A DNA stretch of 42,093 nucleotides, from positions 1 to 42,093 of the forward strand of contig CALLBR010000018.1 in NCBI GenBank assembly GCA_937998865.1, written 5' to 3'. The position numbers were made by a program, and so were the translations under genes. The stretch comes from an uncultured bacterium. GTDB taxonomy: Bacteria > Nitrospirota > Thermodesulfovibrionia > Thermodesulfovibrionales > Thermodesulfovibrionaceae. The notes beneath the pieces were generated by a model. The model did no database searches, was not told the origin of the DNA, and saw only the letters and a list, made by a program, of their open reading frames with translations. Shown here one piece after another: positions 1 to 42,093 of the stretch; positions within the stretch are counted from its first letter, which is position 1, and the number at the start of each line of letters is the position of its first letter.

Positions 1-219
1 GATTAATCCTTTAGCATGACTAGCAAAATAGCTTACTAAACTTACAATTAGACCTCCAAAAATAAAATAAAAAACATATTTTAATTCCATTTTGTATTTT
101 ATCAAAAAATTTTTGTTTTTTTCTCTCTCATGGAATGAATATAATGCTGAGGCATATGATGCTAAATTTAGTGATAAGAAAGAATATAAACCAAAATAAC
201 CTACTACAAGTAAACAAAA
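1..219 (-). pseudogene. membrane protein fragment, runs off left edge
   Basis: Reading leftward from 219 there is an open frame to the window edge that encodes two hydrophobic stretches (one includes VVGYFGLYSFLSLNLASY, the other FYFIFGGLIVSLVSYF) separated by a charged loop rich in Lys and Asn. This looks like part of a polytopic membrane protein. A stop (TAA on the minus strand, 222-220) lies directly upstream and no good start precedes the first hydrophobic stretch. The only ATG, at 90-88, has no Shine-Dalgarno and would discard that stretch. I therefore read it as a 5'-truncated remnant, although a gene using an unusual start cannot be excluded. Family not recognised. Confidence 0.35.
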
Positions 220-250
220 TTACCGCTAGAGTATTTATTGAGAAATAGAA

Positions 251-406
251 TTAAGCTGCTCTTGAAAGTGCCTTTGTCTCAATGTCACTGTCTAGAGGCA
301 GAAGAAGTATAGGAGTATCAGGATTTTTTCCAGCTACTTCTTTGACTTCCTCTAATACTCTATCTGATTCGGGATCATGAGCGGCTGCTATACCAGCAAG
401 AATTAA
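251..406 (-). pseudogene. orphan 3' end of an unidentified gene
   Basis: An open frame of 51 codons without a usable start ends at a TAA at 253-251. The translation contains IAAAHDPESDRVLEEVKEVA and then NPDTPILLLPLDSDIETK, ending ALSRAA. Balanced charged and hydrophobic residues look like real protein rather than noise. It begins 6 bases beyond the stop of the chemoreceptor gene and is in a different frame from the membrane fragment further left. I interpret it as the C-terminal remnant of a gene whose front was lost when the chemoreceptor gene came to lie here. Family not recognised. Confidence 0.35.
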
Positions 407-411
407 TTAAC

Positions 412-2673
412 CTATCTACATTCCCTTTTCAATTCATCTATTAAATTACAAATTTTTTCTGATAGATGTTCTATTTCTTTTAAGAGATTTTCGGCTTTTG
501 CTTTTTCGCCAGCATAGAAAGCCTTTAGAGCCTCTTTTCCTAATTTATGAATTTTAGCATGTGGTTCATCAATTGACTTGAAAGAACTGAGATTGCCGCA
601 TTTTTCCTGTCCTTCGCTAAAATACCACTTACCAAACCGACAATTATGATGATCAGGAAGTTTATCAGGATCAAGCCTTTCGTCACCTTTTAAGCAAGCA
701 GCAATTTTGCCTAAAAATAATCTATGGTCAGTTTTTGCCATATCAAGGATAATTAATTCAGTGCCTTTTGTTTTAAAATTCGATGTGGAAACTCTTAAAT
801 TTTCTGATAGCTCTGTTAGTTCATTTGCTTGATGGAGAACTTCTACTGCCAATTTCTCTACTTCATTTGAAATATTTTGAGTTTGTTCAATGTTTTTTGC
901 TATTTCTTCAGCTGCAGCAGATTGCTCATCTACGGCTGTAGCTATTTGGGTTATCTGGTCTTTTACTTTTTGAACAGCCTCTACAATCTCTTTTAATGCC
1001 TCGCCCATCATATTAACAGCATCAGTTGATTTTGAGACTTCCTCTGCAGCCATATTCATTATATTTGCAGTGTTTTTTGAGTCAGCTTGTATAACCTGAA
1101 TTTTATTTGAAATTTCCTCAGTAGCCTTTATTGTTTTCTCAGCAAGTTTCCTTACTTCATCAGCCACTACTGCAAAGCCTCTTCCTTGCTCTCCTGCCCG
1201 AGCTGCCTCAATGGCTGCATTAAGGGCAAGAAGGTTTGTCTGGTCTGCTATGTCTTTTATTACTGTGGTAATATCACTTATTTCCAAAACACGTTGATTT
1301 AATTTTTCAACCATTTTAGCTAATTCTTCTGTGGATTTGTTAACATTTTTTATTATTTTTACTGAATTATCAGCAATCTCTTTACCCTCAAAGGCTATTT
1401 TCATAGCGTTTTCTGAAGCTTCAGCAGCTCCTTGAGCATTCCTTGCTATATCTGTTATGGTTTGACTCATCTCTTCAGAGGCAGTAGCCACTTGTTGAGA
1501 CCTGGAGGCTTGCTCTCTTGCACTTTCTGTGGTTTTTTCTGATGTTCTTCTTAATACAACCACTGAATCAACTAAGTTATTAAGTGCAGATAAAATTTCA
1601 TTTATGAGTTTATTAAAGGAATCAACTAATTTCTTTGTTTTTATAAATAATACTGCTATTTCATCTTTACCTTTATAGTCTTGCAATTCTATTCTTAAAT
1701 CGCCCTCTGAGGCTTTATCTATTGCCTCAACAGCTTTTGTGAGAGGTCCTACCATATTTTTAACAAATAGAGTTGTGATGACTACGAAGAATAGGGACAC
1801 TATCACTGTTGCACCTATGAGAGTCATTAAAAGATTAGAGAGGGTTTTTTCCATGTCTTTCCATGAGATTAGTCCAGCTGTGGCTCCTAATACTTTTCCC
1901 TCTGAATCTACTATAGGCGTATAGATTACGTTGTATTTTTGACCTTTTATTTTTATAACATCATATAAAGCTTCCTGGGATTTCATCTTTTTTAATATTT
2001 CTTCGCTAAGAGTAAGATCTGAGGCTTCCTTTAATGTTGAAAAATTTACCTTGTTACCCATAAAAAATATTACATCCACATTGGCAATTCCTTTTAAATA
2101 ATTAGCTGTCTGCTCCTTGAAATAACTTCCAACTTTTAAAGTACCTATCACCTTACCTCCAGACTTTAGGGGATAAACGGAATCAAAAGCTATTTCACCA
2201 GATGTGGGAGATATATTAGCACCCATAGTAGATTCACCTGCTAAGGCTTTCTGTATCATGATTACTTTTGACTTATCATCTCCTTTTTTCTGAGGATTAT
2301 GTCCTCTCATTAAGACAATACCCTTATCATCTGTTACTTCAAGACTACTTATTGTGCTATCTTTTTCAAAAATAGATTTGAATTCAGATACCAAGATTTT
2401 TTCGAGGGAAGCGTAATTCTTTTTCTCTGTTGCCTCAATGAGATCTGGTCTTCTTGATAAAATGTCAGCATATATTACTACTCTTTCTATTATGTTTTTA
2501 TTTAGAGCCATGATAGTTTGAGAGGCTGTCTGAGTCTGCGACTGAAATTTGCTCATAAGATTTGATTTTATCAATAAATAGGAAACAAAGGACAAGATTA
2601 GAGCTGTTACTATTATGGCTAAAACTGATAGGGCAATAAGCTTCTCTTTAATTTTTAAATTACTCAGTATCAT
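412..2673 (-). CDS. methyl-accepting chemotaxis protein with C-terminal CZB domain
   Basis: Transmembrane chemoreceptor of 753 residues that would signal through CheW and CheA. In order: a first membrane helix at about 12-35; a periplasmic sensor of about 240 residues that resembles a Cache domain; a second helix at about 281-304; a HAMP segment; and a long signalling coiled coil with the conserved hairpin tip ([19 protein letters not shown] followed by [18 protein letters not shown]). After the usual MCP end comes a CZB (chemoreceptor zinc-binding) domain with [10 protein letters not shown] and later His residues (EPHAKIH, IEHLSE) for a 3His/1Cys zinc site. This domain is linked in known receptors to zinc or redox/hypochlorite sensing. 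The start ATG has an AAAGGAGG six or so bases upstream. The gene stands alone, without che genes nearby. Confidence 0.93.
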
Positions 2674-2819
2674 GATAGCCTCCTTTTTTGAAAAAATATA
2701 TAAAATAATACAAAAAAACTAAGAGAAATTCAAGCATCCAGATAATTATATCTCTAAGCTATGACTTAACTTTCAATTAATTACTAATAATTACTAATTC
2801 CTAATTTAGGAGTTTCTTC

Positions 2820-2981
2820 ATGATAGGTTTGCTCTGCGTAGGGAGGACTTTTTTTTTGAGAAAAGGGATAACCTTAGTCTTTTCCTTTGAAGGGCAGGTA
2901 ATAAGAATAATAAAATTCGTGGCAATCATAAGAAAGAGTCTCGAAATAAAGAAAAGACAGCGGGTCTTTCAATTAAAATAA
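2820..2981 (+). CDS. possible small basic protein, 53 aa
   Basis: An ATG at 2820 is preceded by AGGAG (2808-2812) at good spacing and opens a frame of 53 codons that ends with TAA at 2979. The product would start MIGLLCVGRTFFLRKG and end in a very basic tail (KKRQRVFQLK). No family is recognised and no good promoter is visible. Open frames of this length occur by chance, so this is a weak call. The ribosome-binding site is the main argument for it. Confidence 0.2.
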   Translation: MIGLLCVGRTFFLRKGITLVFSFEGQVIRIIKFVAIIRKSLEIKKRQRVFQLK

Positions 2982-3093
2982 AAAAATCCTTCCAATACTA
3001 GAGTAAAAAAGTAGAGGTTCTAAATATTTTAAAATTTTCAAATTTCATTTTTAAAATTAAGGAGGAAGTTTTAAAAATCAGAATTGTTAATGT

Positions 3094-3105
3094 TATAATT
3101 CTCAA
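3094..3105 (+). promoter_or_regulatory. leaderless promoter of antiporter gene
   Basis: TATAAT at 3094-3099 lies within TGTTATAAT and ends 6 bases before the ATG at 3106. Transcription would start at or next to the A of the ATG, and there is no Shine-Dalgarno at usable spacing. No convincing -35 is seen. Confidence 0.65.
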
Positions 3106-4308
3106 ATGGAAATTCACTTAATTTTTCTCTATCTTGCCATTTTACTCTTTTTTGCTAGGATTTCGGGTGATGTCTTTGCTAAACTTGGGATTCCCTCTGT
3201 AATTGGTGAAATATTTGTAGGAATTATTCTTGGTCAGAGTGTACTTGGGATTATTCCATTAAGTGATGTTATGAGGCTTCTTGCAGAGTTAGGGATAATA
3301 CTGCTCCTTTTTCATATTGGACTTGAGGCAGACTTAAAACAACTAACGAGGGTAGGTTTCTCAGCTGCAGCTGTTGCAATTACAGGTGCTCTTGCACCTA
3401 TGATTACAGGATTTTTAGTATCTTACTATATTTTTAATTTTTCAACTATTACTTCTCTATTTATAGGAGGAACTCTCACAGCAACAAGCATTGGTGTTAC
3501 TGTGAGAGTTCTTGAGGACATTGGGAAAATGAGAGAAAAATTTGCTCAAGTTGTACTTGCTGCTGCTGTGCTTGATGATATTTTTGGAGTTGTAGTTCTT
3601 GCAGCACTTTACGAATTTTCTAAAACTCTCCAGATAAATGTTAATGCTACTCTTATTTTGGTTCTTTATATAGGAACCTTTTTCCTCTTTGCGCCAATTG
3701 TAGGGAAAATATTTGCCTATTTAGTAAGCAGTCTTTCAAAAAAGCTTGATACACTTGATTTTGTACCTCCTGTAGTAGTAGCTATAATTTTACTCTTTGC
3801 CTATGCAGCTCATGAAATAGGCTCTCCAGAGATTCTTGGTGCTTTCACAGCAGGAATTGCCTTCTCGAGAAGATTTACCATCCCTTTTGCAGCAGCTTTT
3901 CAAGCAGATAAAGCAATTATTTATAAAATAGAAGAATCCATAAATCCTTTAATATGGTTGTTTACTCCCATATTTTTTGTATATGTAGGTTTACAAATTA
4001 ATTTGAAAGCCATAGATTTTACCTCAGCTAATTTCTGGATTCTTAGTGTTTTGTTATTCATTATTGCTGTATTGACAAAATTATCAGCGGGATTTGTAAT
4101 TAGAGGCACTCTCAAGGAGAGATTAAGTGTGGGAATGGCTATGCTTCCAAGAGGAGAAGTAGGCCTTATCTTTGCTGAATTTGGGAGATTAAGTGGTATT
4201 TATGATAACACTCTCTATGCAGTCATCATTTTTGTAGTTGCTTTGACCACCCTATTTGCGCCCATAGGGCTTAAGAAAATTTGGTCTCAAAAAGAAGTAG
4301 AGATTTAA
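3106..4308 (+). CDS. CPA2-family cation/proton antiporter
   Basis: Inner-membrane antiporter of 400 residues, with about 12 hydrophobic segments, of the monovalent cation:proton antiporter-2 family (NapA/KefB-like transport domain, Pfam Na_H_Exchanger). Family landmarks are FHIGLEADL (about 69-77), the unwound-helix motif TATSIG (125-130) and the paired acidic residues LDD (Asp157-Asp158). In electrogenic CPA2 members this pair carries the ion and protons. It lacks the C-terminal TrkA-N/RCK domain of KefB and KefC, so nucleotide gating is unlikely. It would exchange Na+ or K+ for H+. The stop overlaps the stop of the convergent TrpB2 gene by 4 bases. The start is fixed by the adjacent -10 box. 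Confidence 0.9.
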
Positions 4309-5657
4309 AATTCAACTACCGGTAATCTGCAAAGAGATTCCTTTATTTTTTCATCTGGATAGTCAAAATCACAAAGTTTGCCAGATAAATATGCCTCATA
4401 GGATGGTAGATCAAGGAATCCTATACCACTTAGATTAAAGAGAATCACTCTTTCCTTTGCCTCTTCCTTTGCTTTTAATGCTTCATCAATTGCTACTTTT
4501 ATGGCATGGGCACTTTCAGGTGCTGGGATAATTCCCTCAGTTCTTGCAAAAAGCAGAGCTGCTTCAAAAACAGCTGTTTGTCCCACTGCTGTAGCTTCTA
4601 TTAATCCAGCATTATATAGTTGACTCACAAGGGGGGAATCTCCGTGATATCTAAGCCCGCCTGCATGTATTCCTGGAGGAACAAAATCATGACCTAAGGT
4701 GTACATCATCAAAAGAGGCGTAAGCCCTGCTGTGTCTCCATAGTCGTATCTAAATTCTCCCTTTGTAAGGGTAGGGCATGAAGAAGGCTCAACAGCAATA
4801 ACTCTTAGATCTTTCCCATTGATTTTATCATGAAGAAAGGGAAAACTTATTCCTCCAAGATTGCTTCCTCCACCACAACAACCAATTACTACATCAGGGT
4901 AATCTCCCACAAGCTCAAGCTGTTTCTTGCATTCAAGTCCAATTATTGTTTGATGTAACAAAACATGATTTAGAACAGAACCAAGGGCATAATTGGTATC
5001 TTTATTCATAACTGCATCTTCCACAGCTTCTGAAATGGCGATTCCAAGTGTGCCTGGATGTTCAGGATTTTCAAGAAGAATTTTTCTACCTGCTTCTGTT
5101 TTATCGGAAGGAGACGGATAAACCTTAGCCCCCCAGGTTTCCATCATTATTCTTCTGTAAGGCTTCTGATGATAGCTTACTCTTACCATATAGACTGTAA
5201 TCTCTATTCCCATAAGAGTGCCAGCTAAGGCAAGAGCAGATCCCCACTGACCTGCACCAGTCTCTGTGGCTATTCTCCTTATGCCTTCCTTTTTATTGTA
5301 ATAAGCCTGAGGTATTGATGTGTTAGTTTTATGACTACCAGCAGGACCTACCCCTTCATGCTTAAAATATATTTTTGCAGGAGTATTTAAGGCTTTCTCT
5401 AAGGCAATAGCTCTGTAGAGAGGAGTGGGACGAAAGCTGGCATAAATATTTAGGACCTCCTCTGGAATATCTATCCATCTTTCAGTACTTATTTCCTGTT
5501 CTATTAGAGCCATGGGAAATATTAGTTTTAAGTCATCGGGAGAGACTGGTTTTTTTGTTTTTGGATTTAATGGTGGAGGCGGAAGCTTTGGCATATCAGC
5601 CTGTATGTTATACCACTTTTTTGGTAGCTCCTTTTCTGAAAGTAAAATTCTGCGCAT
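4305..5657 (-). CDS. trpB2: TrpB2-type tryptophan synthase beta-like PLP enzyme
   Basis: Fold-type II PLP enzyme of 450 residues. It shows the long N-terminal extension and motifs of the TrpB2 branch common in thermophiles and archaea. The PLP lysine is in GPAGSHKTN (Lys110), the catalytic Glu region is [12 protein letters not shown] (about 132-143), and the phosphate loop is GCCGGGSN (259-266). Known TrpB2 enzymes condense indole with serine, and some prefer O-phosphoserine. No trpA or other trp gene is adjacent, which fits a stand-alone indole-salvage role and not a TrpA-bound subunit. The start ATG is preceded by AAAGGGGG. It lies downstream of the VKOR gene on the same strand but has its own promoter. 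Confidence 0.93.
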
Positions 5658-5687
5658 AATAATCCCCCTTTAGTTGTTTTGTTAATT

Positions 5688-5717
5688 ATTATGAGCCTTT
5701 AAGGTCTAAATTTGCAA
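5688..5717 (-). promoter_or_regulatory. promoter of TrpB2 gene
   Basis: Reading leftward, TTGCAA (5717-5712), an 18-base spacer and CATAAT (5693-5688) form a sigma70-type promoter about 30 bases ahead of the ATG, leaving room for the AAAGGGGG ribosome-binding site. Confidence 0.5.
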
Positions 5718-5796
5718 GGTTATTCACAATATGACAAGTTTTACAAAACAACCTCTAAGTTTTTAGAAAAAATTTTTTGACTTCCTTAAAAGAGAT

Positions 5797-6555
5797 TCAC
5801 TTACATTCTGAGGTTTCAAAGAGAGGACAAAATCCCTCTTCCTTTTCCTTAATAGCATTTTTTGCCAGAAGGTATCCTTTAATGTTTTCTGCTCCAATAA
5901 TAAATTTTTTCTCAGAACCTTCGTTACAGTATAAAACAGGTACTGACTTTATGTTTAAAGCCTTCAAGAGTCCTGAAATTTTATCTGCTTCTATTTTGTG
6001 AACTGGGATTGACATTTGCTCACAAAACTGGATTACCTCTTTGCAGTGAGGGCAGTCTTTTGAGTAGACAAGAACATAATTTTGTTTGGCTGAGGGGAAG
6101 TCTGATATGTGAGGATTTACCAAATAGGTTATTAAAAATAGAGATGCAAAACAAAAAAAAGCAAAGACAAGCTCCTTACGGCCCATTACAAACCTTAAAA
6201 GGGAAGACAAAAGAAGAATTGCAAACACCACTAAGCAAAAAATACAAAATTCCCTTATAACGAAAGCTTGAAAGGATAAAAGATATCCCTCAGTAGACAA
6301 AGCAGATATCAAAATTAAAGAGTGTAAGAGATCAAACTTTTTGGTAAGAGAAAAAAACAATAAAGTGGCAAATAATCCCATACCAATTAAAAGTAAGAGA
6401 ATATCTCCGCCTTTTACAAAACTTTCTACAATCCTGCATCCCTCTGTTTGACAAATGCTTTTTCCGAAAAATTTAAGCATAAATTCAAGAAAGACAAGCA
6501 CAAAACCAATCAAATAGAGAAAAGTTAGAATTTTTGGCATTTTAAGGAATTTCAT
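5797..6555 (-). CDS. VKOR-family disulfide oxidase with thioredoxin-like tail
   Basis: Integral membrane protein of 252 residues in the bacterial vitamin K epoxide reductase family, which replaces DsbB as the quinone-linked oxidant for protein disulfide formation. It has four to five helices, the shuttle cysteine pair in the first loop (ICQTEGC, Cys35 and Cys40) and the active CxxC at a helix end (FCIFC, Cys104 and Cys107). A C-terminal thioredoxin/glutaredoxin-like domain carries CPHC (Cys168, Cys171) and SVPVLY with a likely cis-proline. This fusion lets the electron path from substrate to quinone run in one chain. The start at 6555 is supported by a -10 box 6 bases away. Confidence 0.88.
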   Translation of the reverse strand: MKFLKMPKILTFLYLIGFVLVFLEFMLKFFGKSICQTEGCRIVESFVKGGDILLLLIGMGLFATLLFFSLTKKFDLLHSLILISALSTEGYLLSFQAFVIREFCIFCLVVFAILLLSSLLRFVMGRKELVFAFFCFASLFLITYLVNPHISDFPSAKQNYVLVYSKDCPHCKEVIQFCEQMSIPVHKIEADKISGLLKALNIKSVPVLYCNEGSEKKFIIGAENIKGYLLAKNAIKEKEEGFCPLFETSECK

Positions 6556-6567
6556 AAATGAATTATA
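6556..6567 (-). promoter_or_regulatory. leaderless promoter of VKOR gene
   Basis: On the minus strand TGCTATAAT (TATAAT at 6567-6562) is followed by only 6 bases before the ATG, the same geometry as at 3094. There is no Shine-Dalgarno. Confidence 0.65.
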
Positions 6568-6938
6568 GCATAAGTTTTGATTAATTTAATATTACAAATT
6601 TCAGTTTATCTTAAAAAAAGGAGTAGAGAGTGGACTTTTAAGACAAAAAGTGCCGAGGAAATCTCGATTCTTTATCCCTTAAAAATTTTAAGTCTTGAGA
6701 TTATTTCTACTTTCCTATGAAAGGGATCGAAATTTCATTTTGGTTAGGGATAGTTTTAGATGCCTAAAGGTTTCTTGGCAATAATTAATGGTTTGATGGA
6801 ATAATCAGTTGTTCCATGATTAATTATTCGATATATTATCTTGAATAATTAGGAGTTTTTTGCTAAAGTTAGATATACCAATGATAAATAAGAAAATTAA
6901 AATTTAGGAGTGAGAGAAAAGATAAATGGAGGATAAAG
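6568..6938. other. intergenic gap with AT-rich inverted repeats
   Basis: The gap between VKOR and the SIMPL gene has no gene that I can support. It contains nested palindromes around 6661-6701 (outer ATCTC/GAGAT, inner CTTAAAA-A-TTTTAAG at 6678-6692) and the longer inverted repeat at 6780-6828. A Shine-Dalgarno for the next gene (GGAGG at about 6928) closes it. Confidence 0.5.
6780..6828. repeat. imperfect inverted repeat (hairpin)
   Basis: The arms AATAATTAAT (6780-6789) and ATTAATTATT (6819-6828) are perfect complements. Inside them ATGGAA pairs with TTCCAT, with a few unpaired bases on the left arm. The hairpin is AT-rich and not followed by a T run, so it is not an obvious terminator. 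It may be an operator or a decayed repeat. Confidence 0.5.
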
Positions 6939-7655
6939 ATGAAAGTGCTGTGTTTTTTTATTTTATTTATAATCTTTTTTATAGGACTTGGTAATTCCTA
7001 CTGTCAAGACAAGGACTATGATTTTACAAGAATTTCTATTACTTTGGAGGAAAAAAAAGAGGTTGTGCCTGATATCCTAAAGATGACCCTTTCAGTAAAC
7101 AGTTTTACTTTGAAAGAGGTTGATTCTATAAATATGCTTGGTGCCTTAGACAAGGCTGTAAGAGCCCTAAATCTCAAATATAGCGGTGGAAAATATGCAG
7201 TTGAAAAAAATTGTTGGTGGGAAAAGGATAGAAGGAGATGCTCTGGTTATAAGGGGAATATAAATTACTCTTTTGAACTTAAAGAAGGAGCAGAACAAAA
7301 TAAAATCTTTGATCTTTTGGATAAATTTAAAGAACAATATGGTGAGAAAATAAACTATTCGGTGTCAAATACTACATGGGTTATTTCAGATAAAAAAGCG
7401 GAAGAAATAGAAATGCAACTTAAGCTTTTAATTATTGATAAGGGAATGAATTTTGCAAAAAAAGTTGAAGAAAAAATGGGGAAAAAATGTACAATTTCAA
7501 ACATTAGTTATGATATTAAAAGACCCTTTTGGGATTCTCCTGTTTTTTTAAAATCAGCACATACAGTGGAAAAATTCTCTGTAGAGGCTCCTGAGCCTAA
7601 AAGGGAAGATATTGAAATCTCTGTAAAGGCTAATCTAAGTCTCATATGCAAATAA
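6939..7655 (+). CDS. secreted SIMPL-domain (DUF541) protein
   Basis: A 238-residue protein that starts with a signal peptide (about 1-22, hydrophobic core FFILFIIFFIGL). The mature part resembles the SIMPL/YggE family: an N-terminal strand region (TRISITLEEKKEVVPDILKMTLSV), a helix with regularly spaced Ala and Lys, a central pair of Cys in a charged loop (KNCWWEKDRRRC), and a terminal strand (EDIEISVKANLSLICK). SIMPL proteins are periplasmic or outer-membrane-linked and their exact role is unsettled. The call rests on overall pattern and not on a catalytic motif. The start has GGAGG at 6 bases. It precedes the cysteine-rich peptide gene, which has its own promoter. Confidence 0.65.
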   Translation: MKVLCFFILFIIFFIGLGNSYCQDKDYDFTRISITLEEKKEVVPDILKMTLSVNSFTLKEVDSINMLGALDKAVRALNLKYSGGKYAVEKNCWWEKDRRRCSGYKGNINYSFELKEGAEQNKIFDLLDKFKEQYGEKINYSVSNTTWVISDKKAEEIEMQLKLLIIDKGMNFAKKVEEKMGKKCTISNISYDIKRPFWDSPVFLKSAHTVEKFSVEAPEPKREDIEISVKANLSLICK

Positions 7656-7710
7656 TTTTTTGAAAAGGACATAAATTTTGAAAAATCAAAGTTAGATTTC
7701 CATTTAAAAA

Positions 7711-7775
7711 TGTTATAATTTGTATACTTATGAGTATAAATAGATTTCAATCTATAGAGAAAAATTTAAGGAGGA
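7711..7775 (+). promoter_or_regulatory. promoter, short leader hairpin and RBS of Cys-rich peptide gene
   Basis: TGTTATAAT (TATAAT at 7714-7719) is an extended -10. The leader contains a perfect small inverted repeat, ATAGAT-TTCA-ATCTAT (7740-7755), and then AAGGAGG at about 7769-7775. This gene therefore has a conventional leader, in contrast to the leaderless genes nearby. Confidence 0.55.
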
Positions 7776-7782
7776 TTAGAAA

Positions 7783-8064
7783 ATGAAGAGATTATCATTA
7801 ATCACTCTTTTAGTGAGCCTTGTTTTTTTATTTACCTCTACAAGTGGATCAAATATGAATATCTATCAAGGATCAAATTCCTGCAGCATGCCTTTTGTAA
7901 AGGATATTTTATATGCATCTTCAGTAAATTGTTCTGAATGGAGTATTCAACTAAATGGTTGTTACGAGAGAGTTTGCTGTTGTGACAGCAGTGGTAGGCA
8001 TTTCTGTGAAAGATGTTGTCCAGATAAGGAGGGAAAATGTATTCCCTCAAAAGTTAGCTGTTAA
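7783..8064 (+). CDS. small secreted protein with 11 cysteines
   Basis: A 93-residue protein with a signal peptide (Lys-Arg, then LITLLVSLVFLF) and a mature part of about 70 residues holding 11 Cys at 34, 50, 60, 65, 66, 67, 75, 78, 79, 86 and 93. Clusters include RVCCCD and RCCPDKEGKC. No family is recognised. The spacing suggests a knot of disulfides or a metal-binding peptide outside the cytoplasm. The gene has a strong extended -10, a clear AAGGAGG, and a likely terminator after it, so it looks independently and well expressed. The nearby VKOR protein could supply disulfides. The odd number of Cys leaves one free for a metal, a partner or dimer formation. Function unknown. Confidence 0.7.
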   Translation: MKRLSLITLLVSLVFLFTSTSGSNMNIYQGSNSCSMPFVKDILYASSVNCSEWSIQLNGCYERVCCCDSSGRHFCERCCPDKEGKCIPSKVSC

Positions 8065-8085
8065 GTTATAAATTAACAAACAGGC

Positions 8086-8134
8086 AAATAATCAAAATAA
8101 TTGAAGTATTGAGTGATTATTTTCTTTTTATTTT
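8086..8134 (+). terminator. possible AT-rich terminator after Cys-rich peptide
   Basis: AAATAATCA (8086-8094) pairs with TGATTATTT (8114-8122) around a 19-base loop that can itself pair partly. The stem is followed by a T-rich run (TTCTTTTTATTTT). The stem is poor in G and C, so the call is tentative. Confidence 0.4.
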
Positions 8135-8211
8135 CAGATAGTCAGAATTTTTGGTATTAGACGATAGTTACCATTGAATAAAGAATCAAGAAAAGAGATA
8201 TGATTTGAGCT

Positions 8212-8892
8212 TTGAATATGATATTGTCACCAGTCATAGAGGTTCTATTAAGACAGATTTATTTCACCGGCGTTCAAGCTTTATCAATTGTCATTTTCTC
8301 AGGATTATTCATAGGTCTTATAATAGTCCTTCAAATTATGTCTATAACTGGTTCAGGTTCAAGTAGCATAATGGGTAAGATACTTTTGGTTATTGTTTTA
8401 AAAGAAATAGGTCCACTTTTTACAGCCCTTATAATTCTTACGAGAAGTGGTTCTGCAATAGTTACAGAACTTGCTACTATGAAATTAGGTAGAGAAATTT
8501 ATTATATTGAAGCTATGGGTATTAAGCCAGAAGTATATCTTATAAAACCTCGTCTATACGGGGTTACCTTTTCTGCTTTGGTGCTATGTGTTTATTTTCA
8601 GCTTGCAGCCCTCTTTGGGGGAGTCTTTATAGCAAGTTTTATGACAGGTGTCTCCTTTTCAGAAAACATGAATGCTATTTTTGATCAATTTTATCTGAAA
8701 GATGTGGCAATAGCTTTTTTGAAATCTTTGATGTTCGGTTTTACTGTCTCTTTAATTTGTATATGGCACGGTATTTCTGTGAAAAAAAGTACCACTGAGA
8801 TTCCTCAGAGAACTACAAAAGCTCTAACAGGAGGAATATTCTCTATTTTTTTAATTGATGTTATAATTGACTTCATTACAAAAATGATTTAA
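8212..8892 (+). CDS. mlaE: MlaE-type MCE transporter permease
   Basis: Inner-membrane permease of the MlaE/YrbE family, part of an MCE system that moves phospholipids between membranes. The core matches the family: LLRQIYFTGVQALSIVIFSG at the start, then KEIGPLFTALIILTRSGSAI and the EIYYIEAMGI coupling region. At 226 residues it lacks roughly the first 30 residues of typical members. The annotated TTG at 8212 and the ATG at 8218 are both possible starts. The ATG has a TATGAT box about 13 bases upstream. The next gene starts directly after its stop, so they are translationally coupled. Confidence 0.88.
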   Translation: MNMILSPVIEVLLRQIYFTGVQALSIVIFSGLFIGLIIVLQIMSITGSGSSSIMGKILLVIVLKEIGPLFTALIILTRSGSAIVTELATMKLGREIYYIEAMGIKPEVYLIKPRLYGVTFSALVLCVYFQLAALFGGVFIASFMTGVSFSENMNAIFDQFYLKDVAIAFLKSLMFGFTVSLICIWHGISVKKSTTEIPQRTTKALTGGIFSIFLIDVIIDFITKMI

Positions 8893-9504
8893 ATGATTAG
8901 TGCTATAGGAATAACAGGAGATTTAATCAGAGATAAGATGAATTTTAACATTCAAAAAGGACAGAAGGCATTTTTTGTTTTTGAAGAAGAAGCACAGGGA
9001 GAGGAATTTTTGGATTTGCTAATAGGGATGAAAAGTCCAAAGAGCGGAGAGCTCTTTTTTATGGGCCAAAATCTTAGACATATAAGGAAAGACAAACTTT
9101 TTGAAATAAGAAAAAAAATTGCCATTGTTTTTAAAACAGGCGGTTTGATAAATAACATAAGAACATTAGAAAATATTCTTCTTCCAGCTCTCTATCATAG
9201 AATTGCAGATAAAGAAAATCTATATAGAGAAGCAATAAAACTCTTAGAAACCTTTGAATTCAAAGGAGACTACATGTGTAAGATAGAGGAACTAACTAAT
9301 TTAGAGAGGAGAATTATAGCTTTAGTGAGAGGTTTACTAATTAAACCAGAGATTATGATTTTAGAATATCCCTTTCAGGGAATTAGTGAAGAGCAAAGGG
9401 AATGGCTTTTGAGTAAGATTGAAAAAATAAGCAAGAATCTAACTCTTATCAGTATTTTAAGCTCCCAGAGGGAATATCATTTTTTTAAAGGCAAGGTGAA
9501 TTGA
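8893..9504 (+). CDS. MlaF-like ABC subunit lacking all nucleotide-binding motifs
   Basis: A 203-residue protein in the mlaF position and with the length profile of an ABC ATPase domain. However, the Walker A region reads FEEEAQGEEF (about 30-39) in place of GxSGxGKST. The Q-loop Gln is Lys (VFKTGG, about 79-84). The signature reads ELTNLERR in place of LSGGQ. Walker B ends ILEYP in place of LDEP (Glu158, Tyr159), and the switch His is gone (ILSSQ). The flanking ABC framework (KSPKSGELFFMGQNL, TLENILLPALYH, RGLLIKPEIMIL) is preserved, as is the reading frame. It probably binds MlaE structurally but cannot hydrolyse ATP in the usual way. It abuts mlaE and is 3 bases from mlaD. Confidence 0.82.
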   Translation: MISAIGITGDLIRDKMNFNIQKGQKAFFVFEEEAQGEEFLDLLIGMKSPKSGELFFMGQNLRHIRKDKLFEIRKKIAIVFKTGGLINNIRTLENILLPALYHRIADKENLYREAIKLLETFEFKGDYMCKIEELTNLERRIIALVRGLLIKPEIMILEYPFQGISEEQREWLLSKIEKISKNLTLISILSSQREYHFFKGKVN

Positions 9505-9507
9505 AAA

Positions 9508-10395
9508 ATGGAAATCAAACAAAAAGATCCACGCTTTATATTTCTTAGAGGAAAAATTGTTATTTTTATTATAGTTGCCTTAGCAGGTGCTTTAGCATTT
9601 CTCTATTTTGCAGGAAAGCAAAGAGGTTTATTTACAAAAACAGAGAATTTTTATTGTGTTGTTTCTAAGGCTACGGGAGTTTATACAGGTATGTCCATTA
9701 GATTATCAGGCTTTAAAATAGGAAGAGTCCAGAATATGGAACTAATGGATAATGGGTTTGTAAGAATAACTCTTTCTGTTGAGGATAAACACACTAAATG
9801 GTTTAGAGAAGGAACAGTGGCAATTCTTACTAAGGAGGGATTCATAGGTGAATCCTACATCGAAATCTTACCAGGACAAGGTGCCCTCATAAAACCTAAT
9901 CAAACAATTAAATTTTTTAGGCAATCAGGCATTGAAGAGATTGCTGCAGAGCTTAAAGGTGAAATATCTGAGATTTTGAAAGGAATAAAAGAGACTATAA
10001 ACTATGTTAATGAGCCTCAAGGTGACATCAAGAAAAGCATTCATAATATAGAGAAAATATCCAGAAATTTAATAGAAACAACCAATAAACTTAATCTCTT
10101 ACTTGAGGATATGAAGGATAAAACTCCTTCTATCCTTGCTAAATCAGAAAATACAATTGAAGAACTCACGGAACTTATTAAATCCCTTCAAAATGTTGCC
10201 AAGCAGTTAAATGCATTAACCACAAATTTCAATGAGATAACAAAGAAGGATTTAACTTTAATAATTGAGCAAACAAAAAGAAGCATGGAAGATTTGGATG
10301 AAATCCTAAAGAGCATAAAGGGACTTTGGCCCATAAGAGAGGGGATCAAAAAGCATGAGATAAAACCTTTGGAGGCAGATAGTTATGAGAAATAG
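9508..10395 (+). CDS. mlaD: MlaD-type MCE-domain protein
   Basis: Membrane-anchored periplasmic lipid-binding subunit of 295 residues. A single N-terminal helix (about 16-34, IVIFIIVALAGALAFLYF) is followed by one MCE domain at about 45-125, with SGFKIGRVQNMEL and TKEGFIGESYIEILPG as landmarks. A long helical, coiled-coil tail follows, with many Ile, Leu, Lys and Glu heptads. MCE proteins form hexameric rings with a hydrophobic pore, and long tails can extend the channel across the periplasm. It is in one operon with mlaE and the mlaF-like gene, and the next gene overlaps it by 11 bases. Confidence 0.9.
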   Translation: MEIKQKDPRFIFLRGKIVIFIIVALAGALAFLYFAGKQRGLFTKTENFYCVVSKATGVYTGMSIRLSGFKIGRVQNMELMDNGFVRITLSVEDKHTKWFREGTVAILTKEGFIGESYIEILPGQGALIKPNQTIKFFRQSGIEEIAAELKGEISEILKGIKETINYVNEPQGDIKKSIHNIEKISRNLIETTNKLNLLLEDMKDKTPSILAKSENTIEELTELIKSLQNVAKQLNALTTNFNEITKKDLTLIIEQTKRSMEDLDEILKSIKGLWPIREGIKKHEIKPLEADSYEK

Positions 10396-11221
10396 AAAAA
10401 AATTGCTTTTTTTATTTCTTTTGTTTTTACTTCTAATCCTTCAAGGATGCTACAGAGCACCAATGGAAGAACCTTATAGAGTAAAGGAAATTGAGAGTTT
10501 AATAAAAAGAGCAAAGGTAGCCTCTGAAAAAGGCAATTTTAAAATGGCACTGAGTCTTTATGAAGAAGCTTTGAAAAAATCTCGCATAATTCAAGATGAT
10601 AATTCTACTGTAGTGATTCTTCTTAGCTTATCAAGGATTTATACTTCCTTAGATAAAATTGATTACGCTAAAAAATTTCTTAGTTCTGCCGAGGAGTTAT
10701 CAAAGAAAACATATCTACCAGAAGGTCTATCTGAAGAAATAATTTTTGAAAAGGCAAGAATAGGATTTTTACTAAATGAAAACTCTGAAGCTTTATTACA
10801 TAAATTGATTTATTCAGAATCTCCATACATGAGAATAAAATCTTTAAATCTTTTAGCACGATTCAAGATGAGAGAAGGGGCTAATGAAGAAGCTGAAGAG
10901 CTTCTTAATAAAGCATTGTCTATGAATAATGAAATTTCAAAAATTGAGCAAGCTAATACTCTTAGGCTTCTTGGAGAACTTAATACGAAAAAGAATAAAA
11001 ATAAAGCATTGATTTATTTATTAAGAGCTTTGTCAATTGATAAAGAGCTTGCCTTGCCAGAAAAAATAGCCTTAGATATGGAGATTCTTGCAAGACTTTA
11101 CAGAGATATGGAGGATAAAGAAAAGGCAAAGGATTATTTTTTAAGAGCTTTTGAAATATGGAAGTGCCTTGAAAGAGAGGAAAATCAGATAAGAATCATG
11201 AGAGAGTTAGAAATTTTATGA
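10385..11221 (+). CDS. TPR-repeat lipoprotein of the MCE operon
   Basis: A 278-residue lipoprotein: a basic N-terminus, a long hydrophobic stretch of Leu and Phe, and the lipobox LQGC with Cys22. The mature part consists of tetratricopeptide-like helical repeats (for example AKVASEKGNFKMALSLYEEA, AEELLNKALSMNNEISK, KAKDYFLRAFEIWKCLE). Its start overlaps mlaD by 11 bases, so it is part of the MCE operon. It may be the outer-membrane or periplasmic partner of the transporter, in the place taken elsewhere by MlaA, MlaC or an ABC-auxiliary lipoprotein. It is not homologous to those by eye, so that role is inference. Confidence 0.75.
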   Translation: MRNRKKLLFLFLLFLLLILQGCYRAPMEEPYRVKEIESLIKRAKVASEKGNFKMALSLYEEALKKSRIIQDDNSTVVILLSLSRIYTSLDKIDYAKKFLSSAEELSKKTYLPEGLSEEIIFEKARIGFLLNENSEALLHKLIYSESPYMRIKSLNLLARFKMREGANEEAEELLNKALSMNNEISKIEQANTLRLLGELNTKKNKNKALIYLLRALSIDKELALPEKIALDMEILARLYRDMEDKEKAKDYFLRAFEIWKCLEREENQIRIMRELEIL

Positions 11222-11245
11222 CTTATATGGCAGTATTAAACATTA

Positions 11246-11264
11246 ATTTAGCGAGAAGCTAAAT
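11246..11264 (+). terminator. hairpin after MCE operon, possible terminator
   Basis: A perfect 7-bp stem ATTTAGC/GCTAAAT encloses the loop GAGAA. It lies 25 bases after the lipoprotein stop and before tldD. The T run that follows is interrupted (AATTTTAATAATTGAATTTTT), so termination would be partial. Confidence 0.4.
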
Positions 11265-11325
11265 AATAGAATTTTAATAATTGAATTTTTATAAGGTTAG
11301 TGGAAGGAAAAAGGAGGAGATGAAG

Positions 11326-12690
11326 ATGGATATTTTTTTAGAAATATTAGGAAAACTTAGGGGAGATTTTGTAGATATTTTTCTTGAAGAACGAATAACG
11401 AATCAGTTTCAAATGGAGGAGAATAAAGTTCAAAAAACTTCAACAGTATTTGAAAAAGGCTTGGGAGTAAGGGTTATTAGAGATGGGAAAATATCTTACG
11501 CTTTTACAAACGATTTTTCAAAAAAGGGAATTGATGAACTTTTGACTTTATTGATGAATAAGAATTCCTCAGGAAAAACTTTTAATATAAAAAAACTTAT
11601 CAAACATCAACATGATAAGAGTTTTTTAATAAAAATTGAGCCTCATGAAGTGCCCTTAAGTAAAAAATTTGAGCTTTTAAGAAAGGCAAATTATGTAGCT
11701 TGGGCAGAGAGTGAAAAAATTAAGCAAGTCAAAACTCTCTACAGTGACTCTATTCAAATAGTTAAAATTGCAAATTCAGAGGGATTTTTTACTGAGGAGC
11801 AGAGAACTTATACTTTATTTTTAATTCAAGTGGTTGCCCATGAAGATGGAGTCATTCAAACTGGTTATGAATCATTGGGAGGCTTAAAGGGATTTGAATT
11901 TTTTCAAGAGAATAACTTAGAGGAAGTGGCTAAAAAAACTGCTCAAAGAGCTTTGATGATGCTCAAAGCAAAAAGAATTAAGGGTGGAAGAATGCCTGTT
12001 ATAATCTCCTCAGAGGCAGGAGGAACTATGATTCACGAGGCAATTGGACATGGTCTGGAGGCAGATCTTGTTTATGAAGGTTTGTCAATTTATAGTAATA
12101 AGTTAGGACAGAAAGTGGCATCCGATCTTATCACTGTAATTGATGACCCAACTCTACCTAATATGCGAGGCTCATATATTTTTGATGACGAAGGAACTCC
12201 ATCTCAGAGAACTGTCTTGGTGGAAAAGGGAGTTTTAGTAAATTATCTTTATGACAAATACAATGCTATGAAAGAAGGTAAAAAATCAACAGGAAATGGA
12301 AGAAGACAGTCCTATGAATATTATCCTATTCCAAGGATGAGCAACACCTTCATTGCTCCCGGAAATCATAAGCCTGAGGAAATCCTTCGTTCTGTTGAAA
12401 AAGGCTTTTTCGTAAAGAAAATGGGAGGAGGTCAAGTAAATACTGTTACAGGAGAATTTGTTTTTGAGGTTCAAGAAGGTTATACCATTGAGAAAGGAAA
12501 CATATCTGACCCTGTCAGAGGAGCACTTCTTATTGGTACTGGCCAGGAAATATTGCAAAACATTGACATGGTAGGGAATGATTTAGGATTTTCCATCGGA
12601 ACCTGTGGTAAGAATTCTCAAGGTGTACCTGTTACTGATGGAATGCCTACTGTTAGAATTCCTGAAATTGTTGTGGGTGGAGAAGCTTAG
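11326..12690 (+). CDS. tldD: TldD-type metalloprotease
   Basis: Zinc metalloprotease of the TldD/PmbA (modulator of DNA gyrase) family, cytoplasmic, usually working as a TldD-TldE heterodimer on unfolded peptides. The signature HEAIGHGLEAD supplies the HExxxH zinc ligands (His237, Glu238, His242) found in the TldD subunit and absent from TldE. The C-terminal region contains the family motifs GRRQSYEY and MGGGQVNTVTGEF. AAGGAGG at 11311-11317 is ideally spaced (8 bases) for the ATG at 11326 and too close for the ATG at 11320, so 11326 is chosen, giving 454 residues. No tldE partner is adjacent in this window. Confidence 0.9.
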   Translation: MDIFLEILGKLRGDFVDIFLEERITNQFQMEENKVQKTSTVFEKGLGVRVIRDGKISYAFTNDFSKKGIDELLTLLMNKNSSGKTFNIKKLIKHQHDKSFLIKIEPHEVPLSKKFELLRKANYVAWAESEKIKQVKTLYSDSIQIVKIANSEGFFTEEQRTYTLFLIQVVAHEDGVIQTGYESLGGLKGFEFFQENNLEEVAKKTAQRALMMLKAKRIKGGRMPVIISSEAGGTMIHEAIGHGLEADLVYEGLSIYSNKLGQKVASDLITVIDDPTLPNMRGSYIFDDEGTPSQRTVLVEKGVLVNYLYDKYNAMKEGKKSTGNGRRQSYEYYPIPRMSNTFIAPGNHKPEEILRSVEKGFFVKKMGGGQVNTVTGEFVFEVQEGYTIEKGNISDPVRGALLIGTGQEILQNIDMVGNDLGFSIGTCGKNSQGVPVTDGMPTVRIPEIVVGGEA

Positions 12691-12714
12691 AGAGTGTTTT
12701 TAATTTTCCTTTAT

Positions 12715-12732
12715 TGTGTCAATTTTGACACA
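12715..12732. promoter_or_regulatory. 18-bp palindrome upstream of lpxC
   Basis: TGTGTCAA and TTGACACA are perfect complements separated by TT. The 2-base centre is too short for an RNA hairpin loop, so a protein-binding operator is likelier than a terminator. It lies 25 bases after tldD and about 75 bases before the lpxC start. The right arm contains TTGACA, a consensus -35, with TATAAA at 12743-12748 rather close behind (12 bases). Confidence 0.5.
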
Positions 12733-12806
12733 GGCTATTTCTTATAAATTCCCAATTCAATTACCTTTTTTAAATGGCATGTTTTTTGATTTCTTCTTTC
12801 GAGTAT

Positions 12807-13697
12807 ATGCCATTTCAAAAAACAATAAAAAGAGAGGTTTCCTTTTCAGGAATAGGAATTCATACAGGTAAAAAGATCCATATTAAGCTTATTCCCGCAG
12901 CAAGAGATACAGGAATAGTTTTTTACAGGAAAGATAGAAGATTATCAATTAAAGCAAAATTTCCCTTTGTCATTGACACTACCTTTGCAACTACTTTGGG
13001 AATTGATGGAGTTAGAGTCAGAACTGTTGAACATCTTCTTGCAACGCTTTATGCTTTTGGTATTACAAACCTTTTAATTGAAATTGATGGTTCAGAAGTG
13101 CCAGTTCTTGATGGTAGCGCATTAGAATATGTTAAACCCATACTTAAAGTGGGTATTTCCAAGCAAAGCAAAATGATACCTATACTCAAAATAACTAAGC
13201 CCCTTATTTATGAAGAATCGCATTCAAGAATAATTGCAAAACCTTACAGAGGATTTAAGATTAGCTATAAGATTTTTTATGAACATCCTCTAATAATGGA
13301 ACAGTCCCTTACTTTGGATATTAATGAGCAAAGTTTTATAAAAGAAATAGCTCCTGCAAGAACCTTTGGTTTCTTAAAGGATATTCAGTATCTCCTCAAA
13401 AATGGTTTAGCAAAGGGAGGTTCTTTAGAGAATGCTGTTGTATTGGATGAAAAAGGTCTTGTGGGTAGTGCCCTTAGATTTAGAGACGAATTTGTTAGGC
13501 ATAAAATTTTAGATGCAATCGGAGACTTATCTCTCATTGGTTATCCCCTTGAGGGACATTTTATTTTTGAGAAAGGAGGCCATACTTCCCATATTAAATT
13601 TCTTAGAGTTATAATGGAGTCTGGTTATTTTGAGTTACAAGAAGAGCCTTATTTTAATTTTCATCTTAATCCTAAGATGTCTCAGATCTTTGGATAA
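12807..13697 (+). CDS. lpxC: UDP-3-O-acyl-N-acetylglucosamine deacetylase
   Basis: Zinc deacetylase that commits UDP-3-acyl-GlcNAc to lipid A synthesis; cytoplasmic. Zinc and catalytic residues align with the E. coli enzyme: TVEHLLA (Glu75, His76), HKILDAIGDL (His232, Asp236) and GGHTSH (His259). The LDGSALEYV motif is also present. A start at 12774 would add 11 residues, but the ATG at 12807 gives MPFQKTIKREVSFSGIGIHTG, which aligns with the family's usual N-terminus, so I chose it (296 residues). No Shine-Dalgarno is visible at either start. Its presence indicates a lipopolysaccharide-bearing outer membrane. Confidence 0.93.
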   Translation: MPFQKTIKREVSFSGIGIHTGKKIHIKLIPAARDTGIVFYRKDRRLSIKAKFPFVIDTTFATTLGIDGVRVRTVEHLLATLYAFGITNLLIEIDGSEVPVLDGSALEYVKPILKVGISKQSKMIPILKITKPLIYEESHSRIIAKPYRGFKISYKIFYEHPLIMEQSLTLDINEQSFIKEIAPARTFGFLKDIQYLLKNGLAKGGSLENAVVLDEKGLVGSALRFRDEFVRHKILDAIGDLSLIGYPLEGHFIFEKGGHTSHIKFLRVIMESGYFELQEEPYFNFHLNPKMSQIFG

Positions 13698-13741
13698 ATT
13701 TTCCTTAAGAAGTAAAAATTCTCTTCCTATCTTCATTATGT

Positions 13742-13753
13742 TACAATTTTAAT
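13742..13753 (+). promoter_or_regulatory. leaderless promoter of the broken small gene
   Basis: TGTTACAAT (TACAAT at 13742-13747) ends 6 bases before the ATG at 13754, the same layout as at 3094, 6567 and 42038. The promoter is intact although the gene is not. Confidence 0.5.
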
Positions 13754-13885
13754 ATGATAGATACTCTTGAAATTTTGTATGAACTTAAAGAATCCTTTGA
13801 ACCTTTCTAGGCGGAGAGATTAGCAAAGGTTATAGGAAAGATTCATAAAGAATTGGCAGATAAAGTTGAAAAATTTCTCTCCTAA
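13754..13885 (+). pseudogene. small coiled-coil (DUF1640-like) protein broken by a nonsense codon
   Basis: An ATG at 13754 opens the frame MIDTLEILYELKESFEPF, which hits TAG at 13808-13810 and then continues in the same frame as AERLAKVIGKIHKELADKVE to a TAA at 13883. The first 14 residues match the gene that begins at 42050 (MLDTLELLYELRET) at 10 positions, the rest being conservative. TAG is one transition from CAG, and Gln before Ala would fit the Gln-Ala pair common in DUF1640-like helical proteins. I therefore read it as a recently inactivated, shortened copy. The family assignment is from memory of the pattern. Confidence 0.6.
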
Positions 13886-13912
13886 AAAGATTTATTTCTG
13901 TGGATAACTTTT

Positions 13913-14335
13913 TTAATCTATATTTTCAATACTAAAAGAATGGATAATCTTTGCAGAACCCTCCAGTGTTGCCTTTACTGAACAATATTTTTCCATTGAT
14001 AATTCTACAGCCCTTTTAACTGCTTCTTCCGAGAGATTTTTCCCTTTTATAACAAATTCAATTTCAATTTCTGTAAATCTTTTTGGATAATTCTCAGACT
14101 GCTTACCTTTAATATTTATTGTTAGTCCCCTTAAATCTTGTTTTTTCTTTTTTAGAATTGAAACAATATCCATTCCACTACATCCACCAAGTCCAACAAG
14201 TAGTAGTTCCATTGGTCTCATTCCAGAGTTAAATCCACCATAATCAGGGCTTGCATCCATTACAATTGTATGACCAGTGCCTGATTGACCTATGAAATGC
14301 ATATCTTCTGCCCATTTTACTTTTGCTGTTATCAT
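13913..14335 (-). CDS. OsmC/Ohr-family protein
   Basis: A 140-residue protein of the OsmC family, cytoplasmic thiol peroxidases that detoxify organic hydroperoxides. Both family cysteines are present: Cys52 in GLGGCSGMD and Cys118 in KYCSVKATL. The N-terminus includes a strand hairpin and the helix start RPMELLL. The subgroup resembles YhfA-like OsmC proteins more than Ohr, and some of these have unknown substrates. The start ATG has CTGGAGG upstream. It is divergent from folK with 47 bases between them. Confidence 0.88.
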   Translation of the reverse strand: MITAKVKWAEDMHFIGQSGTGHTIVMDASPDYGGFNSGMRPMELLLVGLGGCSGMDIVSILKKKKQDLRGLTINIKGKQSENYPKRFTEIEIEFVIKGKNLSEEAVKRAVELSMEKYCSVKATLEGSAKIIHSFSIENID

Positions 14336-14368
14336 AGAAACCTCCAGATATTTTCTTAAATTTTACAT

Positions 14369-14382
14369 TAAAATATAAAATT
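14369..14382 (+). promoter_or_regulatory. near-leaderless promoter of folK
   Basis: TAAAAT at 14369-14374 ends 8 bases before the folK ATG. No Shine-Dalgarno is present. The region is very AT-rich, so the exact -10 could be shifted. Confidence 0.4.
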
Positions 14383-14838
14383 ATGGCTACTGTTTATCTC
14401 CTTCTTGGTTCAAATTTAGGTGATAGAGCTAATAATATAGAAAATGCCTTAGAAGAATTAAATAAAATAGGAATAATAATTTTAAAAAAATCCTCCCTTT
14501 ATGAGACAAAACCATGGGGATACACTGAACAGCCCGATTTTCTAAATTTAGCCATTGAATGTTCTACTAATCTTACGCCCTTTGATTTACTTAGGGAGAT
14601 AAAAAAAATAGAGATAAAATTAGGGAGGGAAAATACTATAAAATACGGTCCGAGAATTATTGATATAGATATCATTCTATACGATAACTTAATTTTAAAA
14701 AGTGATACTCTAACCATACCTCATCCACTCATGCATAAGAGAGAATTTGTTTTAAAGCCATTATGTGAGATTGCTCCCTATCTTATTCATCCTGAATTTA
14801 AAGTATCTTTAAAGGAATTACTTAATCAAATTATTTAA
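14383..14838 (+). CDS. folK: 2-amino-4-hydroxy-6-hydroxymethyldihydropteridine pyrophosphokinase
   Basis: HPPK of the folate pathway: transfers pyrophosphate from ATP to 6-hydroxymethyl-dihydropterin. The 151 residues carry the family motifs LLLGSNLGDR at the start, SSLYETKPWGYTEQPDFLN (pterin-binding loops) and GPRIIDIDIILYD, with the Asp residues that bind magnesium, then TIPHPLMHKREFVLKPL. Length and motif order are typical for a single-domain FolK. Other folate genes are not nearby. The short intergenic region to OsmC provides overlapping divergent promoters. Confidence 0.94.
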   Translation: MATVYLLLGSNLGDRANNIENALEELNKIGIIILKKSSLYETKPWGYTEQPDFLNLAIECSTNLTPFDLLREIKKIEIKLGRENTIKYGPRIIDIDIILYDNLILKSDTLTIPHPLMHKREFVLKPLCEIAPYLIHPEFKVSLKELLNQII

Positions 14839-14932
14839 TGAAACTTTTAAAGCTCCTTTCAATGGTTGCATTGCATATTATCGCTTTATAAGTCTATTTT
14901 AAAATTTAATGGTTTTATTCTTGACTTTTTGG

Positions 14933-14965
14933 TTTTAAAATTGTCAAAATTTTACAATTTTAAAA
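14933..14965. promoter_or_regulatory. 12-bp inverted repeat upstream of ppaC
   Basis: TTTTAAAATTGT (14933-14944) and ACAATTTTAAAA (14954-14965) are perfect 12-base complements around the 9-base spacer CAAAATTTT. TTGACT at 14921-14926 just upstream could be a -35, and TACAAT (14953-14958) overlaps the right arm. The element lies 20 bases before the ppaC start and ahead of its ribosome-binding site (AGGAGG, 14975-14980). It could be an operator over the promoter or a leader hairpin. Confidence 0.55.
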
Positions 14966-14985
14966 AAACTCTTTAGGAGGTTAAA

Positions 14986-15885
14986 ATGAGCGATATTTAT
15001 GTAATCGGTCATAAGGCACCAGACACAGACACAGTTTGTTCTGCAATTGTTTATGCAGGTATTAAGGGTTACAAAGCAGCTACTGCCGGACCTATCAATG
15101 AAGAAACAGAATTTGCACTTAAGCAGTTTGGCGTATCTGCTCCAGAAGTGCTTGAAAATGCAACAGGGAAAACACTTGTTTTGGTTGATCATAATGAAGA
15201 AAAACAGAGAGTTGATGGAGCAGAAAAGATTCTGGCAGTAATTGATCATCATAAGATGAATTTCAATTATCCAGATCCAATTTTTGTTCATATTGAGCCA
15301 GTGGGAAGTACTGCTACAGTTATCGCAAAAATGTTCCCTTCAGAAGTAAAGGCAAATAAAACTTATGCAGGATTGCTTTTATCTGCTATTCTTTCTGATA
15401 CTGTTATATTTAAATCTCCCACAACTACCGAGGAGGATAAAAAGATTGCTCAAGAATTGGCTGCAGTGGCAGGAATTTCTGATATAACAAAATATGGTGT
15501 TGAACTCAAAAAAGCTAAAGCAAGTATAAAAGGAAAACCAATTGCTGATGTTGTTCATGTAGATTTCAAAGACTATGATTTCAAAGGATTAAAAGTAGGA
15601 ATTGGTCAAACTGAAGTGGTTGACATAGAAGAGGTTTATGAGCGAAAGGACGAGTTCGTTAAGTACCTTACAGATTTAAAAGCAAGTAAAGGGTATGATA
15701 TGGTTATTTTTATGGCTACAGATATTGTTAAAGAGGGCACAGAACTTTTCTATGCAGGAGACGCAGCAAAACTAGAAAAAGCCTTTAATGTAAAGATTTC
15801 AGGACCTTCTGTATGGCTTCCAGGAGTACTATCTCGTAAAAAACAAGTTGCACCACCTGTTGAAAAGGTATACTTAGAAGGTTAA
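14986..15885 (+). CDS. ppaC: manganese-dependent (family II) inorganic pyrophosphatase
   Basis: Cytoplasmic DHH-superfamily pyrophosphatase that hydrolyses PPi to phosphate, pulling biosynthetic reactions forward. The 299 residues include the metal-binding motifs HKAPDTD (His9, Asp13, Asp15), LVDHNE (Asp68, His69) and DHHK (Asp87, His88, His89), and the C-terminal DHHA2 domain ends with SRKKQ. No regulatory CBS insert is present. A good AGGAGG precedes the ATG. The GC-rich third-codon choices (for example ggc, gca) and strong RBS suggest high expression. Confidence 0.95.
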   Translation: MSDIYVIGHKAPDTDTVCSAIVYAGIKGYKAATAGPINEETEFALKQFGVSAPEVLENATGKTLVLVDHNEEKQRVDGAEKILAVIDHHKMNFNYPDPIFVHIEPVGSTATVIAKMFPSEVKANKTYAGLLLSAILSDTVIFKSPTTTEEDKKIAQELAAVAGISDITKYGVELKKAKASIKGKPIADVVHVDFKDYDFKGLKVGIGQTEVVDIEEVYERKDEFVKYLTDLKASKGYDMVIFMATDIVKEGTELFYAGDAAKLEKAFNVKISGPSVWLPGVLSRKKQVAPPVEKVYLEG

Positions 15886-15889
15886 AATA

Positions 15890-15915
15890 AAAGAGGGGGT
15901 TTAAACCCCCTCTTT
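15890..15915 (+). terminator. 26-bp perfect palindrome: ppaC terminator abutting moxR start
   Basis: AAAGAGGGGG and CCCCCTCTTT flank TTTAAA, giving a perfect palindrome with a 10-bp stem that contains six G-C pairs. It follows the ppaC stop by 4 bases and looks like a rho-independent terminator. The T run is only TTT because the next three bases are the moxR ATG. It may be a terminator, a control hairpin for moxR, or both. Confidence 0.65.
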
Positions 15916-16845
15916 ATGATTGAGAATGTCAAGAATCAAAAAATACTGAATATTATTAATCATCTAAAAACTTGCCTTCAAGGTAAAGAAAAGGCTATAA
16001 TCCTATCTTTAATTGCCATATTCTCTAAAGGACACTTATTAATTGAAGATTTACCAGGGCTTGGGAAAACATCTCTTGCTATAGGTTTATCAAAAGCTCT
16101 CAATCTTACTTTTGGAAGAATTCAATGTACAAACGATTTGCTTCCTTCAGACATAACTGGATTGAATGTTTTTAATAAGAATACCGGAGAGTTTGAATTT
16201 AAGCCAGGTCCAATTTTTAATAATATAGTTTTAGTAGATGAGATAAATAGAGCAACCCCAAAAACTCAATCTTCCCTTCTGGAGGCAATGGCTGAAGAAC
16301 AGGTAACGATTGATGGTGTCACTCATAAATTACCTAAACCTTTCTTTGTCATTGCCACTCAAAATCCTATTGAATTCTACGGTACATTTCCTTTACCAGA
16401 AGGTCAATTAGACAGGTTTATGTTGAAAATAAATATTGGATATCCTACCCAAAAAGCTGAAAGTGAAATACTCATGAGAGGGAGTTCAAGGGAGGATTTA
16501 TATAAACTTAAACCAATCATGGATAAAGAGGAAATCTTGATGATACAGAGCCAAATAAGGAATATTTACATATCGGAAAAAATAATTAATTGGATTATTA
16601 GTTTTATAGATGCCACAAGAAAAGATCCAAAAATTATTTTGGGCCTTTCCACAAGAGCTGGTTTAGCTATTTCCTATACAGCAAAGACCAATGCTTTTTT
16701 CAAGGGAAGAGACTATGTTATTCCAGAAGATGTAAAAGAGATTCTACCTTTTGTAACTCCTCATAGGATAATATTAAAAAATGATGCATTATCAAAAGAA
16801 GAGGTGATATTATCAATTATCGAAAAAATTCCAGTGCCTCCGTAA
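15916..16845 (+). CDS. MoxR-family AAA ATPase
   Basis: A 309-residue MoxR-type AAA+ ATPase, a cytoplasmic chaperone-like enzyme thought to assemble or activate partner proteins encoded beside it. Walker A is PGLGKT (47-52), Walker B is VLVDEIN (105-111), then TPKTQSSLLEAMAEEQVT, sensor 1 ATQNPIE and the arginine-finger region FPLPEGQLDRFM. The gene order moxR - DUF58 - transglutaminase is the classic set. The start codon sits directly on a strong palindrome and has no normally placed Shine-Dalgarno, and no other ATG follows soon. Translation initiation here is therefore unusual. Confidence 0.92.
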   Translation: MIENVKNQKILNIINHLKTCLQGKEKAIILSLIAIFSKGHLLIEDLPGLGKTSLAIGLSKALNLTFGRIQCTNDLLPSDITGLNVFNKNTGEFEFKPGPIFNNIVLVDEINRATPKTQSSLLEAMAEEQVTIDGVTHKLPKPFFVIATQNPIEFYGTFPLPEGQLDRFMLKINIGYPTQKAESEILMRGSSREDLYKLKPIMDKEEILMIQSQIRNIYISEKIINWIISFIDATRKDPKIILGLSTRAGLAISYTAKTNAFFKGRDYVIPEDVKEILPFVTPHRIILKNDALSKEEVILSIIEKIPVPP

Positions 16846-16883
16846 AGATAACCTCAGCTGGTTGGATATTTATCACTATTACT

Positions 16884-17690
16884 TTGATAATTGGTTTTTC
16901 CGCTGTTAATACGGGGAATAATTTACTTTTCATAGTTTTATCATTTTTATTGAGCTTAATGGCTGTTAGTGGTTTAATTTCAATTTATAATCTTTTAAAT
17001 ATAAAGCTTAAAATTGTGAGCTATGATGATATTTTTGCAAATTTTCCCGCAAAGATTAATTTTGAAATTGAAAAAAAATTTTTTCTTCCTTCTTTGTTGA
17101 TCAGAATAGAACTGTTCAATAGTATTATTTTAATTCCCTACTTAGATGATAGGAAAATATTTAGTTTAACTGTCAATTTCTCTCATCGGGGCAAAATATC
17201 TATTGATAAAGTCAATGTTTCCTCTTATTTTCCCTTTTATTTTTTTAAAAGAATTCTAACTTTACCCCTTTATCAAGAAATCATAGTCTTCCCAAAGCCC
17301 ATCAGATGTGATCTCTCTTTTTATTTTTCAGAAGGACAAAGAATTACAGATTCAAAAATAGCTATGGGAAAAGCTTATGAAGGAGATATATCAGGTATAA
17401 AAAACTATAATCCCACAGAGCCCCTAAAATATATTCATTGGAAAGCTTCTGCTAAAAGTCATGATTTAATGAGTAAAGATTTTTCTCCCTTTAAAAGAAA
17501 TCCTGTTATGGTAAAATTATCAGATTTTTCAGGAAATTTGGAGGAGAAACTCGGCAAAGTAACTTTCACTATCATGGAGCTTCATAAAAGAGGAATACCC
17601 GTAGGACTTTCTTTGGAAAATGAGACTTTTAAACCAGACACTGGAAAAACTCATTTAAGGAGAATGCTTAATGCGTTGGCTCTCTACTGA
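16884..17690 (+). CDS. DUF58-domain membrane protein (MoxR partner)
   Basis: Membrane-anchored protein with a C-terminal DUF58 domain (GDISGIKNYNPTEPLKYIHW, then KASAKSHDLMSKDF), the usual partner of MoxR. The first canonical start in frame is the TTG at 16884, giving 268 residues. However, the same frame is open further upstream and reads VKITSAGWIFITITLIIGFS, which matches the family's normal N-terminal helix. The true start probably lies inside the end of moxR, possibly the ATT at 16809 or ATC at 16812 behind GAGGTG (16801-16806), since no ATG, GTG or TTG is available there. The downstream gene overlaps it by 20 bases. Confidence 0.82.
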   Translation: MIIGFSAVNTGNNLLFIVLSFLLSLMAVSGLISIYNLLNIKLKIVSYDDIFANFPAKINFEIEKKFFLPSLLIRIELFNSIILIPYLDDRKIFSLTVNFSHRGKISIDKVNVSSYFPFYFFKRILTLPLYQEIIVFPKPIRCDLSFYFSEGQRITDSKIAMGKAYEGDISGIKNYNPTEPLKYIHWKASAKSHDLMSKDFSPFKRNPVMVKLSDFSGNLEEKLGKVTFTIMELHKRGIPVGLSLENETFKPDTGKTHLRRMLNALALY

Positions 17691-19560
17691 TTCTCTAAAA
17701 GTTGATCATCTTCTTTTTTTTACCAGTTTCTTGATTTTAATAATTACTTTCCTTGGAATTGTGAGTAACATATCAATCATTTTTATGGTGATTTTTTTAG
17801 CTCTTATATTTCTGGCTTTTTTAGTCCACTTTAGGGGCATGAAACTTAATAAGTGGATTATAAATCTTTTATCAATAATCTTTGTTATACTACCCTTTGT
17901 GAATTTTTCTCTGGAAGATATAGTTATTCCCTCTGTTGAAGCCCTTGCCTTAATAAGTGCAGTAAGATTTCTAAGTCAAAAAACACCTCGAGAGTACTTT
18001 CAAATATACCTGTTAGCTTTATTACTTTTTAGCGCATCCACCTTGTTTAGTTTTTCTTGGACTTTTCTTTTACGTTTTTTTTTAGTTTTTGCCCTCTCTT
18101 TATTTTCAGTATTTTTAATAACTTATTTAAAAGATACTTCCCAGCAATATGTGGATAAGTTTTTTCTGAAGAGTGTTTTTAAATATATGTTATTAATCAT
18201 TGCTTTTTGTATTCCCATGAGTGTAATTTTCTTTCTTTTTTTACCAAGAACTCCCTATCCTCTCTTTAGTTTCGGTTTTACAGGTTCAAAGACAGGCTTT
18301 TCTTCATTAGTGAATTTAGGAGATGTTTCATCAATACAAGAAGATAGGTCTGTTGTTATGAGGGTCTATATAGAAAGTATACCTCAAGAAGCATTGTATT
18401 GGAGAATTATATCCTTTGATAACTTTAATGGTAAAAATTGGACAAGAAAAGAAAAAATAAGCTTTCCTGAATATTTAACTATATCCGGGAAAAGAAAGAC
18501 ATACTCTGTCCTTCTAGAACCTTCTTATGAAAATTATTTACCCCTCTTGGACTTTCCTTCCAAAATTTATCTGCAAAATGTTACTCTAGAGTATCCAGCA
18601 GTTTACAAAACAGCTACTCCTATTTCACAACCCTTAAAATACATGGCTGACTCATACATTGAATATGAATATTATGAGAGTGCTGTCAGCGAAAATTATC
18701 TTCAGCTACCTCCTAATATTTCAGATAAAACTAAAAAGCTTGTGGCAGAAGTAACTTCAAAAGCAAAAGACGATGAGGAAATTATAAACTCTATCATGGA
18801 GTTTTTAAAAAATTACGAATACTCCCTTAAAGAATTACCTAGAGGCAATAATCCCATAGAGGACTTTATTTTTAATACAAAAAGAGGTAATTGTGAATAT
18901 TTTGCCAGTACTATGGCTTTAATGTTAAGGATTAAGGGTATTCCTGCCAGGGTAGTGGGAGGCTTTAAAGGAGGTAGCTATAATCCTTTAGGCGGCTATT
19001 ATGTGATCCGAGCTTCCGATGCCCATTTATGGGTAGAAGCTTGGCTTAATGGCTTTTGGAAAAGATATGATCCATCCTCTGGTAGAATTGTAAGGTATAA
19101 AGAATCTTTTGTCTTCAATTTTTTAGATTATTTTTGGAACAAATTCATAATAGCCTATGATTTCAAAACTCAGCTTCATTTAATTAGTAATTTAAAATCA
19201 CCCCCAATACCTTTCAAAAGGAAAATTCTTTTCTATGTCTTACTTTGTTTTATTGGGATAATTTCCACTATTACTTTTGTGATTTATCAAAAAAATAGAA
19301 CTCCTTTAAAAAAATTTTTAAAACTTATGGAAAAAGCTGGATATAAAAGACAACAAAATAAGGGATTAATGGAATTTGTATCTGAGATTTCTGATGAAAA
19401 CTTAAAAAACCTTGCTATGAATTTTATCGAAATATACATGAAAATTTATTTCAAAGATAAGGATTTTGATAAAATCCATATAGAAAAATTAAACTTCCTA
19501 TTGAGGGAATTAAATGCACATATTAAAAGTAGAAGAAGTAAAAATAAAGGAGATAATTGA
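17671..19560 (+). CDS. TgpA-like membrane transglutaminase (DUF3488/DUF4129)
   Basis: A 629-residue membrane protein. It has about six N-terminal helices (residues 10-190, DUF3488), an extracytoplasmic transglutaminase-like domain with a complete Cys-His-Asp triad (RGNCEYFAST Cys408, SDAHLWVEAW His452, KRYDPSSG Asp467), one more helix near 530-550, and a short DUF4129-like cytoplasmic tail. TgpA-type proteins act on periplasmic substrates and can be essential, but the substrate is unknown. It overlaps the DUF58 gene by 20 bases and the next gene by 47, so it is in one operon with the MoxR system. Confidence 0.92.
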   Translation: MRWLSTDSLKVDHLLFFTSFLILIITFLGIVSNISIIFMVIFLALIFLAFLVHFRGMKLNKWIINLLSIIFVILPFVNFSLEDIVIPSVEALALISAVRFLSQKTPREYFQIYLLALLLFSASTLFSFSWTFLLRFFLVFALSLFSVFLITYLKDTSQQYVDKFFLKSVFKYMLLIIAFCIPMSVIFFLFLPRTPYPLFSFGFTGSKTGFSSLVNLGDVSSIQEDRSVVMRVYIESIPQEALYWRIISFDNFNGKNWTRKEKISFPEYLTISGKRKTYSVLLEPSYENYLPLLDFPSKIYLQNVTLEYPAVYKTATPISQPLKYMADSYIEYEYYESAVSENYLQLPPNISDKTKKLVAEVTSKAKDDEEIINSIMEFLKNYEYSLKELPRGNNPIEDFIFNTKRGNCEYFASTMALMLRIKGIPARVVGGFKGGSYNPLGGYYVIRASDAHLWVEAWLNGFWKRYDPSSGRIVRYKESFVFNFLDYFWNKFIIAYDFKTQLHLISNLKSPPIPFKRKILFYVLLCFIGIISTITFVIYQKNRTPLKKFLKLMEKAGYKRQQNKGLMEFVSEISDENLKNLAMNFIEIYMKIYFKDKDFDKIHIEKLNFLLRELNAHIKSRRSKNKGDN

Positions 19561-20116
19561 ATTTTTACAAGGTGATGGAATAATCATTTATCCTACAGAA
19601 ACTCTTTACGGAATAGGAGTTAAATTTGATAATAAAAAACTTCTTAAAAAAATATTCGAACTTAAAAAACGCCCCTTAGAAAAGGTTTTTCCCCTTATAG
19701 TTAACCTAAAAAATATAAATATGGTAGTAAGTTATTTACCTCCATTAGCTGAAAGCTTAATAAAGCAGTATTGGCCTGGACCATTAACACTACTTCTGCC
19801 AGCAAAACTTGATTTACCTGCAGAGATAGTTTTAAATAACAAAGTAGCTGTTAGAATGCCTGGAGAATCCTTTGCTTTAGATTTGATTCAAGCATCACCT
19901 TTTCCCATCACTGCTACCTCTGCTAATATATCAGGAATGCCACCTGCTAAGGATGTGGCAAAAGTAATAGAATATTTTCAACATTCAAAGGACAACATAT
20001 TGCTAATAAACGGAGGAAAACTTAAGGGTGTACCATCAACAATTTTAGATGTAACCACTAAACCTCCTAAAATACTAAGGCAGGGTGTTTTAGAGGTTAA
20101 TTTATCTTTTGATTGA
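19514..20116 (+). CDS. tsaC: Sua5/YrdC-family threonylcarbamoyl-AMP synthase
   Basis: A 200-residue YrdC/TsaC-type protein that makes threonylcarbamoyl-AMP from threonine, bicarbonate and ATP for the tRNA t6A modification. Landmarks are the nucleotide-binding start IIIYPTETLYGIG, the KRPLEKVFPL loop with Lys and Arg, YWPGPLTLLLPA, VAVRMPGE and the TATSANISGMPPAKD stretch. It lacks the extra C-terminal Sua5 domain. The start at 19514 lies 47 bases inside the transglutaminase gene, with GAGG just upstream. The gene's 3' end overlaps the convergent rel gene by 15 bases. Confidence 0.9.
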   Translation: MHILKVEEVKIKEIIEFLQGDGIIIYPTETLYGIGVKFDNKKLLKKIFELKKRPLEKVFPLIVNLKNINMVVSYLPPLAESLIKQYWPGPLTLLLPAKLDLPAEIVLNNKVAVRMPGESFALDLIQASPFPITATSANISGMPPAKDVAKVIEYFQHSKDNILLINGGKLKGVPSTILDVTTKPPKILRQGVLEVNLSFD

Positions 20117-22210
20117 AAGTACTTCTGAGACTTGAGATATTTTATTTATAATATCTGACAGATGTTGTCTATCTTTTACTTCTATGGTTAAATCAATTAT
20201 TGCTCTTTTGTCTGAGGTGGAATTAGCTTTGAGGGCCGTAATATTTACATGGGCAGCTGATAATAATCCGGTAAGATTTGCCAATATTCCAGGCTTGTCA
20301 ATACACTCTATACTAATTCTTGTTTGAGCTTTCGAAGTCTCATCAGCAGTCCAAAAAACCTCTATTAGCCTGTCTTTTTGTAAATTTTTTATATTTTCAC
20401 AATCTTTTCTATGGACTGTTATTCCCTTACCTCTAGTTATAAAACCAATAATGTCATCACCTGGTACTGGTGTACAACATTTAGCAATGTGATATAAGAC
20501 TTCATCTACACCTTTGAGAGAGATAAATTGCTTATTATCTCTTCTGCTTATAGTTTTTTTTGTTAGAATACTCTCCTGTTTTTCACTCTCAGGAATGAGT
20601 CTGTTAATAACTTGATGAACAGAAATTTTACCATGTCCTAATAGGAAGTAAAGATCTTCTAAAGATTGAACGCTAAATATTTGAATTATGCTTTCTATTT
20701 TTTCAGATTTTAAAAGGGATAAGGAAAAGCCTTGCTTTTTGATTTCCGCTTCTAGAAGCTGTTTACCAATGTTTATAGCTTGTTGTCTTTCTTCAAGTCT
20801 GAGAAAATGTTTTATCCTATTCCTTGCTCTTTGAGTTATAACAAATTGTAGCCAATCTTTTCGAGGTTTTTGGTGAGGACTTGTAATTATTTCAACAACA
20901 TCTCCACTTTGGAGTTGATAATTAAGTGGCACTATTCTGCCGTTTACTTTTGCTCCTGAACAATGAGCTCCCACTTCAGAATGAATTGAATAGGCAAAAT
21001 CCACTGGAGTTGATCCTACAGGGAGTTCTTTAACATCCCCCTTAGGTGTGAAAACATAGATTGTATCAGGAATAACTTCTGCTTTTACAGCGTCTAATAA
21101 CTCTTTCGGATCAGATATTTCTTTTATTAAATCTCTTAACCAAGAGACAATTTTGGTTTCTTTCTCATCAAGCTCTTTTTTCTCTTTGTATCTCCAATGA
21201 GCTGCAATTCCTTCTTCAGCAATTATGTCCATTTCTTCTGTTCTTATTTGAAATTCTACTCTTTCTCCTTTTGGTCCTATAACAGTTGTATGGAGAGATT
21301 GATAGTAGTTCGATTTTGGTAAACTTATAAAATCTTTGAATCTCCCTGGTATAAGAGTCCACAAAGAATGAATTATTCCAAGAATATCATAACAATGGGG
21401 AATAGTATCTGTTATAATTCTTATGCCAATTACATCATAAACTTGTTCAAAAGGAATTTTCTGTTTTATCATCTTCTGATAAATTCCATAATAGTGTTTA
21501 ACTCTTCCAAAAGCCCTGAAGGGAATATTCATCTCTTTAATTTTCTCAGATAAAATTTCAATTACATGGTTAATGTAGCTACTCTGTTCTTCTTTTCTCT
21601 TAGCAACTTTCTTTTCAAGTTCTATGTAGGCTTCAGGATGGAGCACTTTAAATGAAAGGTCTTCAAATTCATTTCTCATCCATCCAATACCAAGTCTATT
21701 AGCAAGAGGTGCATATATTTCTAAAGTTTCCAGAGCTATTCTTTTTTGCTTTTCAGGAGATAAAAACTCAATAGTTCTCATATTATGAAGTCTGTCTGCA
21801 AATTTTATAAGTATTACTCTAATATCCTTGGACATGGCTAAAAACATTTTTCTGAAGCTTTCAGCCTTTGCTTCTTCCACAGAGGAAAAGCTAATTTTAC
21901 TCAATTTAGTTACAGCATCTACAAGAAAGGCTACCTCGGGAGAAAACATTTCACTAATATCATCAAGAGTCATTTCTGCATCCTCTACAGTGTCATGGAG
22001 TAGACCAGCAGCAATGGCGGCGGAATCTAATTTCATATCTGCTAAAATATTAGCCACAGCTAAGGGATGGTAGATGAAAGGAATTCCTTCTTTTCTTATT
22101 TGATCGCAATGAGCTTCTCTTGAGAAAATATAGGCTCTTTTTATAAGTTCAATATTTGCTTTTGGCCTATATTTTAGAACTTTATCTATAAGTTCTTCTA
22201 TAGTTAGCAT
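20102..22210 (-). CDS. rel: bifunctional (p)ppGpp synthetase/hydrolase
   Basis: Rel/SpoT-type stringent-response enzyme of 702 residues. An intact HD hydrolase domain (YHPLAVA His48, LLHDTVED His72-Asp73) is followed by the synthetase domain (GRVKHYYGIYQKM, then GRFKDFISLPKSNYYQSLH), the TGS domain (IYVFTPKGDVKELPVGSTPV), a zinc-finger-like region (HIAKCCTPVPGD) and a C-terminal ACT domain (ISIECIDKPGILANL). The RFKD motif (290-293), as opposed to ExDD of monofunctional RelA, and the complete HD site indicate both activities. AAGGAGA precedes the start. It is divergent from murA with only 35 bases between start codons, so their promoters must overlap. Confidence 0.95.
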   Translation of the reverse strand: MLTIEELIDKVLKYRPKANIELIKRAYIFSREAHCDQIRKEGIPFIYHPLAVANILADMKLDSAAIAAGLLHDTVEDAEMTLDDISEMFSPEVAFLVDAVTKLSKISFSSVEEAKAESFRKMFLAMSKDIRVILIKFADRLHNMRTIEFLSPEKQKRIALETLEIYAPLANRLGIGWMRNEFEDLSFKVLHPEAYIELEKKVAKRKEEQSSYINHVIEILSEKIKEMNIPFRAFGRVKHYYGIYQKMIKQKIPFEQVYDVIGIRIITDTIPHCYDILGIIHSLWTLIPGRFKDFISLPKSNYYQSLHTTVIGPKGERVEFQIRTEEMDIIAEEGIAAHWRYKEKKELDEKETKIVSWLRDLIKEISDPKELLDAVKAEVIPDTIYVFTPKGDVKELPVGSTPVDFAYSIHSEVGAHCSGAKVNGRIVPLNYQLQSGDVVEIITSPHQKPRKDWLQFVITQRARNRIKHFLRLEERQQAINIGKQLLEAEIKKQGFSLSLLKSEKIESIIQIFSVQSLEDLYFLLGHGKISVHQVINRLIPESEKQESILTKKTISRRDNKQFISLKGVDEVLYHIAKCCTPVPGDDIIGFITRGKGITVHRKDCENIKNLQKDRLIEVFWTADETSKAQTRISIECIDKPGILANLTGLLSAAHVNITALKANSTSDKRAIIDLTIEVKDRQHLSDIINKISQVSEVLSIKR

Positions 22211-22245
22211 GTTTAAATATCTCCTTTTTTTAGTTTAATATATTT

Positions 22246-23502
22246 ATGATGGAGAAGCTACTTATTTTTGGAGGAACATCCTTAAAGGGTGAAGTAACAA
22301 TAAGTGGTGCAAAGAATGCAGTATTGCCTATCATGGCAGCAACCATTCTTTCATCAGGTGTTCATAATTTAAAAAGAGTACCTCGACTAAGAGATGTATT
22401 CACAATGGTAGAACTCTTGAAAAGAATGGGGGCAGAAATTGATTTTAATGGAAATTATTGTTCTATAGATACAAAAAGAATCTCTAAATTTGAAGCACCC
22501 TACGATCTTGTAAAAACTATGAGAGCTTCAATATTGGTGTTAGGGCCCTTATTAGCGCGATTTGGCAAGGCTAAAGTATCATTACCTGGTGGATGTGCCA
22601 TTGGTGCAAGACCTGTTAATTTACACATAATGGGTCTTGAAAAAATGGGTGCAAGTATAGTGCTTGAGGAAGGTTATGTAGTAGCCAAGGCAAATAAATT
22701 AAAAGGTTCTACAATCTATTTCGATATTCCAACAGTCACTGGAACAGAGAATATCATGATGGCAGCAACTTTAGCTAAAGGTATAACTATCATTGAAAAT
22801 GCGGCTAAAGAACCAGAAGTTATTGATTTGGCTAATTATTTAATATCCATGGGAGCAAAAATAAGAGGTGCTGGAACAAGTGTTATAGAAATTGAAGGAG
22901 TAAATTCACTTATTCCGCCAAATTTCTACGAAGTGATACCTGATAGAATTGAGGCAGGAACATTCATGGCAATTGCTGGAGCTACAGGTGGAGATATATT
23001 AATTAAAAATATCAAAGCAGAACTTTTAGATGCTGTAATATTAAAAATGAAAGATGCTGGAGTTAGCATAAGAGAGACAAAAGATGGTTTAAGAGTAACA
23101 GGTCCAAAAAGACCAGTATCTGTTGATATAAAAACAATGCCTTACCCTGGCTTCCCTACTGATATGCAAGCCCAATTCATGGCAATGATGGCAATTGCCA
23201 ATGGTACTTCTGTGATAAAAGAGACAATATTTGAAAATAGATTTATGCATGTAGCAGAGTTGAGAAGGTTGGGGGCTGATATATCTGTAGAAGGCAATAC
23301 AGCTACAGTGAGAGGGGTAAAAAAATTAAAAGGAGCTCCTGTGATGGCAACAGATTTAAGAGCTTCAGCATCCCTTGTTATTGCAGGATTGATTGCTGAA
23401 GGAAAGACTATCATAGACAGAATTTATCATCTTGACAGAGGATATGAAGAACTTGATAGAAAATTAATCTCCTTAGGTGCTAAAATAGAGAGGATAAAAT
23501 AA
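22246..23502 (+). CDS. murA: UDP-N-acetylglucosamine 1-carboxyvinyltransferase
   Basis: First committed enzyme of peptidoglycan synthesis, which adds enolpyruvate from PEP to UDP-GlcNAc; cytoplasmic. It has 418 residues, the standard length. GAKNAVLP supplies Lys23 and Asn24, and the fosfomycin-target cysteine is Cys117 in [15 protein letters not shown]. The [19 protein letters not shown] segment and the C-terminal [11 protein letters not shown] are typical. The start is preceded by AT-rich sequence (TTTAATATATTT) without a Shine-Dalgarno, so it may be leaderless; ATG 22246 and 22249 are adjacent alternatives. Confidence 0.95.
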
Positions 23503-23517
23503 GTGAAGGAGGAGTTG

Positions 23518-24261
23518 ATGAAAAAAATAATAATTCTAATAATGAGCACAATTTTTGTTTTTGGTTGTAATATTGTATCAAATCCTTGTAATAAAATTAA
23601 TGAAGAGACTCTAAAAGATGAATTTAAAAAGGCTTTCCATATAGATTTCGAAAAAGTTTTAGAAAAAAATGAAGTTAAAGGAACAAATTTATGCCAGATA
23701 GTCATTGAAAAAGGAGGTAATTTGGGAGTATTTTATGCAGCTCCAGATAATAAGACATTTTTTATTGGTGGAGATATTTATAGAGAGGGAAAATTTCTTA
23801 CCAGATTAACTCTTGACAGGATTCAGGAGAAAAAATTTGAAGCCTATAAAGAGGAAATTGAAAAAGTGGTAGCCTTTTCCTTTAAACCTGAGGGAGCAAG
23901 TAAGTACATTTACATGATAACTGATCCAGATTGTCCTTTTTGTGAGAAAGCTAAGTCTTCCGTTAGAGAATGGGCTAATTCAAGAAAGATTGAAGTAAAA
24001 GTAATACTTTTCCCCTTACAGCAAATACATCCCCAAGCAATGGAAAAGACAATAAGGGGTATTTGTTCTGGCATGACCTATGAGGATTATTTGAATTCAA
24101 AATGGGAAGGTAAATCTTGTGACAGAGGTTTGGAAAAAATTAATAAAACCGTAGAATTAATGAGAAAAATATCAGTGGATGGAACTCCCACTTTTATTTC
24201 TTACAATGGAAAGAGGATGGTCGGTTTTTCTGAGGAAGGTCTGAATAGAATTATTGAATAG
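23518..24261 (+). CDS. DsbC-like thiol:disulfide lipoprotein
   Basis: A thioredoxin-fold protein of 247 residues resembling DsbC/DsbG, extracytoplasmic disulfide isomerases. The active site is DCPFC (Cys139, Cys142) and GTPTF holds the cis-proline (Pro224). An extra Cys pair (GIC, KSC) also matches DsbC proteins. The N-terminus is a signal peptide ending VFGC, a plausible though imperfect lipobox with Cys17. The ATG at 23518, 5 bases after AAGGAGG, is preferred over the GTG at 23503. It follows murA by 15 bases and its end overlaps the convergent lysR gene by 11. Confidence 0.85.
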   Translation: MKKIIILIMSTIFVFGCNIVSNPCNKINEETLKDEFKKAFHIDFEKVLEKNEVKGTNLCQIVIEKGGNLGVFYAAPDNKTFFIGGDIYREGKFLTRLTLDRIQEKKFEAYKEEIEKVVAFSFKPEGASKYIYMITDPDCPFCEKAKSSVREWANSRKIEVKVILFPLQQIHPQAMEKTIRGICSGMTYEDYLNSKWEGKSCDRGLEKINKTVELMRKISVDGTPTFISYNGKRMVGFSEEGLNRIIE

Positions 24262-25141
24262 TGGCTTTATTCATCAGAAAATTTAATAATAAATTATAAA
24301 TGTAAGGTAAACTTCTTTTACTGTGCGTTACAATATAGAATAATCTCTTTATCTTATGATCTATGATTCTAATTGCCTTAAGTTTTCCGCATTCAATTTC
24401 ATCCTTTATGGCATGGATTGAGAGTATCGATATTCCCAAGCCATTTTTTATTGCTTGCTTAACTCCGTCAGTACTTCCTAAAGTACAGACTATTTTCAAT
24501 TTTGAAGGTTCTATTCCTATTCCTTTTAAAAATTTTTCAGTCTCTTTTCTTGTGCCTGAACCAACCTCTCTCATAATGAAAGGATAATTCATTAATTCTT
24601 CAGCCTTAATCGTGTTTTTTTTTATGAAATTTGGAGATGCTATAATAAGCTCGTCCCACATAAAGGGAATATACTTCATAAGGGGACTGTTCAATTTAGT
24701 GCCCACTAATCCCATTAGAACTTCATTTGCCATGATTCTTTTTATTACCTCTCCTGAATCAAAGATATCAATTTGAATATTTATATCAGGATAAGATTCT
24801 TTAAACTCAGCAATCAAAGGAGGTAATAAGTATGTGCCAGGGATACTGCTTGTAGCAAGAGTTATATTACCTGAAGGCAATTCCTGTGCTTTTTTTATGG
24901 AGTCTTTAAGATTTTCAAATTTATTGATTAACTCAAGGGCTTCATTATAGAGTATATCTGCTTCTTTAGTGGGAATAATTTTTTTCCCAATTCTATCGAA
25001 AAGATTGCACTTTAATTCTTCCTCCAGAGTTTTTATATGTTCACTAATAGTAGGTTGTGTTAAAAAAATTTCTTTTGCAGCTTTTGAAAAACTCTTATTC
25101 TTGTATACAGAAACAAAAACTTTTAATTGATGTAAATCCAT
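24251..25141 (-). CDS. LysR-family regulator of the aryl-acid module
   Basis: LysR-type transcriptional regulator of 296 residues: an N-terminal winged HTH (FSKAAKEIFLTQPTISEHIK, about 18-37) and a periplasmic-binding-like effector domain. The sequence style (MDLHQLKVFVSVYKNKSFSK, and FDRIGKKIIPTKEADILY) resembles the group annotated as selenium-metabolism-associated or CysB-like LysR regulators. Divergent placement against iorB, with a shared promoter region, suggests it controls the iorB-paaK operon and itself. The effector is unknown; an aryl acid or amino acid is my inference. Confidence 0.88.
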   Translation of the reverse strand: MDLHQLKVFVSVYKNKSFSKAAKEIFLTQPTISEHIKTLEEELKCNLFDRIGKKIIPTKEADILYNEALELINKFENLKDSIKKAQELPSGNITLATSSIPGTYLLPPLIAEFKESYPDINIQIDIFDSGEVIKRIMANEVLMGLVGTKLNSPLMKYIPFMWDELIIASPNFIKKNTIKAEELMNYPFIMREVGSGTRKETEKFLKGIGIEPSKLKIVCTLGSTDGVKQAIKNGLGISILSIHAIKDEIECGKLKAIRIIDHKIKRLFYIVTHSKRSLPYIYNLLLNFLMNKATIQ

Positions 25142-25152
25142 AATTGAGATTG

Positions 25153-25212
25153 ATTTTAACAGATTCGATTAAATATTGCAAATTACGTTTTCACTGTGGT
25201 AAAATTCTCCTC
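25153..25212. promoter_or_regulatory. back-to-back lysR and iorB promoters sharing one -35
   Basis: TTGCAA at 25176-25181 is its own reverse complement. Rightward, an 18-base spacer leads to TGGTAAAAT (TAAAAT at 25200-25205), which ends 7 bases before the iorB ATG. Leftward, a 17-base spacer leads to TGTTAAAAT (TAAAAT at 25158-25153), 11 bases before the lysR ATG. Both -10 boxes have the extended TG. RNA polymerase could use the same hexamer in only one direction at a time. Confidence 0.6.
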
Positions 25213-25857
25213 ATGTCAAATAATAACATAAATATTATTATGGCTGGCACTGGAGGCCAGGGAATAGTGCTGGCAAGTAGAATCATTGCTCAAGTAGCAT
25301 TTCAAAGTGGTCTTGATGTAAAGGAAAGTGAACTTCATGGCATGGCTCAAAGAGGTGGTAGCGTGGTAGGCTATGTTAGATTTGGTAAAAGAATCTATTC
25401 TCCCATATTTCCCAAAGGTATGGGGGATATATTAGTTGCTTTAGAGGAAATGGAGTCTATTCGCTATCTTCCCCTCCTAAAACCCTCAGGAATAATAATT
25501 CTTAACAAGAAGAAGATTATTCCTGCTATGACAGAAGAGAATAAATATCCTCAAAATATTGAGAATTTTTTGAGGGAAAAGAAATATTCTCTCTATACTG
25601 TGGAGGCTGAAAAAGTTGCCAAAAATTTAGGCGCACCAAAGGTTGAAAATTCAGTTATTTTAGGTTTTCTATCAGTTTTTCTATCTTTTTCTGAAAAAGT
25701 CTGGTTAGAGGTAATTAAAAACAACACCCCTCCAAAAATGATTAATTTCAACATAGAGGCATTTAAAGAAGGCAGGAGGTTAGCAAAAGAAAATGGAGTT
25801 TTGGAACCAGGAATTAGAAACATTAGAAAGTCAAAAACTAAGGCAACTTCAATTTGA
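25213..25857 (+). CDS. iorB: indolepyruvate ferredoxin oxidoreductase, beta subunit
   Basis: Gamma-type 2-oxoacid oxidoreductase subunit of 214 residues that pairs with IorA to convert aryl-pyruvates to aryl-acetyl-CoA with reduction of ferredoxin. Landmarks are AGTGGQGIVLAS (11-22) and ESELHGMAQRGGSVVGYVRFG. A longer frame from a TTG at 25144 adds a basic, unrelated tail that crosses the promoter; the ATG at 25213, 7 bases after the -10 box, gives the family N-terminus. The paaK gene starts 65 bases before its end, in another frame. IorA is encoded 3.4 kb away on the other strand. Confidence 0.92.
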   Translation: MSNNNINIIMAGTGGQGIVLASRIIAQVAFQSGLDVKESELHGMAQRGGSVVGYVRFGKRIYSPIFPKGMGDILVALEEMESIRYLPLLKPSGIIILNKKKIIPAMTEENKYPQNIENFLREKKYSLYTVEAEKVAKNLGAPKVENSVILGFLSVFLSFSEKVWLEVIKNNTPPKMINFNIEAFKEGRRLAKENGVLEPGIRNIRKSKTKATSI

Positions 25858-27088
25858 AAGGCTAAAAAAAACTATTCTCAGAGTTTATCAGAAAGTCCCT
25901 CATTACAGAGCTAAGTTTCAAGAGGCAAAAGTAAAACCCAGTGATATTAAACATCTTGAGGATATAAATAAATTACCTTTTACTACAAAGGAAGATTTAT
26001 ATGTTGATTATCCCTTTGGATTAGTAACTTTGCCTGTTGAAAAACTCATAAGACTACACACATCTAGTGGAACTACTGGTAAACCGAAAGCAATTTTCTT
26101 CTCAAAAAAGGACATAAATAACTCTGCAGATATAATTGCTCGTTGTCTCGTAATGACAGGAGCACAAAGGGGAGATATCTTACAAAATAGCATGACTTAT
26201 GGTTTGTTTACAGGAGCTTTTGTGATGCATTATGGGGCTGAAAAAGTGGGAATTCTTGTTATTCCTGCAGGACCTGGTAATACAGAACGCCAGATCACAC
26301 TCATGAAAGATTTTGGTACAACTGTGCTTCATATAACTCCCAGTTACGCGCTCTATGTTGCCTCTGTAATTCTTGACAAAGGAATAGATCCGCGCAAAGA
26401 CTTAAAATTAAAGAGAGCTTATTTAGGTGCAGAACCCTATTCTGAAGAAACAAGAAAGAAAATAGAGAATATGCTTGGTATAGAAATCTACAATTGTTAC
26501 GGTCTTACAGAAATGAACGGACCTGGAGTGGGCTTCGAATGCAAGTATAAAGCCGGGCTTCATATATGGGAAGATAATTTTCTCATGGAGGTTATTAATC
26601 CTGAAAGTGGTGAACCAGTAAAAGATGGTGAAATTGGAGAACTTGTTCTTACAACTTTGAACAGAGAAGCCATGCCTCTTATAAGATACAGAACAAGAGA
26701 TCTCACAAGAATAATACCTGAACCTTGCAAATGTGGAAGAACCCATAGAAGAATATCAAGAATACTAGGTAGATCTGATGATATGTTTATAGTTAAAGGA
26801 GTCAATATATTTCCTCAGCAAATTGAGCAGGTACTAATGAGTATAAAAGGTGTTGCCCAGAATTATCAGATTATTCTCGAGTCTTATGATGAGATGACAG
26901 TGAAAGTTGAGATAGACAAGGAACTTTTTGATGGTAAAATTGAAAGACTAATTAAAATGAAAGAGGAAATAATTGATAAAATTCGTTCTGCAACAATGGT
27001 TAAACCTAAAGTGGAACTATTGGAACCAGGAACTTTACCGATTAGTGAAGGAAAGGCTAAAAGAGTAATTGATAATAGAACTATCTGA
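25793..27088 (+). CDS. paaK: phenylacetate-CoA ligase, copy 1
   Basis: AMP-forming aryl-acid:CoA ligase of 431 residues, cytoplasmic. The ATP-binding loop is SSGTTGKPK (91-99), the adenylate motif YGLTE is at 236-240, and the C-terminal region has ELVLTTLNREAMPLIRYRTRD and the PCKCGRTHRRISRILGR hinge. The catalytic lysine region KGVNIFPQQIEQVL is present. The start overlaps iorB by 65 bases. In anaerobes and archaea such ligases act with IorAB, on phenylacetate or indoleacetate. It resembles the second copy closely in length and motif order, so the two are tandem duplicates. Confidence 0.93.
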   Translation: MEFWNQELETLESQKLRQLQFERLKKTILRVYQKVPHYRAKFQEAKVKPSDIKHLEDINKLPFTTKEDLYVDYPFGLVTLPVEKLIRLHTSSGTTGKPKAIFFSKKDINNSADIIARCLVMTGAQRGDILQNSMTYGLFTGAFVMHYGAEKVGILVIPAGPGNTERQITLMKDFGTTVLHITPSYALYVASVILDKGIDPRKDLKLKRAYLGAEPYSEETRKKIENMLGIEIYNCYGLTEMNGPGVGFECKYKAGLHIWEDNFLMEVINPESGEPVKDGEIGELVLTTLNREAMPLIRYRTRDLTRIIPEPCKCGRTHRRISRILGRSDDMFIVKGVNIFPQQIEQVLMSIKGVAQNYQIILESYDEMTVKVEIDKELFDGKIERLIKMKEEIIDKIRSATMVKPKVELLEPGTLPISEGKAKRVIDNRTI

Positions 27089-27114
27089 TTATATACATTT
27101 TTGGAGGTTTTAAT

Positions 27115-27543
27115 ATGGACAAGGTTTTTATGATCTCTGTTTTTGCAGAGAATAAACCTGGAAGACTTGAGAGAATTACGAAAGTACTTAGTGAAGCAAA
27201 CATAAACATTCTTGCTTTTTCAATTACTAGTACCAATGGCTTTGGTGTGATAAAATTTATGTTAAATAAATGGAAGGAAGCTTATAATTTACTGAAGGAA
27301 AAAGGTTTTACTGTGTCAATGAATGAAGCTATTGGAATAGAAATGAAGGATCAGCCAGGCGGGCTTTATGAAGTAGTAAAAATTCTATCATCAAAAGGGA
27401 TTAACATAGAGAGTGCTTCTGTATATGTGGCTGAAACGAGAAAGAGGGCTTATTTGATTGTTGAAGTAGAAGATACAGCTAAAGCAATGGAGGCATTGAA
27501 AGGAGAGAATTTAAAATTTTTACATCCTGAAGATATTAAATGA
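27115..27543 (+). CDS. tandem-ACT-domain protein, copy 1
   Basis: A 142-residue protein made of two ACT domains (about 1-70 and 71-142), each with the ACT turn (ENKPGRLERITKVLSEANIN and KDQPGGLYEVVKILSSKGIN). ACT domains bind small ligands, usually amino acids. There is no catalytic or DNA-binding domain. It sits 26 bases after paaK copy 1 with TGGAGG before its ATG, and 11 bases before paaK copy 2. I infer that it senses an aromatic or branched amino acid and controls the ligase. Confidence 0.85.
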   Translation: MDKVFMISVFAENKPGRLERITKVLSEANINILAFSITSTNGFGVIKFMLNKWKEAYNLLKEKGFTVSMNEAIGIEMKDQPGGLYEVVKILSSKGINIESASVYVAETRKRAYLIVEVEDTAKAMEALKGENLKFLHPEDIK

Positions 27544-27554
27544 GGTGATCTTTT

Positions 27555-28859
27555 ATGTATTGGAACAAAGAATATGAATGTATGTCAGAAGAAAAATTAA
27601 GAGAACTACAATTAGAGAGACTTAAAAGAACGGTAAAGAGAGCTTATGAGAAGATACCCTATTACAGGAATAAGTTTAATGAAGCAGGAATTACTCCTGA
27701 GGATATAAAAAATTTGGAAGATTTAAAAAAGATACCTTTTACAAGCAAAGCAGATTTAAGAGAAGTTTATCCTTTCGGTATGTTTGCCTCTCCCATAGAA
27801 GACATAGTAGAGATTCATATGTCCAGTGGGACTACAGGAAAGCCAGTAGTAGCAGGGTATACCTTAAATGACATTGAAGTTTGGGCTGAGGTCATGGCTA
27901 GATGTCTAACAATGGCAGGAGCCACTAAGAAAGATATTGTTCAAGTAGCTTATGGGTATGGACTATTCACTGGAGGCTTTGGTGTTCATTATGGCGCAAG
28001 AAAAATTGGTTGCATGATTGTACCTGCATCGGCTGGAAACACACGAAGACAAATTGAAATTATGAGAGATTTCGGCACAACTATTCTTACCTGTACGCCT
28101 TCCTATGCATTGTATATGGCTGAAGTTGCTCAAGAGATGGGTATAGAACCTTCAAACTTGAAGCTAAAGGCTGGTTGTTTTGGAGCAGAAATGTGGACAG
28201 AAGCCATGAGAGCAGAGATAGAAAAAAGATTTGGATTAAATGCCTATAATATTTATGGACTAACGGAAATAATAGGACCGGGAGTTGCTCATGAGTGTAA
28301 TGAAAAAAAAGGACTCCATATTTTTGAAGATCATTTTATTGCTGAGATAATAGATCCAGAAACAGGGGATTCCTTACCAGATGGGAAAAGAGGTGAGCTT
28401 GTTCTTACTACCTTGACCAGAGAAGGAATGCCTATGCTTAGATTCAGAACAAGAGACATAACATCAATTATAAATGAAAAATGTCCCTGTGGAAGAACTT
28501 TTTTAAGGATAGAGAGAATCAGAGGAAGAACAGATGACATGTTAAAAGTAAGAGGAGTCATGTTATTCCCCTATCAGATTGAGAAAGCAATATTAGAAGT
28601 TCAAGGAGTGGAGCCTCATTATCAAATTGTAATTACAAGACCACAGTATCTTGATGAAATTGAAGTGATGGTTGAAATGTCAAAAGAAACTTTTTCTGAT
28701 GAAATAAAACACATAGAAAATTTAAAAAAGAAACTTGAAAGGCGTATTGAGGAGACAGTGGGCATAAGAGTGAAGGTTTCTCTGGTTGAACCAAAAAGCC
28801 TTCCAAGAAGTGAGGGTAAAGCTAAAAGAATTATTGACAAAAGAAGTCTTAAGGAATAA
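27555..28859 (+). CDS. paaK: phenylacetate-CoA ligase, copy 2
   Basis: Second aryl-CoA ligase, 434 residues. It begins [20 protein letters not shown], the usual family start. The ATP loop is SSGTTGKP (90-97), then YGLTE, and [20 protein letters not shown] near the hinge. Compared with copy 1 the acyl-binding region differs (ITPSYALYVASV against [28 protein letters not shown] against [16 protein letters not shown]), so the copies may prefer different aryl acids. AGGTGATC lies upstream of the ATG. It is in the same operon as copy 1. Confidence 0.93.
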
Positions 28860-28870
28860 GGAGGCATTAT

Positions 28871-29302
28871 ATGAAGATAAAACAACTGTCAATTTTTCTT
28901 GAAAACAAAAGAGGAAGACTCTATGAAGCCTTAAGCGCACTTGCTAAAGAGGGAATAAACATAAGAGCTCTCTCAATAGCTGATACTTCTGAATTCGGGA
29001 TTCTTAGATTGATTGTGACTGAGCCTGAAAAAGCAAAAGAAATTCTAGAGAAAAACGAGTTTACTGTGAAAATAGCTAATGTGATAGCTATGGCAGTAGC
29101 TGACAAACCAGGTGGGCTTGCTGAAGCATTAAAATATCTTTATGATGCTAATATTAATATTGAATATATTTATGCCTTTGTTGAAAAATCAGGAGAAAAA
29201 GCAGTTGTAGTTCTTCGCACAGAAAATCTCGATAAAACCATCTCTTTATTGCAGCAGAAGGATATCAAGCTTCTTAGTTGGGATGATGTTTTAGCTCTTT
29301 AA
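28871..29302 (+). CDS. tandem-ACT-domain protein, copy 2
   Basis: A 143-residue tandem ACT protein paralogous to the one at 27115, with ENKRGRLYEALSALAKEGIN in the first domain and ADKPGGLAEALKYLYDANIN in the second. AAGGAGG precedes the ATG. Its end overlaps the convergent iorA gene by 12 bases. The ligase-ACT pair has been duplicated as a unit; the ligand of each ACT protein is not evident. Confidence 0.85.
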   Translation: MKIKQLSIFLENKRGRLYEALSALAKEGINIRALSIADTSEFGILRLIVTEPEKAKEILEKNEFTVKIANVIAMAVADKPGGLAEALKYLYDANINIEYIYAFVEKSGEKAVVVLRTENLDKTISLLQQKDIKLLSWDDVLAL

Positions 29303-30850
29303 TTTTTTTGCCATTAATATACAGGGTCTCTTAGCTATTATTACACGGACTCCAGGTGATTCCAAAGCAGTCTTTATAGCTTCATAAGTTTTCTCTTTAT
29401 CATAAGGGTCTACTACGTCCACTGAGTCAACTCCGCAAGCTTTACATATTTGTGATAAATCTATAGCCTTTGTCTCTTCCCCTCGGGCAGTAAGTCCCAA
29501 GGCTGGTGTAGGTTGATGACCTGTCATGGCAACAGAGGAATTATCAAGAATACATACCAGTATATTTGATTTATTATAGACGGCATTTATTAATGCCGGA
29601 ATTCCTGTATGAATAAAAGTGGAGTCTCCAATTACTGCTGCTACTCTTTTTATACCTTGGGATGCTATACCAGAAGCTTTACTTATACTGGCACCCATGC
29701 AAAGACACGTATCTATGGCGTTAAGAGGAGGATTTGCTCCTAAAGTATAGCAGCCTATGTCTCCGGTCACAAAATCTGGTTCTGCTTTAATTAAAGCCTT
29801 ATAAAACTCTCTATGAGGACATCCAGGACACAATACAGGAGGTCTTGGTAAAAGATAATCTTTTAAATCTTCTGAGGAGGCTGTTTCCCTGCCATTAAAG
29901 ATTCTCATGATGCTGTCAATACCAAGTTCACCCTCTAAAGGAAGGTCTCCAGAAATTTTTCCTTTTACATTTGGATGTAATGTTCTTAGGAGTTTTTCTA
30001 CAAAGGGGTATCCTTCTTCAAGAACTATCACTTCTTCTAAATTACTAACGAAATCCTTTATCAAGTTTTCATCTAAAGGATAAGCAGAAATTTTCAAAAT
30101 AGGCATTTTTTTATTAAGTTCCATTATATACTGGAAGGTTATTCCACAGGCAATAAAGCCTTTTTTAGATTTACCCGGCAATACTTTATTTAAATTTAGT
30201 CTTTTTATAATTTCCAATATTTTAATCTGCTTTTCATTTAATTTTTTATGAAGATTTATCACATGTTTTGGAATGGCAATCATACTTTCAGGATTTTTGT
30301 ATATCTTTGCTGGATTTTCTTTTCTTCTTTTACCTATCTTAACAGGACTAAAGCAATGTAGTAATCTTGTAATACTTCTTATCATGACAGGTAGTCCTAC
30401 TTCCTCAGATATGTCAAAAGCTATTTTAGTCATTTCTTTTGCTTCTTGCCCATCAGAAGGTTCTAAACAAGGAATTTTTGCAAAGGCAGCATAAAATCTG
30501 CTGTCTTGCTCATTTTGTGAAGAATAGGCACCAGGATCATCTCCCACTGCTAAGACCAAGCCACCCCTTACACCAAGATAAGCAGAGGTCATAAAAGGAT
30601 CAGAAGCAACATTTAAGCCTACATGTTTCATTGAACATAGAGCTCTTCTACCTGTAAGACTCACTCCGTAGGCTACTTCATAAGCCACTTTTTCATTTAC
30701 AGACCACTCAGCCTTTATGTTTGAATTAGTTACTATGTATTCTAAAATTTGCGTAGCAGGTGTACCAGGATAAGATGTAGCATAGGAAATGCCTGCTTCT
30801 ATAGCTCCTAAGGCAATTGCAGATGTTCCAAGCATCAGGCTTTTTTCCAT
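29291..30850 (-). CDS. iorA: indolepyruvate ferredoxin oxidoreductase, alpha subunit, lacking the C-terminal ferredoxin domain
   Basis: Alpha subunit of 519 residues that binds thiamine pyrophosphate. Present are GTSAIALGAIEAGISYATSY, YPGTPATQI, the CPGCPHREFY motif, GDIGCYTLGANPP and the TPP-binding segment VIGDSTFIHTGIPALINAVY, then LDNSSVAMTGHQPTPALG. Family members are usually about 600 residues and end in a two-cluster ferredoxin domain; this one stops at KRPCILMAKKLKS, just where that domain would begin. AAGGAGA precedes the start. It is convergent with the operon that holds iorB and ends inside the ACT gene. Confidence 0.93.
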   Translation of the reverse strand: MEKSLMLGTSAIALGAIEAGISYATSYPGTPATQILEYIVTNSNIKAEWSVNEKVAYEVAYGVSLTGRRALCSMKHVGLNVASDPFMTSAYLGVRGGLVLAVGDDPGAYSSQNEQDSRFYAAFAKIPCLEPSDGQEAKEMTKIAFDISEEVGLPVMIRSITRLLHCFSPVKIGKRRKENPAKIYKNPESMIAIPKHVINLHKKLNEKQIKILEIIKRLNLNKVLPGKSKKGFIACGITFQYIMELNKKMPILKISAYPLDENLIKDFVSNLEEVIVLEEGYPFVEKLLRTLHPNVKGKISGDLPLEGELGIDSIMRIFNGRETASSEDLKDYLLPRPPVLCPGCPHREFYKALIKAEPDFVTGDIGCYTLGANPPLNAIDTCLCMGASISKASGIASQGIKRVAAVIGDSTFIHTGIPALINAVYNKSNILVCILDNSSVAMTGHQPTPALGLTARGEETKAIDLSQICKACGVDSVDVVDPYDKEKTYEAIKTALESPGVRVIIAKRPCILMAKKLKS

Positions 30851-30916
30851 AAAAATCTCCTTAAATGAAGTTTTGATTGTATTTAATATATCATATCTTG
30901 CTTAATATTTTAAAAA

Positions 30917-30933
30917 TATAATATATTACACCT
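30917..30933 (+). promoter_or_regulatory. near-leaderless promoter of cimA
   Basis: TATAAT at 30917-30922 lies 11 bases before the cimA ATG, leaving at most a leader of a few bases. There is no Shine-Dalgarno. The gap of 83 bases to the divergent iorA start holds both promoters. Confidence 0.45.
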
Positions 30934-32520
30934 ATGAAAAGGCAAATTGAAATTTATGATACCACACTTAGAGACGGCGCTCAAGCTGAGGATATTTCCT
31001 TTTCTTTAGATGATAAGATAAAAATAACTGAACAACTCGATGAGCTTGGCCTTCACTATATTGAAGGCGGCTGGCCTGGTTCTAATCCCAAAGATGCAGA
31101 TTATTTCAAGAAAGTAAAGAAACTTAAACTTAAAAATGCAAAAATTGTTGCTTTTGGTAGTACCCATAGGCCAAAAGTAAAAGTCAATAATGATCATAAT
31201 ATTAAAACTTTGATTGCTGCTGAAACAGAGATTATTACAATCTTTGGCAAGAGCTGGGATTTTCATGTCACAGAGGCACTTAAGATTTCTCTAGAAGAAA
31301 ATCTTGATCTGATTTTTAACACTGTAAATTATCTTAAAAAATATGTAAATAAGGTTTTTTTTGATGCTGAACATTTTTTTGATGGTTTTAAGGATAATCC
31401 CGATTATGCTATTAAATGTTTGAAGGCAGCAGAACAGGCAGGAGCAGACTGTATTGTTCTATGTGATACCAACGGAGGCACACTCCCTCAAGAGGTAGAA
31501 CTAATTGTAAAAAAAGTAAGGAATACTATTAAAAGCCCTATAGGGATGCATGCTCATAATGATTCTGATTGTGCTGTAGCCAATACGATTATAGCAGTTT
31601 TAAATGGTGCTGTCCATGTTCAGGGAACAATGAATGGTTTTGGTGAGAGATGCGGAAATGCTAATCTATGTTCAGTCATCCCTAATTTACAGATTAAATT
31701 AGGCTATAGTTGTATAGATGAAGCTAAATTAAGAAATCTTACTGAAGTTTCAAAATTCGTTTATGAGATCGCAAACTTATATCCCTTTAAAAGACAACCT
31801 TTTGTAGGAGAAAGCGCCTTTGCCCATAAAGGTGGAGTTCATGTAAGTGCTATAAGAAAAAGACCAGAAACATATGAACATATTAGACCTGAATTGGTGG
31901 GAAACAAGCAGAGAGTACTTGTATCTGATCTTGCTGGGAAAAGCAATATTCTCAAAAAAGCAGAGGAATTTGGTATTCCACTTGATCCGAACTCTCCAGA
32001 TGTGCAGGCTATAGTAGATAACATAAAACACCTTGAAAATGAAGGATTTCAGTTTGAGGGAGCAGATGCTTCTCTTGAACTATTATTTAGAAAGACCCTA
32101 GGCATAAGAAGAAAATTTTTTGACTTAATCGGCTTTAGAGTCATTGACGAAAAGAGAAAGGGCGATGAACCCACATTAAGTGAGGCAACAATTATGGTCA
32201 AAGTTGGTAAAAATGTGGAACACACAGCTGCCACAGGGAATGGTCCAGTAAATGCTCTTGATAATGCCTTAAGAAAGGCTTTAGAGCGTTTCTATCCTGA
32301 ACTAAAGAAAGTTAAATTAAAAGATTACAAAGTAAGAGTTGTAAATTCAGGCAAGGGAACAGCTTCTAAGGTAAGAGTTTTGATTGAATCGGGAGATGAA
32401 ATGGATAATTGGAGTACTGTGGGAGTCTCTGAAAATATAATTGAAGCATCCTGGCAAGCAATAGTAGATGGAATTGAATATAAGCTTCAAAAAGAAAAGT
32501 TAAAAAAAGGAGAAATTTAA
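30934..32520 (+). CDS. cimA: (R)-citramalate synthase
   Basis: Condenses acetyl-CoA and pyruvate to (R)-citramalate, the threonine-independent entry to isoleucine. The 528-residue protein belongs to the isopropylmalate-synthase superfamily: DTTLRDGAQ (9-17) at the start of the barrel, the metal-binding HAHND (206-210), and a C-terminal LeuA-type regulatory domain. The pattern [15 protein letters not shown] is characteristic of the citramalate type as opposed to LeuA. The presence of this pathway is common in anaerobes. The stop overlaps the hisI start (TAATG). Confidence 0.93.
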
Positions 32521-32846
32521 TGTTTGAATATTTAAAATTTGATGAAAAAGGGCTAATACCGGCAGTTGTCCAAGAAATCGATACAAAAGAAGTATTAATG
32601 GTTGCTTACATGGATAGAGAAGCCTTAAGGAGGACCTTAAAGACAGGATATACTCACTTTTGGTCCAGGTCAAGACAAAAATATTGGAAAAAGGGTGAAA
32701 CCTCCGGAAATGTTCAAGAAGTAAAAAGTATTTATTATGATTGTGATGCTGATTGCCTCCTTGTAATGGTAAAGCAGCATGGCAAAGGAGCTTGCCACAC
32801 TGGTAACAGAACATGTTTCTTTAGAGAAATAAAAGATGAGGGATAA
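32520..32846 (+). CDS. hisI: phosphoribosyl-AMP cyclohydrolase
   Basis: Opens the purine ring of phosphoribosyl-AMP in histidine synthesis. The 108 residues contain [19 protein letters not shown] and the metal ligands YDCDADC (Asp74, Cys75, Asp76, Asp78) with [11 protein letters not shown] (Cys92, Cys99). It lacks a fused HisE domain. It shares one base with cimA, so translation is coupled. Confidence 0.95.
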
Positions 32847-32847
32847 T

Positions 32848-33189
32848 ATGAATTGTATTTTCTGCAAAATAATCCAAGGAGATATTCCATCGCAAAAAGT
32901 TTATGAAGATGATTTAGTAATGGCTTTTCATGATATTTCGCCACAAGCACCTGTACATATTTTAATAATTCCTAAGGAGCACTATTCTAATATTCTTGAA
33001 GTTGAAGAATCCCAAAAGGAATTAATAGGTCATATCTTTATGATTGCAAAGAAGATTGCAAGGGAAATGGGAATTCATGAAAAAGGTTTCAGAATAGTTA
33101 TGAACTGTAACAGAGATGGTGGACAAACAGTTTTTCATCTTCATTTTCATTTGTTAGCAGGCAGACAAATGCATTGGCCTCCGGGATAG
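32848..33189 (+). CDS. HIT-family protein (histidine triad)
   Basis: A 113-residue HIT protein of the HINT type that hydrolyses nucleoside phosphoramidates such as AMP-lysine; cytoplasmic. CIFCKII at the start holds the zinc Cys pair, and the triad is QTVFHLHFHLLAGR (His97, His99, His101). An ATG at 32836 would add four residues, but the ATG at 32848 has a GAGGG at 5-base spacing and gives the usual HIT start. It is 1 base from hisI. Confidence 0.92.
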   Translation: MNCIFCKIIQGDIPSQKVYEDDLVMAFHDISPQAPVHILIIPKEHYSNILEVEESQKELIGHIFMIAKKIAREMGIHEKGFRIVMNCNRDGGQTVFHLHFHLLAGRQMHWPPG

Positions 33190-33192
33190 GAT

Positions 33193-33756
33193 ATGAAAAT
33201 AATAAACAAAGAAGTTCTCTGGCAAGGTAGATTTTTAAGAATTGTTCTTATTTCTTTTTTAGATAAAGATGGCAATCTAAGAAAATGGGAGGCAGTGGAG
33301 AGAATAAATAGTAAAGGCATTGTAGTTGTAATACCTATTACACCTCAAGAAGAGTTTGTTTTCATAAGGCAGTTTAGACCAGCTTTTGGAGGTTTTGTAA
33401 TAGAATTTCCTGCAGGTTTGAATGATAAGAAAGAATTTTTGACTGAAGTGGCAAAAAGAGAACTTATTGAGGAAACAGGCATGCTAAGTGATGACATAGT
33501 TTTCTTAGCAGAAGGTCCTGTATCATCAGGGCTATCTACAGAGGTTATTACAGTTTACATTGCAAAGGATGTTAAAGAAGCCTCAGACGAAATAAAGAAA
33601 AATTTTCCTCCAGATGAAACAGAAAACATTGAAGTAATAAAAGTTCCAAGTGATGAAGTTTTTACTTTTCTTGAAAAGAGAAGATTAGCTGGTGATTTAA
33701 TCGATCTAAAGATATACGGCTTTATTGAACTTGCCAAAAAGTTTATCAAAAAGTAA
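33193..33756 (+). CDS. NUDIX hydrolase, ADP-ribose pyrophosphatase type
   Basis: A 187-residue NUDIX protein. The Nudix box is complete (Gly75 to Met97: G-x5-E-x7-REL-IEE-TGM). The upstream FRPAFGGFVIEFPAGL is typical of ADP-ribose pyrophosphatases, which split ADP-ribose to AMP and ribose-5-phosphate. It lies 3 bases after the HIT gene, closing the cimA operon, and is followed by a strong terminator. Confidence 0.9.
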   Translation: MKIINKEVLWQGRFLRIVLISFLDKDGNLRKWEAVERINSKGIVVVIPITPQEEFVFIRQFRPAFGGFVIEFPAGLNDKKEFLTEVAKRELIEETGMLSDDIVFLAEGPVSSGLSTEVITVYIAKDVKEASDEIKKNFPPDETENIEVIKVPSDEVFTFLEKRRLAGDLIDLKIYGFIELAKKFIKK

Positions 33757-33781
33757 GAGGGCAGAGTTAAACTCTACCCTC
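33757..33781. terminator. bidirectional terminator between NUDIX and ferredoxin
   Basis: GAGGGCAGAGT (33757-33767) pairs with ACTCTACCCTC (33771-33781), an 11-base stem with one C-A mismatch and a 3-base loop. It lies directly after the NUDIX stop and just beyond the stop of the convergent ferredoxin gene, so it can serve both. Confidence 0.7.
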
Positions 33782-33788
33782 CTTCAAA

Positions 33789-33971
33789 CTACTCTAATTT
33801 GATTGCTTGAGAGGGGCAAAGATCTGCTGCTTGTTGGCAGTCACAGCTGCTGCATTTGTCAGGTCCCACTACCCAGGCTTTGTCATCTCTCAACTCAAAA
33901 ACTTCAGGGCAGACCTCAACACAGGCACCACAGCCCACACAGAGATCATAGTCAACTACAGGTGTTGCCAT
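33789..33971 (-). CDS. small 4Fe-4S ferredoxin
   Basis: Electron carrier of 60 residues. The first site is CVGCGACVEVCP (Cys11, 14, 17, 21). The second region is CSSCDCQQAADLCP (Cys40, 43, 45, 52), which departs from the C-x2-C-x2-C-x3-CP pattern. One cubane from Cys11/14/17 and Cys52 plus a disulfide, or two clusters, are both possible. AAGGAGGT precedes the ATG. It could take electrons from the IorAB enzyme encoded nearby, whose alpha subunit lacks its own ferredoxin domain. Confidence 0.88.
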   Translation of the reverse strand: MATPVVDYDLCVGCGACVEVCPEVFELRDDKAWVVGPDKCSSCDCQQAADLCPSQAIKLE

Positions 33972-34066
33972 AAATAATACCTCCTTTTCATTTTTTTATT
34001 TTTATAAAATATAACAAAAAAAGTTAAAATATGCAATTAAAATTTTGTTTAAGGAGGTAAGTGTTT

Positions 34067-35317
34067 ATGAAAGAAAAGATTTTAGCAAAAGCACAACAAG
34101 CCAAGGAGGCTTCACGTTTTATTTCAAAAGCTTCTACGGAGTTGAAAAACAAAATAATTGAAAGAATGGCAGAATACCTTAGAAAAAGGACAGATGAATT
34201 AATTGAGGCAAATAAACTGGATATTGCTAACGCTGAAAAGAAAGGACTTTCAAAGGCTTTAATTGATAGGCTTACTCTTAATGAAAAGAGAATTACTGAG
34301 ATGGTCAAAGGTCTTGAGGAGGTTGTTGCACTGCCTGATCCTGTAGGAGAGATAACTAAAATGTGGCTACGGCCCAATGGAATGCAGGTTGGTAAAATGA
34401 GGGTTCCCATTGGCGTAATAGGAGTTATTTATGAAGCAAGACCTAATGTTACGGTTGATGTTACAGGACTGTGTATAAAGGCAGGTAATGCTGTAGTCTT
34501 AAGGGGTGGATCGGAGGCAATAAATTCTAATGTAGCATTAGTGAAAATTTTGAAAGAAGCACTTAAAGAGGAAGGCATGCATGAGGGAGTGGTAACTTAT
34601 TTAGATATAACGAGTAGAGAGGCTGTTTTGGAGATGATAAAGCTTGAGGGAATTATAGATCTCATAATTCCACGGGGAGGGGAGGGCTTAATCAGAACAG
34701 TAACAGAAAATTCAAGAATTCCAGTTTTAAAGCACTATAAAGGAGTGTGCCATGTATTTGTTGACAGAGAAGCTGATCTTAAGATGGCAGAGGAGATTTG
34801 TTTCAACGCTAAGGTTCAAAGACCCGCTACCTGTAATGCCATGGAAACCATGTTAGTGGATGAAAAGATTGCTAAAAAGTTTTTACCAAAGATGCTTAGG
34901 AGATTCGAAGAGGCTGGTGTTGAAATTAGAGGATGTGAAAAAACAAGGGAAATTTATCCAAAAATTAAAGATGTAAAAGAGGAAGATTTTTATAGAGAAT
35001 ATCTTGATTTAATCTTAAATGTTAAAGTAGTTAAGGATATAGATGAGGCAATGGAACACATAGAAAAATATGGCTCTGCCCATTCTGATGCAATTGTAAC
35101 ACAAAATTACGAGAAGGCAATGAGATTTTTAAGAGAGGTTGACTCTTCTGCTGTTTTTGTCAATGCCTCTACAAGACTCAATGATGGTTATCAGTTCGGC
35201 TTAGGAGCAGAAATCGGAATTTCAACAGATAAAATTCACGCTCGAGGTCCCATGGGTTTGGAAGAGCTTACCTGTACAAAATTCATAGTTTTTGGAAGCG
35301 GACAATTAAGACAATAA
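34067..35317 (+). CDS. proA: gamma-glutamyl phosphate reductase
   Basis: Aldehyde-dehydrogenase-fold enzyme that reduces gamma-glutamyl phosphate to glutamate semialdehyde with NADPH in proline synthesis. The 416 residues contain PIGVIGVIYEARPNVTVD, LRGGSEA, IPRGGEGLIR, and the catalytic Cys256 in QRPATCNAMET. The ATG at 34067 is 9 bases from AAGGAGG; the GTG at 34061 is too close. No proB is adjacent in this window. Confidence 0.96.
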   Translation: MKEKILAKAQQAKEASRFISKASTELKNKIIERMAEYLRKRTDELIEANKLDIANAEKKGLSKALIDRLTLNEKRITEMVKGLEEVVALPDPVGEITKMWLRPNGMQVGKMRVPIGVIGVIYEARPNVTVDVTGLCIKAGNAVVLRGGSEAINSNVALVKILKEALKEEGMHEGVVTYLDITSREAVLEMIKLEGIIDLIIPRGGEGLIRTVTENSRIPVLKHYKGVCHVFVDREADLKMAEEICFNAKVQRPATCNAMETMLVDEKIAKKFLPKMLRRFEEAGVEIRGCEKTREIYPKIKDVKEEDFYREYLDLILNVKVVKDIDEAMEHIEKYGSAHSDAIVTQNYEKAMRFLREVDSSAVFVNASTRLNDGYQFGLGAEIGISTDKIHARGPMGLEELTCTKFIVFGSGQLRQ

Positions 35318-35324
35318 TTTCAAA

Positions 35325-35957
35325 ATGAAAATTGGACTTTTCGGAGGTACTTTTAATCCTATCCATTATGGACATTTGAGAGGGGCGGAAGAGGTAAGAG
35401 AGCATTTTGCTCTACATAAAATTATATTTATCCCTTCTGGGATACCGCCCCTTAAAATTTTAAATTTGATGGACAAATACCATAGATTAGAAATGACAAA
35501 ATTGGCAATAGAGAGTAATCCCTATTTCGAAGTTTCTGACTTTGAGATAAAACTTGAAGGACCATCATATACGATAAATACAGTAAAATTTTTTAAAAAT
35601 CTTTACCAAGGGCATACTCTTTGGTTTATAATTGGTGTGGATTCTTTTTTAGAATTACCAAAATGGCATAAACATGGTGAACTTTTAAAAATGATAGATT
35701 TTATAGTAATGTCAAGACCAAAAAATCATATAGAGAATTACAGATTGGAAGATTGCTCACTAATAGGGGAAAAGATAGATGAAAATGTCTTCCAGATAAA
35801 AAATTCTGATAAAAAAGTTTATTTCATTAACATTACACCCTACAGTATTTCTTCCACCTTATTAAGAGAAAAGATAAGTAAAAATGAAAGCATAAAATAT
35901 CTCTTGCCAGACAAAGTTATTGCTTATATTGAAGCAAACAAACTATATAGGAGTTGA
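35325..35957 (+). CDS. nadD: nicotinate-nucleotide adenylyltransferase
   Basis: Transfers AMP to nicotinate mononucleotide in NAD synthesis. The 210 residues show the nucleotidyltransferase motifs FGGTFNPIHYGHL (His14, His17) and SISSTLLREKI. It follows proA by 7 bases. There is no good Shine-Dalgarno; an ATAAT box ends 6 bases before the ATG, so an internal leaderless promoter is conceivable. Confidence 0.94.
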   Translation: MKIGLFGGTFNPIHYGHLRGAEEVREHFALHKIIFIPSGIPPLKILNLMDKYHRLEMTKLAIESNPYFEVSDFEIKLEGPSYTINTVKFFKNLYQGHTLWFIIGVDSFLELPKWHKHGELLKMIDFIVMSRPKNHIENYRLEDCSLIGEKIDENVFQIKNSDKKVYFINITPYSISSTLLREKISKNESIKYLLPDKVIAYIEANKLYRS

Positions 35958-35959
35958 GG

Positions 35960-36850
35960 ATGAATGACAATTTTTTAGATTTTTCTATATTGCCAGCTAA
36001 TCTACTTAATGTTTACAAAAGCCAATCCATGAGAGAAATTTTAGAGAAAATAAAAGACACTCCTTTGAAAAATTCCGTATTCTACATATACGGCGAAAAA
36101 GGCACAGAGAAGATATATATAATGAAAGCTATTTTGTATAAAATGCCAAATTATATTTTATTAAAAAATCCGAAAGATCTTAAAGGTAAGTTAGCTAAAA
36201 AAGAGAATATAGTTTTTTTGATAGAAGATATTGAAAAATTCGATTTTTCATTATTGGAAAAGCATGAGCAAGTGATTAATTGTATTATTTTTTTACAAAC
36301 TGTAGACTTTGAGATTCTTTTGAGGGAAGGTAAAATTGATTTACAAAAATATGATTTTTTGAAGAAAGCTCATAAAATTTACATTCCTCCTTTAAATTCA
36401 AGAAAACAAGATATTGTGCCAATTGCAAACATGCTTTTAAGGGAAATATCGGAATTTTTAGGAATTTCACAAAAAGAATTATCAAAGGATGCTAGAGAGG
36501 CACTTACCGAATATCCTTGGCCGGAAAATTTCTATCAACTAAAGAAATTCTTAACTAAATCATGTATAAATAGCAAACATAAAAAATTAACCTCTAAGGA
36601 TATTTTTAATAATTTCCATGATAAACTTTCTATAAAAAATTTTCTCGAATCAAAAATAGGAAGTTTTTTAAGTGATTTCAGCAAAATAGAAAATTCCAAT
36701 CTCTACGAAACTATTATTCAAGAAGTGGAAAAGGCTCTTTTCTGTTTAGTTTTAAATGAAGCTGGCAATAATCAACTAAAAGCAGCAAAGATTTTAGGAA
36801 TAAACAGAAACACTCTTAGCAAAAAACTTAAAATTTATAATTTGATTTAA
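35960..36850 (+). CDS. degenerate NtrC-like regulator with Fis-type HTH
   Basis: A 296-residue protein that looks like a stripped bacterial enhancer-binding protein. The central region follows the AAA+ layout, but the Walker A position reads YGEKGTEKIY, Walker B reads FLIEDIEKF, and there is no GAFTGA loop for sigma54. The lid region (SRKQDIVPIANMLLREI, then YPWPENFYQLKKFL) and the C-terminal Fis HTH (NQLKAAKILGINRNTLSKKL) are recognisable. It probably binds DNA but cannot remodel sigma54 holoenzyme. ATG 35960, 6 bases from AGGAG, is preferred over TTG 35954. Located between nadD and the rpsF operon; target unknown. Confidence 0.75.
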   Translation: MNDNFLDFSILPANLLNVYKSQSMREILEKIKDTPLKNSVFYIYGEKGTEKIYIMKAILYKMPNYILLKNPKDLKGKLAKKENIVFLIEDIEKFDFSLLEKHEQVINCIIFLQTVDFEILLREGKIDLQKYDFLKKAHKIYIPPLNSRKQDIVPIANMLLREISEFLGISQKELSKDAREALTEYPWPENFYQLKKFLTKSCINSKHKKLTSKDIFNNFHDKLSIKNFLESKIGSFLSDFSKIENSNLYETIIQEVEKALFCLVLNEAGNNQLKAAKILGINRNTLSKKLKIYNLI

Positions 36851-36942
36851 AGTAATAAAATATGTTATAAAAATGATTGTAACTTTTACTCCATGCTCTC
36901 ACCATAAGGAGGAGGGCTTAAAATCCAGATGGAGGTATTTAT
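36842..36942 (+). promoter_or_regulatory. rpsF promoter and leader
   Basis: TTGATT (36842-36847), an 18-base spacer and TGTTATAAA (TATAAA at 36866-36871) make a good promoter that begins inside the end of the regulator gene. The leader of about 65 bases contains CCAT/ATGG pairing around a purine-rich stretch (AAGGAGGAGGG) and a final GGAGGT at 36931-36936. Bacterial rpsF leaders often bind the S6:S18 complex; I cannot confirm that structure here. Confidence 0.5.
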
Positions 36943-37308
36943 ATGCCAAAAAATTTCTATGAAAAAATGGTTTTACTCTTGCCAACTCTTTCAGAAGAGG
37001 AGTTAAAAGAAGCAATCAACAAAATTTCTGGAGTTATAACTGATAATGAAGGAGAAGTTTTGAACATTGACAATTGGGGAAAGAGGAAATTAGCCTATAA
37101 GCTTAATAAACAAAGTATGGGCTATTATGTTTTATTCATTTTTAAAGCACCTTCAAAAGCAATTAAGGCTATCGAAGATTTTTACAAAGTTTATGACCCA
37201 GTGTTTAAGTATATGATTATTAAACTTGAAAAAGAGCAAATTTCTGCTCTTCCTCCTGAAGTAAAGGGTATTCCAGTAGAACCAAAAGAAATATCTTCAA
37301 GCGAATAA
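36943..37308 (+). CDS. rpsF: 30S ribosomal protein bS6
   Basis: Small-subunit protein S6, 121 residues, which binds the central 16S rRNA domain together with S18. The sequence includes YEKMVLLLPTLSEEELKEAI, VLNIDNWGKRKLAYKLNK and the FKAPSKAIKAIEDFYKVYDP helix. The C-terminal tail is slightly extended and acidic. It heads an operon with ssb and rpsR, and the GGAGGT before its ATG is strong. Confidence 0.95.
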   Translation: MPKNFYEKMVLLLPTLSEEELKEAINKISGVITDNEGEVLNIDNWGKRKLAYKLNKQSMGYYVLFIFKAPSKAIKAIEDFYKVYDPVFKYMIIKLEKEQISALPPEVKGIPVEPKEISSSE

Positions 37309-37309
37309 A

Positions 37310-37696
37310 ATGTTTAATAGGATTATTTTAATAGGAAATTTGACAAGAGACCCTGAAATTAGGTATACCCCTTCTGGTGTGGCTGTGGCAACTGTTCCAA
37401 TAGCTGTTAATTCAAGATATAAACAAGGTAATGAAATGAGAGAAGAAACCTTATTTATTGATGCAATAGTTTTTGGAAAACAAGCAGAAACTTGCACCCA
37501 ATATTTAAACAAAGGCAGGATGGTTTTGGTAGAGGGAAGACTCAGAGAGAGAAGATGGGAATATGAAGGTCAAAAAAAGAGTAAATTTGAAATTATAGCA
37601 ACTAATGTAAGATTTTTATCAAAAAGAGAAACTGGAGAGTCTGCTGACTCTGAGCAGATTCCACCTGAAGAGTTTACAGATTTAGAACCATTTTAA
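37310..37696 (+). CDS. ssb: single-stranded DNA-binding protein
   Basis: SSB of 128 residues with the OB fold (NRIILIGNLTRDPEIRYTPS, then VEGRLRERRWEYEGQKKSKF). The C-terminal acidic tail that recruits partners is short and ends FTDLEPF, a variant of the usual DDDIPF. It starts 1 base after the rpsF stop, in the conserved rpsF-ssb-rpsR order. Confidence 0.95.
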   Translation: MFNRIILIGNLTRDPEIRYTPSGVAVATVPIAVNSRYKQGNEMREETLFIDAIVFGKQAETCTQYLNKGRMVLVEGRLRERRWEYEGQKKSKFEIIATNVRFLSKRETGESADSEQIPPEEFTDLEPF

Positions 37697-37708
37697 AGGA
37701 GGCTATTA

Positions 37709-37942
37709 ATGCAACAACAATCACAAAGAAGATTCTTTAGAAAAAAATATTGTCGTTTCTGTGCTGAAAATGTTGAATTTATTGACTACAAAAACTTTAA
37801 AATGCTGAGAAGTTTTATGACAGAAAGAGGGAAAATACTGTCAAGAAAGATGACCGGCACCTGCTCAAGGCATCAGAGACAACTGACTAAGGCTATAAAG
37901 AGAGCAAGATCAGTAGCACTATTGCCATACATTGAGCTCTAA
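37709..37942 (+). CDS. rpsR: 30S ribosomal protein bS18
   Basis: S18, 77 residues, partner of S6. It carries CRFC at the start and a third Cys ([11 protein letters not shown]), so it is the zinc-binding (C+) type of S18. [14 protein letters not shown] at the C-terminus is standard. AAGGAGG lies upstream. In most bacteria rplI (L9) follows; here two DUF507 genes follow instead. Confidence 0.95.
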
Positions 37943-37947
37943 TAAAA

Positions 37948-38229
37948 ATGAGGATACCTAAGAACTGGATACCTTATATTGCCCAAAACATAATTGAAAA
38001 CTTAATAAAAAAAGAACTTATTGAAGCAAAAGTACCTCATGAACAATTAATTGAAGAAGCTGAAAAATTGATACTTGAAGAATTGATGGTGGAAGACAGG
38101 CTTAATGAAGAAGTTAGAGAGCTACTGAAAAAATACGAAGCAGAAATAGAAAAAGGTAAATTAGACTATAGAAAACTTTTCGAAATGACAAAACAAAAAC
38201 TTGTAAAGCAGAGGAATTTAGTATTATGA
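37948..38229 (+). CDS. DUF507-family protein, copy 1
   Basis: A 93-residue helical protein of the DUF507 family, found in Aquificae, Nitrospirae and delta-type bacteria and of unknown function. It begins MRIPKNWIPYIAQNIIENLI and has the LIEEAEKLILEELMVEDRLN segment typical of the family. It starts 5 bases after rpsR and its stop overlaps the next start (ATGA). Confidence 0.8.
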   Translation: MRIPKNWIPYIAQNIIENLIKKELIEAKVPHEQLIEEAEKLILEELMVEDRLNEEVRELLKKYEAEIEKGKLDYRKLFEMTKQKLVKQRNLVL

Positions 38230-38504
38230 TGCTATCAGACGAGAAAATTTCTCATACCTCTCATGTGTTATTTAATGGTTTAATAAATAAAGACTTAATC
38301 ATATTAAAAGCTGATGAACAGGAAGTCAGAAGAGAGATTAAGAGAAGTTTTATTCAAGCATTAAAGATTGGTGAAGCTATTGACGAGATAGTAAAGAGAA
38401 AACTTCAATCTTTCTCGAAAAAAATTATAGAAGGAAGTCCTGAGTGGAATATTCTATACAAGAAATTTTTTGAAGAAGAAGAGAAAAAAAGATTTGGTCG
38501 TTAA
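38226..38504 (+). CDS. DUF507-family protein, copy 2
   Basis: A 92-residue paralogue of the gene before it: MLSDEKISHTSHVLFNGLIN, then EVRREIKRSFIQALKIGEAI. Tandem DUF507 pairs suggest a heteromer. It overlaps copy 1 by 4 bases and the HNH gene by 1, so all three are translationally coupled to the ribosomal operon. Function unknown. Confidence 0.8.
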   Translation: MMLSDEKISHTSHVLFNGLINKDLIILKADEQEVRREIKRSFIQALKIGEAIDEIVKRKLQSFSKKIIEGSPEWNILYKKFFEEEEKKRFGR

Positions 38505-38818
38505 TGAATACTTTTATTCCCATTGTTTCAGAAGATGAAATAAAAAGAGAGAAACAGAAGGCAAGAATTTTAAGAAAATCAGCCTGGTGGCGAAAAAAGA
38601 TCTCAAAGGGACAGTGTTATTATTGTGGGAGAAAAATTGCTCCAAAGGAATTGACAATGGATCATTTAGTCCCTTTAATAAGGGGAGGCAAGTCAACAAA
38701 AAGCAATTTAGTCCCTTCCTGCAAAGAATGTAATAGCAGGAAAAAATATCTTCTCCCAATTGAATGGGAAGAGTATCTTAAAAAGTTAAAGCCCCTTGAC
38801 CCTCAAAGCAATCTCTAA
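38504..38818 (+). CDS. HNH endonuclease-domain protein
   Basis: A 104-residue protein with a complete HNH nuclease motif: CYYCGRKI (Cys38, Cys41), MDHLVPLIRGG (Asp53, His54), SNLVPSCKECNSRKK (Asn68, Cys73, Cys76). The two Cys pairs form the structural zinc and His54 is the catalytic base. HNH domains cut DNA in many settings; without a partner domain the target is unknown. Coupling to a ribosomal operon argues against a selfish element and for a housekeeping role. It overlaps the convergent CDF gene by 4 bases. Confidence 0.88.
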   Translation: MNTFIPIVSEDEIKREKQKARILRKSAWWRKKISKGQCYYCGRKIAPKELTMDHLVPLIRGGKSTKSNLVPSCKECNSRKKYLLPIEWEEYLKKLKPLDPQSNL

Positions 38819-39678
38819 TCATCTCTTTTAGGTTCAACATGAACGATTACATCTACTACATCAGGAAATCTATCCTTTATTAATTTCTCTACTTTTTCTG
38901 CTATATCATGTCCTTCTTTAACAGTTATTGAGGATTTTACAAAAATTTTAAGATCTACAAAAATTTGTCCATCTGTTCCTCTTGTTCTTATGTTTTCACA
39001 GTCTTCTACATCAGAACAAGAGCAAATTATTTTTTTGATTTGAGATCCGTCGATTAATGCTTTATCAATAAGCAAATCTGTAGACTCCTTAAGTATTTTC
39101 ACAGCCTCTCGTGCAACCAAAATTCCTATGATTAAACCTGCAACAGAATCGAGAATGTAAAATCCGGATTTTATAAAAAAAATGGTAAAAATAATTCCGC
39201 AGGTAATGAAGATATCAGTTTTTGTATGAGAAGAATCAGCAATCAAAAATTCACTTTTTAGTTCCATTCCTTTTCTTCTTTCATAGAGAAAAGCAAAGAT
39301 ATTAACTGCAATAGTAAAGACAAGGATTATTAAAGTTTTTTCATCAATTTCAGGTTTTTTCCTATTAAAGAGAGATTCATAAGCTCCCTTGATTATTTCC
39401 AGAGATGTAAATCCCATTAGAATTCCTATAAATACAGCAAAGACTGTCTCATATTTTCTGTGTCCATAGGGATGTTCCTTATCAGGAGGACGACTGGCAA
39501 GATATATTCCTATTAGTCCGCCAATATTGCTTACGGCATCAAAAAGTGAGTGAAAACCGTCTGAGTAGATGGCAAGAGAATTAACTTTAAGCCCATAGAT
39601 TATTTTTAAAAGGGAGACCAATAGATTGAGACAGAGAGTTATTAGTAATACCTTTTTTATTTTTTTTGTTCTATCCAT
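38815..39678 (-). CDS. cation diffusion facilitator (CDF) transporter
   Basis: Inner-membrane divalent-metal/proton antiporter of 287 residues with about six helices. The metal-site motifs are SDGFHSLFDAVSN (Asp40, His43, Asp47 from the ATG at 39678) and ADSSHTKTD (His151, Asp155), followed by a C-terminal cytoplasmic ferredoxin-like domain (DLKIFVKSSITVKEGHDIAE). The substrate could be Zn, Fe, Mn or Co. A TTG at 39684 is the longer alternative start. It overlaps the DUF1460 gene and has no Shine-Dalgarno, so it depends on coupling or on an internal -10 (TATAAT at 39704-39699). Confidence 0.92.
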   Translation of the reverse strand: MDRTKKIKKVLLITLCLNLLVSLLKIIYGLKVNSLAIYSDGFHSLFDAVSNIGGLIGIYLASRPPDKEHPYGHRKYETVFAVFIGILMGFTSLEIIKGAYESLFNRKKPEIDEKTLIILVFTIAVNIFAFLYERRKGMELKSEFLIADSSHTKTDIFITCGIIFTIFFIKSGFYILDSVAGLIIGILVAREAVKILKESTDLLIDKALIDGSQIKKIICSCSDVEDCENIRTRGTDGQIFVDLKIFVKSSITVKEGHDIAEKVEKLIKDRFPDVVDVIVHVEPKRDD

Positions 39679-40375
39679 TTTCAAATAAGGGTTTATAAAT
39701 TATAACTCCCCTTCTTTTCCTGACATACTTAATAAAATCTTCATCCACAACCTTACCCTTCAGGCTTGAAGCATGCCTTAGAATGATTTTTTCCCCTCTA
39801 TTAATTAGAATCCCCACATGTGATACATCAAGTCCTTGTTTAGAAGTAAAAAAACCGCAGTAGTAAACTGATTTAAGTTTATCTATTATTTTAGCAATTT
39901 CACTGGAGGGTATGTAGGTAATTTCCCTAGTCATGATTGGTAAGCTCTCTATCCATTTTTTTTCTTGGTCTTTCTTATTGAGAATTTTAATTTTTCTCTC
40001 ACATAAATAATCAGCAATTTTTTGGGTAATATTTTCTACAGTAGAAATTGTATCCCATTGAGAAAAAAAGTGCCTTCTATTAAGAAAGTTAATATTACTT
40101 TCGAAGTATCTTATCATAGTTAAGTTGGTTATGAAGGAGTGAAAATCGGGGGATAATCTAAAAGCCTCTAAATATTCAAGAAAAGTCATGCAATCAACTC
40201 CCTCAAAATCTACTGTAATTTGTCTTTTTTTCTCAGCCTCAAGGGAAATGGAATTTTTTTTATAGGGAGTATTTAAAAAAAATTCTGAAATTTTAATTAG
40301 TTTATCTTCGCCCTTTAAATTCGAGACTTCTTCAAATATCTTGTTTACTTCAATTCTTCCCTCTTTAATTATCAT
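39671..40375 (-). CDS. DUF1460 protein (NlpC/P60-like amidase)
   Basis: A 234-residue protein of the DUF1460 family, papain-like cell-wall amidases or endopeptidases. Catalytic candidates are Cys62 in GVDCMTFLEYLEAF and His186 in DVSHVGIL, with His201 in LRHAS. No signal peptide is evident at the N-terminus (MIIKEGRIEVNKIFEE), so it seems to act in the cytoplasm, perhaps on recycled muropeptides. It is divergent from the NagA gene with a 15-base gap. Confidence 0.82.
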   Translation of the reverse strand: MIIKEGRIEVNKIFEEVSNLKGEDKLIKISEFFLNTPYKKNSISLEAEKKRQITVDFEGVDCMTFLEYLEAFRLSPDFHSFITNLTMIRYFESNINFLNRRHFFSQWDTISTVENITQKIADYLCERKIKILNKKDQEKKWIESLPIMTREITYIPSSEIAKIIDKLKSVYYCGFFTSKQGLDVSHVGILINRGEKIILRHASSLKGKVVDEDFIKYVRKRRGVIIYKPLFENG

Positions 40376-40390
40376 ATGTTATGATAAAAT
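40376..40390. promoter_or_regulatory. 15-bp divergent leaderless start region
   Basis: Only 15 bases separate the ATG of DUF1460 (40375, minus) from the ATG of nagA (40391, plus). Rightward, TGTTATGAT (TATGAT at 40380-40385) ends 5 bases before nagA. Leftward, TATCAT ends 5 bases before DUF1460. Any -35 must lie inside the opposite gene. There is no room for a leader or a Shine-Dalgarno on either side. Confidence 0.55.
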
Positions 40391-41209
40391 ATGTCACTAA
40401 TTGACATCCACTTTCACGGAACAGATAAGATTGACATAAAAGAAGCAGAGACTTCTGAAGAGATTCTCCAAATTGCAAAAGAAACTGCAGATAGGGGAGT
40501 TAGTGGATTTCTACTTACTCTATATCCAGACGATCCTCAAAAAATGAGAAAAAAACTTTCGATTATAAAAAAAGCAATTGCTGAGCAAAGAGATGGAGCA
40601 AGAATTTTAGGTGCTTATCTTGAAGGTCCTTTTATTAATCCTCGTTGGGCTGGTGCTTTGGATAGGAGTAAGTTTTTACAACCTAATATTGATAAACTAA
40701 AGGAAATAATAGAAGGGTTCGAAGAGATTGTAAAAATTATTACCATAGCTCCTGAATTAACAAATGCCATTAAATTGATAGAGGCCTGTAGTAGTTCAGG
40801 GATAGTAGTAAGTCTGGGTCACTCAGATGCCACCTTTAAGGATGCTCAAGATGCTTTTAAAGCAGGAGCAAAATTAATAACTCATCTATTCAACGCCATG
40901 CGAGGTATTCATCATCGAGAACCCGGTCTTGCAGGGTTTGGACTTATGAACGAAGAAATATATTTAGAGATCATTGCTGATGGAAGGCATATACACGATG
41001 AAGTCATAAAATGGATTTTTAAAATTAAGAATCCCTTAAGAATAATTCTTGTCTCAGACATGGTAAAGGATGAGGGAGATGCAAGATTAATTAAGGGAGG
41101 CTCCCTCAGTTTAAATGAAATTAGAAATAGACTTTTGAATATGAATATAGAAGATAAAAGAATTGAGAGAGCAACCTATTGGAATCCAAAAGAGTTATTA
41201 AAAATATAG
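40391..41209 (+). CDS. minimal N-acetylglucosamine-6-phosphate deacetylase-like protein
   Basis: A 272-residue member of the NagA branch of amidohydrolases (usual length about 380). It removes acetate from GlcNAc-6-P in aminosugar recycling, if active. Active-site motifs are DIHFHG (His7, His9), YLEGPF (Glu78), LGHSDA (His144), ITHLFNAM (His165) and VSDM (Asp223). The N-terminal beta-sandwich is absent, and the loop after VSDM that normally leads to the second half of that sandwich is shortened to GGSLSLNEIRNRL. All metal and catalytic residues remain, so activity is plausible. Confidence 0.82.
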   Translation: MSLIDIHFHGTDKIDIKEAETSEEILQIAKETADRGVSGFLLTLYPDDPQKMRKKLSIIKKAIAEQRDGARILGAYLEGPFINPRWAGALDRSKFLQPNIDKLKEIIEGFEEIVKIITIAPELTNAIKLIEACSSSGIVVSLGHSDATFKDAQDAFKAGAKLITHLFNAMRGIHHREPGLAGFGLMNEEIYLEIIADGRHIHDEVIKWIFKIKNPLRIILVSDMVKDEGDARLIKGGSLSLNEIRNRLLNMNIEDKRIERATYWNPKELLKI

Positions 41210-41211
41210 AT

Positions 41212-41577
41212 CTATTCCAATTTTTCTTTTTCTTCTTGCTCCATTTTACAATCAATACATAAATCTGTTACAGGCCTAGCCTCAAGTCTTTCAATAGGAA
41301 TTTCCACTCCACAGGCTTCGCAAATCCCGTATGTTCCATTTTCAATTTTTTCAAGAGTTTTTTCGATTTTCTTAAGTAGCTTTCTCTCTCTCTCTCTCAA
41401 TCTTAGAAGAAAACTTCTGTCAATTTCCTGAGATGCTATATCACCAATTTCTGACAAATTTCCCTCTGCCGGAAGATTTGCTAACATTATTCCTGCATCT
41501 ATGAGAATTTGTTCCTTTTGCTTTATTAGTTTTCTTTTAATTTCCTCAATTTTAAGTTGTCTTTCATTTTTTTTCAT
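41212..41577 (-). CDS. DksA/TraR-family zinc-finger protein
   Basis: A 121-residue DksA/TraR-type protein: a coiled-coil N-terminal half and a C4 zinc finger CEACGVEIPIERLEARP then CIDC (Cys86, 89, 107, 110). Family members bind the secondary channel of RNA polymerase and modify initiation, often with ppGpp; the coiled-coil tip lacks the obvious DxxDxA motif of DksA, so ppGpp-linked activity is unsure. Its stop is 2 bases from the nagA stop, convergent. Confidence 0.9.
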   Translation of the reverse strand: MKKNERQLKIEEIKRKLIKQKEQILIDAGIMLANLPAEGNLSEIGDIASQEIDRSFLLRLRERERKLLKKIEKTLEKIENGTYGICEACGVEIPIERLEARPVTDLCIDCKMEQEEKEKLE

Positions 41578-41587
41578 AATTTTTTAG

Positions 41588-41615
41588 ATTATCAGAAAAG
41601 TTTGGAATTAGTCAA
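41588..41615 (-). promoter_or_regulatory. promoter of DksA-like gene
   Basis: Reading leftward, TTGACT (41615-41610), a 16-base spacer and GATAAT (41593-41588) lead to the ATG 10 bases on. It is the best -35/-10 pair in the window and the leader is only a few bases, with no Shine-Dalgarno. Confidence 0.55.
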
Positions 41616-42037
41616 ACACATAATATGAAATTAAATAGCGCAAGATGGATTCTGGTGCCGAAAGGCATTTCTGCAATGAAAGAGCGAGACTTATTTAGTT
41701 AGAAAAAGCAATCTCATTGTAACCCTCTTCAGTGAAACATTAAGGAATTATCTCATGCCACTTTGTCTTCTTCGCAATAACGAAGTTTATAATAAATCAC
41801 AGAAAATCAACGAAGCCTTTTTGATTCTAATCCTTCCACAATTCAAATTTTTATTTTATAAAGCTTTTCTCTGCTAGAAGTTGATTTCTATTTCCAAAGA
41901 ATAAAATCCGAGAAAGAAAAGGATAAAATGCCTTATGTGTTTTACATTCCCTAAGAAATTTTTTCAAATTATTCCAATAATACTTTCTTGACTTCGCAAT
42001 TTAGCTTTTGAGTAAAGAAAAATTTTTAATAATTTTT
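41616..42037. other. intergenic gap with a decayed repeat
   Basis: The gap between the DksA-like gene and the small gene at the right edge contains no supported gene. About 41670-41815 looks like a worn copy of a palindromic intergenic repeat (listed separately). The rest is AT-rich and unremarkable. Confidence 0.5.
41670..41815. repeat. degenerate palindromic intergenic repeat
   Basis: AAGCAATCTCA on the left and, about 60 bases on, CACTTTGTCTTCTTCGCAAT followed by AACGAAG recall the dispersed repeat with the core GCAATCTC and TTCTTCGCAATGACG that is frequent between genes in some thermophiles. Several substitutions show it is old. The assignment is by resemblance and not by alignment. Confidence 0.4.
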
Positions 42038-42049
42038 TATAATATAGTT
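42038..42049 (+). promoter_or_regulatory. leaderless promoter of right-edge gene
   Basis: TATAAT at 42038-42043 ends exactly 6 bases before the ATG at 42050, identical in geometry to the promoter at 13742. Confidence 0.6.
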
Positions 42050-42093
42050 ATGCTTGACACTTTAGAGCTTTTATATGAGTTAAGAGAAACCTT
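42050..42093 (+). CDS. small DUF1640-like coiled-coil protein, 5' end only
   Basis: The first 14 codons of a gene cut by the window edge: MLDTLELLYELRET. The start matches the broken gene at 13754 (MIDTLEILYELKES) at 10 of 14 positions and the promoters share the same layout, so the two form a small paralogous family. The DUF1640-like assignment comes from the N-terminal pattern alone. Confidence 0.6.
   Translation, partial: MLDTLELLYELRET

Follow-up and report, generated by a model that had tools for sequence, protein, structure and literature searches.

The locus and its genes

The window, that is, the whole stretch of 42,093 nucleotides analysed, carries on its forward strand a small protein-coding gene whose product, cysteine-rich and predicted to be exported, has 93 aa, and which lies between a SIMPL-like gene and a gene for an MlaE-family permease (Table 1). 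The open reading frame with 11 cysteines described by the first-pass annotation was matched exactly, and its mature part, put there at about 70 residues with 16% cysteine, amounted to 70 aa and 15.7% when cleavage was placed near residue 23. Of the CCC and the two CC clusters reported there, the triplet was found together with a single CC pair (residues 78-79). Likewise, the annotated signal peptide was borne out, as judged by eye, in all 12 homologues described below, which share the layout of a Sec-exported protein, namely a basic, charged n-region, a hydrophobic h-region and, ahead of the cleavage site, residues that are mostly small. Among the 1,736 ORFs of randomised windows (n = 60), none had 10 cysteines within 47 residues, the maximum being 8.

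In the window, the gene is probably transcribed from its own promoter, since a conserved extended -10 element and a strong ribosome-binding site precede it. Of the strong promoter previously annotated, the extended -10 element stood, with AAAATGTTATAAT upstream of the G009 orthologue representing a conserved -10 region within diverged flanking DNA, but a good -35 hexamer was absent and a consensus scan for two hexamers called no promoter at 7711-7719. The ribosome-binding site was upheld. In contrast, the leader hairpin found no support, with a fold z of -0.09 against shuffles and no conservation, and the terminator fared no better: the hairpin between the gene and mlaE had a fold z of -0.05 against shuffles, the terminator scan made no call, and the T-run, but not the hairpin, was kept in G009. 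A search of Rfam returned no RNA element. Nor is the gene a stand-alone unit throughout the genus, since in several relatives it lies inside tight operons.

Regarding the neighbouring genes, the MlaF and MlaD labels come from gene order and sequence, and the TPR match from a relative's homologue. The SIMPL-like gene upstream, whose homologue in G002 scored over the cut-off (E 7e-10), is common in the genus, peptide-negative genomes included. The VKOR-thioredoxin fusion, encoded in 16/16 genomes of the genus, is likely the source of periplasmic disulfides; as a peptide-specific partner it was rejected because of its presence in all of them. Elsewhere in the window, an ORF with 13 cysteines (14944-15291, reverse strand) runs antisense to a gene at 14986-15885 and is probably a reading-frame artefact.

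Table 1. Features of the peptide gene and its surroundings in the window
Feature	Position	Strand	Basis and remarks
VKOR-thioredoxin fusion	5797..6555	-	weak VKOR and glutaredoxin/thioredoxin matches, below cut-offs
SIMPL (DUF541)-like exported protein gene, upstream	6939..7655	+	SIMPL E 0.0014, below cut-off
Extended -10 TGT-TATAAT (TGTTATAAT)	7711..7719	+	sequence and conservation in G009; no recognisable -35
Ribosome-binding site AAGGAGG	7768..7774	+	8 nt before ATG; AATTTAAGGAGGATTA conserved in G009 orthologue
Gene for 93-aa cysteine-rich protein (export predicted)	7783..8064	+	homologues in 10/16 genus genomes, purifying selection
Sec signal peptide (predicted), residues 1-23	7783..7851	+	KR, hydrophobic 5-17, SGS cleavage region; by eye
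Linker, residues 24-46, fast-evolving, optional 11th cysteine Cys34	7852..7920	+	pLDDT, dN/dS, alignment
Core, residues 47-93, conserved	7921..8061	+	10 Cys, two ERxCCxDxxG-like units, beta strands
AT-rich 9-bp hairpin and T-run in gap between gene and mlaE	8086..8129	+	possible weak terminator (putative)
MlaE-family permease gene	8212..8892	+	PF02405 E 1.3e-51; kept downstream in 6/12 copies
MlaF-like ATPase, MlaD-like protein, TPR lipoprotein	8893..11221	+	shared gene clusters cl4, cl5, cl2; same order in relatives

A family restricted to one genus

A profile search in relatives, which had been proposed together with the annotation, found homologues: a total of 12 genes matched the core profile in 10 of the 16 Thermodesulfovibrio genomes (nine of the 11 near-complete ones), each positive genome having only one or two copies. 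Outside the genus, no credible homologue was detected in 230 genomes of the class and 395 of the phylum, and a scan of about 85,000 species, in which exact short peptide words were searched first, gave matches only within the Thermodesulfovibrio group. The order- and class-level matches with E-values of 0.004-10 were sampled and inspected, and were rejected for being short, in other frames or devoid of the cysteine pattern. Moreover, Pfam, NCBIfam and PHROG gave sub-threshold matches of single members only, the virus and plasmid collections gave no match to the peptide, PADLOC made no call on it, and the PDB offered no credible relative by sequence or by profile, in agreement with the earlier statement that no family is recognised. 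In the literature searched, no paper combined Thermodesulfovibrio with cysteine-rich, and titles and abstracts mentioned nothing on this peptide family. The peptide is therefore a family of its own, confined to the genus within the reach of the collections, and its cysteine framework corresponds to none of those compared below; its broad kind, small secreted cysteine-rich proteins, is already known. On the VKOR tree its presence is scattered, requiring five changes of which only two are forced by well-supported branches, a pattern that sets no order of gains and losses.

Conservation and selection

The conserved unit within the genus is the C-terminal core of about 47 residues, while the signal peptide and the linker drift. 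In the core alignment of the 12 genes, 24 of 51 columns were invariant, including nine of the ten cysteines, with the signature W-x2-Q-x2-GCYERVCCCD-x2-G-x3-CERCCPD-x2-GKC-x6-C. Across residues 47-93 of the window peptide the cysteine spacing is C-x9-C-x4-CCC-x7-C-x2-CC-x6-C-x6-C, the last residue of the protein being a cysteine, and the core as a whole has a cysteine content of 21% and a net charge of 0 to +3. The invariant residues beside the cysteines (W, Q, Y, E, R, D and K) suggest a conserved surface.

The core is under strong purifying selection, with dN/dS values of approximately 0.14 between the window and G009a (dN 0.037, dS 0.257) and 0.04 between G002 and G009b (dN 0.037, dS 0.87). 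For the signal peptide and linker, the corresponding values were about 0.73 and 0.44, and their rate of amino-acid change was some four to five times that of the core. The linker cysteine is missing in G005 and G012, and this 11th cysteine is dispensable; one of the long forms has no first core cysteine but retains a single cysteine in the linker. Furthermore, the number of cysteines in the mature form is odd (11) in most copies, and a histidine beside a cysteine cluster is usually conserved, being lost in G001 and G014b.

Predicted structure and comparison with known families

AlphaFold2 models built from six sequences reached a mean pLDDT of 89.5 for the best model of the core alone (84-89.5 over all five models), and in the mature form the blocks from residue 31 on had pLDDT values of 80-92. 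The linker stayed below 50 over most of its length and is predicted to be disordered. In the best core model, strands were predicted at core residues 15-20, 28-32 and 43-45, with short bridges before them, so the models describe the core as all-beta, a plain beta meander. An internal repeat (YERVCCCDxxGx / CERCCPDxxGK), whose units were picked by eye, scored higher than any of 2,000 shuffles, and the two ERxCCxDxxG-like units would fit two successive predicted hairpins.

With the core and mature models, Foldseek found no match at E <= 0.001 (best E 0.59), and VIA reached Z-scores of at most 3.6 with the mature form and 4.9 with the isolated core. The latter belonged to a Pur-alpha repeat (5fgp_A, rmsd 2.5 over 45 residues), which, like PC4-like domains, resembles the modelled core as an antiparallel beta meander of about 45 residues; however, with Z below 5, tied with propeller blades and kinases, and identity of at most 17%, the likeness concerns a common arrangement only. 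Since these matches were level with unrelated beta sheets, no assignment to a known fold was made.

Several families of small cysteine-rich proteins were also compared. Granulin/epithelin modules (PF00396) are small, secreted and cysteine-rich and have CC pairs as well as beta hairpins that follow one another; the peptide, with its predicted export and predicted hairpins, resembles them in these respects. However, the 12-cysteine granulin spacing, CX5-6CX5CCX8CCX6CCX5CCX4CX5-6C, and its half-pattern were absent in 12/12 members, no Pfam match was obtained up to E 10 in the 12 members, and no solved relative was found. The TIL domain (PF01826), with its ten cysteines in about 50-60 residues, offered a lead only through a GKC-x-P-x(3)-C-like C-terminal end. 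TIL disulfides join C1-C7, C2-C6, C3-C5, C4-C10 and C8-C9. The three adjacent cysteines and the middle CxxCC of the peptide depart from the sequence order of cysteines in TIL domains; no Pfam match appeared up to E 10 in the 12 members, and the match of the tail was discounted, the pattern being loose and permissive. Bacterial metallothioneins share the many cysteines and the short length, but the peptide is predicted to be exported and beta-structured and has invariant aromatic residues, and the metallothionein models of Pfam and NCBIfam gave no match. Finally, a knottin-like cysteine spacing, searched in a loose form, was absent in 12/12 members.

Gene neighbourhoods in relatives

The genes beside the peptide gene encode mostly exported or membrane proteins. 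In six of the 12 copies, the set of mlaE, ATPase, MlaD-like and TPR lipoprotein genes lies 3' of the peptide gene, directly or a few genes on, a count in which the copy at a contig end in G009 shows the first two genes only and the second G009 copy has no called ATPase gene. An MlaE of the window type was found in seven of the 16 genomes, every one of them peptide-positive, and is missing from two near-complete peptide-positive genomes; among near-complete genomes it thus occurred in 7/9 positive versus 0/2 negative ones, numbers too small for significance. The linkage is tight in G005, where the peptide gene ends 15 bp upstream of mlaE, and in G002, where it overlaps the next gene (DUF4384).

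In G002, G014 and the second G009 copy, the peptide gene sits inside a cassette with a GNA1162/CsgG-like lipoprotein of 758-766 aa that carries TPR and NosD-type repeats. There, DUF4282 (in two of the three) is followed by DUF4384 and a transglutaminase-like protein, and a caspase-domain protein is encoded nearby; the stretch between the DUF4384 and transglutaminase genes consists of N in L031, L028 and L027, which leaves the cassette incompletely read. MlaE/F/D-like genes also belong to such cassettes, and TPR-CHAT genes may take the place of caspase genes in the vicinity. In the tests made on the window's genome, CsgG-like, DUF4384 and caspase genes were not found, and the caspase was rejected as an obligatory partner for being absent from three near-complete peptide-positive genomes. 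No genes for metal transport or metal regulators were recognised beside the peptide gene in the window or the relatives. In G012 (L034:3284-3532), an 82-aa exported protein with six cysteines and no Pfam match is encoded 5 bp upstream of the peptide gene.

Modular forms

The core also occurs fused to another module. In the long forms of G001 and G014 it follows an N-module of about 80 residues, which is a stand-alone gene in G013, G010, G004 and G005. Directly 3' of the stand-alone gene in G013, a different exported peptide with 12 cysteines is encoded (L067:2331-2603; CWNCRPDNFCRN...CCKCKEK), upstream of TPR-PDZ and WD40-caspase genes and without a Pfam match. In G005, the gene directly downstream encodes a 140-aa exported protein with eight cysteines (L121:1064-1486, reverse strand) that has no sequence kinship with the window peptide. 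Since some genomes join the N-module to the core and others have it alone before different cysteine-rich peptides, these arrangements suggest that cysteine-rich mini-domains are exchanged on shared modules. Additionally, small proteins with the C-terminal end IPTPTPKI(E/D)K, likewise exported, were found alone (L120, L119 and L067:2019-2270), and G001 and G014 have a related module joined to the core.

Interpretation

Of the natures first proposed for the peptide (a disulfide knot, a metal trap or a surface peptide), a disulfide-braced fold would fit best, because of the predicted beta core, the ten conserved cysteines and the occurrence of VKOR-thioredoxin throughout the genus. In the mechanism proposed here, the mini-protein would be exported by Sec, its C-terminal core would form a small beta meander, held together by as many as five disulfides within the molecule that VKOR-thioredoxin would help to make in the periplasm, and the variable linker would display this core, which, among changing envelope proteins, would be a binding module of ligand or adaptor type and not an enzyme. 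We infer export, oxidation and binding, and regard it as evenly balanced whether the peptide is, as a whole, such a modular disulfide-braced binding module of a variable envelope system. A contrary point for the binding role is that no constant partner gene accompanies the peptide across the positive genomes, and for the disulfide-braced fold, that the odd number of cysteines in most copies would leave one thiol over.

The same odd number would suit a trap for metals or thiols, namely a periplasmic peptide that resembles metallothioneins or binds Fe-S/Zn and takes up metals abundant in hot sulfidic water, as would the cysteine-dense core with its CCC and CxxCC clusters and the usually conserved histidine. 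Nevertheless, this alternative is unlikely: the predicted beta fold and the invariant Trp and Tyr are unlike metallothioneins, the histidine is dispensed with in two copies, adjoining metal transport or regulator genes were not recognised, and paired CxxC sites of the kind seen in rubredoxin or zinc knuckles are missing. Somewhat less probable still is a structural surface component, in which the optional linker cysteine would join copies or partners by intermolecular disulfides into an envelope or extracellular layer. The linker predicted to be disordered, with its spare cysteine in most copies, and the CsgG/GNA1162-like lipoprotein and transglutaminase-like neighbours in relatives are consistent with it, but G005 and G012 lack this cysteine, such neighbours were not found where the window's genome was tested for them, and no genome has more than two of the genes. 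The scattered, genus-restricted presence and the domain swapping with other cysteine-rich peptides recall a secreted, bacteriocin-like antagonist of relatives that swaps its active domain. We consider this improbable, as selection on the core is purifying and not diversifying, no constant small immunity gene adjoins, no bacteriocin family appeared above any cut-off and the core is not strongly cationic. Finally, a functionless chance ORF, which the small size and the lack of a database family might evoke, has practically no likelihood left: it is refuted by conservation, the core dN/dS lies far below 1, the gene is within operons in relatives and the randomised windows held nothing comparable.

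The disulfide-braced mini-protein might belong to a wider modular envelope system of Thermodesulfovibrio, in which non-homologous cysteine-rich mini-domains would be interchangeable heads on shared leader or linker modules, together with periplasmic caspase/CHAT peptidases, the CsgG-like lipoprotein and MlaE transporters, a proposal that is speculative and rather doubtful. If true, this system would be a bacterial counterpart of the lineage-specific secreted disulfide-rich peptides of eukaryotes. Among thermophiles that are strict anaerobes and produce sulfide, an exported mini-protein with an adjacent cysteine triplet and the potential for five disulfides is unfamiliar. A domain so conserved within a genus and absent outside it raises the questions of how such a fold originates and how, in a hot and reducing habitat, it is oxidized. 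The size of the peptide suits synthesis, NMR and mass spectrometry, and it could provide a heat-stable disulfide scaffold. Its gene also directs attention to islands of varying content that encode exported proteins of the caspase, CHAT, SIMPL and DUF4384 kinds. Related islands (L070, L067, L028 and L035) showed a variable content of TPR-CHAT, WD40-caspase, TPR-PDZ, SIMPL, DUF4384 and DUF2330-like exported proteins, as well as others labelled FecR- and CHASE2-like by sequence appearance only.

Follow-up and report, generated by a model that had tools for sequence, protein, structure and literature searches.

A putative trans-phylum branch of MCE transport systems with a degenerate MlaF-like subunit

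The operon and its surroundings

The window, i.e. the whole 42,093-nucleotide stretch analysed here, is contig C18 of a 1.75 Mb genome that is 99.9% complete. It carries on the forward strand a compact operon whose genes code, in order, for an MlaE-like permease, an MlaF-like subunit devoid of catalytic motifs (hereafter pseudo-MlaF), a protein with a single MCE domain, and a TPR lipoprotein, with gaps of 0, 3 and -11 bases between consecutive genes. An earlier note on this DNA had recognized an MCE operon; the operon is real but longer than described, as the lipoprotein gene forms its fourth member.

The permease gene (8212-8892, + strand) encodes 226 residues from a TTG codon, with an ATG codon at position 8218, and its product was assigned to the MlaE family, and within it to the clade that accompanies pseudo-ATPases, on the basis of a PF02405 match (1.3e-51) spanning residues 13-220 and of the trees described below. 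A domain search of this permease gave no match to a STAS domain, and its N-terminal interfacial helix region is short in the window's genus. The MCE gene (9508-10395, + strand; PF02470, 9.9e-12) encodes a transmembrane helix, one MCE domain, about 130 helical residues, and a conserved C-terminal WPIREGI motif. Its predicted structure has a pLDDT of 68, the helical part being floppy; in a Foldseek search the top fold matches of this model were Mce1 subunits and MlaD, and the best full-length matches were Mce1 subunits. An MlaE permease thus adjoins an MlaD-domain protein, as in MCE/Mla transporters, but the place of the catalytic nucleotide-binding domain (NBD) that adjoins the permease in such transporters is occupied by a pseudo-NBD. 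No second, active NBD was seen inside the operon among the loci read.

The last gene (10385-11221, + strand) encodes a TPR protein (PF13424, 1.2e-19) whose lipobox, LQGC, is followed by a residue other than Asp at position +2, so that by the Lol rule the lipoprotein would reside at the outer membrane. A TPR lipoprotein is likewise the fourth gene at the Nitrospirota, Ignavibacteriales and Bacteroidetes loci, and none was seen at the Pseudobdellovibrionaceae locus L080. Immediately 5' of the operon (7783-8064, + strand) lies a gene for a 93-residue secreted, Cys-rich protein, also found in genome G009 (L038). Farther upstream, on the opposite strand (5797-6555), a gene product appears by eye to combine a vitamin K epoxide reductase-like membrane domain with a following thioredoxin-like CPHC motif.

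An MlaF fold without catalytic motifs

The pseudo-MlaF gene (8893-9504, + strand) is an uninterrupted open reading frame of 203 codons that opens with ATG and is flanked by the permease and MCE genes. Its product matches the ABC ATPase profile PF00005 weakly (1.4e-7), over profile positions 27-135, a span that does not cover the P-loop. The closest sequences in the PDB are nevertheless MlaF proteins, which came first in a phmmer search, and an AlphaFold2 model of high confidence (pLDDT 90.6, from an input with 36 homologues) finds its top structural match in E. coli MlaF of the MlaFEDB complex (6xbd_I; VIA: Z 25.8, rmsd 1.8, 203 residues). By its model, the protein therefore has the NBD fold of an MlaF-type ABC ATPase.

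The catalytic motifs are another matter, as alignment with a canonical MlaF of the same genome makes clear. At the Walker A position (8980-9003, + strand; consensus GxxGxGKS), GRSGGGKS is replaced by FEEEAQGE. In the Q-loop, which together with the stretch that follows it occupies 9127-9198 (+ strand), VFQGGALF has become VFKTGGLI, with Lys in place of Gln; the following stretch, GGLxxN...EN..LP..YH, forms the putative permease-docking side. The signature LSGGM reads LTNLE (9292-9306, + strand), the Walker B motif IILFDEP reads IMILEYP (9352-9372, + strand), with the catalytic Glu changed to Tyr, and the switch segment SHEI reads SQRE (9463-9474, + strand), with the His changed to Gln. Walker A, Walker B with its Glu, the Q-loop Gln, the signature and the switch His are thus all missing.

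These results agree with the earlier note's claim that five motifs are replaced in one MlaF-like subunit lying between an intact permease gene and an intact MCE gene, the integrity of both neighbours being evident from the Pfam matches given above. The note had further stated that the subunit keeps the frame, framework and length of MlaF. The intact reading frame and the MlaF fold bear out the first two; the length does not hold, because the protein has 203 residues against about 260 and lacks the C-terminal extension of MlaF.

Canonical MlaF copies in the same genome

Two more mlaE genes are present in this genome, each adjoining a motif-intact mlaF, one on contig C4, together with mlaD, and the other on contig C14, where the mlaE-mlaF pair lies at 31940-33099 (L018, L032). 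The second, intact mlaF that the earlier note proposed to look for hence exists in two copies. Only one unpaired MCE gene was found in the genome, an orphan at C15:6422 (L035), on a different contig.

The intact copies bear on the main rival to the interpretation developed below, namely that the transporter is energised in trans, both NBDs being exchanged together; that another ATPase might energise it was one of the two alternatives raised in the earlier note. A canonical MlaF dimer would then displace the pseudo-MlaF pair during transport, and pseudo-MlaF would serve as a resting placeholder or an assembly factor. Besides the two intact genes, the mycobacterial ATPase MceG, which is unlinked and serves several Mce permeases, offers a precedent for such a scheme (PMC9947336). 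Each canonical MlaF, however, adjoins an MlaE of its own.

In an ABC site, the Walker A and B motifs of one NBD face the signature contributed by its partner. Because each site requires these elements from different NBDs, a mixed dimer of pseudo-MlaF and canonical MlaF would lack any complete ATP site, which also weighs against energisation in trans. A heterodimer with one working site was ruled out on these grounds, the Walker side and the signature side both being lost in the pseudo-subunit. As the operon has a single gene each for permease and NBD, the self-assembled complex would be symmetric and equally without an intact ATP site.

Conservation and selection among relatives

Sixty relatives (61 genomes with that of the window) were searched with the pseudo-ATPase and, separately, with the permease. 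At E<1e-40, the permease type and the pseudo-ATPase were both present in 19 of the 61 genomes and both absent from the others, so that no genome had one alone; in G017 and G029 the pseudo-ATPase was recognized by profile only. Among the genomes with neither are four near-complete genus mates (G001, G004, G008 and G012). In every orthologue read, the catalytic residues are replaced and the operon order is unchanged, and losses of the same kind occur in the single-contig genomes G002, G010, G013 and G026 as well as in many others.

Nei-Gojobori estimates of dN/dS for pseudo-MlaF range from 0.12 to 0.34 across 13 pairs, compared with 0.08-0.21 for MlaE and 0.09-0.18 for the MCE gene; for seven of the pseudo-MlaF pairs, the bootstrap 95% upper limits lie at 0.26-0.62. 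Purifying selection thus acts on pseudo-MlaF, a little less tightly than on its neighbours. The alignment of orthologues and the selection analysis recommended in the earlier note thus gave concordant answers, with losses conserved across families, and neither a high dN/dS nor, in the close relatives read, a frameshift was found. The note's view that a pseudo-ATPase stands in MlaF's place by something other than random decay is upheld by these values and by the retention of the losses across families.

The closest relative, G009, has two copies of the operon. The first looks intact and is divided between contigs C10 and C78; the second (contig C34, 33500-40500; L154) is decayed, with the permease and TPR lipoprotein genes remaining, the pseudo-MlaF gene gone and the MCE gene truncated.

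A pseudogene reading was rejected on the dN/dS of 0.12-0.34 and the upper limits below 0.63, and a sequencing or assembly error on the recurrence of the same state in several single-contig genomes. That the window's gene is dying or is an artefact of assembly is accordingly an explanation to which we attach almost no weight: it could draw on the slightly higher dN/dS of pseudo-MlaF relative to its neighbours and on the one decayed operon copy of G009, but the selection test refutes it for the gene as a whole, and the same state recurs in several families and in genomes of a single contig.

Distribution and extent of the motif losses

When named genomes were scanned with the ATPase alignment, degenerate NBDs were found in Nitrospirota and, unexpectedly, in Ignavibacteriales, Bacteroidetes, Pseudobdellovibrionaceae and Polyangiaceae. 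So that members would not be picked by their ATPase, searches were also led by a profile of the partner permeases, and the clade's permease lineage was again found to span Nitrospirota, Ignavibacteriota/Bacteroidota, Bdellovibrionota and Myxococcota. Clade permeases occur in 56 of 296 Nitrospirota genomes (at least 240 bits), in 12 of 296 genomes from the phylum of the Ignavibacteriales genome, in 21 of 97 from that of the Pseudobdellovibrionaceae genome, and in 8 of 78 from that of the Polyangiaceae genome (at least 190 bits). These permease-led searches rule out an oddity of one genus; they suggest instead an MCE branch that spans several phyla and has a non-catalytic NBD.

Trees support the same division. 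In MlaE trees of 43, 85 and 97 rows, clade members and rows with intact partners are separated by one branch (support 100/100), and the MlaF tree shows the same split (100/98); both are unrooted, with intact rows drawn from the same searches and not from all phyla. The placement of the long rows L185 and L194 is unsure, and L115 was left out of the rebuilt MlaE tree.

None of the 78 partner ATPases read next to clade permeases has all 11 motif residues. By comparison, the 28 NBDs that adjoin non-clade permeases keep all 11, save for one signature Gly in one protein. Of the 78 clade members, 14 retain the catalytic Glu, 17 the Q-loop Gln, 6 the switch His and only 1 a complete SGG, and even the proteins nearest to intact (L251, L252/L253, L140/L143 and L166) have several losses each. 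The 23 Thermodesulfovibrionia rows have neither Walker A Gly (two positions scored) nor the Q-loop Gln, signature Gly or catalytic Glu. GK[ST] together with the Walker B Asp persists in 31 of 78, mostly in Bdellovibrionota and other Nitrospirota. Orthologues with intact Walker motifs, which the earlier note had named as grounds for abandoning its reading, therefore exist only in part: Walker A is retained in some relatives, and the full set in none of the 78. The losses are graded, the hydrolysis motifs (the signature, the His and mostly the Glu) having gone throughout the clade and the ATP-binding motifs in some lineages only. Loss of Walker A probably came later, and on more than one occasion.

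Some loci depart from the common pattern. In L186-L191, from the phylum of the Polyangiaceae genome, Walker A, Walker B (VVEG.GDF) and the switch are barely recognizable, and a clade permease adjoins. The operon appears split in the Polyangiaceae genome G306 (L082, L184) and in G081 (L113, L255), each of which has a degenerate MlaF-like NBD with no adjoining permease and a clade-type permease with no adjoining NBD.

With GK[ST] and the Walker B Asp retained in 31 of 78 members, independence from nucleotides need not extend to the entire clade. The same retention favours a reading in which pseudo-MlaF, or those relatives that keep Walker A, would bind a nucleotide or other ligand without hydrolysing it and would gate the conduit in the manner of a sensor, much as the degenerate sites of other ABC proteins retain ATP as a scaffold (PMC7756269). 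In the window, however, the P-loop is acidic (FEEEAQGE) and has no Walker residue, so that gating by ATP cannot be a function common to the clade unless it was lost later. Ligand gating strikes us as rather improbable.

Conservation of the putative docking surfaces

Conservation in the clade is highest at surfaces other than the active site. The best-conserved columns of the clade's NBDs are not the catalytic ones; they are those of GGLxxN...N..LP..YH, just past the Q-loop. The first Asn of this stretch is present in 78 of 78 clade rows, whereas canonical MlaF has Ser there in 93%; farther along the stretch, the 78 rows have the L in 99%, the P in 94% and the H in 91%. The coupling-helix segment of the permease (8467-8562, + strand; ELATMKLGREIYYIEAMGIKPEVYLIKPRLYG) has E, M, E, G, P and R residues that vary little or not at all among 80 clade rows; M90, E95, G103, P113 and R114 are invariant in these 80 rows and conserved above the level of 25 canonical rows. 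The window carries every hallmark by which the clade is recognized, i.e. an MlaE with an EVPQ/EIPQ-type C terminus, the coupling-helix Glu and a degenerate NBD, and its coupling helix remains recognizably canonical.

In MlaFEDB, the contact between MlaE and MlaF is mediated by the coupling helix (PMC7790496), which is engaged upon ATP-driven dimerisation of MlaF (PMC7784689). Set against this background, the clade's pattern suggests that conservation moved to the permease-docking side and that selection retained docking while the chemistry was lost. For energisation in trans, the findings point both ways: a coupling helix that is still recognizably canonical might accept a canonical MlaF, but the clade-specific docking-side residues in both NBD and permease suggest a dedicated pair, and on balance we consider this rival unlikely. 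Clade-specific docking residues speak also against a regulator or decoy, i.e. a pseudo-MlaF that occupies the MlaE of a canonical MlaFED or pairs with canonical MlaF. A fold common to the two proteins would allow such a role; the strict linkage and co-occurrence of pseudo-MlaF with the permease and MCE genes of its own operon make it very improbable.

A proposed mechanism and its implications

The explanation we prefer, in which our confidence is evenly divided, is that pseudo-MlaF serves as a structural NBD, incapable of hydrolysis, within an MCE conduit for lipids, through which flux is most likely ATP-independent. An MlaE dimer would sit in the inner membrane, with the MCE needle in the periplasm and the TPR lipoprotein probably at the outer membrane. 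The ATPase subunit would have been turned into a structural pseudo-NBD, incapable of the usual ATP binding or of hydrolysis, that docks on the MlaE coupling helix, stabilises the complex, and keeps the permease in a state accessible to lipids or gates it there. The presumed lipid cargo would move down its concentration gradient, or be driven by something besides the system's own NBD.

It is tempting to extend this scheme to the clade. A somewhat more tentative proposal is that an old, trans-phylum branch of ABC-type MCE systems abandoned hydrolysis, kept the NBD pair as a docking scaffold, and operates as a bridge-like conduit with gradient-driven or other non-ATP flux, and that ATP binding was lost too in Thermodesulfovibrionales and part of Myxococcota.

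The direction of lipid movement by Mla is disputed, and there is no agreed role for ATP in MCE systems. A natural clade with a dead motor, the rest of which is under selection, offers a ready-made test of what NBDs do besides hydrolysis. Loss of the motifs combined with faithful preservation of the subunit suggests that lipid movement by this branch, or its control, does not require its own motor to hydrolyse ATP, and the assembly would be a homodimeric ABC transporter in which no ATP site is intact. In the open-licence PMC literature, no published account of a degenerate or pseudo MlaF, of a pseudo-ATPase MCE system or of a Bdellovibrio MlaF was found, which is not proof of absence. A survey of Mla over all bacterial phyla identified MlaF by synteny and called its annotation uncertain, in passages that make no mention of motif loss (PMC10665443). 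Annotation by synteny or fold conceals the loss of NBD motifs.

Comparison with known systems

With MlaFEDB, the operon shares the MlaE permease family, the MCE (MlaD) family, an NBD of MlaF fold, and gene adjacency. It differs in that its NBD lacks both the catalytic motifs and the C-terminal extension of MlaF, in that there is no MlaB gene, and in that the MCE protein is long, with a helical tail, and is accompanied by a TPR lipoprotein. The Mpc system of Brucella abortus (MpcEFDA), for which a periplasm-spanning bridge has been proposed, has a similar layout of permease, NBD, single-MCE needle and, last, a gene for an outer-membrane lipoprotein (PMC12436622). However, MpcE bears a STAS domain, for which the window's MlaE gave no match, and MpcA is PqiC-like, whereas the window's last gene encodes a TPR lipoprotein. 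MpcF is described as an MlaF homologue in a well-conserved ABC transporter, and no loss is mentioned (PMC12436622).

The degenerate-site ABC exporters (TM287/288, TmrAB and ABCC1) also show conserved loss of catalytic residues and an altered signature in one site (PMC7756269). In those exporters, two different NBDs are combined and the other site is catalytic, whereas here each operon has one NBD gene, degenerate in every clade member inspected, so that with a single NBD and a single permease gene neither site would be functional; ATP binding, too, appears to have been lost in the window's lineage.

The Mce1/Mce4 systems of mycobacteria resemble the operon in that each MCE protein combines a single MCE domain with a long helical tail, and differ in their heterohexameric MCE assembly, their two permeases and their ATPase MceG, which is intact, encoded at an unlinked locus, and both drives and stabilises the complexes (PMC9947336). 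The transporter becomes unstable when MceG is missing or its Walker B residues are lost (PMC9947336), so that in this nearest studied case stability linked to the ATPase is the rule, which counts against the explanation preferred here. The opposite precedent comes from PqiABC and LetAB. Like the window's system, these are MCE conduits whose membrane protein, PqiA or LetA, has no ATPase domain (PMC12436622), and Pqi has an outer-membrane lipoprotein partner. They differ in having PqiA or LetA in place of the MlaE found in the window, several MCE domains per chain, and no relic of an NBD. Such ATPase-free MCE systems provide the precedent for a conduit that would operate without the use of ATP by an NBD of its own.
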